Shown one piece after another: positions 1 through 49,073 of a stretch of 49,073 nucleotides of DNA (its first letter is position 1; every line of letters begins with the position of its first letter). A program made the position numbers and the translations under genes. Under the pieces are notes generated by a model that was given only the letters and a program-made list of their open reading frames with translations, ran no database searches and was not told where the DNA came from. This stretch comes from Betaproteobacteria bacterium (GTDB lineage: Bacteria > Pseudomonadota > Gammaproteobacteria > Burkholderiales > SG8-41), in NCBI GenBank assembly GCA_900299145.1, contig OMIN01000079.1:1-49073 (forward strand), in the 5' to 3' direction.

Positions 1-776
1 ATCCCCCCCACCACCGTATTAAACCCGGCATCTACATAAGTGATTTCGCCGGTAATCCCCGCCGCGTAGTCCGACAGTAAAAAAGCCGCAGCGTTACCAA
101 CGTCTTCAATGGTCACGTTACGCCGCAGCGGCGCGTTCTCCTCGACGAACTTGAGTATTTTGCCGAAGCCGCCGATGCCCGCCGCCGCCAGCGTCTTGAT
201 CGGCCCGGCGGAAATGCCGTTAACGCGGATGCCTTTGGGGCCCAAGCCTTGCGCGAGATAGCGTACATTGGCTTCGAGGCTGGCCTTGGCCAAGCCCATC
301 ACGTTGTAGTTGGGCACCGAGCGTTGTGCGCCCAGGTAGGTGAGCGTCAGTACGGCGGCCTTGCGATTCTCCATCAGCGGCAGCGCGGCCTTGCTCAGGG
401 CTGCTAGGCTGTAGGAACTGACATCGTGTGCGATGCGAAACGCGTCACGCGTCAAGCCTTCGAGGATATCGCCCTTCAACGCTTCGCGCGGGGCGAAAGC
501 GATGGAATGCACGAGCCCGTCGAGGCCGCTCCACTCGGTGTGCAGATTTTCAAACAGCTTGGCGATCTGCGCTTCGTCAGCGACATCACACGGCAGCACC
601 GGCGCCGGGCCGAAGTCTTTCGCCAAATCGACCACGCGGTTTTTGAGTTCCTCACTTTGATAGGTGAAAGCCAGCGTGGCACCCTCGCGGTGCGCGGCGC
701 GCGCAATGCCATAAGCGATGGAGCGGTTGGACAACAAGCCGGTGACGAGAATTTTTTTGTCTTGCAGCAGGGCCAT
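1..776 (-). CDS. fabI: Enoyl-[acyl-carrier-protein] reductase (NADH), FabI; 3' end outside window
   Basis: FabI reduces the trans-2-enoyl-ACP double bond with NADH, the last step of each elongation round of type II fatty-acid synthesis in the cytoplasm. About 258 residues are visible and run off the left edge, so only the last few residues of a roughly 260-residue family are missing. The N-terminus MALLQDKKILVTGLLSNRSI carries the nucleotide-binding pattern typical of FabI rather than classical SDRs. The catalytic YX6K pair is visible as Y157 and K164 (YNVMGLAK). A Shine-Dalgarno sequence AAAGGAA lies just upstream of the ATG at 776. It is transcribed divergently from the peptide ABC operon starting at 863, with an 86-bp intergenic region. 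The family is very clear and nothing is odd apart from the truncation by the window. Confidence 0.97.
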   Translation of the reverse strand, partial: MALLQDKKILVTGLLSNRSIAYGIARAAHREGATLAFTYQSEELKNRVVDLAKDFGPAPVLPCDVADEAQIAKLFENLHTEWSGLDGLVHSIAFAPREALKGDILEGLTRDAFRIAHDVSSYSLAALSKAALPLMENRKAAVLTLTYLGAQRSVPNYNVMGLAKASLEANVRYLAQGLGPKGIRVNGISAGPIKTLAAAGIGGFGKILKFVEENAPLRRNVTIEDVGNAAAFLLSDYAAGITGEITYVDAGFNTVVGG

Positions 777-862
777 GAGCGTTCCTTTATTGACGCGGCG
801 ATTATACCAAGCGTCCCCGGCAGGCTGACGCGTGCAGGAGCTTTCGGCTACACTGGCGCGCG

Positions 863-2695
863 ATGACTCCCTTACGTTTGTCGCTTGCGGTTTTGATCGC
901 CTTGCTGCTGTCGGGTTGCGGCGAGCGCGTGGCATCGCCTTCGGCGCAAGCGGGCGCAGCCCAACAAAAAGTGCTGCGCTTTACCTTTATGGCCGCGGAA
1001 GCGGGCTTCGATCCGGTGCGCGTTTCCGATTACTATTCGGGTGTGGTCATAGCGGCGATTTTTGATCCATTGCTGACCTACGATTACCTAGCGCGGCCCG
1101 CCAAAATTGTGCCTAACACGGCGGTGGCGCTGCCGGAAATCAGCGATGGCGGCAAAACCTACACGCTCCGCATCAAGCCCGGCATTCGGTTCAGCGATGA
1201 TCCTGCGTTTAAAGGCAAACCACGCGAGCTGACGGCCGCGGATTACGCCTATGCCATCAAGCGTTTCCTCGATCCGAAGAATCGTGCGCAATACGCGTTT
1301 TTGTTCGAGGGCAAAATCGTGGGGCTCGATAAACTCGCGGCCGACGCCAAAAAATCCGGACGCTTTGATTACGATGCACCGGTGGCGGGTCTCGAAACGC
1401 CTGATCGATATACGCTGCGCATCCGCCTGAATGAGGTGGATTACAACTTTTCTCACGTGCTGGCGTTTTTCATGGTGGGTGCGGTGGCGCGTGAAGCCAT
1501 CGAAGCCTACGGCAACGATACCAACGCGCACCCCGTGGGCAGCGGCCCGTACGTATTGAAGCAGTACGTACGTTCGTCAAAAATGGTGCTGGAGAAGAAC
1601 CCGAATTTCCGTGAAATGCTATGGAACGCGGAAGTGGGCGATGACCCGGAAAACCGGAAAATAGCCGTGCGCATGCAAGGCAAGAAACTGCCGTTGATTG
1701 AGCGCGTGGAAATCAGCGTGATGGACGAGGCGCAAAGCCGCTGGCTGGCGTTTCAGCGGCGTGAGACGGATCTGGAGTATCAGCTTTGGGAATTGACGCC
1801 CAAGTTCATGAGCGACGATGGGCAGTTGAAGCCGGAATTCATCCAACAAGGTATACGCATGGATCGCAGTGTCGATCCGGAAATCATTTATCTGATTCTC
1901 AACACGCAGGACAAGATCGGCAATGAACCGAACCCGTTTGGCGGCTTCACGCCGGAAAAAATCGCTTTGCGGCGCGCCATCGCCATGGCTTACAACGTCG
2001 AGGATCAGATCAAGGTGATCCGCAAGGGGCAGGCCGTGCGCGCGCAATTTCCGATTCCGCCGGGCGTGGCCGGTCACGAACCCGGCTACCGTATCGGCAT
2101 CCCGTACGACGTGCGGCTTGCCAACGCGTTGCTCGACAAATTCGGATACGTGCGTGGCGCGGATGGCTATCGCCGACAGCCGGATGGTAAGTATCTGATT
2201 TTAAAGTATTTTTCTCAGCCCACTGAACGTGACCGGCAGTTCGACGAATTGATGAAGCGTTCGCTCGACAAGATCGGCCTGCGCCTTGAAATTCAAAAGG
2301 AGCGCTTTGCCGAACTGAACAAGCTGGCCGATCAATGCCGGCTCACCATGCGCCATTCAGCATGGATCGCCGATTACCCGGACGGCGACAACTTCATGCA
2401 ACTGCTCTATGGCCCGAATTCGGGCCAGACGAATTCGGCATGTTACCGCTCGGCGGAGTTCGACAAGCGCTACGAGGCTTCGCGGCGGTTACCGCATGGC
2501 GCGGAGCGAAATCATTTGTATCGCGAAATGGCGCGGCAGGTGGAGGCTGACACCGCGTGGTTGCTGACTGACAGCCGCTATCGCAATGTGTTGGTGCAGC
2601 CGTATGTGGTGGGCTTCAAGAAGCACCCGGTTTACGCGCATGAGTTTTTGTACATGGACATGGACCCGCGGGAGTCAAAGGAGGCGCGGCCATGA
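863..2695 (+). CDS. Peptide/oligopeptide ABC transporter substrate-binding lipoprotein (SBP family 5)
   Basis: This is the periplasmic binding component of a DppA/OppA-like importer, expected to deliver peptides or similar solutes to the two permeases encoded next. The 610-residue product starts with a lipoprotein signal peptide whose lipobox LSGC puts the acylated cysteine at residue 19. The body has the family-5 look: an early FDPLLTYDY segment, the VGSGPYVLKQY segment near the middle, and a late lobe with ADYPDGDNFMQLLYGPNSGQ. The stop overlaps the next start (ATGA at 2692-2695), which indicates translational coupling with the permease. The size is slightly above typical DppA and close to YejA-like proteins. 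The exact solute is unknown. Confidence 0.93.
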   Translation: MTPLRLSLAVLIALLLSGCGERVASPSAQAGAAQQKVLRFTFMAAEAGFDPVRVSDYYSGVVIAAIFDPLLTYDYLARPAKIVPNTAVALPEISDGGKTYTLRIKPGIRFSDDPAFKGKPRELTAADYAYAIKRFLDPKNRAQYAFLFEGKIVGLDKLAADAKKSGRFDYDAPVAGLETPDRYTLRIRLNEVDYNFSHVLAFFMVGAVAREAIEAYGNDTNAHPVGSGPYVLKQYVRSSKMVLEKNPNFREMLWNAEVGDDPENRKIAVRMQGKKLPLIERVEISVMDEAQSRWLAFQRRETDLEYQLWELTPKFMSDDGQLKPEFIQQGIRMDRSVDPEIIYLILNTQDKIGNEPNPFGGFTPEKIALRRAIAMAYNVEDQIKVIRKGQAVRAQFPIPPGVAGHEPGYRIGIPYDVRLANALLDKFGYVRGADGYRRQPDGKYLILKYFSQPTERDRQFDELMKRSLDKIGLRLEIQKERFAELNKLADQCRLTMRHSAWIADYPDGDNFMQLLYGPNSGQTNSACYRSAEFDKRYEASRRLPHGAERNHLYREMARQVEADTAWLLTDSRYRNVLVQPYVVGFKKHPVYAHEFLYMDMDPRESKEARP

Positions 2696-3630
2696 CCGCC
2701 TTCATCATCCGCCGTCTGCTGCAATTCATCCCCACGCTGCTGGGCGTGGTGCTGCTGGTGTTTATTCTGTTCAATTGGATCGGCGGCGATCCGGCGTATC
2801 TGCTCGCGGGCAAGATTTCCAACCCGGAGCAGATCGCCAACATTCGCAAACAGATTGGCGTCGATCAACCGTATACTGTGCAACTGTGGATATTCATCAC
2901 GCAAATCGCCACCGGCGATTTTGGCGTGAGCTGGGCCACCAATGAGAAAGTCTCAACGATCTTCGCCACGCGGCTGATCCCGTCACTGACGGTGCTGCTG
3001 CCGATACTGATTGTCGGCACGTTGCTGGCAATGGGGCTGGCGCTGCTGGTGGCGTACCGGCGCGGTTCACTGACGGATCGCGCGATCATGATCGGCTGTA
3101 CCGTCGGGCAGTCGGTCAGCATCCTTGTCTACATCATTGTGTTTCAGTATGTCTTCGCCTATCAACTCGGCTGGTTTCCGGTGCAGGGCTGGGGGCAGGA
3201 TTTCTGGATCAATCTGCTGCAGTTCAGTGCGCTGCCGGTTATCGTCGGCGTGGCGGTGTCGCTGGCGCCCGACACGCGGCTCTATCGCACGTTTTTCCTC
3301 GACGAAATGCATCAGGATTATGTGCGCACCGCGCGCGCCAAGGGCCTCAGTGAATCGCGTGTGATGGGCGTGCACGTGCTGCGCAATGCGGCGATTCCCA
3401 TTGTTACCAACGTGATGATTCAACTGCCGGCGCTGCTGGCTGGCGCATTTCTGATCGAACGGTTTTTTTCCATCCCAGGCATCGGGCGCGAGGTGCTCCT
3501 GGCGGTGGAACGCAGCGACTTTCCGCTGATTAAAGCGGTGACGGTGTATGTGGCCATGGCGACGCTGGTGATCAATCTGCTGACGGATATTTTGTACAAA
3601 GCCATCGATCCCCGGGTGCAACTCAAATGA
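2692..3630 (+). CDS. Peptide ABC transporter permease, DppB/OppB type
   Basis: Inner-membrane permease of the peptide ABC importer, pairing with the product of the next gene to form the translocation channel. The 312 residues begin MTAFIIRRLLQFIPTLLGVV, the usual first membrane helix of the DppB family, and contain about six hydrophobic segments. The cytoplasmic EAA-type coupling loop is near residues 204-236 (DYVRTARAKGLSESRV, then HVLRNA), where the ATPase docks. The length is normal for DppB. It overlaps its upstream and downstream neighbours by four bases each (ATGA junctions), so the three genes form one tightly coupled operon. Confidence 0.94.
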   Translation: MTAFIIRRLLQFIPTLLGVVLLVFILFNWIGGDPAYLLAGKISNPEQIANIRKQIGVDQPYTVQLWIFITQIATGDFGVSWATNEKVSTIFATRLIPSLTVLLPILIVGTLLAMGLALLVAYRRGSLTDRAIMIGCTVGQSVSILVYIIVFQYVFAYQLGWFPVQGWGQDFWINLLQFSALPVIVGVAVSLAPDTRLYRTFFLDEMHQDYVRTARAKGLSESRVMGVHVLRNAAIPIVTNVMIQLPALLAGAFLIERFFSIPGIGREVLLAVERSDFPLIKAVTVYVAMATLVINLLTDILYKAIDPRVQLK

Positions 3631-4655
3631 ACACGCCTGCCGCTTCGATGGCTTCCGCGGGCTTGTGGACGCTGGCATGGCGGCGCCTGCTGCGTGATCG
3701 CGTGGGCATGGTGTCGCTGGCGCTGGTGTGCGGCTATTTGTTGATCGTGATCGCAGCAGCGGCGGGCATCGTCGCTGGCGATTGGGCGCGCGAGGCGGGC
3801 GTGAATTACGCGTCGCCCGTGTTTGTGGGGGCGGGTGACAGCGCGCCGCAAGCCATTGCAGCCGTGCCGGCAGCACCAGCCGTCCCCAGCGAACCGGGCA
3901 TCGTCGATCCGCTCGCTGGCGTGCTGGCCGAGTTACGCCAAAACCTCGCGGCTGCGCCGCCCGAACCGCCACGCGCCGCCACGCTGCCACTGGGCGGCGA
4001 TAAATGGGGCCGCGATGTGTTGAAAAAGGCCGTCAAGGGAACGGAAACCTCGATGATCGTCGGTCTGGTAGCGGCGCTTCTGGCGGTGGCGATCGCCACG
4101 GTGATGGGTGCGTATGCGGGCTACTACGGCGGGCGCATCGACGATTTTTTGAATTGGCTCTACAGCGTGTTTACCGCCATCCCGTATCTGTTGCTGGTGC
4201 TGGCGATTGCGGCGGTGTTGAATCAAAAGGGCACGTTGACAGTGATTCTGATTCTGGGGCTGACCGGCTGGACGGGCATCTTCCGGCTGGTGCGCGCGGA
4301 ATACATCAAGCACCGTTCGCGCGAATATGTGCTGGCGGCGGATGCGGTGGGGGCCTCTGATGCGCAGCGTATGTTCGTGCATATTTTGCCAAACGTCAGC
4401 CACGTGGTGCTGGTGCAATTGTCGCTGCATGTGGTGCTGTTCATCAAAATGGAAGTAATTCTGAGCTTTCTCGGGTTCGGTGTGGGCGTGGATACGGTGT
4501 CGTGGGGCAGCATGTTGAACGAATCACAGGCGGAATTGATCCTCGGCAAATGGTGGCAGCTTGCGGCGGCAACGGTAGCCATGGCCGTGCTGGTGACGGC
4601 GTTCAGCCTGTTCACTGATGCGCTGCGCGATGCCTTGGATCCGCGGTTGAAATGA
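3627..4655 (+). CDS. Peptide ABC transporter permease, DppC/OppC type
   Basis: Second inner-membrane permease of the peptide importer. The family signature LPLGGDKWGRDVLKKAVKG, equivalent to the DppC HPLGTDxxGRDV segment, is present near residues 117-135. The EAA coupling loop is near 224-242 (EYIKHRSREYVLAADAVGA). At 342 residues it is longer than a typical DppC because of an Ala/Pro-rich insert of about 55 residues between the first helix and the LGGDKWGRD segment, predicted to be periplasmic. YejE-like permeases also carry enlarged loops here. It overlaps the upstream permease by four bases. Its ATPase partner is not adjacent: it lies at 7136, beyond an unknown gene and a Bug gene. Confidence 0.93.
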   Translation: MNTPAASMASAGLWTLAWRRLLRDRVGMVSLALVCGYLLIVIAAAAGIVAGDWAREAGVNYASPVFVGAGDSAPQAIAAVPAAPAVPSEPGIVDPLAGVLAELRQNLAAAPPEPPRAATLPLGGDKWGRDVLKKAVKGTETSMIVGLVAALLAVAIATVMGAYAGYYGGRIDDFLNWLYSVFTAIPYLLLVLAIAAVLNQKGTLTVILILGLTGWTGIFRLVRAEYIKHRSREYVLAADAVGASDAQRMFVHILPNVSHVVLVQLSLHVVLFIKMEVILSFLGFGVGVDTVSWGSMLNESQAELILGKWWQLAAATVAMAVLVTAFSLFTDALRDALDPRLK

Positions 4656-4680
4656 GGGTGCTGCACCTATAGGAATGTCC

Positions 4681-5946
4681 ATGCGTATTTTTCTTATTGG
4701 ATTGGTGTTGTGCCTGTTGGGATTGCCCGTGCTGCTGCTGGGTGCCGCGTATCTGGCAGTATCGGATCGCCCGGCCCTCACACGCGAAACCACGTTCACG
4801 CCTGCCGACGTGCAGCGTGCGGAAGCGATACTCTCGAAACATGATCCGCGCCGAATTAAAGCTGGCGCACGCCGCACGTTACAGCTGTCGCAGAGCGAGG
4901 CCGATCTGGCGCTCAGTTATTTGGCAGGACGATATGGCAAGACCAGCACACGTCTATCGCTACAGTCAGGCCTGATTTTGTTCGCGTCCACCACACCCTT
5001 ACCCATGCACGCGCCCGACCGCTATTTGAATGTCGAGGCGGTGCTGCGCGGATCTGAAACATTGCTGGTGTTCGAATCGTTGCGAGTCGGGCGCCTGCCC
5101 GTGCCCGCGTGGCTTGCGAATATGGCGCTCAAGGTGACGGTGGCCCGTTTGCGCAAGCGCGCGGGCTTTGCCCTTGTCGTTAACACGATCAAGGAGATCA
5201 GTGTCTCTGGTGATCAGCTTAGCATCACTTACGATTGGCAACGGGATACCGTGGACAACATCCGGTCGGCCGCGTTGCCGCCCGCCGATCAGGCACGCTT
5301 TCAGGTTTATCAAACCCATCTTGCGGAAAACGTGGCCGCGATAAAGACGCCGGCCAGCGTCACGATAACACTATCGGAACTGATGATGCCGCTGTTCAGA
5401 CTGGCAGCTGAGCGCAGTATCAGTGGCGACCCGGCCGGCGAAAACCGCGCCGCGCTGGTGGTACTGGCTTTTTATGTCAACGGTAAGGGGCTGGACGCAA
5501 TTGTTCCCGCGGCACGCGAGTGGCCGCGCCCGGCCCCTCGGAAGGTGTTACTCGCGGGCCGGGATGATTTTTCAAAGCATTTTGCCATTTCGGCGGCGAT
5601 AGCGGGCAACGCCGGAGCGGCGCTTGCCGATGTGATCGGACTCTACAAGGAAGTGCGGGATTCCCGCGGAGGTAGCGGTTTCAGTTTTAACGACATCGCC
5701 GCAGACCGGGCGGGCACGCGACTGGGTGAACTGGCCGTCGGCAATCGTGAGTCCGCGCTGAAAATTCAACGCTTGATCACGGCAGGCGTGAGCGACAAAG
5801 ACTTCATGCCGCCATTTGCGGATTTACCCGAATTCATGCCGGAGCCGGAATTCAAGCGTCGTTACGGTGGTATCGGTGCTCCTGCTTACAACGCCATGAT
5901 GGAAGACATTGAGCGCCGCATCGCGGCGCTGCCTGTGCTTCGTTAA
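4681..5946 (+). CDS. Uncharacterised membrane-anchored protein
   Basis: I do not recognise a characterised family. The product of about 421 residues has one strong N-terminal membrane segment (RIFLIGLVLCLLGLPVLLLG) followed by a long hydrophilic, probably periplasmic part without cysteine-rich or catalytic motifs that I can identify. Two ATGs are possible, at 4675 and 4681. I chose 4681 because the AGGA at 4671-4674 sits at a workable distance from it and too close to the first. It follows the DppC-type permease by about 25 bp on the same strand, so it is probably co-transcribed with the transporter. It could be an accessory envelope protein, but that is inference from position only. Confidence 0.75.
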   Translation: MRIFLIGLVLCLLGLPVLLLGAAYLAVSDRPALTRETTFTPADVQRAEAILSKHDPRRIKAGARRTLQLSQSEADLALSYLAGRYGKTSTRLSLQSGLILFASTTPLPMHAPDRYLNVEAVLRGSETLLVFESLRVGRLPVPAWLANMALKVTVARLRKRAGFALVVNTIKEISVSGDQLSITYDWQRDTVDNIRSAALPPADQARFQVYQTHLAENVAAIKTPASVTITLSELMMPLFRLAAERSISGDPAGENRAALVVLAFYVNGKGLDAIVPAAREWPRPAPRKVLLAGRDDFSKHFAISAAIAGNAGAALADVIGLYKEVRDSRGGSGFSFNDIAADRAGTRLGELAVGNRESALKIQRLITAGVSDKDFMPPFADLPEFMPEPEFKRRYGGIGAPAYNAMMEDIERRIAALPVLR

Positions 5947-5964
5947 GGCGGTTAAAAATAACTC

Positions 5965-5982
5965 AATAAAAACAAATACTTA
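5965..5982 (+). repeat. Dispersed AT-rich repeat, copy 1 (perfect 18-mer)
   Basis: Exact match to the consensus AATAAAAACAAATACTTA on the plus strand, 19 bp after the stop of the unknown membrane protein and 117 bp before the Bug start. With copy 2 it brackets that Bug gene in inverted orientation. Confidence 0.8.
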
Positions 5983-6098
5983 CGTTGAAATCTGTTAAGG
6001 TGTATGCGCTATACGTGAGGCGCCGTGCGCACGACGATCATGCGATGATTCAATACTCGCGGCGGCGAGACCCTGCGCTATTTTCATTAGGGAAAATC

Positions 6099-7076
6099 AT
6101 GAACAAATCTGCAATCCTGAGTGTGCTGAGCCTGACCCTGGCCGGAGGAATGTGCGAAGCGGTATTCGCGCAAGGCGTGGCTTATCCCAGCAAATCCATC
6201 CGCTGGGTGATTCCGTTTCCGCCCGGCGGCAGTGGGGATGTGCTGGCGCGGCTGGTGAGTCCCAAGCTCGCCGAGATGTTGGGCCAGCAAATCATTGTCG
6301 ATAACCGCAGCGGCGCTTCGGGCACCATCGGCACGGTGGCAGTGGCGCGTTCAACGCCGGATGGTTATACGATTCTCTCGAACACGCTGCCGTTTGTCGC
6401 CAACCCGGCACTGCACAGTAAGCCGCCCTATGATGTGATCAAGGAATTCGAGCCGGTAATGTTGATGGCGAATCAGGGCTCGATGATTGCGCTGCATCCG
6501 TCCGTGCCGGTGAAGAATGTCAAGGAGTTGATCGCGCTGGCCAAATCGCGACCTGGGCAGATTAACTACGGCACGGCGGGGGCGGGTTCCAACCCACATA
6601 TTGCCGCCGAGCTTTTTACCATGCAAACCGGCGCGGCGTTTACACCGGTGCACTTCAAGGGCGGCGGCCCGGTAATTATCGCGATTATGGCGGGCGAAGT
6701 TTCGATGAGTTTTCTGGCGATTGCTGGTGCAACCCAGCACGTGTCGTCGGGCCGCATGCGCGCGATCGCCGTCACCGGCACCAAGCGCGCGTTCTCCATG
6801 CCGGAGATTCCGACGGTGATTGAAAGCGGTGTGGCGGGATTCGAGTTTTCGGCCTGGCACTGGCTGATGGCGCCCAAGACCACGCCGCGCCCGATTATTA
6901 ACACGCTGAACACGCGGTTGAAAGACGTGTTCAAACTGCCTGACGTGGTGCAGCGCACGCGCATCGAGGAATTTGAAATCATGGCGAGTTCGCCCGAGGA
7001 ACTCGGCACGCTGCTGGCGAGCGAGGTGCCGAAATACGCGCGGCTGGCGAAGGAACGCAACATGCGGCTGGATTGA
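6099..7076 (+). CDS. Bug/TctC-family tripartite tricarboxylate transporter substrate-binding protein
   Basis: Periplasmic binding protein of the Bug family, expected to bind a small carboxylate or related solute. The 325-residue form begins MNKSAILSVLSLTLAGGMCE with a Sec signal peptide ending near VFAQG. It has the Bug ligand-site pattern WVIPFPPGGSGDVLARLV, the VDNRSGASGTIG segment, PDGYTI, and the late VTGTKRAFSMPEIPTVIESG block. An in-frame ATG at 5985 would add 38 basic residues ahead of the signal peptide, so I chose the ATG at 6099. The gene sits between the permeases and the ATPase of the peptide transporter although it belongs to a different system. It is flanked by two inverted copies of the AT-rich repeat, which suggests later insertion into the operon. 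Confidence 0.93.
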   Translation: MNKSAILSVLSLTLAGGMCEAVFAQGVAYPSKSIRWVIPFPPGGSGDVLARLVSPKLAEMLGQQIIVDNRSGASGTIGTVAVARSTPDGYTILSNTLPFVANPALHSKPPYDVIKEFEPVMLMANQGSMIALHPSVPVKNVKELIALAKSRPGQINYGTAGAGSNPHIAAELFTMQTGAAFTPVHFKGGGPVIIAIMAGEVSMSFLAIAGATQHVSSGRMRAIAVTGTKRAFSMPEIPTVIESGVAGFEFSAWHWLMAPKTTPRPIINTLNTRLKDVFKLPDVVQRTRIEEFEIMASSPEELGTLLASEVPKYARLAKERNMRLD

Positions 7077-7088
7077 GGAGTTAAATCA

Positions 7089-7106
7089 TAAGTATCTGTT
7101 TTTATT
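7089..7106 (-). repeat. Dispersed AT-rich repeat, copy 2 (one mismatch)
   Basis: Plus strand reads TAAGTATCTGTTTTTATT, the reverse complement of the consensus with one change (C for T at position 7). It starts 12 bp after the Bug stop and ends 29 bp before the GTG start of the double ATPase. Confidence 0.75.
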
Positions 7107-7135
7107 TAGTTTTCTTGCCCTGAAGCGCAAAATTT

Positions 7136-8815
7136 GTGAGCACCCCCGAAACCCTGCTGACGGTTCGCAACCTCAAAGTCGATTTCCGGCTGGATGACGG
7201 CGCGGTGCTGCATGCGGTGAGGGGCGTGAGCTTTAGCGTGCTGGCCGATACCACGGTGGCGCTGGTGGGCGAATCGGGCAGCGGCAAATCCGTCAGTGCG
7301 CTGGCGGCGATGGGTTTGTTGCCAGCCTCGAACGCAACCGTGTTGCCCGGCAGCATGATCGAATACCGTGGCCGAGATTTGTTGCGTCTACAGCCGCGCG
7401 AGATGACGGCGCTGCGGGGTGCTGAAATTTCGATGGTGTTTCAGGAGCCGATGAGTTCGCTGAACCCGGTTTTCAGTATCGGCTTCCAGTTGATCGAAGT
7501 GCTGGAAAAGCACCTGGGATTGCGCGGCCGCTTTGCCCGGAATCGCGCCATTGAGTTGTTGCGCGAAGTGGGCATACCGGACGCGCCCACGCGCATCGAT
7601 GCCTATCCACATCAGCTTTCGGGCGGGCAGCAGCAACGCGTGATGATCGCGATGGCCATCGCCTGCGAGCCGCGCTTGCTCATCGCCGACGAACCGACCA
7701 CTGCACTGGATGTCACCGTGCAAAAGCAGATACTCGCCCTGCTGGCCGAGTTGCAGAAAAAGCGGCGCATGGCGATGCTGTTCATTACGCATGACCTGGG
7801 GCTGGTGGCGCAGGTGGCGGATCATGTGGTGGTGATGCGTGACGGCGAAGTGCGCGAACAGGGCGCGGTGGCGGATGTCTTTAGAGCGCCGCAAGACACC
7901 TATACGAAAGCGTTGCTGGCGTGCCGCCCGCCGCTGGATCGCCGGCCGCACCGTTTGCCGGTGGTGGACGATTTTCTGAAGGCCGGTGCGGTGGTGGAAA
8001 CCGCTGAGCGCCAGCGTGGGCTGCGCGGCGATGAGGACATCGTGCTCGAAGTTCGCCAGCTCGCAAAAAGTTTCTATTTTCGCGAGAGCCTGTTGCGCCA
8101 GCGCGAGTTCAAGGCGCTTGGCAATGCCTCGTTCAAGCTCGCCAAAGGCAAAACGCTGGGCGTCGTGGGCGAATCGGGCTCGGGCAAAACGACCATGGTG
8201 CTGACGCTGATGCGCCTTATCCCCGCGTCGGGCGGCACCGTGCTGTTCGATGGCCGCGATCTGCTGTCGCTGACGCCAGCGCAGGCAATGACCTACAAGC
8301 GGCGCATCCAGATCGTATTCCAGAACCCGTATGCCTCGCTCAACCCGCGCTTTACCGCCGGGCAGATTTTGCTGGAGCCGATGCGCATACACGGCATTGG
8401 GGCAACCGAAGTAGAACGTGTTGCGCTGGCGCACGAACTGCTGCGCAAAACTGGTCTGCCCGAGACGGCGTTCCATAAATATCCGCATGCATTCTCCGGC
8501 GGCCAACGCCAGCGCATCGCCATCGCACGCTGCCTGACCATGAAGCCCGACGTGCTGGTTTGCGACGAAGCGGTATCGGCGCTGGATTTATCCGTGCAGG
8601 CGCAGTTGCTGAATCTGCTGCAAGATTTGCAGGACGAATCCGGCATGAGCTACATATTTATTTCGCACGATCTGGCCGTGGTGAAATACATGTCCGACAC
8701 CGTAATGGTGATGAAGGACGGCGAGATCGTCGAAATGAACGACGCCGATGCGCTCTATCGCGATCCGCAACAGGATTACACCAGGCGGTTGCTGGCGGCG
8801 GTGCCGGGCAGTTAG
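7136..8815 (+). CDS. Peptide ABC transporter, fused double ATP-binding protein (DppD-DppF type)
   Basis: This cytoplasmic protein powers the peptide importer; both nucleotide-binding domains are fused in one 559-residue chain, as in YejF and GsiA. Domain 1 has Walker A GESGSGKS near residue 45, signature LSGGQQQR near 160 and Walker B LLIADEP near 180. Domain 2 has Walker A GESGSGKT near 345, signature FSGGQRQR near 453 and VLVCDEAVSALD near 475; the usual DEP is DEA there, with the catalytic Glu kept. The start is GTG at 7136, and no strong Shine-Dalgarno is visible. It most likely serves the permeases at 2692-4655 but is separated from them by about 2.5 kb. Its TAG stop (8813-8815) coincides with the left end of the IS. 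Confidence 0.93.
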   Translation: MSTPETLLTVRNLKVDFRLDDGAVLHAVRGVSFSVLADTTVALVGESGSGKSVSALAAMGLLPASNATVLPGSMIEYRGRDLLRLQPREMTALRGAEISMVFQEPMSSLNPVFSIGFQLIEVLEKHLGLRGRFARNRAIELLREVGIPDAPTRIDAYPHQLSGGQQQRVMIAMAIACEPRLLIADEPTTALDVTVQKQILALLAELQKKRRMAMLFITHDLGLVAQVADHVVVMRDGEVREQGAVADVFRAPQDTYTKALLACRPPLDRRPHRLPVVDDFLKAGAVVETAERQRGLRGDEDIVLEVRQLAKSFYFRESLLRQREFKALGNASFKLAKGKTLGVVGESGSGKTTMVLTLMRLIPASGGTVLFDGRDLLSLTPAQAMTYKRRIQIVFQNPYASLNPRFTAGQILLEPMRIHGIGATEVERVALAHELLRKTGLPETAFHKYPHAFSGGQRQRIAIARCLTMKPDVLVCDEAVSALDLSVQAQLLNLLQDLQDESGMSYIFISHDLAVVKYMSDTVMVMKDGEIVEMNDADALYRDPQQDYTRRLLAAVPGS

Positions 8816-8874
8816 GTGAGGTGGCCCTGAGCAATTGGATAGGATTTCAGGTTCTATATGTGTAGCCCTGCGGG

Positions 8875-9702
8875 TTAAGCCGCCAGTTTTGCTGGCAGCA
8901 AAGTGAAGTAAACGCTATCTGGGGTCTGACCGTCAGGACTGGTGTGCGGTCGGCCGTTGTTGTAGAACAAGATGTATTTGGTCAATGACGCCTTGGCCTG
9001 GCTGACCGAATCGTAGGCATGCGAGTAAACTTCGTCGCATTTGATCGTTCTCCACAGCCTCTCGACCAACGCGTTGTCGCGCCAGCATCGCTTGTCATCC
9101 ATGCTGATCTGGATTTGATGCGCGGTCAGGACATCCATGAATGCCGAGCAAGTGAACTGGCTGCCTTGATCCATATTCGTGATCTCGGGCGTGTCGTCGC
9201 GGCTGATGGCTTCTTCCAACGCATCCACGCTAGCATCCGCTGCCATGGTGTTGGACAGACGCCATGCCAGCACCTCGCGGGTGGCCCAGTCCAGTATCGC
9301 CGTCAGATACACAAAGCCGTGTGCCATCGGGATGTAGGTCATGTCTATTGCCCACACCTGATTGGGCCGCTTGATGCTCAAGCCCCGAAACAGATACGGA
9401 TAGACCTTATGTCCAGGATGGCGCTTGCTGGTGTTGGTTTTGCGATACAACGCCGCGATGCCTATCAAATGCTTCAGCGTGGCGACGTGTTTGCGTCCGA
9501 CCGTAGCGCCGCGCAGCCTGAGCAGATCGCACAGCATGCGGGCGCCCGCGAAGGGATGTTCCAGGTGCAGCCGGTCGAGGAGACGCATCAGGGCTAAATT
9601 GGCCTCTGGCACCGGCAGCGGCTTGTGGTATATCGAAGCGCGTGAAATAGCCGGTAACAGGGCTTGTCGCCCGATGGGCATCGGATGGGCGTGGTCGATC
9701 AT
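8875..9702 (-). CDS. IS3-family transposase OrfB (DDE integrase domain)
   Basis: Catalytic part of the transposase, 275 residues. The DDE triad is recognisable as D in VWAIDMTYIP, D in ITNMDQGSQF and E in NALVERLWRTIK, the last followed by the usual arginine/lysine region. The C-terminus has the typical FYNNGRPHTSPDGQTPDSVY ending. Its ATG overlaps the OrfA stop (ATGA, 9699-9702). In IS3 elements OrfB is usually made as an OrfAB fusion by ribosomal frameshifting, or by translational coupling; I see no canonical A6G slippery site, so coupling at ATGA is plausible here. No internal stop is present. Confidence 0.93.
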   Translation of the reverse strand: MIDHAHPMPIGRQALLPAISRASIYHKPLPVPEANLALMRLLDRLHLEHPFAGARMLCDLLRLRGATVGRKHVATLKHLIGIAALYRKTNTSKRHPGHKVYPYLFRGLSIKRPNQVWAIDMTYIPMAHGFVYLTAILDWATREVLAWRLSNTMAADASVDALEEAISRDDTPEITNMDQGSQFTCSAFMDVLTAHQIQISMDDKRCWRDNALVERLWRTIKCDEVYSHAYDSVSQAKASLTKYILFYNNGRPHTSPDGQTPDSVYFTLLPAKLAA

Positions 9703-10001
9703 CGTTTTGCGCTCGCATCGCCCAGGTGACCGAGTGCGCCGGCCAAAAAATCATTGTCCAGAGCCAGTTGATTGATCTTCGCGTGCGGTGATTTGATGTC
9801 CGGGCCTGGTTCGCGTTTAACCTCGGCGCTGGCAAACACCTCCGCTGCCCTTTGCTGCAATTCCGCCTTCCATTGGGTGATCTGGCAATGGTGTACGTCG
9901 AAGCGTTCGGCTAACTGCGCCAGCGTCTGGTGGCCTTGGATCGCGGCTAAAGCCACCGTGGCTTTGAATACCGCTGAATGGTTACGGCAGGGTCGTCTCA
10001 T
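9699..10001 (-). CDS. IS3-family transposase OrfA (helix-turn-helix)
   Basis: This 100-residue protein starts MRRPCRNHSAVFKATVALAA and has the IS3 OrfA helix-turn-helix (TLAQLAERFDVHHCQITQWK, about residues 26-45), then a region suited to a coiled coil that joins OrfA to OrfB. It binds the IS ends. It lies immediately upstream of OrfB on the minus strand with a four-base overlap. The length is normal for the family. Confidence 0.92.
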   Translation of the reverse strand: MRRPCRNHSAVFKATVALAAIQGHQTLAQLAERFDVHHCQITQWKAELQQRAAEVFASAEVKREPGPDIKSPHAKINQLALDNDFLAGALGHLGDASAKR

Positions 10002-10087
10002 GCTCTCTGCTTCTTGGGCTTTTAATCGCCCATTGTTGCAGAGCTTTACTTATCCCACTGTCCCATTTTGCGGAGCCACCTCTCCTA

Positions 10088-10548
10088 GGCATGATCGAGG
10101 TATAGAAGTAGTTGCCACTTTTGAACGGTCCGCGGACGATGGTGTTGCTGCCAGCACTCAATTCGTGTTTGGCGTAGAAGTGCGACTCGGCAGTTTCCAA
10201 CTCGCTGTGCCTAATTGAGTGCGCTGCGCAAGACAGGGCGACGCTCATGCAAGCGCTGATAGTGGCTTGTGTGTTGGGTAACGACAGTCCACATAAGGTA
10301 GTAAAATCTGCGCCGATGGAAGCCATGGTAAATATATGCGTTAATTCATGCATGTATTTGATCTCACTAGTTTTTGAAGGGCAGAAATATTTGTTTTTGC
10401 AAATCATTTCAGTACGGTAGTATAAGCCTGTTGTGTGGTTGCTTCCAAAGGCTCCATTACATGATGAAAATGCTAACGGTATTTCGCATCCTCGCGAGTC
10501 GTAATGTGTGGATTTATTTGGCTGGGGCTCCCCTGGTAGTACAGGCAC
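10088..10548 (-). pseudogene. Unknown reading frame with HELTH motif, 3' end replaced by the IS
   Basis: A minus-strand open frame enters the IS right end and finishes inside it, giving a hybrid tail after IMPRR. Upstream of the junction it encodes a cysteine-containing sequence with YMHELTHIF, an HExxH zinc-peptidase-like motif. The family is unknown to me. The 5' limit is unclear: the longest frame starts at 10548 and overlaps the signal-peptide region of the plus-strand gene at 10461. The true start may therefore be internal (for example an ATG near 10407), or the piece may be a fragment truncated on both sides. The intergenic and coding composition is AT-richer than the surroundings. I read it as a gene remnant cut by the IS rather than a working enzyme. 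Confidence 0.45.
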
Positions 10549-11222
10549 AAATCAAGCCCGGCGAATACGTCTACTCAGGCGGCTACGGTGTGTTGACGGT
10601 ATCCGCAGACAAAGGCGGTACACAGAAATTCGAGCTTGAAGTCGTCGGCGCGAATTTTCACACGTGCAGCTTGGCTGGTGTGATACGCAACAACGAAGCA
10701 CGTATGGAAGACAGCGCCGACGACAAGCAGCCGTGTGTTGTCACCTTCAAGCCGGGCAAGGACGGCATCGCCGTCGATTCAAGGCACGAGCGGGCTTGTT
10801 CGTTTTTCTGTGGCGTGCGCGCAAGATTCGAAGGCACATACGCCATGCCGCCGGCGGGTTGTGCGCCGAGCCTTGTGCGCCAGACGCGCAATCGCTTCAA
10901 GGCCGCTTACGATAAAAAGCAGTACGCCGAGGCGCGCGGTGTGCTCGCGCCCGTCGTCGATAAATGTCTGGGTACGTTGAATCATTACGGTGAAGGCTGG
11001 GTGCGCAACGACATGGCGATCACTTACTACCGCACCGGTGAATTGGCGGCATGCCGTGAAGTGTTAAAGCCGTGGCAGGAACTCGCGGGCACGCCGGACA
11101 GCGAAATCAAGGACGGTTATCCGCCCTCCGACGCCGAAGAAATGCTGCGCCTCGCACAGGCCACGCGCGCCAACCTGAAAGTCTGCGGCGCGCCAGTCAT
11201 GATCCGCAAGCCGAAGCCCTGA
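10461..11222 (+). CDS. Uncharacterised secreted protein
   Basis: The family is not recognised. The product of about 253 residues starts MMKMLTVFRILASRNVWIYL and has a probable Sec signal peptide ending near VVQAQ (residue 30). The mature part contains eight or more cysteines (for instance ACSFFCGVR and PAGCAP), which suggests disulfides in the periplasm, and a C-terminal helical half with an AAYDKKQYAEARGVL segment that looks TPR-like. AAAGG lies upstream of the ATG at 10461; the frame is open back to 10374, but the extra residues lack signal-peptide character. It converges on the small VTAFPD-repeat protein at 11229, six bases beyond its stop. Role unknown. Confidence 0.7.
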   Translation: MMKMLTVFRILASRNVWIYLAGAPLVVQAQIKPGEYVYSGGYGVLTVSADKGGTQKFELEVVGANFHTCSLAGVIRNNEARMEDSADDKQPCVVTFKPGKDGIAVDSRHERACSFFCGVRARFEGTYAMPPAGCAPSLVRQTRNRFKAAYDKKQYAEARGVLAPVVDKCLGTLNHYGEGWVRNDMAITYYRTGELAACREVLKPWQELAGTPDSEIKDGYPPSDAEEMLRLAQATRANLKVCGAPVMIRKPKP

Positions 11223-11228
11223 CTGCGT

Positions 11229-11609
11229 TCAAGGCACGCCGGGAAACGCCGTCACATACTGCACTTTCACGTCCGGAAACGTCGTGACAATCTGCACTTT
11301 GGTGTCGGGAAACGCCGTGACGATTTGCCATTGCCCGCACTTGTCCGGGAACGCTTTGACTTTCTCGACTTTCAGATCCGGGAAGGCGGTCACTTCCTGC
11401 ACCTTGATGTCGGGAAACGCCGTGACAATCTGAATCTTGCCGTAAAGCTTTTTGCCCTTGTAGGTGCAGGCTTTGCGGTCTAGCGGCGGATTGATGCCGG
11501 CGGCCTTTGCGGCCGGGGCCATCGTCGCGAGCAGCGCCATGGTGGATGCGAGCACCACTGCCATGGACAACATCCGCAGTAACAGACCTTCAAGCAGGGC
11601 TAATTTCAC
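11229..11609 (-). CDS. Small exported VTAFPD-repeat protein, 7(1) septoil-knot-like
   Basis: A 126-residue protein with a signal peptide (hydrophobic residues 14-30, probable cleavage after APAAKA near 36) and a short mature domain. The mature part carries six degenerate repeats of about 11 residues centred on VTAFPD at roughly residues 61, 72, 83, 96, 107 and 118, plus cysteines at 48 and 91 that could form a disulfide. This periodic hydrophobic-FPD-hydrophobic pattern resembles proteins grouped as 7(1) septoil-knot domain; I make this link from memory and cannot verify it. I chose the GTG at 11609 because GAAGGAAT sits 8-9 bases upstream; the ATG at 11573 has no such signal. Function unknown. 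Confidence 0.75.
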   Translation of the reverse strand: MKLALLEGLLLRMLSMAVVLASTMALLATMAPAAKAAGINPPLDRKACTYKGKKLYGKIQIVTAFPDIKVQEVTAFPDLKVEKVKAFPDKCGQWQIVTAFPDTKVQIVTTFPDVKVQYVTAFPGVP

Positions 11610-11768
11610 GGTTGAAATTCCTTCAAGTGGCAGGCTGGCGAATTGGGCACAATATGAACCAATTCCGGTAAAAGTGCCCCGTAACCATGAGAGATCGTAT
11701 ACCACTTTGCGGAACAAGTACAAAAGGGATGCGGCGGCGCGGCATCTGCGGTATCCTCGTGGCATCCC

Positions 11769-13016
11769 ATGAAGAATTTATTTTACGGCTGGCGCGTGGT
11801 CGGCGCGGGCGGAGCTTTGCAATTTCTGCAAAGCGTGTTGCTCAATTCGGCGTTTGGCGTTTATGTGGCGGTACTGGTGGAGGAGCGCGGCTGGAGCAAG
11901 ACCGCGCTGTCGGGCGCTGCGGCGCTGAAATCCACCGAGGTGGCGTTGCTCGGCCCGATACTCGGCTGGATGGTCGACCGCTTCGGTGCAAAGGGGCCGG
12001 TGCGCATCGGCGTGATCCTGTTCGGCATCGGCTTCATGCTGTTAAGCCGCATCGACTCGCTGCTGGAATTTTACGCCGCGTTCGTGGTCATCGCCCTCGG
12101 CTCCAGCATGTTCAGCAACCTGCTGGTGAGCGTGGCGATTATTCAGTGGTTTGAAAAGCATCGCACGCGCGCGCTTTCGGCGCTGCAGTTCGGCGGCGCG
12201 ATTGGCGGCCTGTTCGTGTTTCTGGTGGCGTGGTCGATACAGACGTTCGGCTGGCGCCCCACCGCCATGGGTTCGGGCATACTGGCGATTCTGGTGGGCT
12301 TTCCGCTCGCATCGGTTATCCGCAGCCGGCCCGCGGACATGGGCCTGACGGTGGACGGCCTGCCGCCCGCGGAAAAAATCGAAGGCAAGGCCGAGGCGCC
12401 CGCCGGACCCGCCTTCACCGCGCGGCAGGCGTTGCGCACCAGCGCGTTCTGGTTGCTGTCGCTGGGGCATGGGTTCTCGCTGCTGGTAGTCATGGCGATT
12501 AACGTGCACGCCGTCACGCACATGAAAGAAGGGCTCGGTTACACGCTGGCGCAGGCATCGTTGTTTTTCATCCTGGTGACGCTGGGGCAGTTTTTCGGCG
12601 TGATGCTGGGTTGGCTGGTCGGCGAAAAATTCGCCAAGCGCAATGTCGCGGCCACCTGCATGCTGATGCACGCGGTAGGCATGCTGCTGCTGACCTTTGC
12701 GCCGGGGCCCTTCATACTGGCCTTTGGCCTCTTATTGCACGGCGTGGGCTGGGGCTTACGCGGGCCGTTCATGCAGGCGATACGCGCGGATTACTTTGGC
12801 CGCCGCTCCATCGGCGTGATTCTGGGCCTGTCGACCATGATCACGGTCATTGGCCACATCTTCGGGCCGTTGATGGCAGGCGCATTTGCCGACTGGCAGG
12901 GCAACTACATCGCGGGTTTTTCCGTACTGGCGGCGCTGGCGGCAGTCGGCTCGCTGTTTTTCTATATGGCGAAGCCGCCGCCGGTGCCGCAGGCTGCTAT
13001 GGCGCAAAATCGTTGA
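11769..13016 (+). CDS. MFS transporter, monocarboxylate/oxalate-formate antiporter-like
   Basis: Inner-membrane secondary carrier of the major facilitator superfamily, 415 residues with about 12 hydrophobic segments. The opening MKNLFYGWRVVGAGGALQFL and the motif VLVEERGWSKTALSGA (about residues 35-50) are typical of the monocarboxylate porter and oxalate:formate antiporter branch. The inter-domain loop falls near residues 190-215 (Pro/Glu/Lys-rich). It is probably an organic-acid carrier; direction and substrate cannot be read. It is divergent from the VTAFPD-repeat gene, with about 160 bp between the starts, and convergent with the Bug gene ending at 13041. An AT-rich repeat copy fills the gap after its stop. 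Confidence 0.9.
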   Translation: MKNLFYGWRVVGAGGALQFLQSVLLNSAFGVYVAVLVEERGWSKTALSGAAALKSTEVALLGPILGWMVDRFGAKGPVRIGVILFGIGFMLLSRIDSLLEFYAAFVVIALGSSMFSNLLVSVAIIQWFEKHRTRALSALQFGGAIGGLFVFLVAWSIQTFGWRPTAMGSGILAILVGFPLASVIRSRPADMGLTVDGLPPAEKIEGKAEAPAGPAFTARQALRTSAFWLLSLGHGFSLLVVMAINVHAVTHMKEGLGYTLAQASLFFILVTLGQFFGVMLGWLVGEKFAKRNVAATCMLMHAVGMLLLTFAPGPFILAFGLLLHGVGWGLRGPFMQAIRADYFGRRSIGVILGLSTMITVIGHIFGPLMAGAFADWQGNYIAGFSVLAALAAVGSLFFYMAKPPPVPQAAMAQNR

Positions 13017-13019
13017 TCA

Positions 13020-13037
13020 TAAATGTTTGTTTTTATT
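13020..13037 (-). repeat. Dispersed AT-rich repeat, copy 3 (two mismatches)
   Basis: Plus strand TAAATGTTTGTTTTTATT. It lies in the 24-bp gap between the convergent MFS and Bug stops and forms a same-orientation pair with copy 4 around the Bug gene. Confidence 0.75.
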
Positions 13038-13040
13038 GAT

Positions 13041-14027
13041 TTATTTTAGTTGAACGCCAATAGTCTTGATCAGCTTGGACCAGCGCGTGATTTCAAAATC
13101 CAGATACTTGGCCAGTGCTTCCGGCGGGCCGCCGAGCGGGGCGACACCGAGCGTCTGAAAGCGTTCGCGCACGTCCGCTGTTTGCAGCAGGCGATTGATT
13201 TCGGTGTTGAGCTTCGTGACGATGGGGCGCGGCGTGCGGGCCGGCGCGAACACGTTGTACCAGGCGATCACCTCGAAGCCGGGCACGCCTGATTCAGCGA
13301 TGGTGGGGATGTCCGGCGCGATGTCCGCGCGCTTGGCGCTGCTCACCGCCAGAGCGCGCAATTTGCCACTGCGTGCGTGCGGCAGCACGCCGGTGATCAC
13401 ATTGAACACCCCTTGAGCTTCGCTACCCATCACTGCGGTCACCGCCGGATTACCGCCCTTATAGGGCACGTGCAGTAACTGAATGCCGCTCATGTGCGCG
13501 AACATTTCCATGGTGAGATGTGCCGATGTGCCCGCGCCCGACGACGAAAACGCGAGTTTCCCCGGCTGCGCTTTCGCGAGATTGATCAGATCACGCGTGG
13601 TTTTCGCCTGCAAACCGGGGTGCACGCCCAGCAGATAGGGCATTTGCGCCAGCAGGATCACTGGCGCAAGGTCGGTCACCGGGTTGAACGGCAGTTTGTA
13701 GAGCGAGACGTTGATGGCAATGCCGCCGGATGTCGTGAGAATCGTGTAACCGTCCGCCGGCGCACGCACTGCAATGTCGATGCCGATGGTCGACCCGCCG
13801 CCGGGGCGGTTGTCGATGATCACCGGCTGGCCCCACGCTTCATGAAATTTTTGCGACAGCACGCGGCCCACAAGATCATTCGAGCCGCCCGGCGTGAAGG
13901 GGACGATGATGCGGATGGGTTTGGTGGGGTAGTTGTCGGGGATTGCTGCGGCAAGTGTTGTGCCGCTGGCAAGGCACGTCAAAACGGCGCACGGCAGAAG
14001 AGCGGCACGCATGCAATGTACTTTCAT
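13041..14027 (-). CDS. Bug/TctC-family substrate-binding protein
   Basis: A 328-residue periplasmic solute-binding protein. The signal peptide ends near GTTLAAAIP (about residue 28). The ligand-site segments are IIVPFTPGGSNDLVGRVL, IIDNRPGGGSTIG and PADGYTILTT, followed by HVPYKGGNPAVTAVMGSEAQ and PDIPTIAESGVPGFE. The ATG at 14027 uses the terminal A of AT-rich repeat copy 4, and I see no ordinary Shine-Dalgarno in that AT-rich leader. A second copy sits 3 bp beyond the stop, so the gene is bracketed by two same-orientation copies about 1 kb apart. It is transcribed downstream of the PRISE reductase gene and the hydrolase on the same strand and may share their regulation. Confidence 0.93.
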   Translation of the reverse strand: MKVHCMRAALLPCAVLTCLASGTTLAAAIPDNYPTKPIRIIVPFTPGGSNDLVGRVLSQKFHEAWGQPVIIDNRPGGGSTIGIDIAVRAPADGYTILTTSGGIAINVSLYKLPFNPVTDLAPVILLAQMPYLLGVHPGLQAKTTRDLINLAKAQPGKLAFSSSGAGTSAHLTMEMFAHMSGIQLLHVPYKGGNPAVTAVMGSEAQGVFNVITGVLPHARSGKLRALAVSSAKRADIAPDIPTIAESGVPGFEVIAWYNVFAPARTPRPIVTKLNTEINRLLQTADVRERFQTLGVAPLGGPPEALAKYLDFEITRWSKLIKTIGVQLK

Positions 14028-14044
14028 AAGTATTTGTTTTTATT
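14027..14044 (-). repeat. Dispersed AT-rich repeat, copy 4 (perfect 18-mer, merges with a start codon)
   Basis: Minus strand reads AATAAAAACAAATACTTA followed directly by TG, so the last A of the repeat is the A of the Bug ATG. It fills the 26-bp gap between that Bug start and the PRISE reductase stop at 14054. Confidence 0.82.
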
Positions 14045-14053
14045 GAATATTAT

Positions 14054-15121
14054 TTAAGACGCCGGCGGCAGTATGCGTTCCGCGCGCATTTCATCCCACA
14101 TGCGAAAGAGCATGTCTTCGGTGTCGACCTGTTCGTGAAAGCCGTAGCGCCGCAGTTTGGTGAGGCTGGACACCACGTCAAAGCCCGCCGCGAAAACGAA
14201 ATCGCCGTACGGCCATTGCACAATGTCGGCGTAGCTGATGTCGCGCAGACCGTACTTTTTCACCATCTGCTCCCACACCGGCGCTTTGTCGGCCATGGTA
14301 CGCACGAGGCTGATGTGGCGGCGCATGCCCACTTCCATGTGAAAGTGTTTGGCGATTTTCGGCCAGGTGTCTTCCCACCGGATGAGGTCGCCATTGGTGA
14401 TGTTGAATGCCTGATTCGCGCACTGCGGCGCGGTGGACATCCACACCACCGCGCGGGCGAGCATGCTGGAATCCGTGCATTGATACAGCGCATGAAAATT
14501 ATCCACCGTGCCCGGATGGCATAACGGCAGGCCGAGTTCCTTGCTGATGGCGGCGTAAATGCCGATCACCATGGTGAGATTGCTGTGATTGCCGATGGCG
14601 AACCCGCAAATTGCGTGGGGCCGCGACGAAGAATACGTCCAGCGTTTGCCTTTTTGCCGGTCTTCGATGTAATCCCACTGGTTGTAGTAAAAATTCGGTG
14701 GCATGTGGCGCGGGTGGTCTTCACGCGCCGGTGTTTTGAAGCCGCCCAGATGCGAGCCGTACCACTTGGTGCCCTGCATGACATGAATGTGCTTCAAGCC
14801 GGCGGCGACGGGCTCGATGTTTTCCACCAAGTTGCGCAGCATCGCAAGATTGTTGTTGATGATGGCGGGCGAAAGCGGGTCGGGATTGGTAGCCACCGCC
14901 ACGTAAAAAATATGCGTGACATCGGAAAGGTGCGCGAGCTTCGCCTGGCATTGCGCCGCGTCGAGTAGATCAATGGCGATATGCTCGTAAGCGCCTTCGA
15001 CGTCAGGCTTGCGGCGCGACAGCGTGACGACTTCCCAGTCACCGGTGGCGAGCAAGTGCCGCAGCAGGTTACGGCCTACGACACCGGTGGCGCCTGCGAT
15101 CAACGCTTTTAGTTTGGGCAT
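14054..15121 (-). CDS. NAD(P)-dependent reductase, PRISE-type SDR (progesterone 5-beta-reductase/iridoid synthase-like)
   Basis: An atypical extended SDR of 355 residues that likely reduces an enone or related carbonyl compound with NADPH. The dinucleotide motif GATGVVGRNLL starts near residue 9. PRISE signatures follow: MQGTKWYGSHLGGFKTPARE near the middle, NFYYNQWDYI with the catalytic tyrosine region, and SSRPHAICGFAIGNHSNL. A longer frame from 15247 exists, but MPKLKALIAGATGVVG at 15121 is the natural start and leaves a 2-bp gap from the upstream hydrolase stop at 15124. The tight hydrolase-reductase arrangement points to one small catabolic operon continuing into the Bug gene. Substrate unknown. 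Confidence 0.88.
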   Translation of the reverse strand: MPKLKALIAGATGVVGRNLLRHLLATGDWEVVTLSRRKPDVEGAYEHIAIDLLDAAQCQAKLAHLSDVTHIFYVAVATNPDPLSPAIINNNLAMLRNLVENIEPVAAGLKHIHVMQGTKWYGSHLGGFKTPAREDHPRHMPPNFYYNQWDYIEDRQKGKRWTYSSSRPHAICGFAIGNHSNLTMVIGIYAAISKELGLPLCHPGTVDNFHALYQCTDSSMLARAVVWMSTAPQCANQAFNITNGDLIRWEDTWPKIAKHFHMEVGMRRHISLVRTMADKAPVWEQMVKKYGLRDISYADIVQWPYGDFVFAAGFDVVSSLTKLRRYGFHEQVDTEDMLFRMWDEMRAERILPPAS

Positions 15122-15123
15122 GG

Positions 15124-15930
15124 TTATGTTTTTTCCATCAAGAATTTCAGCGCTGCCCGCGCACAAACATCGGGATAAGCCCCCGCCGGATGCCACGCAT
15201 CGCCATCGATCACCAGCAACCGTGCGCTGGACATTTTTTCCTGCCACGCTTTAACACCTTCGATGGGACGCAGGCCGCTGCCAGTGGTGGCCATGACTAG
15301 CGTGGGGCATTTTACCTTGGGTAAATCAGGGCGGATGTCGACACCGGGCACCCACGGCAGGTAGCTTTGTAGCGTCGACAGCGGCGTGCGGCCCTGAATC
15401 TGTTCCGCCCAATAGTTCACTTGTGCCGGCGTGGCATTGTTACCCAGCCGCCCGGCCATGGTGCCGCGCGCCCACGCCAGTACGCCTGCGCGTTCGATTT
15501 GCCGCAGCCAGCGCGTGGTATCAGGCGTGCCGGTAATCATCGGGGCCACGGCCACCAGCGATTTCACGCGCACGGGTTGGCGCGCGGCGAACGTCATGGC
15601 AATGGAGCCGCCGCTTTGTGCGCCGATAAAATGCGCGGAATCGCAACCGGCGAAAGCGAGCAGCGCTTCGATGTCCGCGTGCAGACGTTCGAGCGACCAA
15701 CGCGCGTTTGCGGCGATGGGCGTGGACTTGCCGAAGCCGCGCACGTCAAACCGCAGCACGCGAAAATGCCGTGCGAGATGCGGCACCCAGCCGCGCCAGG
15801 CGTCAAGGCTTTGTCCCATGCCGTGCACCATGACCACGGTTTCGGGTACGCGCCATGGGTCGGTGAAGTCGTCGATGACTACGTGCAACTCAATGCCGGG
15901 TTCGACTGCGAGTCTGTGCGTAGTGCTCAT
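15124..15930 (-). CDS. Alpha/beta hydrolase
   Basis: A 268-residue cytoplasmic hydrolase of the alpha/beta fold, probably splitting an ester, lactone or C-C bond of a catabolic intermediate. The oxyanion-hole region is VVMVHGMGQSLDAWRGW (about residues 33-49), then FDVRGFGKS. The nucleophile elbow is AQSGG within HFIGAQSGGSIAM (Ser near 108). The catalytic His is probably the one in DAWHPAGAYPD near the C-terminus. The start MSTTHRLAVEP at 15930 is the only sensible ATG. It precedes the PRISE reductase by 2 bp and follows the Bug gene at 15943-16953 by 12 bp, all on the minus strand, which supports co-transcription. Confidence 0.88.
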   Translation of the reverse strand: MSTTHRLAVEPGIELHVVIDDFTDPWRVPETVVMVHGMGQSLDAWRGWVPHLARHFRVLRFDVRGFGKSTPIAANARWSLERLHADIEALLAFAGCDSAHFIGAQSGGSIAMTFAARQPVRVKSLVAVAPMITGTPDTTRWLRQIERAGVLAWARGTMAGRLGNNATPAQVNYWAEQIQGRTPLSTLQSYLPWVPGVDIRPDLPKVKCPTLVMATTGSGLRPIEGVKAWQEKMSSARLLVIDGDAWHPAGAYPDVCARAALKFLMEKT

Positions 15931-15942
15931 GCGGGTATTAGA

Positions 15943-16953
15943 TCATTCCGGCTTGATGCCCGACTGGCGCACGACTTTGGCCCACTTTGCCTGGTCGTCA
16001 CGAATCAACGTGGCGAAGGCTTCCGGCATTTCGGCATGCGTGACCACGCCATCGTCCGCCAGCCTTGCGGCGGAGGTGGGCAATTTCATGATTTTGCCGG
16101 CTTCAATGTTAAGCCGCGCGATGATTTCGCGTGGCGTGGCTGCCGGGGCGAGCAGGCCGTACCAGCCGGTAACCTCATAGCCGTTGAGACCCGCTTCCGA
16201 TACGGTCGGCACCCGCGGCAGGATGGCCGCGCGCTGTGTGCCGGTCACACCGAGCGCGCGCATTTTGCCGCTTTTGACATGCGGCGCGGCGTTCAGCATG
16301 TTGTTGAAAATCACCGGCACTTGTCCTGCCAGCGTGTCGATGGTGGCGGGGGTGCCGCCCTTGTAGGGAATGTGCTTCATCTTCACGCCAGCCATCAGCT
16401 GAAACAGCTCGCCCGCCAGATGCGGCAGACTGGCCGTGCCCGACGACGCGAAGTTTACCTGACCGGGGGCTGCTTTCGCCACGCCGATCAATTCCTTCAC
16501 CGTACGTGCAGGGAAACTCGGATGCACCACCAGCAGATAAGGCGAACGCGCGGTCAGCGCCACCGGTGCGAAATCACGTTGAGGGTCGTACGGCACTTTC
16601 GCGAAAACGCTGGGGTTGATGGCGAACGTGGCGGCGGTCATCAGCAGCGTTTGACCGTCGGGCGCCGCTTTGGCGACATACTCGATGCCGATCATGCCGC
16701 TGGCGCCCGGACGATTGTCGACGATGAATTGATGGCTGAATGCATCGCTGAAGCCGGGTGTCAGCACGCGCGCGAGGATGTCGATCGGGCCCCCCGCCGG
16801 ATAGCCGACGACGATGCGCACCGGGCGCGCGGGATAACTTTGGAAACTTTGCGCGTGTGCGGACACGCTTGTCAGCACTGTGGACGACAAGGTGGGCAAC
16901 AATAAATTGACGTACTGTAAGTATTTGTTTTTATTTAATATTTTTAAAAGCAT
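15943..16953 (-). CDS. Bug/TctC-family substrate-binding protein with repeat-derived signal peptide
   Basis: A 336-residue Bug protein. Its core is normal: VRIVVGYPAGGPIDILARVL, FIVDNRPGASGMIG, PDGQTLLMTA, MKHIPYKGGTPATIDTLAGQ, PRVPTVSEAGLNGYE. The N-terminus is odd: MLLKILNKNKYLQYVNLLLP, where NKNKYL is encoded by a perfect copy of the AT-rich repeat, so the repeat supplies the charged part of the signal peptide before the hydrophobic stretch ending at SAHAQ. I chose the ATG at 16953 (CAGG upstream); the longer frame to 17010 adds basic residues without signal character. It lies upstream of the hydrolase and PRISE reductase as the likely first gene of that minus-strand operon. Confidence 0.9.
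   Translation of the reverse strand: MLLKILNKNKYLQYVNLLLPTLSSTVLTSVSAHAQSFQSYPARPVRIVVGYPAGGPIDILARVLTPGFSDAFSHQFIVDNRPGASGMIGIEYVAKAAPDGQTLLMTAATFAINPSVFAKVPYDPQRDFAPVALTARSPYLLVVHPSFPARTVKELIGVAKAAPGQVNFASSGTASLPHLAGELFQLMAGVKMKHIPYKGGTPATIDTLAGQVPVIFNNMLNAAPHVKSGKMRALGVTGTQRAAILPRVPTVSEAGLNGYEVTGWYGLLAPAATPREIIARLNIEAGKIMKLPTSAARLADDGVVTHAEMPEAFATLIRDDQAKWAKVVRQSGIKPE
16918..16935 (-). repeat. Dispersed AT-rich repeat, copy 5 (perfect 18-mer, inside coding sequence)
   Basis: Minus strand reads the exact consensus, translated as part of LNKNKYLQ in the Bug signal peptide. This is one of two copies inside a reading frame. Confidence 0.82.
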
Positions 16954-17078
16954 GCGACGCAACCTGAAGCGGCTTTTGCCTTGACACAATGTCCGGGGCA
17001 AATCTAACATGAATCACCGCACGCAAAATTCTTCGGGCCGTACTTCCGATCGCACTTACCCTGCATACAAAGGACATC

Positions 17079-17966
17079 ATGACGACTTCCGTGGCGTTTA
17101 TCGGCTTGGGCAACATGGGCAATCCTATGGCGATGAATCTGCTCAAAAAGGGTTACCCGATGACGGTGTTCGACCTGAACGCCGCCGCCGCAAAAAATCT
17201 GATCGCGGCGGGCGCCAAGGGCGCTGCTTCGGCGGCGGAAGCCATCGCCGGCGCTGACGTGGTGTTTACCAGCCTGCCCGGCTCGCCGCAGGTGGAACCG
17301 TTTTATCTGGATGCCGGCGGCGCGGTGGCAAAGGCCAAAGACGGCGCAATTCTGGTGGATTTATCCAGTGTGTTGCCCGCGACGCCGCGCAAAATTGAGG
17401 CGGCGGCCAAGGCGCGCGGTTTGCGTTTTCTGGAAGCGCCCGTGAGCGGGGGTGTTACCGGCGCGCAAGCCGCGACGCTGGCGGTGATGACGGGCGGCGA
17501 TGCCTCGGTGCTGGAACGGGTGCAGCCGTTGCTCGAAGCCATCGGCAAGAATATTTATCACGTCGGCCCGGCGGGCGCGGCCAACACTATCAAGGCCATT
17601 AACAACATGCTGTCGACGGTGAACGCCTGCGCCTTGATGGAAGGCTTAGTGGTGGGGTTGAAGGCCGGGCTGGATCTCAAAACCATGGGCGAGATCATCA
17701 AGAACAGCAGCGGCAACAGCAACGCGATTCCGCGCGTCGAGCGCGCCTTTATTCCGCGTAACTTCGAGCCGGGGTTCAAGGTGGCGCTGATGAACAAGGA
17801 TCTGGATACGTTTCACGCCATCGCCAAAGAGGTGCACGCGCCGGTGAGCTTTTCCAACATGGCGCAGCACTATCAGCAGTCGGCACTGGCGGCGGGATTT
17901 GGCGAGAAGGACACCAGCGTTATTTTTTCGTTGATCGAACAGCAGGCGGGGCTGAACAACAAGTAG
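17079..17966 (+). CDS. NAD(P)-dependent beta-hydroxyacid dehydrogenase (3-hydroxyisobutyrate dehydrogenase / tartronate semialdehyde reductase family)
   Basis: A 295-residue cytoplasmic oxidoreductase that interconverts a beta-hydroxyacid and its semialdehyde. The Rossmann motif GLGNMGNPMA is near residue 9, the substrate-binding segment EAPVSGGVTGA near 120, and the catalytic lysine lies in AANTIKAINNML near 170. The C-terminal helical domain includes ALMNKDLDTFHAIAKE. The start MTTSVAFIGLG at 17079 has AAGGA upstream. It is divergent from the Bug gene starting at 16953 and sits about 105 bp upstream of the molybdenum hydroxylase genes on the same strand. The exact substrate (hydroxyisobutyrate, tartronate semialdehyde or another) cannot be settled from sequence. 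Confidence 0.9.
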   Translation: MTTSVAFIGLGNMGNPMAMNLLKKGYPMTVFDLNAAAAKNLIAAGAKGAASAAEAIAGADVVFTSLPGSPQVEPFYLDAGGAVAKAKDGAILVDLSSVLPATPRKIEAAAKARGLRFLEAPVSGGVTGAQAATLAVMTGGDASVLERVQPLLEAIGKNIYHVGPAGAANTIKAINNMLSTVNACALMEGLVVGLKAGLDLKTMGEIIKNSSGNSNAIPRVERAFIPRNFEPGFKVALMNKDLDTFHAIAKEVHAPVSFSNMAQHYQQSALAAGFGEKDTSVIFSLIEQQAGLNNK

Positions 17967-18071
17967 CGAGAAGAGCAACGAAAAGGCAACTTTTGGGTAA
18001 CTACCGGGTGACAACATCGCCCGATTGATCCACAATTCGCAGGTTGCATTAATAACCATCAGGGAAGCGAT

Positions 18072-18944
18072 ATGAGCGAAATGCGTTATGAAGCGCCCAA
18101 GACGGCTGAGGCAGCCGTCGCGCTGCTGGCGGGCGCAAGCGGCGTGGCCAAAGTGCTCGCCGGAGGCACGGATTTGCTGATCCAAATGCGCGGCGGGCGC
18201 GTCGAGCCCGAGTTGGTGGTGGATATCAAAGGCATACCCGAAATGCGCACCATCACTGCTGAAAACGGCGGTTTCCGGCTGGGGGCGGCGGTGACTGCGA
18301 TGGAAATGAACGAGCATGCGGCGTTCTCCAAGGCTTGGCCTGGCTTGACTGAGGCTGCGATGCTGATCGGTTCCTATCAGATCAAGGGCCGTGCGACGGT
18401 CGGCGGCAATTTGTGCAACGCTTCGCCAGCGGCGGATAGTGTGCCGGCGCTGATCGCAGCAGGTGCAACTGCCACTATCGTCGGCCCCAAAGGCCGGCGA
18501 GACGCGAAAGTAGAAGACATTGCCACCGGGCCGGGCAAAAACTCACTGGCCAAGGGTGAAATCGTGGTGTCGTTCCTGCTGCCGGCGCGGCCTGCGAATT
18601 CGGGCGATGCGTATCTGCGTTTTATTCCGCGCACGGAAATGGACATCGCCGTGGTGGGCGCGGGCATCAATCTCACGCTGGATGGCAAAGGCGTGTGCAC
18701 GGCAGCGCGCGTGTGTTTGGGTGCGGTGGCTGAGCGGGCGCTGTTGGTGCAGCCCGCCGCCGATGCATTGATCGGCACCAAAGTGGACGATGCCGCCATC
18801 GCAAAAATGGGCGCGGCGGTCAGCGCGGCGTGCCGGCCGATCGATGACAAACGCGGTACCAAGGCTTTTCGGATCAAGGTTTCAGGCGTCATGGCGCGGC
18901 GCGCCGCCGCCATTGCACTTAATCGGGCACGGGGGAAAAACTGA
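18072..18944 (+). CDS. Molybdenum hydroxylase FAD-binding subunit (CoxM/HcrB type)
   Basis: Medium subunit of a xanthine-oxidase-family enzyme, carrying FAD that passes electrons from the iron-sulfur subunit to the external acceptor. The 290 residues include the FAD phosphate-binding AGGTDLLIQM near residue 35 and the second FAD motif VGGNLCNASPAADSVPALIA near 113-132. The C-terminal domain has the CoxM cluster with AFRIKVSGVMARRAA. AGGGAAG lies upstream of the ATG. Its TGA overlaps the next ATG (TGATG at 18942-18946), so the subunits are translationally coupled. The gene order FAD, Fe-S, Mo is the common CoxMSL-like order. Confidence 0.94.
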   Translation: MSEMRYEAPKTAEAAVALLAGASGVAKVLAGGTDLLIQMRGGRVEPELVVDIKGIPEMRTITAENGGFRLGAAVTAMEMNEHAAFSKAWPGLTEAAMLIGSYQIKGRATVGGNLCNASPAADSVPALIAAGATATIVGPKGRRDAKVEDIATGPGKNSLAKGEIVVSFLLPARPANSGDAYLRFIPRTEMDIAVVGAGINLTLDGKGVCTAARVCLGAVAERALLVQPAADALIGTKVDDAAIAKMGAAVSAACRPIDDKRGTKAFRIKVSGVMARRAAAIALNRARGKN

Positions 18945-19426
18945 TGGCCAAGCAGCATGTAGTGACCACCATTAACGGCAACGCCGTTGAATTTTTGTGC
19001 GATACGCGGCAGACGCTGCTGGAAGTATTGCGTGATGAACTGCACATGACCGGTGCCAAGGAAGGTTGCGGCACCGGCGACTGCGGCGCCTGCACCGTCA
19101 ACATCGACGGGCGCATGACCTGCTCTTGCCTGTTTCTCGGCGCAGAAGCGCAGGGCAAGAACATCAATACCATCGAAGGCATGGCGATGGGCGACAAACT
19201 GCATGTGCTGCAACGCAAGTTTCTGGAGCACGCTGCGCTGCAATGCGGCATCTGCACGCCGGGCATGTTGATGGCGGCGAAAACGCTGCTCGACAACAAC
19301 CCGGATCCCACGGAAGAACAAACGCGGTATTGGCTGGCGGGCAATCTGTGCCGCTGTACGGGGTATAACCAGATCATTGATGCGGTGCTTGACGCCGCCA
19401 AGGAACTCAGAGGAGCCAAAGCATGA
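18944..19426 (+). CDS. Molybdenum hydroxylase 2Fe-2S subunit (CoxS type)
   Basis: Small electron-transfer subunit, 160 residues, with two [2Fe-2S] clusters. The plant-ferredoxin-like cluster is bound by the cysteines in GCGTGDCGACTVNIDGRMTC (about residues 41-60), and the second by CGICTPG and CRCTGY (about 100-145). The length is normal for CoxS/HcrC. It overlaps both neighbours: a one-base overlap with the FAD subunit stop and ATGA with the molybdopterin subunit. No signal peptide is present, so the enzyme is cytoplasmic. Confidence 0.95.
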   Translation: MAKQHVVTTINGNAVEFLCDTRQTLLEVLRDELHMTGAKEGCGTGDCGACTVNIDGRMTCSCLFLGAEAQGKNINTIEGMAMGDKLHVLQRKFLEHAALQCGICTPGMLMAAKTLLDNNPDPTEEQTRYWLAGNLCRCTGYNQIIDAVLDAAKELRGAKA

Positions 19427-21690
19427 GCGCAGTCGTTACCGAGAAAAAACTCAAGGTCGTTGGCACCCGCCCGGATCGTCCGGACGGCGTACCCAAACTC
19501 ACCGGCACCGCGCAATACGGCGCCGATTACACGCTGCCGGGCATGCTGTGGGGCAAGATTCTGCGTTCGCCGCACGCGCACGCGCGCATCAAAAAAATCG
19601 ACGCCAGCAAGGCATTGAAGTTGCCGGGCGTGAAGGGCGTGGTGACCGCCGCGGACTTACCGGATCAAAAATTTGATTATGTTGGTCCGGAGCGCGTGGC
19701 GCAGAATTTCTGGCACATGACGCGCAACATTCTGGCGCGCGAGAAAGCGCTGTACGAAGGCCATGCGATTGCTGCTGTCGCCGCCACCACGCCGGCGATC
19801 GCCGCCGAGGCGCTGAAACTGATCGAAGTCGATTACGAAGTGTTGCCGCACGTGATCGATGTCGAAGACGCAATGAAGCCCGACGCGCCGTTGCTGTTCG
19901 AGGACATGATTACGCGAGGCATTGAGCCGGCGCCGACCAAACCTTCGAATATTTCCAAGCGGGTCGAGTTCAAACTCGGCGATGCCGATGCGGCATTTGC
20001 CACGGCCGATGAAGTCGTTGAATTGAGTTTCAAGACTGCCGCAGTGCATCAGGGCTACATCGAGCCGCACGCGTGTCTTGCGCGCGCCGATGCCGACGGT
20101 CAGGCGGAAGTGTGGTCGTCGAGTCAGGGGCACTTCGTGGTGCGTACCATGACCGCCAAGCTGCTCGGCATGAAAACCGGTGATTTGCGCTGCCACGCCG
20201 CCGAAATCGGCGGTGCGTTCGGCGGCAAGACGGTAGTGTATGTCGAGCCGGTGGCGGTGGCGCTGTCGAAAAAGACCGGTCATCCGGTGAAAATCATGAT
20301 GAGCCGCGAAGATGTGTTCAAGGCCACGGGACCAACTTCCGGTGCGTCGATGACCATCAAGGTGGGCGTAATGCGCGACGGAAAAATTGTCGCGGCGAAA
20401 GGTCTGTTCAAGTATCAGGCGGGCGCGTTCCCCGGCTCGCCGGTGATGAATGGCTGCATGTGCGGCTTTGCGCCGTACGACATCGCCAACGTCAACACCA
20501 TTGGTTACGACGTGGTGTGCAACCGGCCAAAGTCGGTGGCATATCGCGCGCCGGGTTCGCCGATTTCAGCGTTCGCGGTGGAAAGCACGCTCGACATGGC
20601 GGCCAAGAAAATCGGCATGGACCCTATTCAGTTCCGTCTGAAAAACATCGCGAAAATTGGCACACCAACAGTGTGGGGGCCGAAGCACAGCCACGCCGGT
20701 TTTGCCGAAACGCTGCAAGCACTGCAAAAGCATCCGGCGTACAGCGCGCCGCTGGGCAAAAATCAGGGGCGTGGCGTAGCGGTGGGTTACTGGTTCAACG
20801 GCGGCGGAGAATCCAGCTCGACGGTGAACGTCAACGAAGACGGCACAGTGGTGGTTGCCACCGGTAGCCCGGACATCGGTGGCTCGCGCGCTTCCACCGC
20901 GCAAATGGCGGCGGAAACGCTGGGCATCCCGTACGAAGCGGTACGGCCGATCATCGCTGATACCAACTCGGTGGGCTACACGCAGGCCACCGGCGGTTCG
21001 CGCGTGACGTTTGCGACCGGCATGACGGTGATCAACGCGTGCAAAAAAGTCACCGAAGAAATGTGCCGCCGCGCGGCGAAAATCTGGAAAATCGAGCCGG
21101 AAAACGTGATCTGGGAAGACGGCAGCGCGCGGCCTGCGGGCAAGCGTGCAGGTGAGTTCCCGCCGCTTTCGTTCAAGGAAATTGCCTCCAAACGTACTGC
21201 CACTGGCGGGCCGGTGGTGGCGTCAGCGTCGATTAATGCCGAAGGGCAGGCGCCAGGATTCTCTGCGCAGTTTGCCGACGTGGAGGTTGATCCTGAAACA
21301 GGCGCAGTGAAGATTCTGCGTTATGTTGCCGCGCAGGACGTGGGACGCGCCATTCACCCCAGCTACTGCGAAGGCCAGATCATTGGTGGCGTGGTGCAAG
21401 GCATAGGCTGGGCTCTGAACGAGGAATATATCTACGACAAGAATGGCCGTCTCGAAAACCCGGGCTTCCTCGATTACCGCATGCCGGTTGCGTCCGACCT
21501 GCCGAAGATCGACGCGATTGTGGTCGAAGTACCGAACCCGAATCATCCGTACGGTGTGAAGGGCGTGGCGGAAGCCAATATCGTGCCACCGATGGCCGCG
21601 ATTGCCAGTGCCATTCATGGCGCGACTGGCAAGCGTTTGACCGATCTGCCGATGTCGCCGCCGAAGGTGTTGGCCGCGCTCGATAGCTGA
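19423..21690 (+). CDS. Molybdenum hydroxylase molybdopterin-binding large subunit (xanthine dehydrogenase family)
   Basis: Catalytic subunit of 755 residues that binds the molybdenum cofactor and hydroxylates its substrate with oxygen from water. Visible landmarks are the GGAFGGKTVVYVEP cofactor loop (near residue 262), VAYRAPGSPISAFAVES (near 370) and the catalytic glutamate in VKGVAEANIVPPMAAIASAI near 715. AYRAPG replaces the AYRCSFR motif of CO dehydrogenases, so this is not a CO dehydrogenase; family members act on aromatic, heterocyclic or aldehyde substrates. No XdhC/MocA or CoxG-like maturation gene is nearby. The three-gene operon ends at a strong terminator at 21712. Confidence 0.94.
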   Translation: MSAVVTEKKLKVVGTRPDRPDGVPKLTGTAQYGADYTLPGMLWGKILRSPHAHARIKKIDASKALKLPGVKGVVTAADLPDQKFDYVGPERVAQNFWHMTRNILAREKALYEGHAIAAVAATTPAIAAEALKLIEVDYEVLPHVIDVEDAMKPDAPLLFEDMITRGIEPAPTKPSNISKRVEFKLGDADAAFATADEVVELSFKTAAVHQGYIEPHACLARADADGQAEVWSSSQGHFVVRTMTAKLLGMKTGDLRCHAAEIGGAFGGKTVVYVEPVAVALSKKTGHPVKIMMSREDVFKATGPTSGASMTIKVGVMRDGKIVAAKGLFKYQAGAFPGSPVMNGCMCGFAPYDIANVNTIGYDVVCNRPKSVAYRAPGSPISAFAVESTLDMAAKKIGMDPIQFRLKNIAKIGTPTVWGPKHSHAGFAETLQALQKHPAYSAPLGKNQGRGVAVGYWFNGGGESSSTVNVNEDGTVVVATGSPDIGGSRASTAQMAAETLGIPYEAVRPIIADTNSVGYTQATGGSRVTFATGMTVINACKKVTEEMCRRAAKIWKIEPENVIWEDGSARPAGKRAGEFPPLSFKEIASKRTATGGPVVASASINAEGQAPGFSAQFADVEVDPETGAVKILRYVAAQDVGRAIHPSYCEGQIIGGVVQGIGWALNEEYIYDKNGRLENPGFLDYRMPVASDLPKIDAIVVEVPNPNHPYGVKGVAEANIVPPMAAIASAIHGATGKRLTDLPMSPPKVLAALDS

Positions 21691-21711
21691 TCGCGGATAG
21701 TACAGCGATAG

Positions 21712-21742
21712 AAAAGGCCCATGCCATGCATGGGCCTTTTTT
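21712..21742 (+). terminator. Rho-independent terminator after the molybdenum hydroxylase operon
   Basis: A nine-base-pair GC-rich stem GGCCCATGC-CAT-GCATGGGCC (21716-21736) is extended by AAAA/TTTT and followed by a T-run. Because of the symmetric A/T flanks it can also end the minus-strand SDR transcript arriving from 21763. Confidence 0.92.
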
Positions 21743-21762
21743 GTTGTCTTACTAATTCGTCA

Positions 21763-22530
21763 CTAGCCGCCCTTTTCCTCGTCGTAACAACCATGTGTGG
21801 TGGCGATGCGTCCGCCGTCCACAACGATGTGTGCGCCGGTCACGTATGCCGCGTCATCTGATGCGAGAAATAGCGCTACCGGCGCTACATCCTGCGGCGT
21901 GCCCTGACGATTAAGTGGTGTGACGGCGACGCGCGATTTGTCCACGGCTGACACGGCCACCTGGCTCTTGCGCGGGCCACTGGAGCAAATACAATTGACG
22001 CGAATGTTGTATTTGCCCAGATCGTGCGCCATCACATGCGTGAGCGGCAGCAGTCCGCCCTTGCCGGCCGAATACGCTGCAATTGCCGGATTGCCGAGTA
22101 GACCGTCAATCGATCCATGATGAATTATGGAGCCGGCTCCAGCTTTTTTCATCAGTGGTAAAAACGCTTGCGAGCAGATGAAGGCCGATGACAGATTGCG
22201 GCTGATCATCGTGTCCCAGGTTTCGAGCGTGGTTTTCTCGAAGGTTTGGCGGATCGGATTGCGTCCGGCGACGTTGAACAGAATATCGACTTTGCCGAGC
22301 GTTTTCGCGCAGGCGTCGGCCACGGCTTGTACTTGCCCGGCGTTGCTCACGTCGGCGTGAAAATGCGGGATGTCGAATTGATCGAGGCGCAGCGTGCTGG
22401 CGTCGCGGATGTCATCGTTGTCGTCAATGCAAACCACGCGCGCGCCTTCACGCGCGAACAGCAACGCAGCCGCGTGGCCAAGGCCCCATGCGTCACCGGC
22501 GATGATTGCAGTCTTGTTAGCAAGTCTCAT
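21763..22530 (-). CDS. SDR-family oxidoreductase
   Basis: Classical short-chain dehydrogenase of 255 residues. The nucleotide motif is unusual, IAGDAWGLGHAAA near residue 10 (the usual TGxxxGIG is GDAWGLG). NVAGRNP (the NNAG equivalent), the catalytic serine in IIHHGSIDG and YSAGK for the Tyr/Lys pair are present. The end VTGAHIVVDGGRIATT is typical. I chose the ATG at 22530 because AAAAGGA sits just upstream; the longer frame to 22602 includes an AT-rich repeat-like stretch. It is convergent with the molybdenum hydroxylase operon and divergent from the MDR at 22764. Substrate unknown, probably an alcohol or ketone. Confidence 0.9.
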   Translation of the reverse strand: MRLANKTAIIAGDAWGLGHAAALLFAREGARVVCIDDNDDIRDASTLRLDQFDIPHFHADVSNAGQVQAVADACAKTLGKVDILFNVAGRNPIRQTFEKTTLETWDTMISRNLSSAFICSQAFLPLMKKAGAGSIIHHGSIDGLLGNPAIAAYSAGKGGLLPLTHVMAHDLGKYNIRVNCICSSGPRKSQVAVSAVDKSRVAVTPLNRQGTPQDVAPVALFLASDDAAYVTGAHIVVDGGRIATTHGCYDEEKGG

Positions 22531-22538
22531 AAAAATCC

Positions 22539-22556
22539 TTTTAAAACATATACTTA
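22539..22556 (+). repeat. Dispersed AT-rich repeat, copy 6 (degenerate, four mismatches)
   Basis: TTTTAAAACATATACTTA, 9 bp upstream of the SDR start and reading against it. The AAAACA and ATACTTA blocks are kept. This is the weakest copy I accept. Confidence 0.45.
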
Positions 22557-22763
22557 TGGTTTGTTCGTCATGCGATGGTATTAATGCCGCGTAACGTCGC
22601 ACAACGATGTATGACGCAGCTCAAGTATCCACACTCACGTTCTACCACGCCCCGCCAGGTACGAACAACCACCGCAGCAGGCCGGCAACCGAGCGACAAC
22701 CAGCGTGCTAGCATACCTGCCCCATGCAGTCGCGAACCCTAAAGTTACAGTCAAGGAGCCAAC

Positions 22764-23687
22764 ATGAAAGCAGCGTTTTTCAGAAAACACGGCGGGCCGG
22801 AAGTCATGGAGTATGGCGATATTGCCGACCCGGTGGTATTGCCGGGCCAGGTGATGGTGGACGTGCACGCTGCCAGCGTCAATGGCGCAGACTGGAAAGT
22901 GCGCAAGGGCAGCTATGCGCCGATTACCGACTTGCCGTACATCCCGGGCCGGGATTTTTCAGGGGTGGTGAGCGCGCTGGGAGAAGGCGTTACGGATTTC
23001 GCCATTGGCGATGAAGTGTTCGGTGTATGCGACGTGGGGCAGGAGCAGGCCTACGCGGAAAAAATTGCCATCAAGGCGTCCATCATCGCGAAGAAGCCAA
23101 AGGGGTTGTCGCACGAAGAATGCGCTGCGCTGGCGCTGATCGGCCTGACTGCGCTGATATCAGTGGAAGACACCTTGCAACTGAAAAAGGGTGAAACCAT
23201 TTTGATACAGGGTGGCGCGGGCGGCGTGGCGAGTTACGCCATCCAGCTTGCCAAGCACATCGGCGCGCGCGTCATAACCACCGCGCGGGCTGAGAATCAT
23301 CCGTATCTTCGCAAACTCGGTGCCGATCACATCATCGATTACAACGCGCAGGATTTCACCAAAGTGGTGTCGAACTGTGACGCGGTGTTTGATACCGTGG
23401 GTGGCGATGTCACTCAGCGTTCGTTCGCCGTCCTGCGGCCGGGGGGGCGCGCGGCATCTATTGCGGCTGGGCAGGCGGCGCCGGTGTCGCCGCGCGCGGA
23501 TGTGACGTCATTGCGGCCCAAGGTAGGGCGTGACCGTCCACACCTGGAGCGGATTTCCGCGCTTGCGCTAAGTGGAGCGGTGCGGCCGCCGGAAATGACG
23601 ATTTACAAACTATCCGAGGCTGCCGCCGCGCACAAAATCAGCGAAGGCCGGCATTTCCGCGGAAAGCTGGTGTTCAAGGTTCGTTAG
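22764..23687 (+). CDS. Zinc-independent MDR oxidoreductase (quinone reductase-like)
   Basis: Medium-chain reductase of 307 residues that uses NADPH to reduce quinones or enones. The N-terminal catalytic domain lacks zinc ligands: the IPGRDFSGVV segment near residue 64 is present but without the Cys/His pattern of alcohol dehydrogenases. The coenzyme motif QGGAGGVASYAIQLAKHIGA lies near residues 150-169 and LGADHIIDYNAQDF near 189. AAGGAG lies upstream of the ATG at 22764. It stands alone between a divergent SDR and a convergent amidohydrolase. The family is clear, the substrate is not. Confidence 0.91.
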   Translation: MKAAFFRKHGGPEVMEYGDIADPVVLPGQVMVDVHAASVNGADWKVRKGSYAPITDLPYIPGRDFSGVVSALGEGVTDFAIGDEVFGVCDVGQEQAYAEKIAIKASIIAKKPKGLSHEECAALALIGLTALISVEDTLQLKKGETILIQGGAGGVASYAIQLAKHIGARVITTARAENHPYLRKLGADHIIDYNAQDFTKVVSNCDAVFDTVGGDVTQRSFAVLRPGGRAASIAAGQAAPVSPRADVTSLRPKVGRDRPHLERISALALSGAVRPPEMTIYKLSEAAAAHKISEGRHFRGKLVFKVR

Positions 23688-23723
23688 AACTGCTGCCAGC
23701 GCAGCGGCGGGAGCCGGTCAAAT

Positions 23724-24806
23724 CTAATCCAGATTTAACCGGTAAGCATTGGCCGCTGCGCCGTAAAACAGCGCCTGCTTTTCGCTGGCGGAGTAGCCAG
23801 CGGCGATGCGTTTGAACGCATTCCAGATTACCGGGTAGGACACGGAGTCACGATCCGGCGGGAAATTGCTTTCAAACATGCAGCGATTTGGCCCGAAGGC
23901 GTCGATGCAGTGCTTGAACAGCGGCCCCCAGCTTTCGGCGAGTTGCGCAGAATTCGCAGGTGCGGGGAGTTTGTCATGGCCCAATCCCAGGTAGGTCATA
24001 CCCAGTCCGCCAAGTTTGACGTAAACATTCGGGCACTTTGCCAGCTCCATCATCGATTTACGCCAGTCGGCGATGGCTTCTTCCTTGCGCGCAACATAAG
24101 TGCGCGTCCACGCCAACAGCCCGCCGATGTGATTGAGTATGATGGTCGTTCCGGGAAAGGCGCGCGCCAGATCGGCCAAGTCTAGTATCTGCGGGTGGTA
24201 AATCATGGCGTCGAACGAGAGATTCCGTGGCGCCAGCGTAGCGAAACCCGCGCGAAAATCCTTGTCGCTCATCAAGTCGCGTGAATATACGTAACGCGTA
24301 GTGTTCAGATCGTCGTCCGCATCCCATTTGGTGCTGACACGTATGCCGCGAAAACGCCCGCCGCCCACCGCGATTTGCGCGTCGAGCACCTGCGCCACCT
24401 CCGCCCCAACGCTGATATCCGCCGTGCCCACAATGCCGGCGCATACCAGCGTGCTGTTATAAGTGCTGCTCGCCGCCATGGCTGCCACGCCATTGGCGAA
24501 TTCCACTTCGCCTACCGGCGCCATCAAGGGAGAAGCGTTTTTGCGGTAAAACGAACCGCATTCCACAAACACCGACGCCTTGATGTTATGACCCGTCTGG
24601 GCTTCCGCGAGAAATTCTTCCAGATAGTAACGGTTGCCGCCGCGCACCCACATGTGATGATGTGGATCAATGATCGGCAACTCAGGTTCAAGTATGTCTT
24701 CCTTTTGCGTGGCAAGCCACGCCAGTTTGCGTTGATGCTGTCGCCGGACGGCTTCGGGGTCGGCAGGGTGGTGCCGCTTGGGGTTGGGCAGCATTTTGGT
24801 GGGCAT
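23724..24806 (-). CDS. Amidohydrolase-related protein (TIM-barrel metal-dependent hydrolase, PF04909 type)
   Basis: A 360-residue TIM-barrel enzyme that hydrolyses lactones or decarboxylates cyclic acids in family members. The metal-binding HxH is in PIIDPHHHMWVRGGNRYYLE (about residues 45-64). A later His is in TIIILNHIGGLLAW, and the catalytic Asp is in MFESNFPPDRDSVSYPVIW near 315. The start MPTKMLPNPKRHH at 24806 is divergent from the adenylate cyclase, with about 113 bp between them. It is probably part of a carboxylate or aromatic catabolic route; the reaction cannot be fixed from the sequence. Confidence 0.89.
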   Translation of the reverse strand: MPTKMLPNPKRHHPADPEAVRRQHQRKLAWLATQKEDILEPELPIIDPHHHMWVRGGNRYYLEEFLAEAQTGHNIKASVFVECGSFYRKNASPLMAPVGEVEFANGVAAMAASSTYNSTLVCAGIVGTADISVGAEVAQVLDAQIAVGGGRFRGIRVSTKWDADDDLNTTRYVYSRDLMSDKDFRAGFATLAPRNLSFDAMIYHPQILDLADLARAFPGTTIILNHIGGLLAWTRTYVARKEEAIADWRKSMMELAKCPNVYVKLGGLGMTYLGLGHDKLPAPANSAQLAESWGPLFKHCIDAFGPNRCMFESNFPPDRDSVSYPVIWNAFKRIAAGYSASEKQALFYGAAANAYRLNLD

Positions 24807-24919
24807 GGCGTACTCGCGTGTTGTGTTGTCGTTCCGTTAAAGCGTAGCAGAGGGCTGTCTGACGGGCAAATCACTTGGTCGCATCGAAGGTGTTATTGCC
24901 CTGTATACTTGCGAGTTGC

Positions 24920-27670
24920 ATGAATCACATTATGGTCAACACCGGCAGCGATGCCGCCAATAGTCCGGAAAATACACTGAACTCATTGCCGCAAAACCCG
25001 CTTCAGCCGAACTCCGGCGGAAGCCTCGTTGGCCGCTATCGGCTGTACCTGATCTGGACCTATCTGGGCGGGTCGGTGGCTGCGCTGGCAGTGACGTTTT
25101 TCCTCATTTTCCTCGGATTTGACTTCGCCAAACGGCAGTGGCTGGATTTTCTGGTGCTTGCGGTCTTCATAGTACCGCTATACACCATCCCGGATGTCTA
25201 TCTCATCATGCGGCAGATACGCCGCATCGCCGCCGTACTGAAAGTGATCGACAGTGGCGCGAAACCGGCATCAAGTGATACTTCCCGCGCGATCGTGGAC
25301 ATGCTCAATTTGCCGTTTCACTCGTTTCTGCGAGTGACGCTGTTTCACGGGCCGTCGGCTGCGGTTCTGGTCGCCATAGGCATGGCATCGGCCAATCATT
25401 TTCTCGGCAGCAACTGGGCCACTTGGCAAATTGTCGGGTTGACTGCGACTGTAATATTTTTCGCCGGCCCCGCCCATGCGATTTGCGAGTTTTTCATCAT
25501 CGCCACCCGGATGACGCCAGATGTCGAAATGCTTTGGCAGTACTGTGACCGCATTGAGCCGGAACATCGACGGGATCTCATCGCAATACGGTTGAAAAGC
25601 AAGCTGCTTTACATGTCGATTTTCGTCACGTTGTTGCCTCTGGTATTTCTGGCGGCCACCGTGCTGTTCAAGACCGATCTCATGCTGTCCGGACTTGGCA
25701 TCGAAACCTCGTTGGAGCAAATGGGGCCGCTGTTGAGTTGGGTCGCGGGCGTCGTCGTCGCATGCGTGATCGGTGTGTTGGCGATGTCGATCCTGACCGC
25801 GGCAGAAGTGTCACGGTCTGCCTCACGTCTTTCCCTGGCGATGCGCGCGGTGGAAAATGGTGATCTGTCGGTGATCCTGCGCGCCACCACCACCGACGAA
25901 TACGCGGAGCTGTATCGCGGTTTTAACCTGATGGTCGGCAATTTGCGCGAGGAAGCGCAGATACTGGCGCTGTCGCATGATCTTGCGGGCGAATTGGATC
26001 TGGACGTGTTGCTCGCGCGCATCATGCACGCGACCACGGAACTGCTGGATGCCGATCGCAGCACGCTGTTTTTGCACGACCGAAAAACCGGCGAACTATT
26101 TTCGCGTGTGGCCGAAGGGCTTTCCGTCAAGGAAATCCGCTTTCGCAGTTCGGCGGGCATTGCCGGTGCAGTGTTCAGCAGTGGCAAGACGGAGAACATC
26201 GCCGACCCGTATCACGATCCACGCTTTAACAAGGATGTCGATCGACGCACAGGGTACCGCACTGAAAGCATGCTGACCATGCCGATCATCAACAAGGCAG
26301 ATGTCTGCATCGGCGTGACGCAGGTGCTGAACAAGCGCGGCGGGAAGTTCACCAGCCGTGACGAATCGCGCCTAGGGGCGTTTACTGCGCAGATTGCAGT
26401 AGCGTTGGAAAACGCCAAGCTGTTCGAGGACGTACTCCGTGAGAAGAACTACAACGACAGTATCCTGCGCAGCACCAGCGATGGCATCGTGACGCTTGAC
26501 GCGCAGGACACCATACTTACCGCCAACGAGGCCGCGCTGCGTATTTTTGAACACGCGCGCGAGGAGGTCGTCAACAGACCTGCGGGCGAGTTCTTCAAGG
26601 GGGACGACGTCTGGGTGCTGCAAAATATCGATAAGGTGCGCAACGGCGGCAATCGCGAAATTACCGTAGGCGCGGAACTGAAGCTCGACAAGAAAGACCC
26701 GACTTCGGTCAATCTGGCGGTCAACCCGCTGCTGGACGCTGAAGGCGAGCATCTGGGTTCGATGATCGTGCTGGAAGACATTACCAGCGAAAAGCGCATG
26801 AAAAACACCATGGCGCGTTATATGTCGCCGGCGGTGGCGGATCAATTGCTGGCGGGCGGAGAATCGGTGCTGGGCGGTAAGGATCAGAAGGTGTCGATCC
26901 TGTTTTCGGATGTACGCGATTTCACCACGGTGTCCGAGGCGCTGGGCGCGCGCGAGACAGTGTCGATGCTCAATCAGTACTTCGAACGCATGGTCGACGT
27001 GGTATTGAGCAACCGCGGTGTGCTCGATAAATTCATCGGTGACGCGATTATGGCGCTGTTCGGTGTGCCTTTTAACGGCGAACGCGACGCCGACGATGCT
27101 GTGCGAGTCGCCAATGGCATGTTCCGCGCATTAAGCCTGCTTAACGCCCAGCGCGTAGCAGGTGGCGTGGACGCCATTGGCATCGGCGTGGGTATTTCCA
27201 CCGGCGTGGTGGTGGTGGGCAATATCGGTTCGCCCAAACGCATGGAATACACCGTGATTGGCGATCCGGTGAATCTGGCTTCGCGTCTTGAAGGCGTGAC
27301 CAAGACTTACGGCAGCAAGGTGCTGATCAGCGAAGCTACGCGTTTGGAGTTGAAAGAGCAGCACCTGCTGCGCGAGATCGATTTGCTGCGCGTGAAGGGC
27401 AAACACGAGCCGGTGGCGATTTATGAGGCGATGGATCATTTTACCGACGAAACCTTCCCCAACTTGCAACGTGCGGTGGTGCAGTTCAACGAAGGCATAC
27501 GCTGCTACCGTGGGCAGCGCTGGAATGACGCCATTGCGTGTTTTCAGGAAGTACTGAGCCTCAATCCCGACGACCGGCCGAGCAAGGTGTTTGTCGAACG
27601 TGCAGAAATTTTCAGGCAAACGCCACCGTCGCCTGACTGGGACGGCGTGTGGGTGATGACCGAAAAGTAA
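24920..27670 (+). CDS. Membrane-bound adenylate cyclase with HAMP, GAF and PAS domains
   Basis: A class III nucleotide cyclase of about 916 residues making cAMP in response to envelope or cytoplasmic signals. Order: about six hydrophobic segments (roughly residues 36-295), HAMP linker (292-350), GAF (351-504, LDADRSTLFLHD), PAS (507-624, STSDGIVTLDAQDTILTANE), cyclase (655-800) and a short TPR-like tail. The two metal aspartates lie in FSDVRDFTT and FIGDAIMALFG. K in PKRMEYTVIGD with the following Thr marks ATP rather than GTP specificity, and NLASRLE gives the transition-state Asn and Arg. An ATG at 24932 is an alternative start; neither has a strong Shine-Dalgarno, and TATACT lies just upstream. 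The stop overlaps the next Bug start (TAATG). Confidence 0.92.
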   Translation: MNHIMVNTGSDAANSPENTLNSLPQNPLQPNSGGSLVGRYRLYLIWTYLGGSVAALAVTFFLIFLGFDFAKRQWLDFLVLAVFIVPLYTIPDVYLIMRQIRRIAAVLKVIDSGAKPASSDTSRAIVDMLNLPFHSFLRVTLFHGPSAAVLVAIGMASANHFLGSNWATWQIVGLTATVIFFAGPAHAICEFFIIATRMTPDVEMLWQYCDRIEPEHRRDLIAIRLKSKLLYMSIFVTLLPLVFLAATVLFKTDLMLSGLGIETSLEQMGPLLSWVAGVVVACVIGVLAMSILTAAEVSRSASRLSLAMRAVENGDLSVILRATTTDEYAELYRGFNLMVGNLREEAQILALSHDLAGELDLDVLLARIMHATTELLDADRSTLFLHDRKTGELFSRVAEGLSVKEIRFRSSAGIAGAVFSSGKTENIADPYHDPRFNKDVDRRTGYRTESMLTMPIINKADVCIGVTQVLNKRGGKFTSRDESRLGAFTAQIAVALENAKLFEDVLREKNYNDSILRSTSDGIVTLDAQDTILTANEAALRIFEHAREEVVNRPAGEFFKGDDVWVLQNIDKVRNGGNREITVGAELKLDKKDPTSVNLAVNPLLDAEGEHLGSMIVLEDITSEKRMKNTMARYMSPAVADQLLAGGESVLGGKDQKVSILFSDVRDFTTVSEALGARETVSMLNQYFERMVDVVLSNRGVLDKFIGDAIMALFGVPFNGERDADDAVRVANGMFRALSLLNAQRVAGGVDAIGIGVGISTGVVVVGNIGSPKRMEYTVIGDPVNLASRLEGVTKTYGSKVLISEATRLELKEQHLLREIDLLRVKGKHEPVAIYEAMDHFTDETFPNLQRAVVQFNEGIRCYRGQRWNDAIACFQEVLSLNPDDRPSKVFVERAEIFRQTPPSPDWDGVWVMTEK

Positions 27671-28674
27671 TGTCTGATTATCGCGGCCGGGGCTTGAGGG
27701 AACGAATAATCAGGAAGGGGCCGGCAATTGCCGCCATCATTGGCTCGTATGGCGCATGCGTGCTTCCGGTGGCGATGGCTGCGCAAACGTATCCCGCGAG
27801 ACCGGTTCGGTTGGTAACCGCCGAGGTGGGCGCGGCGGGAGATTATTCTGCGCGCTTGCTGGCGCCCGGGCTGTCGGAAGTCTTCGGTCAGCAGTTCATT
27901 GTCGACAATCGTGGCGGCAGTGGCGTCATCCCGTTTGAAATCGTCGCCCGGGCGCCACCCGACGGCCATACGCTGCTGGTGTTTGGCAGCGCGGTGTGGC
28001 TGCTGCCTTTGCTGCAAAACGTTCCTTACAACCCGGTCACGGATTACGCGCCGATCACATTGGCCGTCACCACGCCGCTGCTGGTGGTGGTGAACCCGGC
28101 AGTGCCCGTGAAGTCGATCAGGGAATTGGTGGCTCTCGCCAGGGCAAAGCCGGGAGAACTGAATTATTCGTCGGGGATTTCCGGTTCAGCCACGCACTTG
28201 CCGGCAGAGTTGTTCAAATTCATGACGGGCGTGAACATCCTGCGCGTGGCTTACAAGGGTGGTGGGCCGGCGTTGAATGCGCTGCTGGGGGGCGAAGTGC
28301 AGGTGATGTTCGCCACTTCGAGCGGCGCCGCACCACAGGTTGCCGCAGGGCGATTACGCGCGTTGGCGGTGACCAGCGCGCGGCCGTCGGCGCTGTTTCC
28401 CGATTTGCCCACGGTTGCCGCGTCTGGTTTGCCGGGTTACGACGCGGCGTCCATCATGGGGGTATTTGCGCCCGCGAAAACACCCGCGGCCTTGATTGGT
28501 ATTCTCAATCGCGAAATTGTACGCCTGCTCAACAAGCCGGATTTGCGCGAGCGCTATAGCCGCGCCGGCGCCGAGGTGGTTGAGAGCACGCCGGAACAAC
28601 TGGCGGCCACGATGAAATCCGACATGATCATGATGGAGAAGGTGATTAAGGCGGCGGGAATACGTGCTCAGTGA
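27670..28674 (+). CDS. Bug/TctC-family substrate-binding protein, divergent ligand loop
   Basis: A 334-residue Bug protein overlapping the cyclase stop by one base, so it is co-translated with that regulator. The N-terminus is MSDYRGRGLRERIIRKG before a hydrophobic stretch ending at AMAAQ, a rather long charged n-region for a signal peptide. The first ligand loop is unusual: VRLVTAEVGAAGDYSARLLA replaces the standard PFxPGGxxDxxAR. VDNRGGSGVIPFEIVARAPPDGHTLLV and LRVAYKGGGPALNALLGGEV are normal. The changed loop suggests a different ligand contact. Pairing with an adenylate cyclase is notable but may be chance. Confidence 0.9.
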   Translation: MSDYRGRGLRERIIRKGPAIAAIIGSYGACVLPVAMAAQTYPARPVRLVTAEVGAAGDYSARLLAPGLSEVFGQQFIVDNRGGSGVIPFEIVARAPPDGHTLLVFGSAVWLLPLLQNVPYNPVTDYAPITLAVTTPLLVVVNPAVPVKSIRELVALARAKPGELNYSSGISGSATHLPAELFKFMTGVNILRVAYKGGGPALNALLGGEVQVMFATSSGAAPQVAAGRLRALAVTSARPSALFPDLPTVAASGLPGYDAASIMGVFAPAKTPAALIGILNREIVRLLNKPDLRERYSRAGAEVVESTPEQLAATMKSDMIMMEKVIKAAGIRAQ

Positions 28675-28732
28675 GCGGTAATGCGCAGTAAGCAGTAAAC
28701 CGTGAACGGCAGGCGCTCGGCAGGATGGAGCG

Positions 28733-29749
28733 TCAATCCGGCTTGATGCCGTGTTCTTTCACCACCTTGGCCCATTTGGCGACATCCTGCCGGTTGGCCT
28801 CGGCGAACTGTTCCGGTGTATTGGCGACGACAAATGCGCCAACGCTTGCCAGACGTTCTAGCGATTCCGGCGACTTGATGATTTTGACCACTTCACCATG
28901 CAGTTTGTCGATCAGCGGGCGCGGCGTTCCAGCGGGGGCGAACAGTCCATAGTAAGTGCTCGACGTGAAGCGCGGAAATCCGGATTCGTTGAGCGTGGGT
29001 ACTTGCGGAAAGATCGTCAGGCGTTCCATGGCGGCCACGCCAATTGAGCGTAATTTTCCAGCGCGTACATGGCCCATGAAAACGCCGGTGTTGGCGAACA
29101 GCAAATCGGTTTCGCCACCCAGCATGGCCACCACGGCGGGGCCGGCGCCCTTGAACGGCACGTGGAGTACTTTGATGCCGGCCTGTTGTGCAAACAGCAC
29201 CAGTGCAAGATGGCCACCCGCGCCATTGCCCGATGACGCCCAACTGATTTTGCCTGGGTTGGCTTTACCGAACGCTACAATGTCCTGCACGGTTTTTGCC
29301 GCAAACGACGGGTGCGCCACCAGCATGTTCGGCACGTCGACAAAATTGGTAATCGGTGCGTAATCCTTCACCGGGTCGTAGCCGATTTTGTCGTAGAGCA
29401 GCGTTGGAAATGTATGCGTATTGCCCGAGCCGACCAGCAGCGTGTAACCATCGGGCGCGGCTTTGGCCACCAGTTCGCCCGCAATCAACCCGCCACCGCC
29501 ACCACGATTTTCATAAACAATTGGTTGGCCGAGCACCTCGCCGAGCTTTAATGCAATGGGCCGCGCGATTACATCCGTGCCGCCGCCGGGCGCGTACGGA
29601 ACTATCCAGCGTATTGGGCGGTTGGGGTAGGTGCCCTGTGCGCTGACCGATGCCGGCAAAACGGCTGCGATGCCGAAAATCCCCAATAGACAGCATGCGC
29701 CGAATGCTCTTAAATCATTACGCTGTTTGGCGGTGAGTATGCCGATCAC
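28733..29749 (-). CDS. Bug/TctC-family substrate-binding protein
   Basis: A 338-residue Bug protein, convergent with the previous Bug gene. It starts with GTG at 29749 behind a GGAGG 7-8 bases upstream. Signal peptide: RAFGACCLLGIFGIAAVLPA, cleaved near SVSAQG. Core segments are RWIVPYAPGGGTDVIARPIA, VYENRGGGGGLIAGELVA (Glu replaces the usual Asp of VDNR), PDGYTLLVGS, HVPFKGAGPAVVAMLGGETD and PQVPTLNESGFPRF. AT-rich repeat copy 7 lies 31 bp upstream of the start in the gap shared with the MBL-rhodanese gene. Confidence 0.93.
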   Translation of the reverse strand: MIGILTAKQRNDLRAFGACCLLGIFGIAAVLPASVSAQGTYPNRPIRWIVPYAPGGGTDVIARPIALKLGEVLGQPIVYENRGGGGGLIAGELVAKAAPDGYTLLVGSGNTHTFPTLLYDKIGYDPVKDYAPITNFVDVPNMLVAHPSFAAKTVQDIVAFGKANPGKISWASSGNGAGGHLALVLFAQQAGIKVLHVPFKGAGPAVVAMLGGETDLLFANTGVFMGHVRAGKLRSIGVAAMERLTIFPQVPTLNESGFPRFTSSTYYGLFAPAGTPRPLIDKLHGEVVKIIKSPESLERLASVGAFVVANTPEQFAEANRQDVAKWAKVVKEHGIKPD

Positions 29750-29780
29750 AATGCTGCCTCCAGTGAACTGAGAATATTTT

Positions 29781-29798
29781 TAAGTATTTGATTTTATT
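29781..29798 (-). repeat. Dispersed AT-rich repeat, copy 7 (one mismatch)
   Basis: Plus strand TAAGTATTTGATTTTATT, in the intergenic region between the divergent Bug (start 29749) and MBL-rhodanese (start 29930) genes, so it could lie within either promoter. Confidence 0.75.
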
Positions 29799-29929
29799 AA
29801 CTATTTTTTAATTGGCGAATTCATTGCCCGCAACACGCCGTGCCCCGCATTTTTACCCGCGTCGGTATCGCCGTCAAATGACCGTGACGGGCGCGCGCCG
29901 AGCCGATATCCGGGTAGAAGGAGATTTTG

Positions 29930-31000
29930 ATGATTTTCCGGCAACTGTTTGATCCGCAATCGTCCACTTACAGCTATCTGCTGGCCGATGAAAAAAGCGG
30001 CGAAGCCGTGCTGATTGATCCCGTGTTTGAACAGGCGCGGCGTGACCGTGCGCTGCTGGCGGAATTGGGCGTGACTTTGCGCTACACACTGGAAACCCAC
30101 GTGCACGCCGATCACGTCACCGGGGCATGGTTGCTCAAGCAGCGGTTGGGCAGCCGCATTGCGCTGTCTGCCGCGAGCAGCGCGGAGGGGATCGACGTGC
30201 CGCTGGCGCACGGCGATCGCGTACCCTTCGGCGAGCGTTATCTGGAAGCGCGGGAAACACCGGGGCACACCAACGGCTGCATGACCTTTGTACTCGACGA
30301 TGAATCAATGGCGTTCACCGGCGATGCGCTGCTGATCCGTGGCTGCGGCCGCACCGATTTTCAGCAGGGCAGTGCGCGAACGCTGTATCGTTCCGTGCAC
30401 AGCCAGATATTCACGCTGCCGCCTTCATGCCTGCTGTACCCGGGGCATGATTACCGCGGCCTGACTGTCACCAGCGTGGATGAAGAACGGCGGCTGAATC
30501 CGCGGTTGGGCAGTGGCATCGGTGAAGCGGATTTCGCCGGCTATATGAATAATCTGGGATTGCCCCATCCGAAGCAGATTGATGTCGCCGTGCCCGCGAA
30601 TCAGCGGTGCGGCAAGCTGGCCGACGGACAAACGCTGGCGGCCGAACCCGCATGGGCGCCGCTCACCTTTACCTTTGCCGGCATCTGGGAAATTGTGCCG
30701 CATGCTCTCGAAGAAATTTCCAGTAACGTGCAAGTGGTTGATGTGCGCGAAGCCACGGAATTCAGCGGCCCCTTGGGGCACATCAAGGGGGCTGTCCTCA
30801 TTCCGCTGGGTGAATTGGCGGCGCGCGCGGGCGAACTGTCGCGCGAGCGGCCAGTGGTCGCGGTGTGCCGTTCCGGCGCGCGTTCGGCACAAGCCTGTGT
30901 AATTCTTCAACGACAGGGATACAACGACGTGGCGAATCTGGCGGGCGGCATGCTGCGCTGGCGCGCGGAAGGTTTTGCGGTGCAAGGGGGGCGGCAGTAG
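29930..31000 (+). CDS. Persulfide dioxygenase-like MBL-fold protein fused to rhodanese
   Basis: A 356-residue fusion. Residues 1-230 form an ETHE1-like metallo-beta-lactamase domain with [10 protein letters not shown] (HxHxDH near residue 57), [30 protein letters not shown] and [14 protein letters not shown]. Residues about 255-356 form a rhodanese domain with active Cys in [14 protein letters not shown] near 314. ETHE1 enzymes oxidise glutathione persulfide to sulfite, and the rhodanese part moves sulfane sulfur; the fusion suggests sulfide or sulfane-sulfur detoxification. I chose the ATG at 29930, 8 bases after AGAAGGAG, over the in-frame TTG at 29927. It stands alone; no sulfide:quinone reductase is nearby. 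Confidence 0.92.
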
Positions 31001-31066
31001 CTGCAATATCCGACAGCGCGCGGGCCTGGCTTGCAACTATAATGGCGTGGCCTTCCTTATCTGAAA

Positions 31067-32047
31067 ATGCGAATGAGACGCGCCATAGCCTCAGCCTGGG
31101 TGTTTCTTGCAATGACTGCGGACACGGGTGTGTTTGCGCAAAGCTGGAAGCCCGACAAAAATATCGAAATTAATATCGGCCTGTCGGCGGGTAGCTCGCA
31201 GGATCGCACGGGCCGCGCGTTGCAAAAGGTTTGGCAGGAAAACAAGGTTCTCACGGTGCCGGTCAACGTGGTCAACCGCGCCAGCGGTGGCGGTGCGTTG
31301 GCGCTGACTGCATTGGCGCAACATCCCGGAGACGGGCATTTTCTGTATGTTTCGTCCCCGACCTTCCTGACCAGCTACATCACCGGGTTGAGCAAGTATC
31401 AGCATAGTGACTTCACGCCCCTGGCGCTGCTGGGAAAACAATATCTCGCAATTGCCACGCGGCCTGAATCTGCCGTCAAATCGGGCCGTGATTTGATGGA
31501 GCGTCTCAAGCGTGATCCGTATGGATACAGCATCGGCATTAACGGGGCAGGCGGTACGCTGCACATTGTGAGCGGATTATTGATACGCGCGGTGGGTGGC
31601 GATCCGAAAAAAGCGCGAATTACCGTCTTTACCGGCGCTGAGTTGATGACCGCTGGCATCGGCGGTCATGTCGAATCCATCGTCACGGTGGCGTCCAACA
31701 TACTGCCGCATGTCGAATCCGGCAAACTCAACATGCTGGCGGTGACTTCGCCGCGGCGTCTGACTGGTGCGCTGGCTACGGTACCGACGTTTCAGGAACA
31801 GGGCGTCGATCTGGTGCTGCAAAACTGGGCAGCGCTGTTCGGTGCCAAAGGCCTGAACGCGCAGCAACGGGCTTACTGGGACAGCCTTATCTCGGCCACC
31901 GTCGCCATGCCCGCGTGGAAAACATTTGTTGAATCGAATCAGTGGGAACCGGAATATCTCAACAGCGCCGAGTTCCGCAGGTACCTCGCGGCCGAAGACA
32001 AACGGCTGCGTTCAGCACTTGCCGATCTCGGGCTGGCAAAACAGTAG
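31067..32047 (+). CDS. Divergent Bug/TctC-like substrate-binding protein
   Basis: A 326-residue protein with a signal peptide ending at GVFAQ (about residue 25). It keeps the overall Bug layout, including VNRASGGGALALTALAQHPG, GINGAGGTLHIVSGLLI, ESGKLNMLAVTSPRRL and ALATVPTFQEQGVD. It lacks the canonical PFxPGG loop, having INIGLSAGSSQDRTGRAL instead, and reads GDGHFLYV in place of DGYTLL. It is the most distant of the Bug proteins here, so ligand type is uncertain. A TATAAT box at 31038-31043 lies just upstream, without an obvious -35 partner. It converges on the MaoC-like gene, whose stop is 17 bp beyond its own. Confidence 0.85.
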   Translation: MRMRRAIASAWVFLAMTADTGVFAQSWKPDKNIEINIGLSAGSSQDRTGRALQKVWQENKVLTVPVNVVNRASGGGALALTALAQHPGDGHFLYVSSPTFLTSYITGLSKYQHSDFTPLALLGKQYLAIATRPESAVKSGRDLMERLKRDPYGYSIGINGAGGTLHIVSGLLIRAVGGDPKKARITVFTGAELMTAGIGGHVESIVTVASNILPHVESGKLNMLAVTSPRRLTGALATVPTFQEQGVDLVLQNWAALFGAKGLNAQQRAYWDSLISATVAMPAWKTFVESNQWEPEYLNSAEFRRYLAAEDKRLRSALADLGLAKQ

Positions 32048-32063
32048 TGCACGCAAGGGAGCG

Positions 32064-32600
32064 CTACTGGCAGATGACCGTCGCCTTGCCCTCACGATCC
32101 CAGCGCGGGGTGGTTGTCGGGTATTTGAGTGACGGCAACGCCACGGTCACGGTGCCCGTCATGCCGACACGGCGGGGCGTCTTGGATTCCATGGCAAGCT
32201 CGACCAGATTGAGGCCGTTTTCCTGCCACCGCTTCTGAATTTTGCCACCGACGTGGATGATCTCACCCGCCAGATGGAAATCGGTGATGCGGAAGGTGGC
32301 GGCACGCACGCGCCCATAGATGCCCATCCAGTCTGACACCACGCGCTCCCATAGCATCAGGCACGAGTTGTTTTGAAGGAAAATGCCGGGCGCAGCGCCG
32401 CGTTTTTGCGCCACGCGTTCGTTGTGATGGAGGCCGGGAAAGTTGCGCGTTGCGCCGACGAACATGATCATGCGCTGATAGGTCAGATTGAAATCGACGG
32501 CGGGAATGTCATCGCCCTCCTTGACCTGTTCAAAATAGACTTGGGGTGGAATCGGCCAGCGGACGGTGTTGTCCACGGCGGGGTAAAAGGTGGTTTCCAT
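32064..32600 (-). CDS. MaoC-like/FAS1-type dehydratase domain protein (second of pair)
   Basis: A 178-residue protein likely forming one half of a hot-dog-fold dehydratase or hydratase acting on acyl-CoA-type substrates. FVGATRNFPGLHHNERVAQK (about residues 51-70) matches the MaoC active-site region where Asp/His normally sit; here the segment is NFPGLHHN. The rest (GRVRAATFRITDF, EIIHVGGKI) fits the hot-dog beta strands. I chose the ATG at 32600 with a GGAG upstream; a longer frame to 32873 overlaps the neighbouring gene. It follows the other dehydratase gene by about 80 bp on the minus strand, and the two probably act as a heterodimer. Confidence 0.8.
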   Translation of the reverse strand: METTFYPAVDNTVRWPIPPQVYFEQVKEGDDIPAVDFNLTYQRMIMFVGATRNFPGLHHNERVAQKRGAAPGIFLQNNSCLMLWERVVSDWMGIYGRVRAATFRITDFHLAGEIIHVGGKIQKRWQENGLNLVELAMESKTPRRVGMTGTVTVALPSLKYPTTTPRWDREGKATVICQ

Positions 32601-32680
32601 TGATGTTGTCTCCTGCAAAGCCGTTGTAGGAATGTTCGGTGGGAATTCTGGCGGGATATCCGGCGCGGTGTTTGACGCAC

Positions 32681-33310
32681 CTAGCGGACGATGTCTTTTT
32701 CCGCCTTGCGCGTGAAACGGTAGTTGCCCTGCGTCGCCTTGGCCACGAGCTCGCCCTTCTGGTTGAAGTAGCTTGTGGTGTAGCCGAGGAATGCGCCTAC
32801 GCCGACACGCGTTTCTTTCGGCGAAACGTGGTGCAGCACCCGGCCCATGGTAGTGAGCCGGTCGCCGAGGCACACCGGCTCGAAGTATTCGATGGTCATG
32901 TCGGTAAAGAACCCGGCATTGGTCGGCGGCATCGGTGGGTCTCCACTGGTCGGCGCGCGGGCCGCCAGTTGCGATTGATAATCGACATCAGCGTCCAGCG
33001 GGAAGCGCGTCGATTGGCCGGGCCGCCAGTTGCCGGAATACGTCGGAACCTCCTTCACCATGGCCCATGGCACCACCTGGCTGCGATAGCCCGCCATGCG
33101 CGCGATTTCTTCGTCCCAATACGTCAGGTTGCCGATCTCGGCGGGTTCGCAATAGCGCGAAATCATCACTTTGTCGACGCGCTCGTCGGCGACCAGAACC
33201 ACGCCGCCGGAATAGTCTTCGCCAATGTGGCTGGCGGTGTCTTCCCAGGTGACATTGGGATCGCCCTGCGGGGCTTGCGCCGGGGCTTTTTTGTCTTCAG
33301 ATTGAGACAT
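32681..33310 (-). CDS. MaoC/FAS1-like dehydratase domain protein (first of pair)
   Basis: A 209-residue protein with an N-terminal FAS1-like dehydratase segment (VMISRYCEPAEIGNLTYWDE near residues 48-67) and a hot-dog C-terminus (TDMTIEYFEPVCLGDRLTTM, then RVGVGAFLGYTTSYFNQKGE). Such proteins hydrate enoyl-CoA or dehydrate hydroxyacyl-CoA, and commonly occur as split pairs with a second half as here. It begins with ATG at 33310 and an acidic, Lys- and Ala-rich tail of about 20 residues, disordered in appearance. It is divergent from the UGSC selenoprotein gene at 33576 with about 265 bp between; I see no RNA gene or repeat copy in that gap. Confidence 0.82.
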   Translation of the reverse strand: MSQSEDKKAPAQAPQGDPNVTWEDTASHIGEDYSGGVVLVADERVDKVMISRYCEPAEIGNLTYWDEEIARMAGYRSQVVPWAMVKEVPTYSGNWRPGQSTRFPLDADVDYQSQLAARAPTSGDPPMPPTNAGFFTDMTIEYFEPVCLGDRLTTMGRVLHHVSPKETRVGVGAFLGYTTSYFNQKGELVAKATQGNYRFTRKAEKDIVR

Positions 33311-33575
33311 GGTTTTCTCCGTTCATTCTCGGGTTGATACAGCGATACACGATTCGCCAGCACGCTGCCCGCGCCGGGCCTTCAAGATGTGGGCTTGCGT
33401 CGTGACGGGGGTTGCGGGTAGCCGCGTTAAATTACTCCGCGCCAGTCGCCCATGTCAATTGAGTGGCGAGGGGTGGCGGGCCTGAGCATTACGCACACGG
33501 CAATCGCATGCACCTTCGGAGCGCCACGGCAAAATCCGCTACACTCGCCGGTGAACACATTCGTTGGGAGTCACC

Positions 33576-35216
33576 ATGTCCAGCAATTCCAGCACATCAC
33601 AGGTTTACGATCCGGTCGCGCCGTGTCTCACGCTGCCACGGCAGTCACGCCAGACGCTTAACAGCCTTGCCGGCAAGACCATCGGTTTTATCGACAACTC
33701 CAAACCGAATTTCAATCTTCTGGTCGAGGATTTGTCGCGCGAGCTGATTGAGAAGCACGGCGTGAAAGCTGTGGTCAAGCAGCGCAAACGCAGCGCTTCG
33801 CAGGGCCTGTCCGAATCGTTGATGAACGAACTGGTGTCGCAGACAGACGCTGTCATCACCGGCTCGGGCGATTGAGGTTCCTGCACGTCGTGGAGTATCC
33901 ACGACACGGTAGAAGCGGGTAAGCGGGGCCGGGCGGCACTGACGGTGGTGTCGCAGAGTTTTATCGGATTGGGAAAGGCGCAGCAAAAGGCGCTGGGCTC
34001 GCCGGATTTACCGATCGCGGTGATCCCGCATCCGTTCGGCACGCGATCACGCGAGGAACTGCGTGAAATTGCCGCGAAAGCCGCCGGCGATATCGCACGG
34101 CTGTTGTGCGAGGCCGCGCCCGCTAGCGCCAAGGTAGCTGCCGCCGCGCCAACGGTGCCGCGCGCCAAGCTGGTCGAAGCACCCTCTGATCTGGCGGAAC
34201 TTAACAAGTTCTACATGCAACGCCGCTGGGGCGACGGCCTGATTATCGCACCGCCGACGCGAGAGGCTGTCGAGCGCATGCTACGCCACACCAACCGCAA
34301 GCCCGACGACGTGGTGGCGACGATCGCGCCGGGCATGGGCGCGGCGACGGTCGAATACATCGCGATCCAGGGTGTGATGGCGGGGTGTTACCCGGAATAT
34401 CTGCCGGTGCTGATCGCAGCGGCGGAGGCCGTCGGTACACAAAGATTTCATTTGCAGGCGATCCAGTCGACCACCAATCCGTCGGCGGTGTGGCTGCTGG
34501 TGAACGGGCCGATTGCGAAGTGGCTGGAGGTCAACAGCGGTGCCGGCTGCCTGGGGCCGGGCACGTGGGCGAATGCCACGCTGGGGCGCGCGCTACGCTT
34601 GATACTGCTCAATATCGGCGGCGCACTACCCGGCGACATTGACAAGGCGACACAAGGGCAGCCGTCGAAGTACACCTTTTGCTGCGCGGAAAACGAAGAA
34701 GCCAATCCGTGGGAGCCGCTGCATGTTGAACGCGGCTTTGCGCGCGACGCGAATACGGTGACTGCCATCGGTGCGCTCGGCACGTGGAGCATGAACATGA
34801 CGGCCAAGGGGCCGGAAGAGGTGCTCGCCATGATTGCCGACACCATGCAATATCCGGCCAGCAGCGATTACATGTACGGCGGCGCGCCGTTCATTATTTT
34901 GTCGCCGCAACACGCGCAGTTGTTTCACCGCGCGGGCTGGAGCAAAGCCGAGGTGAAGCGCCGGCTGTGGGAACAATCCAAAATTCGCGCGGGCCGTTCC
35001 AAAGGCAGCGAGTTCGAGCGCATGGCCACCGGCCGCCGCGCGGAACTGGGCGACATTACGCCCGACAGCATGGTGCCGATTTCGGTGCAGCCCGACGATA
35101 TCAGCATCATCGTCGCTGGTGGCGCAGGCTCGCACTCCGTTTTTGTGCCGGTGTCCGCGCATACACGTTCGGTGACGAAGGAGGTGGTGTTGACCGAAAG
35201 TGGTGTCAGAGAATAA
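33576..35216 (+). CDS. UGSC-family selenoprotein with in-frame UGA (Sec100), two-domain form
   Basis: One frame of 546 residues runs from ATG 33576 (GGGAG upstream) to 35216 with a single interruption, TGA at 33873-33875. Before it the protein reads DAVITGSGD, after it GSCTSWSIHDTVEAGKRG, which gives the U-G-S-C redox motif of the UGSC selenoprotein family with selenocysteine at residue 100; homologues often have CGSC. No stop or frameshift occurs between the TGA and the 69 open bases before the next methionine-type start. A perfect hairpin at 33887-33905 is suited to SelB. Residues about 178-546 are a second domain (EAPSDLAELNKFYMQRRWGD onward) whose function I do not recognise. Possible redox role; the substrate is unknown. 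Confidence 0.88.
33887..33905 (+). promoter_or_regulatory. Putative bacterial SECIS element
   Basis: A seven-base-pair perfect stem GTCGTGG, loop AGTAT, CCACGAC lies inside the coding sequence. The loop begins 18 bases after the TGA, within the 16-37 base spacing described for bacterial SECIS elements, and has G at its second position, as those elements need a G in the first two loop bases. It would recruit SelB and selenocysteyl-tRNA. Confidence 0.8.
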
Positions 35217-35219
35217 TTA

Positions 35220-35236
35220 TAAGTATCTGATTTAAT
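35220..35236 (-). repeat. Dispersed AT-rich repeat, copy 8 (17-base form, three mismatches)
   Basis: Plus strand TAAGTATCTGATTTAAT, beginning 3 bp after the UGSC stop and ending 36 bp before the GTG start of the next Bug gene. With copy 9 it forms a same-orientation pair around that Bug gene. Confidence 0.6.
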
Positions 35237-35271
35237 GATGTTTTTTTTGCAAACCTCTTTGGAATGGCCTA

Positions 35272-36243
35272 GTGATATCACTACGACCCCTGTTGGCCGC
35301 TAGTGCGCTCGCTTGCCCGTCGGCATCACTTTGCGCTGCGGACTACCCCACCCGCGCCATCCGCATGATCGTGCCGTTCAGCGCGGGTGGTGCCGCTGAC
35401 ATCATTGCGCGGCTGATGGGCGTGCGTCTGACGGAGTCGCTGGGCCAGCCCATCGTGATCGACACTCGCCCCGGTGGTGGTACGGTGCTCGGCACGGAAA
35501 TCGTGGCGCGCGCCGCACCCGATGGTCATACGCTGGGCATGCTGGCCACATCGCTGGCGCTGAACACCGGGTTGCTATCGAAAATTCCCTACGATTCGGT
35601 GAAGGATTTCGCGCCGATTACGCTGGCGGTGGACACGCCGTTGATCATCGTGGTGCCCGCCGCGCTATCGGTGAAAACTCTGCCGGAGTTCATCGCGCTC
35701 GCAAAGACCAAGCCGAATCGCATTGCCTACGGCTCGTCGGGGCAGGGCACCAGCGGGCATCTGGCAAATGAACTGCTGAGTTTCCGCACCGGCATCACTA
35801 TGCTGCATGTGCCGTATAAGGGGGCGGGGCCTGCGTTGATTGATCTCATCGGCGGTCAGGTGCAAATGGTGTGCACCAGCACGCTGCCGGCGTTGCCGCA
35901 TGTGCGTTCGGGGCAGCTTCGCGCACTGGCAGTGACGACTGCCGCCCGCACACGCGCTGCGCCCGACGTGCCTACAGTGGCCGAGGCGGCGTCGCTGCCG
36001 GGTTATCGCGCCAGTACCTGGTACGCCCTCTTCGCACCGGCGCGGACAGCGCCACCGATCATTGCCACGCTGCACCGCGCCTCGGTGCAGGCGTTGAAGA
36101 ACCCTTCGGTTGTGGATCAGCTCGCTGCGCAGGGCGGCGACCCCATCGCCAGCACGCCGGACGAACTGCGTAAATTCCTGCAGAGCGAAATCGACGTGTG
36201 GACAAAGGTGATTAAAGTGGCGGGGATCAAGCCGGCCAATTAA
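35272..36243 (+). CDS. Bug/TctC-family substrate-binding protein
   Basis: A 323-residue Bug protein starting with GTG at 35272. The signal peptide RPLLAASALACPSASLCAAD is short and ends near residue 22. The ligand segments are MIVPFSAGGAADIIARLMGV, IDTRPGGGTVLG (Thr replaces Asn of VDNRPG), PDGHTLGML, HVPYKGAGPALIDLIGGQVQ and PDVPTVAEAASLPGY. It follows the UGSC selenoprotein by 55 bp on the same strand and may be co-transcribed. It is bracketed by repeat copies 8 and 9, about 1.05 kb apart. Confidence 0.92.
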   Translation: MISLRPLLAASALACPSASLCAADYPTRAIRMIVPFSAGGAADIIARLMGVRLTESLGQPIVIDTRPGGGTVLGTEIVARAAPDGHTLGMLATSLALNTGLLSKIPYDSVKDFAPITLAVDTPLIIVVPAALSVKTLPEFIALAKTKPNRIAYGSSGQGTSGHLANELLSFRTGITMLHVPYKGAGPALIDLIGGQVQMVCTSTLPALPHVRSGQLRALAVTTAARTRAAPDVPTVAEAASLPGYRASTWYALFAPARTAPPIIATLHRASVQALKNPSVVDQLAAQGGDPIASTPDELRKFLQSEIDVWTKVIKVAGIKPAN

Positions 36244-36270
36244 TCTGCATTGCCCGATGCCGTCATATTA

Positions 36271-36287
36271 TAAGTATTTGTTTTATT
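36271..36287 (-). repeat. Dispersed AT-rich repeat, copy 9 (perfect 17-base form)
   Basis: Plus strand TAAGTATTTGTTTTATT, lacking one T of the 18-mer. It lies between the Bug stop at 36243 and the 3' end of the MmgE/PrpD pseudogene at 36295. Confidence 0.78.
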
Positions 36288-36294
36288 AGACTTT

Positions 36295-36805
36295 TTAACC
36301 CTGCATCGCCGCAATCAACTCCGAACGTTCCAGCCGCTCGCGCAGCTCAATCACCGGATTCTGCTTCTTGTGTGGCAACTGTCTCGTGGTGAGCTTGGCG
36401 AATTAATCCGCCACGTCGTCGTAGTGCACCGGGTTGTCCTTGTCGCCGCGCGCTTTGCTCAATGCGGATAGCACTTTGCCGTCGAGAGCGGGGTCGTGCG
36501 AGCCCCAATCCTCGGTAATCTGTGTAAGGGCATAGGCGGGCGGCCGGCGGTTGCTGGTGTGCCGTGCAATCGCAAGCGCGGAACTTAACGTAACTGAACC
36601 GTTGTACCTGCTGTTGCTTACTTCATCCAGCTCGAAAGCCTGCACGGCAGTGGCGCGTATCACACGGCAGACTCGTCTCGTTAATGCCGCCTCCCAGGGG
36701 GGCGAGCACCAGCAGCTTGGTAAATTCGACAACCGACGCGGGAAGTTTGTTGAACGCACTGCTCGCGATGTTTTCCGCGAGTTCGCGGGTATAGGGGCCG
36801 TCCAT
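36295..36805 (-). pseudogene. Decayed MmgE/PrpD-family gene
   Basis: Remnants of a 2-methylcitrate dehydratase-like MmgE/PrpD protein on the minus strand. The start region (36805 down) encodes MDGPYTRELAENIASSAFNK, then LPASVVEFTKLLVL; a different frame encodes AVQAFELDEVSNSRYNGSVT, the HAFELDDVH-like active-site block; the C-terminus encodes DGKVLSALSKARGDKDNPVH. The frame changes after the N-terminal piece, a large internal stretch between conserved blocks is missing (roughly 160 of the normal 450-500 residues remain), and TAA at 36403-36405 cuts the last domain, which continues open to a stop at 36295. It lies between repeat copies 9 and 10. Confidence 0.82.
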
Positions 36806-36885
36806 GGAATTTCCTTGCGGGTTGGGTGGATAGACAGCGAAATTTTCGCATGACTGCCGCGCCGCGCCTACTGGATGAAAATATC

Positions 36886-36903
36886 AATTAAAACAGATAC
36901 TTA
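36886..36903 (+). repeat. Dispersed AT-rich repeat, copy 10 (two mismatches)
   Basis: AATTAAAACAGATACTTA between the pseudogene start (36805) and the Bug start at 37019. With copy 9 it brackets the pseudogene in inverted orientation. Confidence 0.72.
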
Positions 36904-37018
36904 CCGTGTTCCAGTATGCGGGCATGCGCGGCCGCCACGCCTCGGCTATGATGATGCCGTAAGCGATTTTTAACACCATAACGAACAGGCGCGCCACGCG
37001 CCAACAGACGGAGGGGGA

Positions 37019-38002
37019 ATGCAATATTTTGGGGCAAGTGCGGTTTTCGCGGCATTGCTAATGCACGGCGCTGCCAGCGCGCAGGAAGCAACGGGTTATC
37101 CCAACAAAGTGATACGCATCATCGTGCCTGCCGCACCGGGCGGGGGCGCCGACATCATTTCGCGCCTGTTCGCGCAGCCACTGTCGCGCAGTCTGGGGCA
37201 GAGCGTGGTGGTGGATAACCGGCCGGGGGCGTCGAACATTATCGGCACGGAATTCGTTGCCAAGGCGCCGCCCGATGGCTACACATTGTTGATGGGCACC
37301 ACGGGTTCGCTGTCCAATAATCCGTTGCTGTATGCCCGGCTGCCTTACGATTCGATACGTGATTTCGTGCCGGTAAGCAACGTGGCGAATTCCGCGTTTG
37401 TACTGGTGGTGCATCCTTCGATGCCGGTGAAGAGCGTACCGGAGCTGGTAGCGCTGGCCAAGCGCAAGCCCGGCGAACTGGCGTATGCTTCATGGGGCAA
37501 GGGCAGTTCGACGCATCTGGCGACGATTCTGTTGTCGACGCGCGCGAATCTCGATCTGGTGCAGGTGCCCTACAAAGGCAGCGGCCACATGATGCCCGAC
37601 ATGGTTGCGGGCAATGTGCAAATGGCGTTTGACTCGCTGCTGTCGTCAGTGCCGTATGTGAAGGCGGGGCGGCTGCGCGCGCTGGGCGTCTCGGCGCTAA
37701 AGCCCTCTGCAGTGCTGCCGGGCGTGCCGACCATTGCTGCGGCGGGCATTGAGGGCTTGGGGGGCTTTGAAGCCGGTTCGTGGTACGGCTTTCTCGTGCC
37801 GGCGAAAACCTCGCCGCAGATCGTGACGCGGCTGCACGGCGACATCATGAAAGCCATCAAGTTGCCCGAGGTGCTGGACCGAATGGTGGGCCTTGGCACG
37901 GATCCGATCGGCAGCACGCCCACTGAGTTCAGCGAGCAGATCAAGGCTGATCTGGCGAAATGGGCAAAGGTGGTGCAGGCCGCCGGGATGAAACCCGAGT
38001 GA
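37019..38002 (+). CDS. Bug/TctC-family substrate-binding protein
   Basis: A 327-residue Bug protein with a short clean signal peptide (MQYFGASAVFAALLMHGAAS, cleaved near AQ). It has IRIIVPAAPGGGADIISRLF, VVVDNRPGASNIIG, PDGYTLLMGTTG, VQVPYKGSGHMMPDMVAGNV and PGVPTIAAAGIEGLGGFE, the last with a small Gly-rich insert compared with its relatives. A strong GGAGGGGG precedes the ATG at 37019. The leader contains a GGCGCG-CCAC-GCGCC-like palindrome around 36990-37005. It converges on the ACMSD-like amidohydrolase, and a hairpin separates the two stops. Confidence 0.93.
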   Translation: MQYFGASAVFAALLMHGAASAQEATGYPNKVIRIIVPAAPGGGADIISRLFAQPLSRSLGQSVVVDNRPGASNIIGTEFVAKAPPDGYTLLMGTTGSLSNNPLLYARLPYDSIRDFVPVSNVANSAFVLVVHPSMPVKSVPELVALAKRKPGELAYASWGKGSSTHLATILLSTRANLDLVQVPYKGSGHMMPDMVAGNVQMAFDSLLSSVPYVKAGRLRALGVSALKPSAVLPGVPTIAAAGIEGLGGFEAGSWYGFLVPAKTSPQIVTRLHGDIMKAIKLPEVLDRMVGLGTDPIGSTPTEFSEQIKADLAKWAKVVQAAGMKPE

Positions 38003-38026
38003 CGGCGGTGACGTATGTCACCGCCG
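38003..38026. terminator. Hairpin between convergent Bug and amidohydrolase genes
   Basis: A perfect ten-base-pair stem CGGCGGTGAC-GTAT-GTCACCGCCG lies between stops at 38002 and 38033. It is GC-rich with a tetraloop but without a strong T-run on either side, so it is a likely bidirectional terminator or mRNA-end stabiliser. Confidence 0.6.
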
Positions 38027-38032
38027 CTGGTG

Positions 38033-39169
38033 TCATTTAATTCGCAATAATTTTGCGGCGGTTTCGCCAAGGATCGCGATGCGTTCGTCGTCGGAAAGGC
38101 TGGGCGTATTGAGAATGTGATCCACTGCCTTGTCTTCCCACGGGTAGGGGTAGTCGGTGCCAAGCATGATCTGGCTTGAGCCCACGTTTGCCGCAAGGTG
38201 CCGCAGCGCTTCTGGCGTGAAAATCAGTGCGTCGTAATAAAGCTGCTTCAGGTATTCCGTCGGCCGCTTTTTCAACACGCGATTGCAGCGGTTGGGGAAA
38301 GTCAGGCAACCGTGATCCGAGCGATCCATGTATGACGCAAGGTAGCCGCCGCCATGTGCCGAGCAAATTTTCAGGCCGGGGAACATATCCAGCGTACCCT
38401 CGAAGATCAAATGCGAAAGCGCGATGGTGGTGTCCAGCGGATTGCCGATGACGTTGTCGAGTACGCCATTGCCCTTCAGACGCCGCGCGAGGTCGGGCGT
38501 GCCCTGCGGGTGCAGGAAGATGAGAACGTCGAGTTCCTCGCATTTGCGCCAGAACGGATGAAACTTGGGATCGGCGAATTCGTGCTCGCCCACGCTCGCG
38601 CCGACTGCCACGCCGCGCAAACCGAGCTTTTTCACCGCGTGCTCGAGCTGTTGCACGGCGAGATCGGGAAACTGAAGTGCCACTGAGGCGTAGGCCACGA
38701 AGCGATCCGGATTACGTGCGCAAATGTCCACCAGCCCTTCGTTGTTCAGCCGCACGACTTCTGCAGCCGTGTCACGGTCGGCGCCATACCAGAATGGGTT
38801 AATGCTGAGCGCCTCCATGTCGATGCCTTGCACGTCCATGTCACGCAGGCGCGTGCTGAGAAGGGCGTCTTCCATCACGATGGTGCCGACATGATGGCTG
38901 TAGGCGTCTTCGCCCATCACCTTGCAGGCGGCCGGGATCTGACAGTGCGCGTGTACGTCGATGGTTTTCACGCGGCGGCCTTTGACCACCACCTCACGGC
39001 GTTTGACGCCCGGTTGCGCCGTGCCAGAGCCTGCCGATGCCGCTGCAGCTTGCAGGGGGGCGTGCTCTGCCACAGCGCGCGGTGACTGCTGTGCCGAAAG
39101 CAGTTCGCAGCTGGTGAAAACGATGGCGGGATCGATGGGTGGTGTTTGGGGGGCAAGTTGCGGTTGCAT
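38033..39169 (-). CDS. ACMSD-like amidohydrolase/decarboxylase
   Basis: A 378-residue TIM-barrel metal enzyme of the aminocarboxymuconate-semialdehyde decarboxylase group, which decarboxylates or hydrolyses aromatic-derived acids. Metal ligands are visible as HxH in VKTIDVHAHCQIPAACKVMG, His in VLIFLHPQGTPDL, His in SAHGGGYLASYMDR and Asp in MLGTDYPYPWE. The first 55 residues are Ala/Pro-rich with no signal motif. ATG 39169 follows GAGGAGA by about 7 bases; the in-frame TTG at 39172 is not needed. It ends the minus-strand group of cupin 2, cupin 1 and this gene, which fits a small aromatic-acid pathway. Confidence 0.9.
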   Translation of the reverse strand: MQPQLAPQTPPIDPAIVFTSCELLSAQQSPRAVAEHAPLQAAAASAGSGTAQPGVKRREVVVKGRRVKTIDVHAHCQIPAACKVMGEDAYSHHVGTIVMEDALLSTRLRDMDVQGIDMEALSINPFWYGADRDTAAEVVRLNNEGLVDICARNPDRFVAYASVALQFPDLAVQQLEHAVKKLGLRGVAVGASVGEHEFADPKFHPFWRKCEELDVLIFLHPQGTPDLARRLKGNGVLDNVIGNPLDTTIALSHLIFEGTLDMFPGLKICSAHGGGYLASYMDRSDHGCLTFPNRCNRVLKKRPTEYLKQLYYDALIFTPEALRHLAANVGSSQIMLGTDYPYPWEDKAVDHILNTPSLSDDERIAILGETAAKLLRIK

Positions 39170-39272
39170 CAATTTCTCCTCGAGTTATAAATGGTTTGGA
39201 TGATTTCAATGGGTATCAATCGGTGCAAGCGTGCCGGATCAACCCCTGACGGCTGAAGCAAACCCTTGAAGG

Positions 39273-39647
39273 CTACCGGGCCGCCGGCGGGAAGCGATAC
39301 ACCGCAAACACAATCCCGCCCACGGGATAGCTGAACGGGCCGTGTTTGGTGTTGGGTGGTGCGTAGTGAAAGTCGCCTTTTTTCAGCACCTTGCCGGCGA
39401 CGTGCTGTTCGCCTTCGATCACGGTCACGCAATGCGAGGTGACGTGTTCATGTTCCGGTTCGACATAACCTGGCGGAAATTTCACCAGCGCTGCAACTTG
39501 TCCCTGCTTGTCGTCGCGCATCAGCACTTTAATTTTGAGATTGGGATGAATCTTGTGCGCGCCCGTGGGCAATTGAAACAGCGTGACGTTGTCGTCCCAC
39601 TGCAGGTTGTCGGTGTTGATGGCGAGGAAGGGGACGTCGGCAGTCAC
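39273..39647 (-). CDS. Cupin-domain protein
   Basis: A single-domain cupin of 124 residues. Motif 1 is PPGYVEPEHEHVTSHCVTVIEGE (His/Glu ligands, about residues 55-77), and motif 2 is KGDFHYAPPNTKHGPFSYPVG, so a metal site is likely intact. Family members are dioxygenases, isomerases or small sensors. The start is GTG at 39647 with AGGAG 8 bases upstream. It lies between a second cupin and the ACMSD-like gene on the minus strand; AT-rich repeat copy 11 fills the gap to the next cupin. Confidence 0.85.
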   Translation of the reverse strand: MTADVPFLAINTDNLQWDDNVTLFQLPTGAHKIHPNLKIKVLMRDDKQGQVAALVKFPPGYVEPEHEHVTSHCVTVIEGEQHVAGKVLKKGDFHYAPPNTKHGPFSYPVGGIVFAVYRFPPAAR

Positions 39648-39674
39648 GGTGAGTGCTCCTGAGCAAGTGTAATG

Positions 39675-39691
39675 TAAGTATTTGTTTTATA
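39675..39691 (-). repeat. Dispersed AT-rich repeat, copy 11 (17-base form, one mismatch)
   Basis: Plus strand TAAGTATTTGTTTTATA in the 48-bp gap between the two cupin genes, close to the stop of the upstream cupin. Confidence 0.72.
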
Positions 39692-39695
39692 TAAG

Positions 39696-40133
39696 TTATT
39701 TGTTAAGCGCGCTGGTGACGTAATCGCCCGGCGAGGTGATTTCCAGCAGCTCCAGATCGTCCGAGCAATCAAGCTCGTTGTGCACAATACCCGGCGGCTG
39801 CAAACAGCAATCACCGGGGCCGAAGGTGTGCTCGCCGTGGCCTTCGTAAGTGAATTTGATCCAGCCCTTGAGGATGTAGATCATCTGAAAATCGAGCAGA
39901 TGCCGGTGCAGCCCGGTGGTGTGCAGGCTGCCGTGGTCCTCGCCTTTTTTCACACGGATGACGTGCGCGCGGAACTGGCCTTTTGTCGCCTGCTTGATGC
40001 CCAGATCGCGATATTCCAGAAACGCGCGAAGCCCGGCTTCAAACTTGGCGTCCTTTGCCAAGCTCACCGAGAAATCGATGGCAGGCTTGGTTGACGAGGG
40101 TGAATTGAATGTCGTGGCTGTCGTGGCGGTCAT
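39696..40133 (-). CDS. Cupin-domain protein
   Basis: A second, longer cupin of 145 residues. Motif 1 is TGLHRHLLDFQMIYILKG and motif 2 is FGPGDCCLQPPGIVHNELDC; the first motif has only a sparse His pattern (H in GLHRH), so metal binding is less certain than in cupin 1. I chose the ATG at 40133 behind AAGGAG; the frame runs open to 40193 but adds no domain. It is the first gene of the minus-strand cupin-cupin-ACMSD group and is divergent from the SDR at 40199, with 65 bp between the starts. Confidence 0.85.
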   Translation of the reverse strand: MTATTATTFNSPSSTKPAIDFSVSLAKDAKFEAGLRAFLEYRDLGIKQATKGQFRAHVIRVKKGEDHGSLHTTGLHRHLLDFQMIYILKGWIKFTYEGHGEHTFGPGDCCLQPPGIVHNELDCSDDLELLEITSPGDYVTSALNK

Positions 40134-40198
40134 GACTGCGCTCCTTGAATATTGCGGCGAGCGGTTATTATAGGCCGCATTTTCCGGGGGCATGGTCC

Positions 40199-40972
40199 AT
40201 GGACGGTTACAAACGTTGGGCGGGGCGCGTTGCGCTGGTCACTGGCGCATCGGGCGGCATCGGCGAAGACATTGCGCGCACGCTCGCCAGCATCGGCATG
40301 AAAGTGGCGGTGGCGGCGCGGCGGCGCGAAAGGCTGGAAGCGCTGGCCGCTGATTGCGCCGCGAGTACTACGGGCGGCGGGCAGGTGCTGGTGTGCGCGG
40401 GCGATGTCGGCAATGAGGCTGATGTCCTCGCCATTTTCAAATCAATCGAACAGCGGTGGGGCACGGTGGATGTGCTGGTCAACAACGCCGGCACCGGCAT
40501 GATGAGCACGCTGGAAAACGGCCGGTGGCAGGATTGGTGCGACACGCTCAACATCAACGTCGCCGCGCCCGCGCTGTGTGTGCGAGAGGCGCTGCGCGGC
40601 ATGCACGCGAAGGAGGAAGCGCAGATCATCAACCTGTCGTCGATCTATGGCCATCGCAATCAGGTGCCGAATTTTTCGTTCTATCAGGCGTCGAAATTCG
40701 CCGTGCGCGCGCTGACCGACACGCTGCGCGCGGAGTTGGCCGCACGCGAAGGCGGCACGCGCATACGCGTGGGCATGATTTCACCGGGCCTGGTGGCAAC
40801 CGAATTTCGCGGGCGCGCGAGCGGTGGCAAATTCACCTACGAATCGTATTTTGAAAAATACCCGCCGCTGCTGCCGTCGGACATTTCTGATGCCGTGCTC
40901 TACATGCTATCGAAACCGCCACATGTGCAGGTGCAGGATATTTTACTGTCGCCTATGGGGCAGGCGTTGTAG
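40199..40972 (+). CDS. SDR-family oxidoreductase
   Basis: Classical SDR of 257 residues. It has VTGASGGIGEDIARTL near residue 14, VLVNNAGTGMM, the serine in IINLSSIYGH, YQASKFAVRAL for the Tyr/Lys pair near 162, and ISPGLVATEF after the active site. The start MDGYKRWAGRVALVTGASGG at 40199 lies about 9 bases after GGGGG; an upstream in-frame ATG at 40145 overlaps the cupin leader and gives no conserved residues. It is divergent from the cupin group and probably shares a control region with it. A degenerate repeat copy follows its stop. Confidence 0.9.
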   Translation: MDGYKRWAGRVALVTGASGGIGEDIARTLASIGMKVAVAARRRERLEALAADCAASTTGGGQVLVCAGDVGNEADVLAIFKSIEQRWGTVDVLVNNAGTGMMSTLENGRWQDWCDTLNINVAAPALCVREALRGMHAKEEAQIINLSSIYGHRNQVPNFSFYQASKFAVRALTDTLRAELAAREGGTRIRVGMISPGLVATEFRGRASGGKFTYESYFEKYPPLLPSDISDAVLYMLSKPPHVQVQDILLSPMGQAL

Positions 40973-40980
40973 AAAATATC

Positions 40981-40998
40981 TATTAAAACAAATAGTTA
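40981..40998 (+). repeat. Dispersed AT-rich repeat, copy 12 (three mismatches)
   Basis: TATTAAAACAAATAGTTA, 8 bp after the SDR stop and before the convergent small gene ending at 41041. Confidence 0.6.
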
Positions 40999-41040
40999 GA
41001 TAAGATATCGTCTCGCCTTATTAATGCGCCATGCCCTTTT

Positions 41041-41358
41041 TCATTTTGCAGAAATTTCTTCTGGGCGAAAATCATCCCTGACTACGCATTCGAGAAATTG
41101 GATATCCAAGGAATCGGGTTCAATAAATTTGTACTCATCTGTGGCTAGTCGAATAAGTTGCGGGTTTGTAACTCCACAAAACACCGGAGTGTTTATCAAC
41201 GTACAACCGACAAAAATGAGATATTTTCCAATCCACTTATCATGAGCGACAATTTCATATACGAGCCGATTGTGGCTAGGTGAAAAATGCCAGAGTCTAA
41301 GTCTCGCACCCTTCAGTATCTCCAGATTTCCTTCGCTTATTTTTATGTTCGTATCCAT
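41041..41358 (-). CDS. Small uncharacterised protein, AT-rich gene
   Basis: A 105-residue protein (MDTNIKISEGNLEILKGARL start) with no family I recognise. It has no signal peptide or membrane segment. It contains LRLWHFSPSHNRLVYEIVAH and ends in acidic residues (DDFRPEEISAK). Its base composition is clearly AT-richer than its neighbours, which suggests recent transfer. The ATG at 41358 is preferred to the longer frame from 41463, because that frame runs through the REP-like palindrome. It could be an orphan immunity or phage-type gene; this is only a guess from its size and composition. Confidence 0.55.
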   Translation of the reverse strand: MDTNIKISEGNLEILKGARLRLWHFSPSHNRLVYEIVAHDKWIGKYLIFVGCTLINTPVFCGVTNPQLIRLATDEYKFIEPDSLDIQFLECVVRDDFRPEEISAK

Positions 41359-41382
41359 ACATGTTTCAATAGTCGAAGCACG

Positions 41383-41469
41383 CGTAGGTTGGGGTGACGA
41401 AGGAACTCCAACGATGGCGGTGCACCACGATTCACGTTGGGGTTCGCTTGCGCTCATCACCAACCTACG
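41383..41469. repeat. REP-like palindromic element
   Basis: An imperfect inverted repeat of about 87 bp with arms CGTAGGTTGG (41383-41392) and CCAACCTACG (41460-41469), and inner arms around CTCCAACG and CGTTGGGGTTCG. The GTAGGTTGGGGTGA type of arm is seen as dispersed palindromes in many proteobacteria. It lies between the small AT-rich gene and the tandem Bug genes. Confidence 0.75.
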
Positions 41470-41586
41470 GTGTATTTGGGGCGGGATTCAGGCAGGCTAA
41501 TTCTAATTCCGAGCCACTCGTGTCGGTTGTGTAAGTGCAGAGTATTCTGTCGTTGTCGCTGGATTGGATGCGGTATTAAAAAAATT

Positions 41587-41604
41587 AATAAAAACAATTG
41601 CTTA
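41587..41604 (+). repeat. Dispersed AT-rich repeat, copy 13 (two mismatches)
   Basis: AATAAAAACAATTGCTTA, ending 16 bp from the 3' end of the first tandem Bug gene (stop at 41621). Confidence 0.7.
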
Positions 41605-41620
41605 CACCATGCACTCACAA

Positions 41621-42628
41621 TCACGGTTTCCCCCGCAACCCCAACTGCGTCAACAACTTCTCCCAGCGTGGAAACTCCCGATTAATAAATTCGCCCATCT
41701 GCGCCGGCGTGGTGCCAATCGGTTCGACGCCGGCAACGGCAAGGCGCTCTCGCGCGTCGGGCGCTTGTATGGCGGCGACGGCTTCGCGGCTCAAGCGTTC
41801 GACGATGGCGGGTAGCGTGCCGCGCGGCGCGCCTACGGCGTGCCAGGTGGTCATCTCGTAACCCGTCACGCCCTGTTCGTGGATGGTCGGCAAGTCGGGC
41901 AACAGCATCGAGCGTTTCAGTGTCGACACGCCCAGCGCGCGCAGGCGGCCGGTTTTGACGTATTGCGTGCCGGCGCCGATGGCTTCCATCAGAAACTGAA
42001 TCTGCCCGCCGAATAGATCGGTGGCCGCCGGTGCGCTGCCTTTGTAGGCTACGTGCACCACGTTGATATTGGCCATGGAGGCAAACAACGCGGCCGCCAG
42101 ATGCGCAGTGCTGCCGGTTCCGGCCGAACCGTAGTTCAGCTTGCCGGGATTTTGTTTGGCTTGCGTGATCAAATCTTGCACGGAAGTTAAGCCCGGCGCC
42201 CCCGGTACATGACGCACCAGCAGCAGATACGGCGCGGCAGCCATCACGCTCACCGGCGCGATATCGCGGCGTGCGTCGTACGGCGGCTTGGCCGCCATCA
42301 GTGTGCTGCTGATCATCGAGCCCGCGCCGCACAGGCACAGGGTGTAGCCGTCGGGCGCGGATTTCACCACGAGTTCCACGCCGATCATGCCGCCCGCGCC
42401 GCCGCGGTTGTCGACCACCACGGTTTGCCCAACGCGGTCGCCCACGCCTTGCGCGACGAGGCGGCCAACAAAATCGATGGTGCCGCCCGCAGGGAACGGT
42501 ACGACCAGGCGGATCGGGCGCACGGGGTAGGGTTGTGCCAGCGGCAGTCCGGTGTGGGCGCACATGGTCAGGCACGCCAGCAACAACAGCGTTTTAGCGC
42601 GCACTCGCAGGGCGCCGGAACGCCGCAC
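41621..42628 (-). CDS. Bug/TctC-family substrate-binding protein (last of three tandem genes)
   Basis: A 335-residue Bug protein. Ligand segments: RLVVPFPAGGTIDFVGRLVA, VVDNRGGAGGMIG, PDGYTLCLCG, VHVAYKGSAPAATDLFGGQI, PDLPTIHEQGVTGYE. I chose the GTG at 42628, with AAGGG 9 bases upstream and the previous stop ending two bases before it; an in-frame ATG at 42667 would overlap the upstream Bug gene by 38 bases. The n-region is then VRRSGALRVRAKTLLLLACL followed by a normal signal peptide ending near GLPLAQ. It is the third gene of a three-Bug run with overlapping or abutting junctions, probably one transcript. Confidence 0.88.
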   Translation of the reverse strand: MRRSGALRVRAKTLLLLACLTMCAHTGLPLAQPYPVRPIRLVVPFPAGGTIDFVGRLVAQGVGDRVGQTVVVDNRGGAGGMIGVELVVKSAPDGYTLCLCGAGSMISSTLMAAKPPYDARRDIAPVSVMAAAPYLLLVRHVPGAPGLTSVQDLITQAKQNPGKLNYGSAGTGSTAHLAAALFASMANINVVHVAYKGSAPAATDLFGGQIQFLMEAIGAGTQYVKTGRLRALGVSTLKRSMLLPDLPTIHEQGVTGYEMTTWHAVGAPRGTLPAIVERLSREAVAAIQAPDARERLAVAGVEPIGTTPAQMGEFINREFPRWEKLLTQLGLRGKP

Positions 42629-42629
42629 C

Positions 42630-43631
42630 TTAATCGCCCTTGATTCTGGCGGACTTGATAATGCCACTGTAGCGCTCGATCTCGCGCTTGAGATATGCGC
42701 CCAGTTCCGCTGGCGTGCCGCCCACCACGTCCGCGCCTTCGCCGACCATGAAGTCGCGTATCTCCGGTGTTTTCAGCGCGGTGACGGTCTCGGTGTGCAG
42801 CTTGCTGATAATGGCGGCGGGTGTTGCGGCCGGCACGAACATTGCGTACCAGTTTGCCGAGTCGTAGCCGGGATAAAACGAGGCGATGGTTGGCAGATCG
42901 GGCATTACCGAGGTGCGTTTGGTGGAGGTTACCGCCAGCGCGCGCACCTTGCCAGAACGGATTTGCGGCAGCGCGGTGACCGCGCCGCTGAAGGAAAAAT
43001 CGGTTTCGCCACTGACCAGCGCCGCGATGGACGGCCCGCCGCTTCGATACGGCACGTGTGTCACGCTGATGTTGGCGGCGAGTTTCAGCATTTCAATCGC
43101 CAGATGATTGGCCGAGCCGTTACCGCCGGACCCCGCATTGAGTTTGCCCGGTGATTTTTTCGCCAAGGCCACCAGCTCCGGCAGAGATTTTGCCGGCACG
43201 CTGGGATGCACCATCAAGAACTGCGGCGCGAACGATAGCTGCGATACCGGTGCGAGATCACGCACCATGTCGAAAGGCGCCTTTTTCAGCAGCAGCAGAT
43301 TCACCGGAATCTGCGCGGTGGCGACCATCAGCGTGTAGCCGTCGGCCGGCGCGCGCGCCACCAGTTCCGCGCCGATCACGCCCGATGCCCCTGGCCGGTT
43401 GTCCACCACGAAATTCTGCCCCATGCTGTCCGCAAAGCGTTTGGCGAGCAGCCGCGCCTGCAAATCACTGCCGCCGCCCGGCGAGGCGGGCACGAGGATG
43501 CGCACGGTGCGGGTGGGGTAGCTTTGGGCGTGCGCTGTTGCTGCGGCCAACGCGCATGCCAACAGCAGCACGCTTGGCAGTCCGCGCGGGGATTGAACTT
43601 TCAGCATGGTCAGGCGCAGTTCAAGTGACAT
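42630..43631 (-). CDS. Bug/TctC-family substrate-binding protein (middle of three tandem genes)
   Basis: A 333-residue Bug protein. The signal peptide GLPSVLLLACALAAATAHAQ ends near residue 36. Core: VRILVPASPGGGSDLQARLL, FVVDNRPGASGVIG, PADGYTLMVAT, THVPYRSGGPSIAALVSGET and PDLPTIASFYPGY. The ATG at 43631 overlaps the upstream Bug stop by one base (TGATG), so it is translationally coupled to it. MLKVQSPRG at 43607 is an alternative start. The three tandem proteins clearly differ from each other in sequence, so this is not a recent triplication. Confidence 0.92.
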   Translation of the reverse strand: MSLELRLTMLKVQSPRGLPSVLLLACALAAATAHAQSYPTRTVRILVPASPGGGSDLQARLLAKRFADSMGQNFVVDNRPGASGVIGAELVARAPADGYTLMVATAQIPVNLLLLKKAPFDMVRDLAPVSQLSFAPQFLMVHPSVPAKSLPELVALAKKSPGKLNAGSGGNGSANHLAIEMLKLAANISVTHVPYRSGGPSIAALVSGETDFSFSGAVTALPQIRSGKVRALAVTSTKRTSVMPDLPTIASFYPGYDSANWYAMFVPAATPAAIISKLHTETVTALKTPEIRDFMVGEGADVVGGTPAELGAYLKREIERYSGIIKSARIKGD

Positions 43632-44641
43632 CAGTTCGACTTATACAACCCGGCAGCCTTGATGACTTTTTCCCACTTCACGGTTTCGGACTGCATGTAC
43701 TTCGCAAAGTCTTCCGCCGGGCCGGGCGCGACGTCCATGCCCTGACGGAACAGGTAGTCCTTGACCTCGGGCAGCAACAATATGGTGCTGATTTCCTTGT
43801 TGAGCCGCGAGAGGATGGGCTTGGGCGTTTGCAGAGGCATCATAAAGCCGTACCAGTTGTTGGCCTCAAAGCCGGGGACGCCCGCTTCGGCGACGGTGGG
43901 AATCTCCGGCATGAACGACCAGCGCTTGATCGTGGTCACGCCCAGTGCGTTGATCTTACCGGCCTTGACGTGCTGCACCGCGCTGGCCGCCGTGGCAAAA
44001 ATCAGATGGATGTTGCCGGCGAGCAAATCAATCATGGCGGGCCCGCCGCCCTTGTAAGGCACGTGCACGATTTTCACGCCGGTCTGCAGGTTAAAGAGTT
44101 CAATCGCCAGGTGGCCCGCGCCGCCGATGCCGGATGAACCGCCATTGAGCGGTTTGGCTTTTGCCGCCGCGATCAGTTCCTTGACGGTTTTTACGGCGGC
44201 GCTTGGGTGGGTGACCAGAATATTGGTTGAATCCGCCACGCGTGTGAGCGGGGCAAGGTCTTTCAGCGGATCGAACGCCAGCCTTTTATAGAGGCTGGGG
44301 TTGATCGAGAACGACGCAATCGAACCCAGCAAAATCGTATGGCCATCGGGCACCGCGTTGACGGTAAGCTCGGTGGCAATGTTGCCGGCGGCGCCGGGGC
44401 GATTGTCGATTACCACGGTTTGCCCCAGCCGTTCGCCCAGCCGCGCGCCGATTGCGCGCGCGGCGGTGTCGGTGCCGCCGCCCGGCGCAAACCCCACCAG
44501 CATGCGCACGGGTTTGGTGGGAAAGGCCGCGCCGGCCCCGGCCCCCAACCCCGCGGTGGTTTGCGCGTGCGTGGCGAGCGGCGCGGCGAGCGCGGTTATG
44601 GCGATATTGAACAAAGGGTGGCAGCGGCGCGATGCGGGCAT
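43631..44641 (-). CDS. Bug/TctC-family substrate-binding protein (first of three tandem genes)
   Basis: A 336-residue Bug protein starting MPASRRCHPLFNIAITALAA with GAGG about 8-9 bases before the ATG at 44641; the longer frame to 44680 is not supported. A Gly/Ala-rich linker (TTAGLGAGAGAAFP) follows the signal peptide and is not seen in the other copies. Core: VRMLVGFAPGGGTDTAARAI, VVIDNRPGAAGNIA, PDGHTILLGS, VHVPYKGGGPAMIDLLAGNI, PEIPTVAEAGVPGFE. It heads the three-gene Bug run and is preceded by the enoyl-CoA hydratase and EthD-like genes on the same strand. Confidence 0.92.
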   Translation of the reverse strand: MPASRRCHPLFNIAITALAAPLATHAQTTAGLGAGAGAAFPTKPVRMLVGFAPGGGTDTAARAIGARLGERLGQTVVIDNRPGAAGNIATELTVNAVPDGHTILLGSIASFSINPSLYKRLAFDPLKDLAPLTRVADSTNILVTHPSAAVKTVKELIAAAKAKPLNGGSSGIGGAGHLAIELFNLQTGVKIVHVPYKGGGPAMIDLLAGNIHLIFATAASAVQHVKAGKINALGVTTIKRWSFMPEIPTVAEAGVPGFEANNWYGFMMPLQTPKPILSRLNKEISTILLLPEVKDYLFRQGMDVAPGPAEDFAKYMQSETVKWEKVIKAAGLYKSN

Positions 44642-44742
44642 TGCATAATTCCTCAGTAAATGGGGCGCCCTGTTTACCACAGTTTCCCAAAATGAACCAC
44701 GTTATGAACCACGAAGCACCACCGCAGAATGGGTAGCCTGCT

Positions 44743-45540
44743 CTAGTGGCCCTGTTTGGGTGACTTGCGGTTGATGAACGCTTCCATCATGCGCCGGGGT
44801 TCGTCGGTGCGGCGTGCTTCCACGCAGGCGCGAATGCCGGCCCAGATGCCGTCGGTTTCCGGCATGCGTTCCCAGTCGCGCAGCAGCGCCTTTTGCAGGC
44901 GCATTACGCGTTTGCCGCCCGCCAGCAGCGAGCTGATCCAGCTTTCAACGGCGCCATCAAGCTGGCTGGCGGGAACCAGCCGTTGCAAAAAGCCGATGCG
45001 GTAAGCCTCTTGTGCATCGATGATATCGCCGGTGTAAACGAGCTCGGCAGCTTTGCCCCAGCCGATCAACTTGGGTAGCAGCACGGCTTCCATGCCCGAT
45101 GGGATGCCCACGCGTACTTCCGGCATGCCGAATTTTGCCGAGTCGACGCCGACGCGCAGATCGCAGGCGGCAGCCAGTTCCATGCCGAAGCCAAGGCAAT
45201 AGCCGTTGATGCGCGCGATCACCGGCACGGGAAAATTGCGGATGGCCGAGTTGGCGGTGTGCGTGAGCGTATGTTCGACCTCGGCTTCTTCGGGTGTGAG
45301 GTCTTTCATTTCGTGAATGTCCGCGCCGGCGATGAACGAGCGCTCGCCCGCGCCGGTGATGACGGCTGCGCGCAGGGTCGGGTCTTGCGCGAGCTTGTTA
45401 AACGTTGCGGCTATCGCGCGTTTGCCCGCCATGCCCAGGGCATTGCGGCGGGTGGGGTTGTTGACGGTGAGCCAGGCGATGTTGCATGCATTGTCACCAG
45501 TGCCCCGGCTTTCGATGCGGGTTAGCAAAAGTTCACTCAT
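44743..45540 (-). CDS. Enoyl-CoA hydratase/isomerase family protein
   Basis: A 265-residue crotonase-superfamily enzyme acting on CoA thioesters. The first oxyanion-hole segment is SFIAGADIHEM (near residue 67), and the second is NGYCLGFGMELAAACDLRVG with the Glu often used in catalysis near 120. A second acidic position is in KFGMPEVRVGIPSGM. The C-terminal helices and length are normal. The start ATG at 45540 overlaps the upstream EthD-like gene stop (ATGA). It probably catalyses hydration or isomerisation in the same catabolic route as its neighbours; the exact reaction in this versatile family cannot be assigned. Confidence 0.9.
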   Translation of the reverse strand: MSELLLTRIESRGTGDNACNIAWLTVNNPTRRNALGMAGKRAIAATFNKLAQDPTLRAAVITGAGERSFIAGADIHEMKDLTPEEAEVEHTLTHTANSAIRNFPVPVIARINGYCLGFGMELAAACDLRVGVDSAKFGMPEVRVGIPSGMEAVLLPKLIGWGKAAELVYTGDIIDAQEAYRIGFLQRLVPASQLDGAVESWISSLLAGGKRVMRLQKALLRDWERMPETDGIWAGIRACVEARRTDEPRRMMEAFINRKSPKQGH

Positions 45541-46256
45541 TTTGGGCCTACGACTTCCACACGCGCCCGGGCAAGCGCCTGTTCATGCTCCACATTCGGC
45601 GCCACCATTTTGTACAGTGCCCGCCGCGTATTCGAAAACAGTGAACGCATCTTCTCTGTCCACGGCGTTTTGCGCGCGACTTGCGCGGCGGGGCTTTCCC
45701 AAACGTCAGTGCCGGTGAGGTCGTAGGCGGTCAGATACTTCGGCCCGGCGTTGCCGGAGGTGCACGCCACTGCGGTGTAGCGTCGCGCGCGCAGCACGCC
45801 GGGAATATTGGCGCAGCGCGGCAGGTGTTCCTTGTCGTACCATTCGTTGTATTCGCCGACAATGTGATCGGGAATATCGGTGTGCACGATATACATCCAC
45901 GGTGAGCCATCGGCGGGCATGCTGGCGCTGGCGTTGGCCACGTCGCACATGAGTTTGAAGTTCATGCGCTCGCGGTTGTTTTCGTAGAGCTTGCGGATGC
46001 GCACCGACCAAGGTGTCGGATTTTTCACGATGGTTTGGAAATCCGGCCCGGCTTCGATGTTCTCATCCGCCGTTTCGTACCATGCAAGGTAGCGGATGTC
46101 GGCGGCTTCGCACAGATAGCGCCGCGTGCGCACAAAGCCCGGCAGCGCGGTAAGTTGTGGCACGTGCTCCAGATCGTACCAGTCGTTGAATTCCGGTTCG
46201 TACTCGGGCCGCGTGGGGCCGAGGCGAACGGTGATGAGGCCAGTGGCAGTTGTCAT
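45537..46256 (-). CDS. EthD/dimeric alpha-beta barrel-like protein, duplicated domain
   Basis: A 239-residue protein built of two similar ferredoxin-like domains. Each has the matching block FNDWYDLEHVPQLTALPGFV (about residues 23-42) and YNEWYDKEHLPRCANIPGVL (about 137-156). This WYDxEH-x-P pattern is seen in small alpha-beta barrel families found next to aromatic-degradation genes; the function is not known to me. The ATG at 46256 has no clear Shine-Dalgarno; AT-rich repeat copy 14 begins 10 bases upstream. Its stop overlaps the enoyl-CoA hydratase start, so the two are co-translated. Confidence 0.82.
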   Translation of the reverse strand: MTTATGLITVRLGPTRPEYEPEFNDWYDLEHVPQLTALPGFVRTRRYLCEAADIRYLAWYETADENIEAGPDFQTIVKNPTPWSVRIRKLYENNRERMNFKLMCDVANASASMPADGSPWMYIVHTDIPDHIVGEYNEWYDKEHLPRCANIPGVLRARRYTAVACTSGNAGPKYLTAYDLTGTDVWESPAAQVARKTPWTEKMRSLFSNTRRALYKMVAPNVEHEQALARARVEVVGPK

Positions 46257-46265
46257 GAAAAAATC

Positions 46266-46282
46266 AATAAAACAGATAGTTA
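46266..46282 (+). repeat. Dispersed AT-rich repeat, copy 14 (17-base form, two mismatches)
   Basis: AATAAAACAGATAGTTA in the 33-bp gap between the TauD-type gene stop (46290) and the EthD-like gene start (46256). Confidence 0.72.
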
Positions 46283-46289
46283 TGTGTGG

Positions 46290-47183
46290 TTACTCGACGG
46301 CCGGCCCGCGCACCGTGGTGCGGTACATCAGGCGCGGCAACGGGTCGTAGTCAAACGTTGCCTTGTGTTGCACGGCAATGTTGTCCCACATCAACAGGTC
46401 GCCCACGCGCCAGCTGTGGCCGTAGATGAATTGCGGTTGCGTGATATGCGCGTAGAGTTTGGCGAGTTCGGCATCGCTTTCGGCGCGTGACATGCCGGTT
46501 AACCAGGCGGTATGGCCTTCGTTGATAAACAGGCCGCGGCGTTTGGTCACCGGATGCACGCGCACCACATTCATTTCAGTGTCGGGCACGCTGGCGAGTT
46601 GTTCGGGCGTGGGCGCGTGTTCCTGCACGGTGCGTATGCCGCGGCGTTCTTCGTCCTGTTGTGCGGCGTAATTCTTGATACGGTATTCGCGGTAGCTGTG
46701 TACGTTGCGCAGGGTATCGAGGCGACGCTTTTCAGACTCAGACAATGCGGCGTACGCAGCCGTGCTGCTGGCGAAATACGTATTGCCCAGCGCCACGCCA
46801 TTTTTCACCGGCACTTCCACCGCATACAAGGCTGAGAGCATGCTCGGCTCGCGCTTGTACGATAAATCGCTGTGCCAGAAGCGACCGGCATCCTGCGCGC
46901 CGATGGCCTTGCCGTTGGCGTCGAGTTTGTTCGACAGCACGAAAATTTCGTCGTGGTCGCGCAGCCGGCTCTCCTTGCGCACGTGGGCTTCCAGCACGCC
47001 GAAACGGCGCGTGAAGGCGATCTGTTGCGCGGGCGTGAGATGCTGATTGCGGAAGAATACGACTTCGTTGTCGAAAAACGCGTTGGCGACTTGCGCGAAA
47101 GTGTTGTCGTCGAGCGGTTGCGACAGATCGACGCCGGAAATCTCGGCGCCCAGATGTTTGCCGATTCGGGTAACGGTAATCAT
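46290..47183 (-). CDS. TauD/TfdA-family Fe(II)/2-oxoglutarate-dependent dioxygenase
   Basis: A 297-residue oxygenase that hydroxylates its substrate using 2-oxoglutarate and O2. The facial triad is visible as H104 and D106 (RFWHSDLSYK) and H273 (WDNIAVQHKATFDY); R284 or R288 (LPRLMYRTTVRG) would bind 2-oxoglutarate. The start MITVTRIGKHLGAEISGVDL at 47183 is the classic TauD opening, with AAGGA upstream. Known members act on taurine, 2,4-D and other sulfonates or acids; which applies here is unknown. It leads the minus-strand group with the EthD-like gene, the hydratase and three Bug genes. Confidence 0.93.
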   Translation of the reverse strand: MITVTRIGKHLGAEISGVDLSQPLDDNTFAQVANAFFDNEVVFFRNQHLTPAQQIAFTRRFGVLEAHVRKESRLRDHDEIFVLSNKLDANGKAIGAQDAGRFWHSDLSYKREPSMLSALYAVEVPVKNGVALGNTYFASSTAAYAALSESEKRRLDTLRNVHSYREYRIKNYAAQQDEERRGIRTVQEHAPTPEQLASVPDTEMNVVRVHPVTKRRGLFINEGHTAWLTGMSRAESDAELAKLYAHITQPQFIYGHSWRVGDLLMWDNIAVQHKATFDYDPLPRLMYRTTVRGPAVE

Positions 47184-47391
47184 GGTGCTGTCCTTGGCGA
47201 AAGAGGGGATTGCAGTGGGACACGGTTATCGTAGCGAAATTCCGGCGGGGCCGGAAGGGCGCGGAGCCTATTAGACACGGGAGGATACGGGCAGAACGCG
47301 CGAGAGCCGTCGCCAGGGCGCTGGCCAAGGCTCACCGGAGTAGAATAGCGGTTTATCGTCAATCCGAAAGTTCGGGAATCAGGAGAGTTTT

Positions 47392-48009
47392 ATGAAGCTG
47401 TTTGGATCGCTGACTTCGCCCTATGTGCGCAAGGCGCGCGTGCTGATCGAAGAGAAGGCCTTGCCGGTGGAATTTGTGATCGAGGATCCGTGGCCCGAGA
47501 ACAGCCCGATCATTGAAAAAAATCCGTTGTCGAAAGTGCCGGCACTGGAAATCGCGCCCAACGATTTCCTGTTCGAATCGGTGCTGATCGTACACTTTCT
47601 CGATCACGTCGACGGCCGCTCGTTCACGCCGCGCGATCCGGTGGGCTATTGGGAAGCGCAACGCTGGCAGGCGCTCGGCAACGGCATTATCGATGCGGCG
47701 ATCCAGCGCATTTTCGAAACGCGCCGTCCGCCGGAACATCAGTTGCAGGACAAAATGGAGCGCGAAGCCGGGCGCGTGCGTCGCGCCATTGCGCTGGCCG
47801 AGAACAATTTCAAGGGTGGGGAGTTTTTGGTCGGCAACCGCTTCAGCCTGGCGGATTTGATTCTGGGCGTGGCGATGCAATACGTCGATTTCCGCTATCC
47901 GCACGACTGGCGCGCAACATCGCCGAAACTCAAGGCGTGGCACGCCGGCATTGCCGCGCGGCCGTCGTTTGTGAAAACGCAGCCGCCGGATTGGACGCCG
48001 CCGCAATAG
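47392..48009 (+). CDS. Glutathione S-transferase family protein (YibF-like)
   Basis: A 205-residue cytoplasmic GST. The N-terminal thioredoxin-like domain starts MKLFGSLTSPYVRKARVLIE, with SPYVRK as the YibF-type active-site region, and has KVPALE before the cis-proline and DFLFESVLIVHFLD for glutathione contacts. The C-terminal helical domain has RFSLADLILGVAMQYVDFRY. AGGAG precedes the ATG at 47392. It is divergent from the TauD-type gene; the 208-bp intergenic region holds no repeat copy that I can see. It may detoxify electrophiles or act as a redox helper. Confidence 0.92.
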   Translation: MKLFGSLTSPYVRKARVLIEEKALPVEFVIEDPWPENSPIIEKNPLSKVPALEIAPNDFLFESVLIVHFLDHVDGRSFTPRDPVGYWEAQRWQALGNGIIDAAIQRIFETRRPPEHQLQDKMEREAGRVRRAIALAENNFKGGEFLVGNRFSLADLILGVAMQYVDFRYPHDWRATSPKLKAWHAGIAARPSFVKTQPPDWTPPQ

Positions 48010-48033
48010 GTTGGGTTTATCGGGGCGGCACGG

Positions 48034-49044
48034 TTGATCCCCCGCAAACGCATCGACATCGGCGGGGCTGATCTCGCGAGTGGCCTGTTCGGGTGTTTCA
48101 TGCCGGGCGATGCGGCGAGGCTTGCTGCTTCCATCGAAGGCAAGTGGGACATTCAAGCCAATCTCGCCTGCCTGTCAGTACGCAGCGGCCTCGATGCGTT
48201 GCTTGGCGCACTGGCGCTGCCGCGCGGCAGCGAAATTCTGATCTCGGCGGTGAACATCGCCGACATGCCGCGCATCCTCGAGGCGCACGGTCTGGTTCCT
48301 GTCCCGGTTGATATCGACAGGCAAACGCTGGCGGTTTCAGTGGCCACGCTGGAGAGCGCCCGCACACCGCGTACCCGTGCGGTGCTGATCGCGCACCTGT
48401 TCGGCACCCGTATGCCGATGCAGGGCATTTCAAAATTCTGCAATAAAAACAAATACTTACTTATTGAGGACTGCGCTCAGGGCTACATTGGCGATGGGTG
48501 GCGCGGCGAGCCGCTGGCTGACGCGCGCCTGTTCAGCTTCGGCCCGGTAAAGCCGGCGACGGCACTGGGCGGCGCGGTGCTCGGCTTTAGCGACGTGGCG
48601 TTACGCAACCGCGTTCGCGAGCACATGGCGCGCTGGCCGCGGCAATCGCGCGTGGCGTATGGCTCACGCGTGCTGAAATACCTGTTGCTCGCACCCTTCG
48701 GTAATCGGCATGTGTTCGGCGCGCTGGCGGGGCTGTGCCGTTTGCTGGGGGCGACACACGAGGCGCTGGTGGCGGGGGCGGCGCGTGGTTTTGCCGGCGG
48801 TGATTTTTTCGGGAAAATTCGCCGGCAGCCGTCGGCGCCGTTGCTAAGGCTGTTGCACAGACGAATGACACAAGGCGTGCAGGCCAGCGCGTTGCGCCGC
48901 ATCGAGCGCTCGCGACAGTTGCAGCGCCTGCTGGGCGCGCGCGGCGTGGGCGCATCGGCGTCGGAACACCGGCACTGGATTTTTCCCATCACGCATGGGC
49001 AGCGCAATGCGCTGATCAGCCATCTCGCCCGGCACGGGTTCGAC
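48034..49044 (+). CDS. DegT/DnrJ/EryC1-type aminotransferase, truncated at contig end
   Basis: PLP-dependent sugar aminotransferase-like protein, about 337 residues visible. The aspartate segment LLIEDCAQGYIGDGWRG and the lysine region SFGPVKPATALGGAVLG (Schiff-base Lys) fit the DegT family, which transfers amino groups to sugar nucleotides for surface glycans or antibiotics. The start is uncertain: the in-frame TTG at 48034 is the first possible start after the GST stop, and there is no good ATG. Just before the DCAQ block is NKNKYLL, encoded by a perfect AT-rich repeat copy, where relatives have a variable helix end. True sequence ends at about 49044, and the adapter follows. Confidence 0.85.
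48442..48459 (+). repeat. Dispersed AT-rich repeat, copy 15 (perfect 18-mer, inside coding sequence)
   Basis: Exact consensus in the plus orientation, in frame within the aminotransferase and translated as NKNKYL. The frame stays open and the conserved DCAQ motif follows directly. Confidence 0.82.
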
Positions 49045-49073
49045 CTGTCTCTTATACACATCTCCGAGCCCAC
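49045..49073 (+). other. Sequencing adapter (Nextera/Tn5 mosaic end), not genomic
   Basis: The last 29 bases begin CTGTCTCTTATACACATCT, the Tn5 mosaic end, and continue as the Nextera read-2 adapter. They were joined to the end of the real sequence during assembly. Read on the minus strand they give a false protein start MGSEMCIRDR, a known contaminant signature in databases. Confidence 0.96.

Follow-up and report, generated by a model that had tools for sequence, protein, structure and literature searches.

The 49,073-nucleotide stretch of DNA analysed here (the window) carries a gene whose UGA is almost certainly decoded as selenocysteine (Sec) by the SelA, SelB and tRNA-Sec of the host, with a hairpin just downstream, as judged from sequence comparisons. 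The gene product joins a UGSC domain to a second domain without a named family (Table 1). The overall best explanation, which we favour if only slightly, is that the protein is an enzyme of two modules whose mode of action resembles that of protein B in glycine or proline reductase.

Table 1. Positions in the window of the selenoprotein gene, its parts and its downstream neighbour
Feature	Positions	Strand	Basis
Gene for a predicted selenoprotein of 546 residues, a UGSC-Unknown_1 fusion with Sec as residue 100	33576..35216	+	single frame with one TGA; 46-sequence alignment; model
UGSC domain (residues 22-178) with a predicted fold of alternating alpha/beta type	33639..34109	+	PF24696, E 2e-43; model
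TGA predicted to be read as selenocysteine, UGSC motif, codon 100	33873..33875	+	TGA in paralogues and relatives; CGSC in others
SECIS-like hairpin with a stem of 8 bp and the loop GUA (33895-33897)	33887..33905	+	folding, shuffles, pairing in the family
Putative substrate module: second domain (Unknown_1; residues 199-546), without a named family	34170..35213	+	profile searches, model
TctC-type solute-binding receptor, possible uptake partner (inferred)	35272..36243	+	PF03401, E 2.4e-72; starts 55 bases past the stop

The first-pass annotation had described a single frame with one TGA and no frameshift, and had expected standard annotation to split it into pieces of about 99 and 423 codons. 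The frame was confirmed by ORF reading from the ATG at 33576 to a TAA at 35214-35216, with the sole internal TGA in the protein context ITGSGD-U-GSCTSWSIHD. Ordinary ORF calling gives exactly such pieces, 99 codons from the ATG and 423 aa from a GTG (33945-35216); the upstream ORF as listed starts at a TTG at 33564 and has 103 aa. The UGSC domain matches PF24696 with 148.9 bits (cut-off 25) over model positions 15-171 of 172. NF041046, the NCBIfam UGSC model, reaches 111.3 bits over positions 2-146 of 147, under its cut-off of 125, so that UGSC membership does not extend to this stricter model and a pipeline relying on it may leave the window protein unnamed. The expectation that annotation would miss the gene also held for a relative: a UGSC fusion with TGA on plasmid p2-T1 of Acidovorax sp. 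T1 (L126, 7998-9551), 65% identical, is annotated merely as a 96 aa hypothetical protein ending at the TGA.

A scan of named genomes matched at least 581 stretches, with at least 565 relatives, of which the best 80 loci were fetched. Of the UGSC domains in 79 of these best 80, 117 include the Sec column (three further UGSC matches without this column were left out of the count), and the codon there is TGA in 114, TGC in two and CAG in one. The motif of the family begins with Sec or Cys; the window protein has UGSC at residue 100, while Variovorax SRS16 and a haloarchaeon, Natrinema zhouii, have the Cys form CGSC, so that U or C stands at this residue in homologues as had been anticipated. To our knowledge haloarchaea do not use Sec. 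Both residues are lost in two relatives, which read QGVT (L070, at 4093) and MGTS (Vibrio europaeus, L130, pVEu); both are fusions with a degenerate motif, so the second domain may function without Sec or Cys.

The host genome (5.5 Mb in 158 contigs, 99.69% complete) was searched for the genes of Sec synthesis and insertion. selA, selB, tRNA-Sec (selC) and selD each gave one match over the cut-off, the tRNA-Sec at 74.5 bits, in agreement with the earlier claim that the host uses selenocysteine. The first three all lie within C110:61967-66572, and selD has a TGA of its own. Another UGSC fusion, at C110:60066-61718, adjoins selA and is divergent from it. Altogether 19 UGSC domains were found in this genome, each with one in-frame TGA, at the motif. 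A GRDB-family gene is also present (L125 on contig C134; 45.4 bits against a cut-off of 22), whose Pfam match stops at an in-frame TGA belonging to a UPNC motif that lies just past the match; this gene represents a second, GRDB/PrdB-like selenoprotein type in the host genome.

ORF calling and one annotated relative do divide the gene at the TGA, as would be expected of two separate genes, the TGA being either a genuine stop or a sequencing error. We regard this reading as very improbable, given TGA in 19/19 paralogues and at the motif codon in 114 of the 117 fetched domains, Cys at the same position in relatives, and complete Sec machinery in the genome. Two genes or a frameshift were therefore rejected for the single frame of the window gene.

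A hairpin with a G in its loop, and with the loop starting 18 bases after the TGA, had also been claimed. Such a hairpin was found, in which bases 15-22 pair with bases 26-33 (counting the T of TGA as 1); the loop starts 19 bases past the TGA at minimum energy and 18 with the closing A-U pair open. A hairpin with an early loop G just after UGA is what a bacterial SECIS element requires, and the window gene has one. Its energy of -18.1 kcal/mol corresponds to a z of -2.24 against dinucleotide shuffles, 2/200 of which were as good. With synonymous-codon shuffles the window copy has a z of -1.80 at the SECIS position and of -1.71 and -1.56 at its own control positions; because these values are alike, the SECIS evidence rests on the family and not on the single hairpin. 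A search of the window with Rfam at the gathering threshold gave no match.

Family folding was assessed on 128 distinct 48-base stretches. Against synonymous-codon shuffles the mean z is -1.58, with 56 of 128 at p ≤0.05, compared with -0.39 (12/127) and -0.48 (20/128) at two control positions. UGSC copies without TGA have no folding excess (TGC z 0.77 and -0.29; CAG z -0.42). The stem register of the window is 82% paired over the 128 sequences versus 22-50% when slid; 94 sequences fit this register, 15 a second one and 19 neither. Two-sided stem changes were seen, from G-C to C-G in eight sequences at one pair and from G-C to A-T in eight at another. By a loose criterion, taking the hairpin nearest base 23, a G occupies one of the first two loop bases in 117/128 and the loop starts at base 23 in 78/128. 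At the family level a SECIS-type hairpin is thus present beyond chance. Together with the PF24696 match and the Sec genes of the host, it bears out the original assignment of the window gene to the UGSC selenoprotein family.

The second domain was examined through its fusions, which numbered 46 after removal of those that were incomplete, held Ns or lacked a start. The alignment of 46 sequences comprises 45 fusions and the window protein, L049, nearly identical to L048, having been omitted. Pfam and NCBIfam searches of 46 second-domain members gave nothing convincing, with isolated weak matches in one member each, and a PDB sequence search with the second domain found no match. Matching by eye in the host genome places this domain fused to 9/19 UGSC domains and adjacent to 8/19; for the remaining two, on C76 and C89, it is absent from the match list. 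In the fetched loci 55/117 UGSC domains are fused to it, 57 are adjacent, three lie at contig ends and two are alone, the 112/117 fused or adjacent being a count from loci that were chosen through the second domain itself. Vineibacter terrae, a cultured carrier, has the two domains in separate genes. On a FastTree of 131 UGSC domains (no support values used) the state changes 14 times between fused and separate. From this pattern and these changes the UGSC and second domains look like functional partners. A new architecture had been suggested at the outset; this was rejected, because Zhang and Gladyshev had already described a UGSC/"Unknown_1" fusion in 2008, as far as the available text of that paper goes (PMC2398784), and fusions are common. 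We infer, on the same available text, that Unknown_1 of the 2008 paper is the second domain described here.

Modelled alone, the second domain reached a pLDDT of 91.6, and the first 16 structural matches of this model are Leishmania fumarate hydratases (best E 2.1e-4), which we take to be class I enzymes. These matches would agree with the second domain being the enzyme, perhaps hydro-lyase-like on dicarboxylates, and UGSC a regulatory or electron-transfer accessory, as would the two members whose motif has neither Sec nor Cys but which retain the second domain. The TM scores of 0.24-0.27 with rmsd above 13 and the missing PDB sequence match speak against it, and its retention in 114/117 argues for a central role of Sec; we consider this arrangement unlikely. 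With TM scores this low, the fumarase matches were not read as evidence of homology.

The model of the whole fusion has a mean pLDDT of 92.9 and a pTM of 0.93. In its UGSC part strands and helices alternate, and the Sec lies between strand 92-98 and helix 101-116. Structural matches of the UGSC model in the PDB are weak, the best being a glycosidase (E 4e-4, TM 0.19), followed by lumazine synthase, WrbA, flavodiiron proteins and others, while PDB sequence relatives gave nothing meaningful (one irrelevant match at E 2.6). A Trx-like fold was proposed for UGSC in the 2008 paper, in the part of it that was available (PMC2398784). This fold is unsupported here, given the regular strand-helix alternation and the absence of any thioredoxin from the best 50 of 1570 structural matches, and UGSC is predicted from the model to be an alternating alpha/beta domain that is not thioredoxin-like.

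In line with the same 2008 proposal, to the extent of its available text (PMC2398784), UGSC could be a reductant of thioredoxin-like type that is partnered by the second domain, making the fusion a thiol-disulfide or peroxide-type redox protein. The UxxC motif would fit. Besides the predicted fold, the Cys of the MAGC motif in the second domain varies (MAGG in 1/9, and in 2/23 among the rows listed), and matches numbering up to 58 per genome and receptor neighbours better suit catabolism. We judge a redox protein of this kind to be improbable.

Profile comparison points elsewhere for UGSC. An hhalign comparison with a PrdB/GrdB-like profile scored 41.9 (E 1.4e-5, probability 80) and aligned both the Sec and the Cys columns; none of 100 column shuffles reached this score (best 20.1), the reversed profile gave 11.0 and masking of the motif left 35.6. 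The profile was built from five sequences, L125 of the host with L131, L132, L133 and L135, of which L133 has Cys and L135 is below the Pfam cut-off; L134 was excluded, having no Sec-type motif. The second domain gave nothing against this profile (E 0.4). PF07355 (GRDB) had no match up to E 1 in the window protein or nine fusion members, nor had TIGR04483 in the window protein. For PF09338, the GrdE/PrdA-type partner, there was one weak match (E 0.29) in 1/9 fusion proteins, and it is absent among the 25 families listed (62 more) for 116 neighbours. The hhalign result speaks for distant kinship of UGSC with PrdB/GrdB, not membership. The covered literature, with few subscription journals and including the available portions of PMC2398784, PMC13188914, PMC5029168, PMC9312934, PMC9402790 and PMC10838667, holds no UGSC-PrdB/GrdB homology link.

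Five of the ten neighbouring proteins scanned in the window are TctC. In relatives, the operon-like neighbours (n=116) include 36 TctC and 12 SBP_bac_5 proteins, with any other family at two or fewer. Through differences in gene picking, a slightly different set of 114 was used for comparison by position: TctC-like proteins make up 35/114 operon-like neighbours versus 13/85 other direct neighbours, 12/143 genes two away, 7/117 three away and 30/334 at four or more. TctC genes are hence common in UGSC loci anyway, as the distant genes indicate, and the neighbours of UGSC are enriched in solute-binding receptors. Pyridine-nucleotide disulfide oxidoreductases are only 2/116 of the operon-like neighbours, so UGSC genes do not regularly have a reductase of their own beside them; in Variovorax, a trxB is found a few genes away from a Cys form. 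Elsewhere in the window, 29927-31000 encodes a protein in which a rhodanese domain is linked to a metallo-beta-lactamase fold.

Going by sequence and gene context, the window protein is likely a two-module catabolic enzyme for imported acids. The UGSC module would hold the selenolate at the strand-helix junction with the Cys three residues on, and the second module would bind and position the substrate. The selenolate may then attack a carbon of the imported carboxylic acid and a bond would be cleaved, as in protein B of glycine/proline reductase; we consider this attack somewhat less likely than not. The Cys of UxxC would close a selenenylsulfide, and a thioredoxin-type donor would restore the enzyme. 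Paralogues with different second modules may act on different substrates supplied through neighbouring TctC or ABC receptors. That UGSC is tied to transporters and to a particular chemistry would be testable.

Several known systems are comparable. With the UGSC protein already described (PF24696, NF041046; UGSC/Unknown_1 of 2008, in its available text) the window protein has in common the Sec motif, the domain and apparently the kind of fusion; here, however, it is one of 19 in a genome, and an alpha/beta model and a receptor neighbourhood are described. GrdB/PrdB share with UGSC the UxxC Sec motif, listed for both in the available part of a 2026 review (PMC13188914), and a profile-level similarity with aligned Sec columns, but the window protein has no Pfam GRDB match and the partner domain of UGSC has no clear likeness to GrdE/PrdA. 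FarB, a GrdB-like selenoprotein of Cloacibacillus porcorum, is a proposed fluoroacetate reductase according to the text available (PMC10838667). Selenolate attack on a substituted carboxylate was likewise proposed there and the operon includes a transporter, whereas FarB is, per its authors, a glycine-reductase protein B component, comes from a rumen bacterium and has other partner genes.

UGSC occurs in 5/398 genomes sampled from the phylum, the host genome included (one of the five without TGA in the match), in 44/399 sampled from the order, 41 of them over the cut-off, and in 74/74 genomes searched from the family of the host. The best eight candidates per genome were scored in the phylum and order samples and the best 40 in the family sample; four genomes scored in full hold 58, 40, 35 and 21 UGSC matches, some of them fragments. 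The 58 belong to G447, a member of the same family (5.7 Mb, 98% complete, 2% contamination). By eye, 54 of its 57 listed matches hold TGA and 51 have no stop other than one TGA, with a few fragments among them. A few UGSC matches in the four genomes lack TGA (for example G432:C18:335422 and G447:C76:16708).

In the available portions of published surveys, UGSC is among the most abundant environmental selenoprotein families (2008, PMC2398784), has a table row of 26 and 33, read here as organisms and genes (2016, PMC5029168), and has largely uncharacterized functions (2026, PMC13188914), while the largest bacterial selenoproteomes are given as 57 and 63 genes (PMC13188914). No UGSC expansion of this kind is described in the covered literature, which takes in the available parts of the same six papers and few subscription journals. 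With less than even probability, UGSC-Unknown_1 proteins might form a large group of selenoenzymes, each specific for its substrate, that has gone unrecognised, an analogue of protein B and a main way in which the host's family opens imported carboxylates, with about 50 such genes in one genome. A genome with about 50 selenoprotein genes of one family would then rank among the largest selenoproteomes known. UGSC genes drop out of annotation when TGA is taken as a stop. What deserves following is the expansion, together with the pattern of partner domains and the link with PrdB.

Relatives were also found on plasmids (24 records), and no match was found in phages. Seven plasmid relatives were fetched and the Sec position was determined in five, with TGA in L126 and L128, Cys in L127 and L129 and Met in L130. 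Two plasmid relatives adjoin PEP mutase-family genes, one together with an FAD oxidase and the other with CoA transferase/lyase genes. A literature search on Acidovorax sp. T1 found nothing related. Its p2-T1 is a conjugative IncP plasmid with an IS1071 transposase in the same stretch as the UGSC fusion, which neighbours FAD oxidase, PEP mutase-family and EPSP synthase genes. Among the loci, L045, L048, L051, L094, L106, L110 and L123 come from metagenome bins that bear the title Bordetella parapertussis but look environmental, and these titles look wrong.
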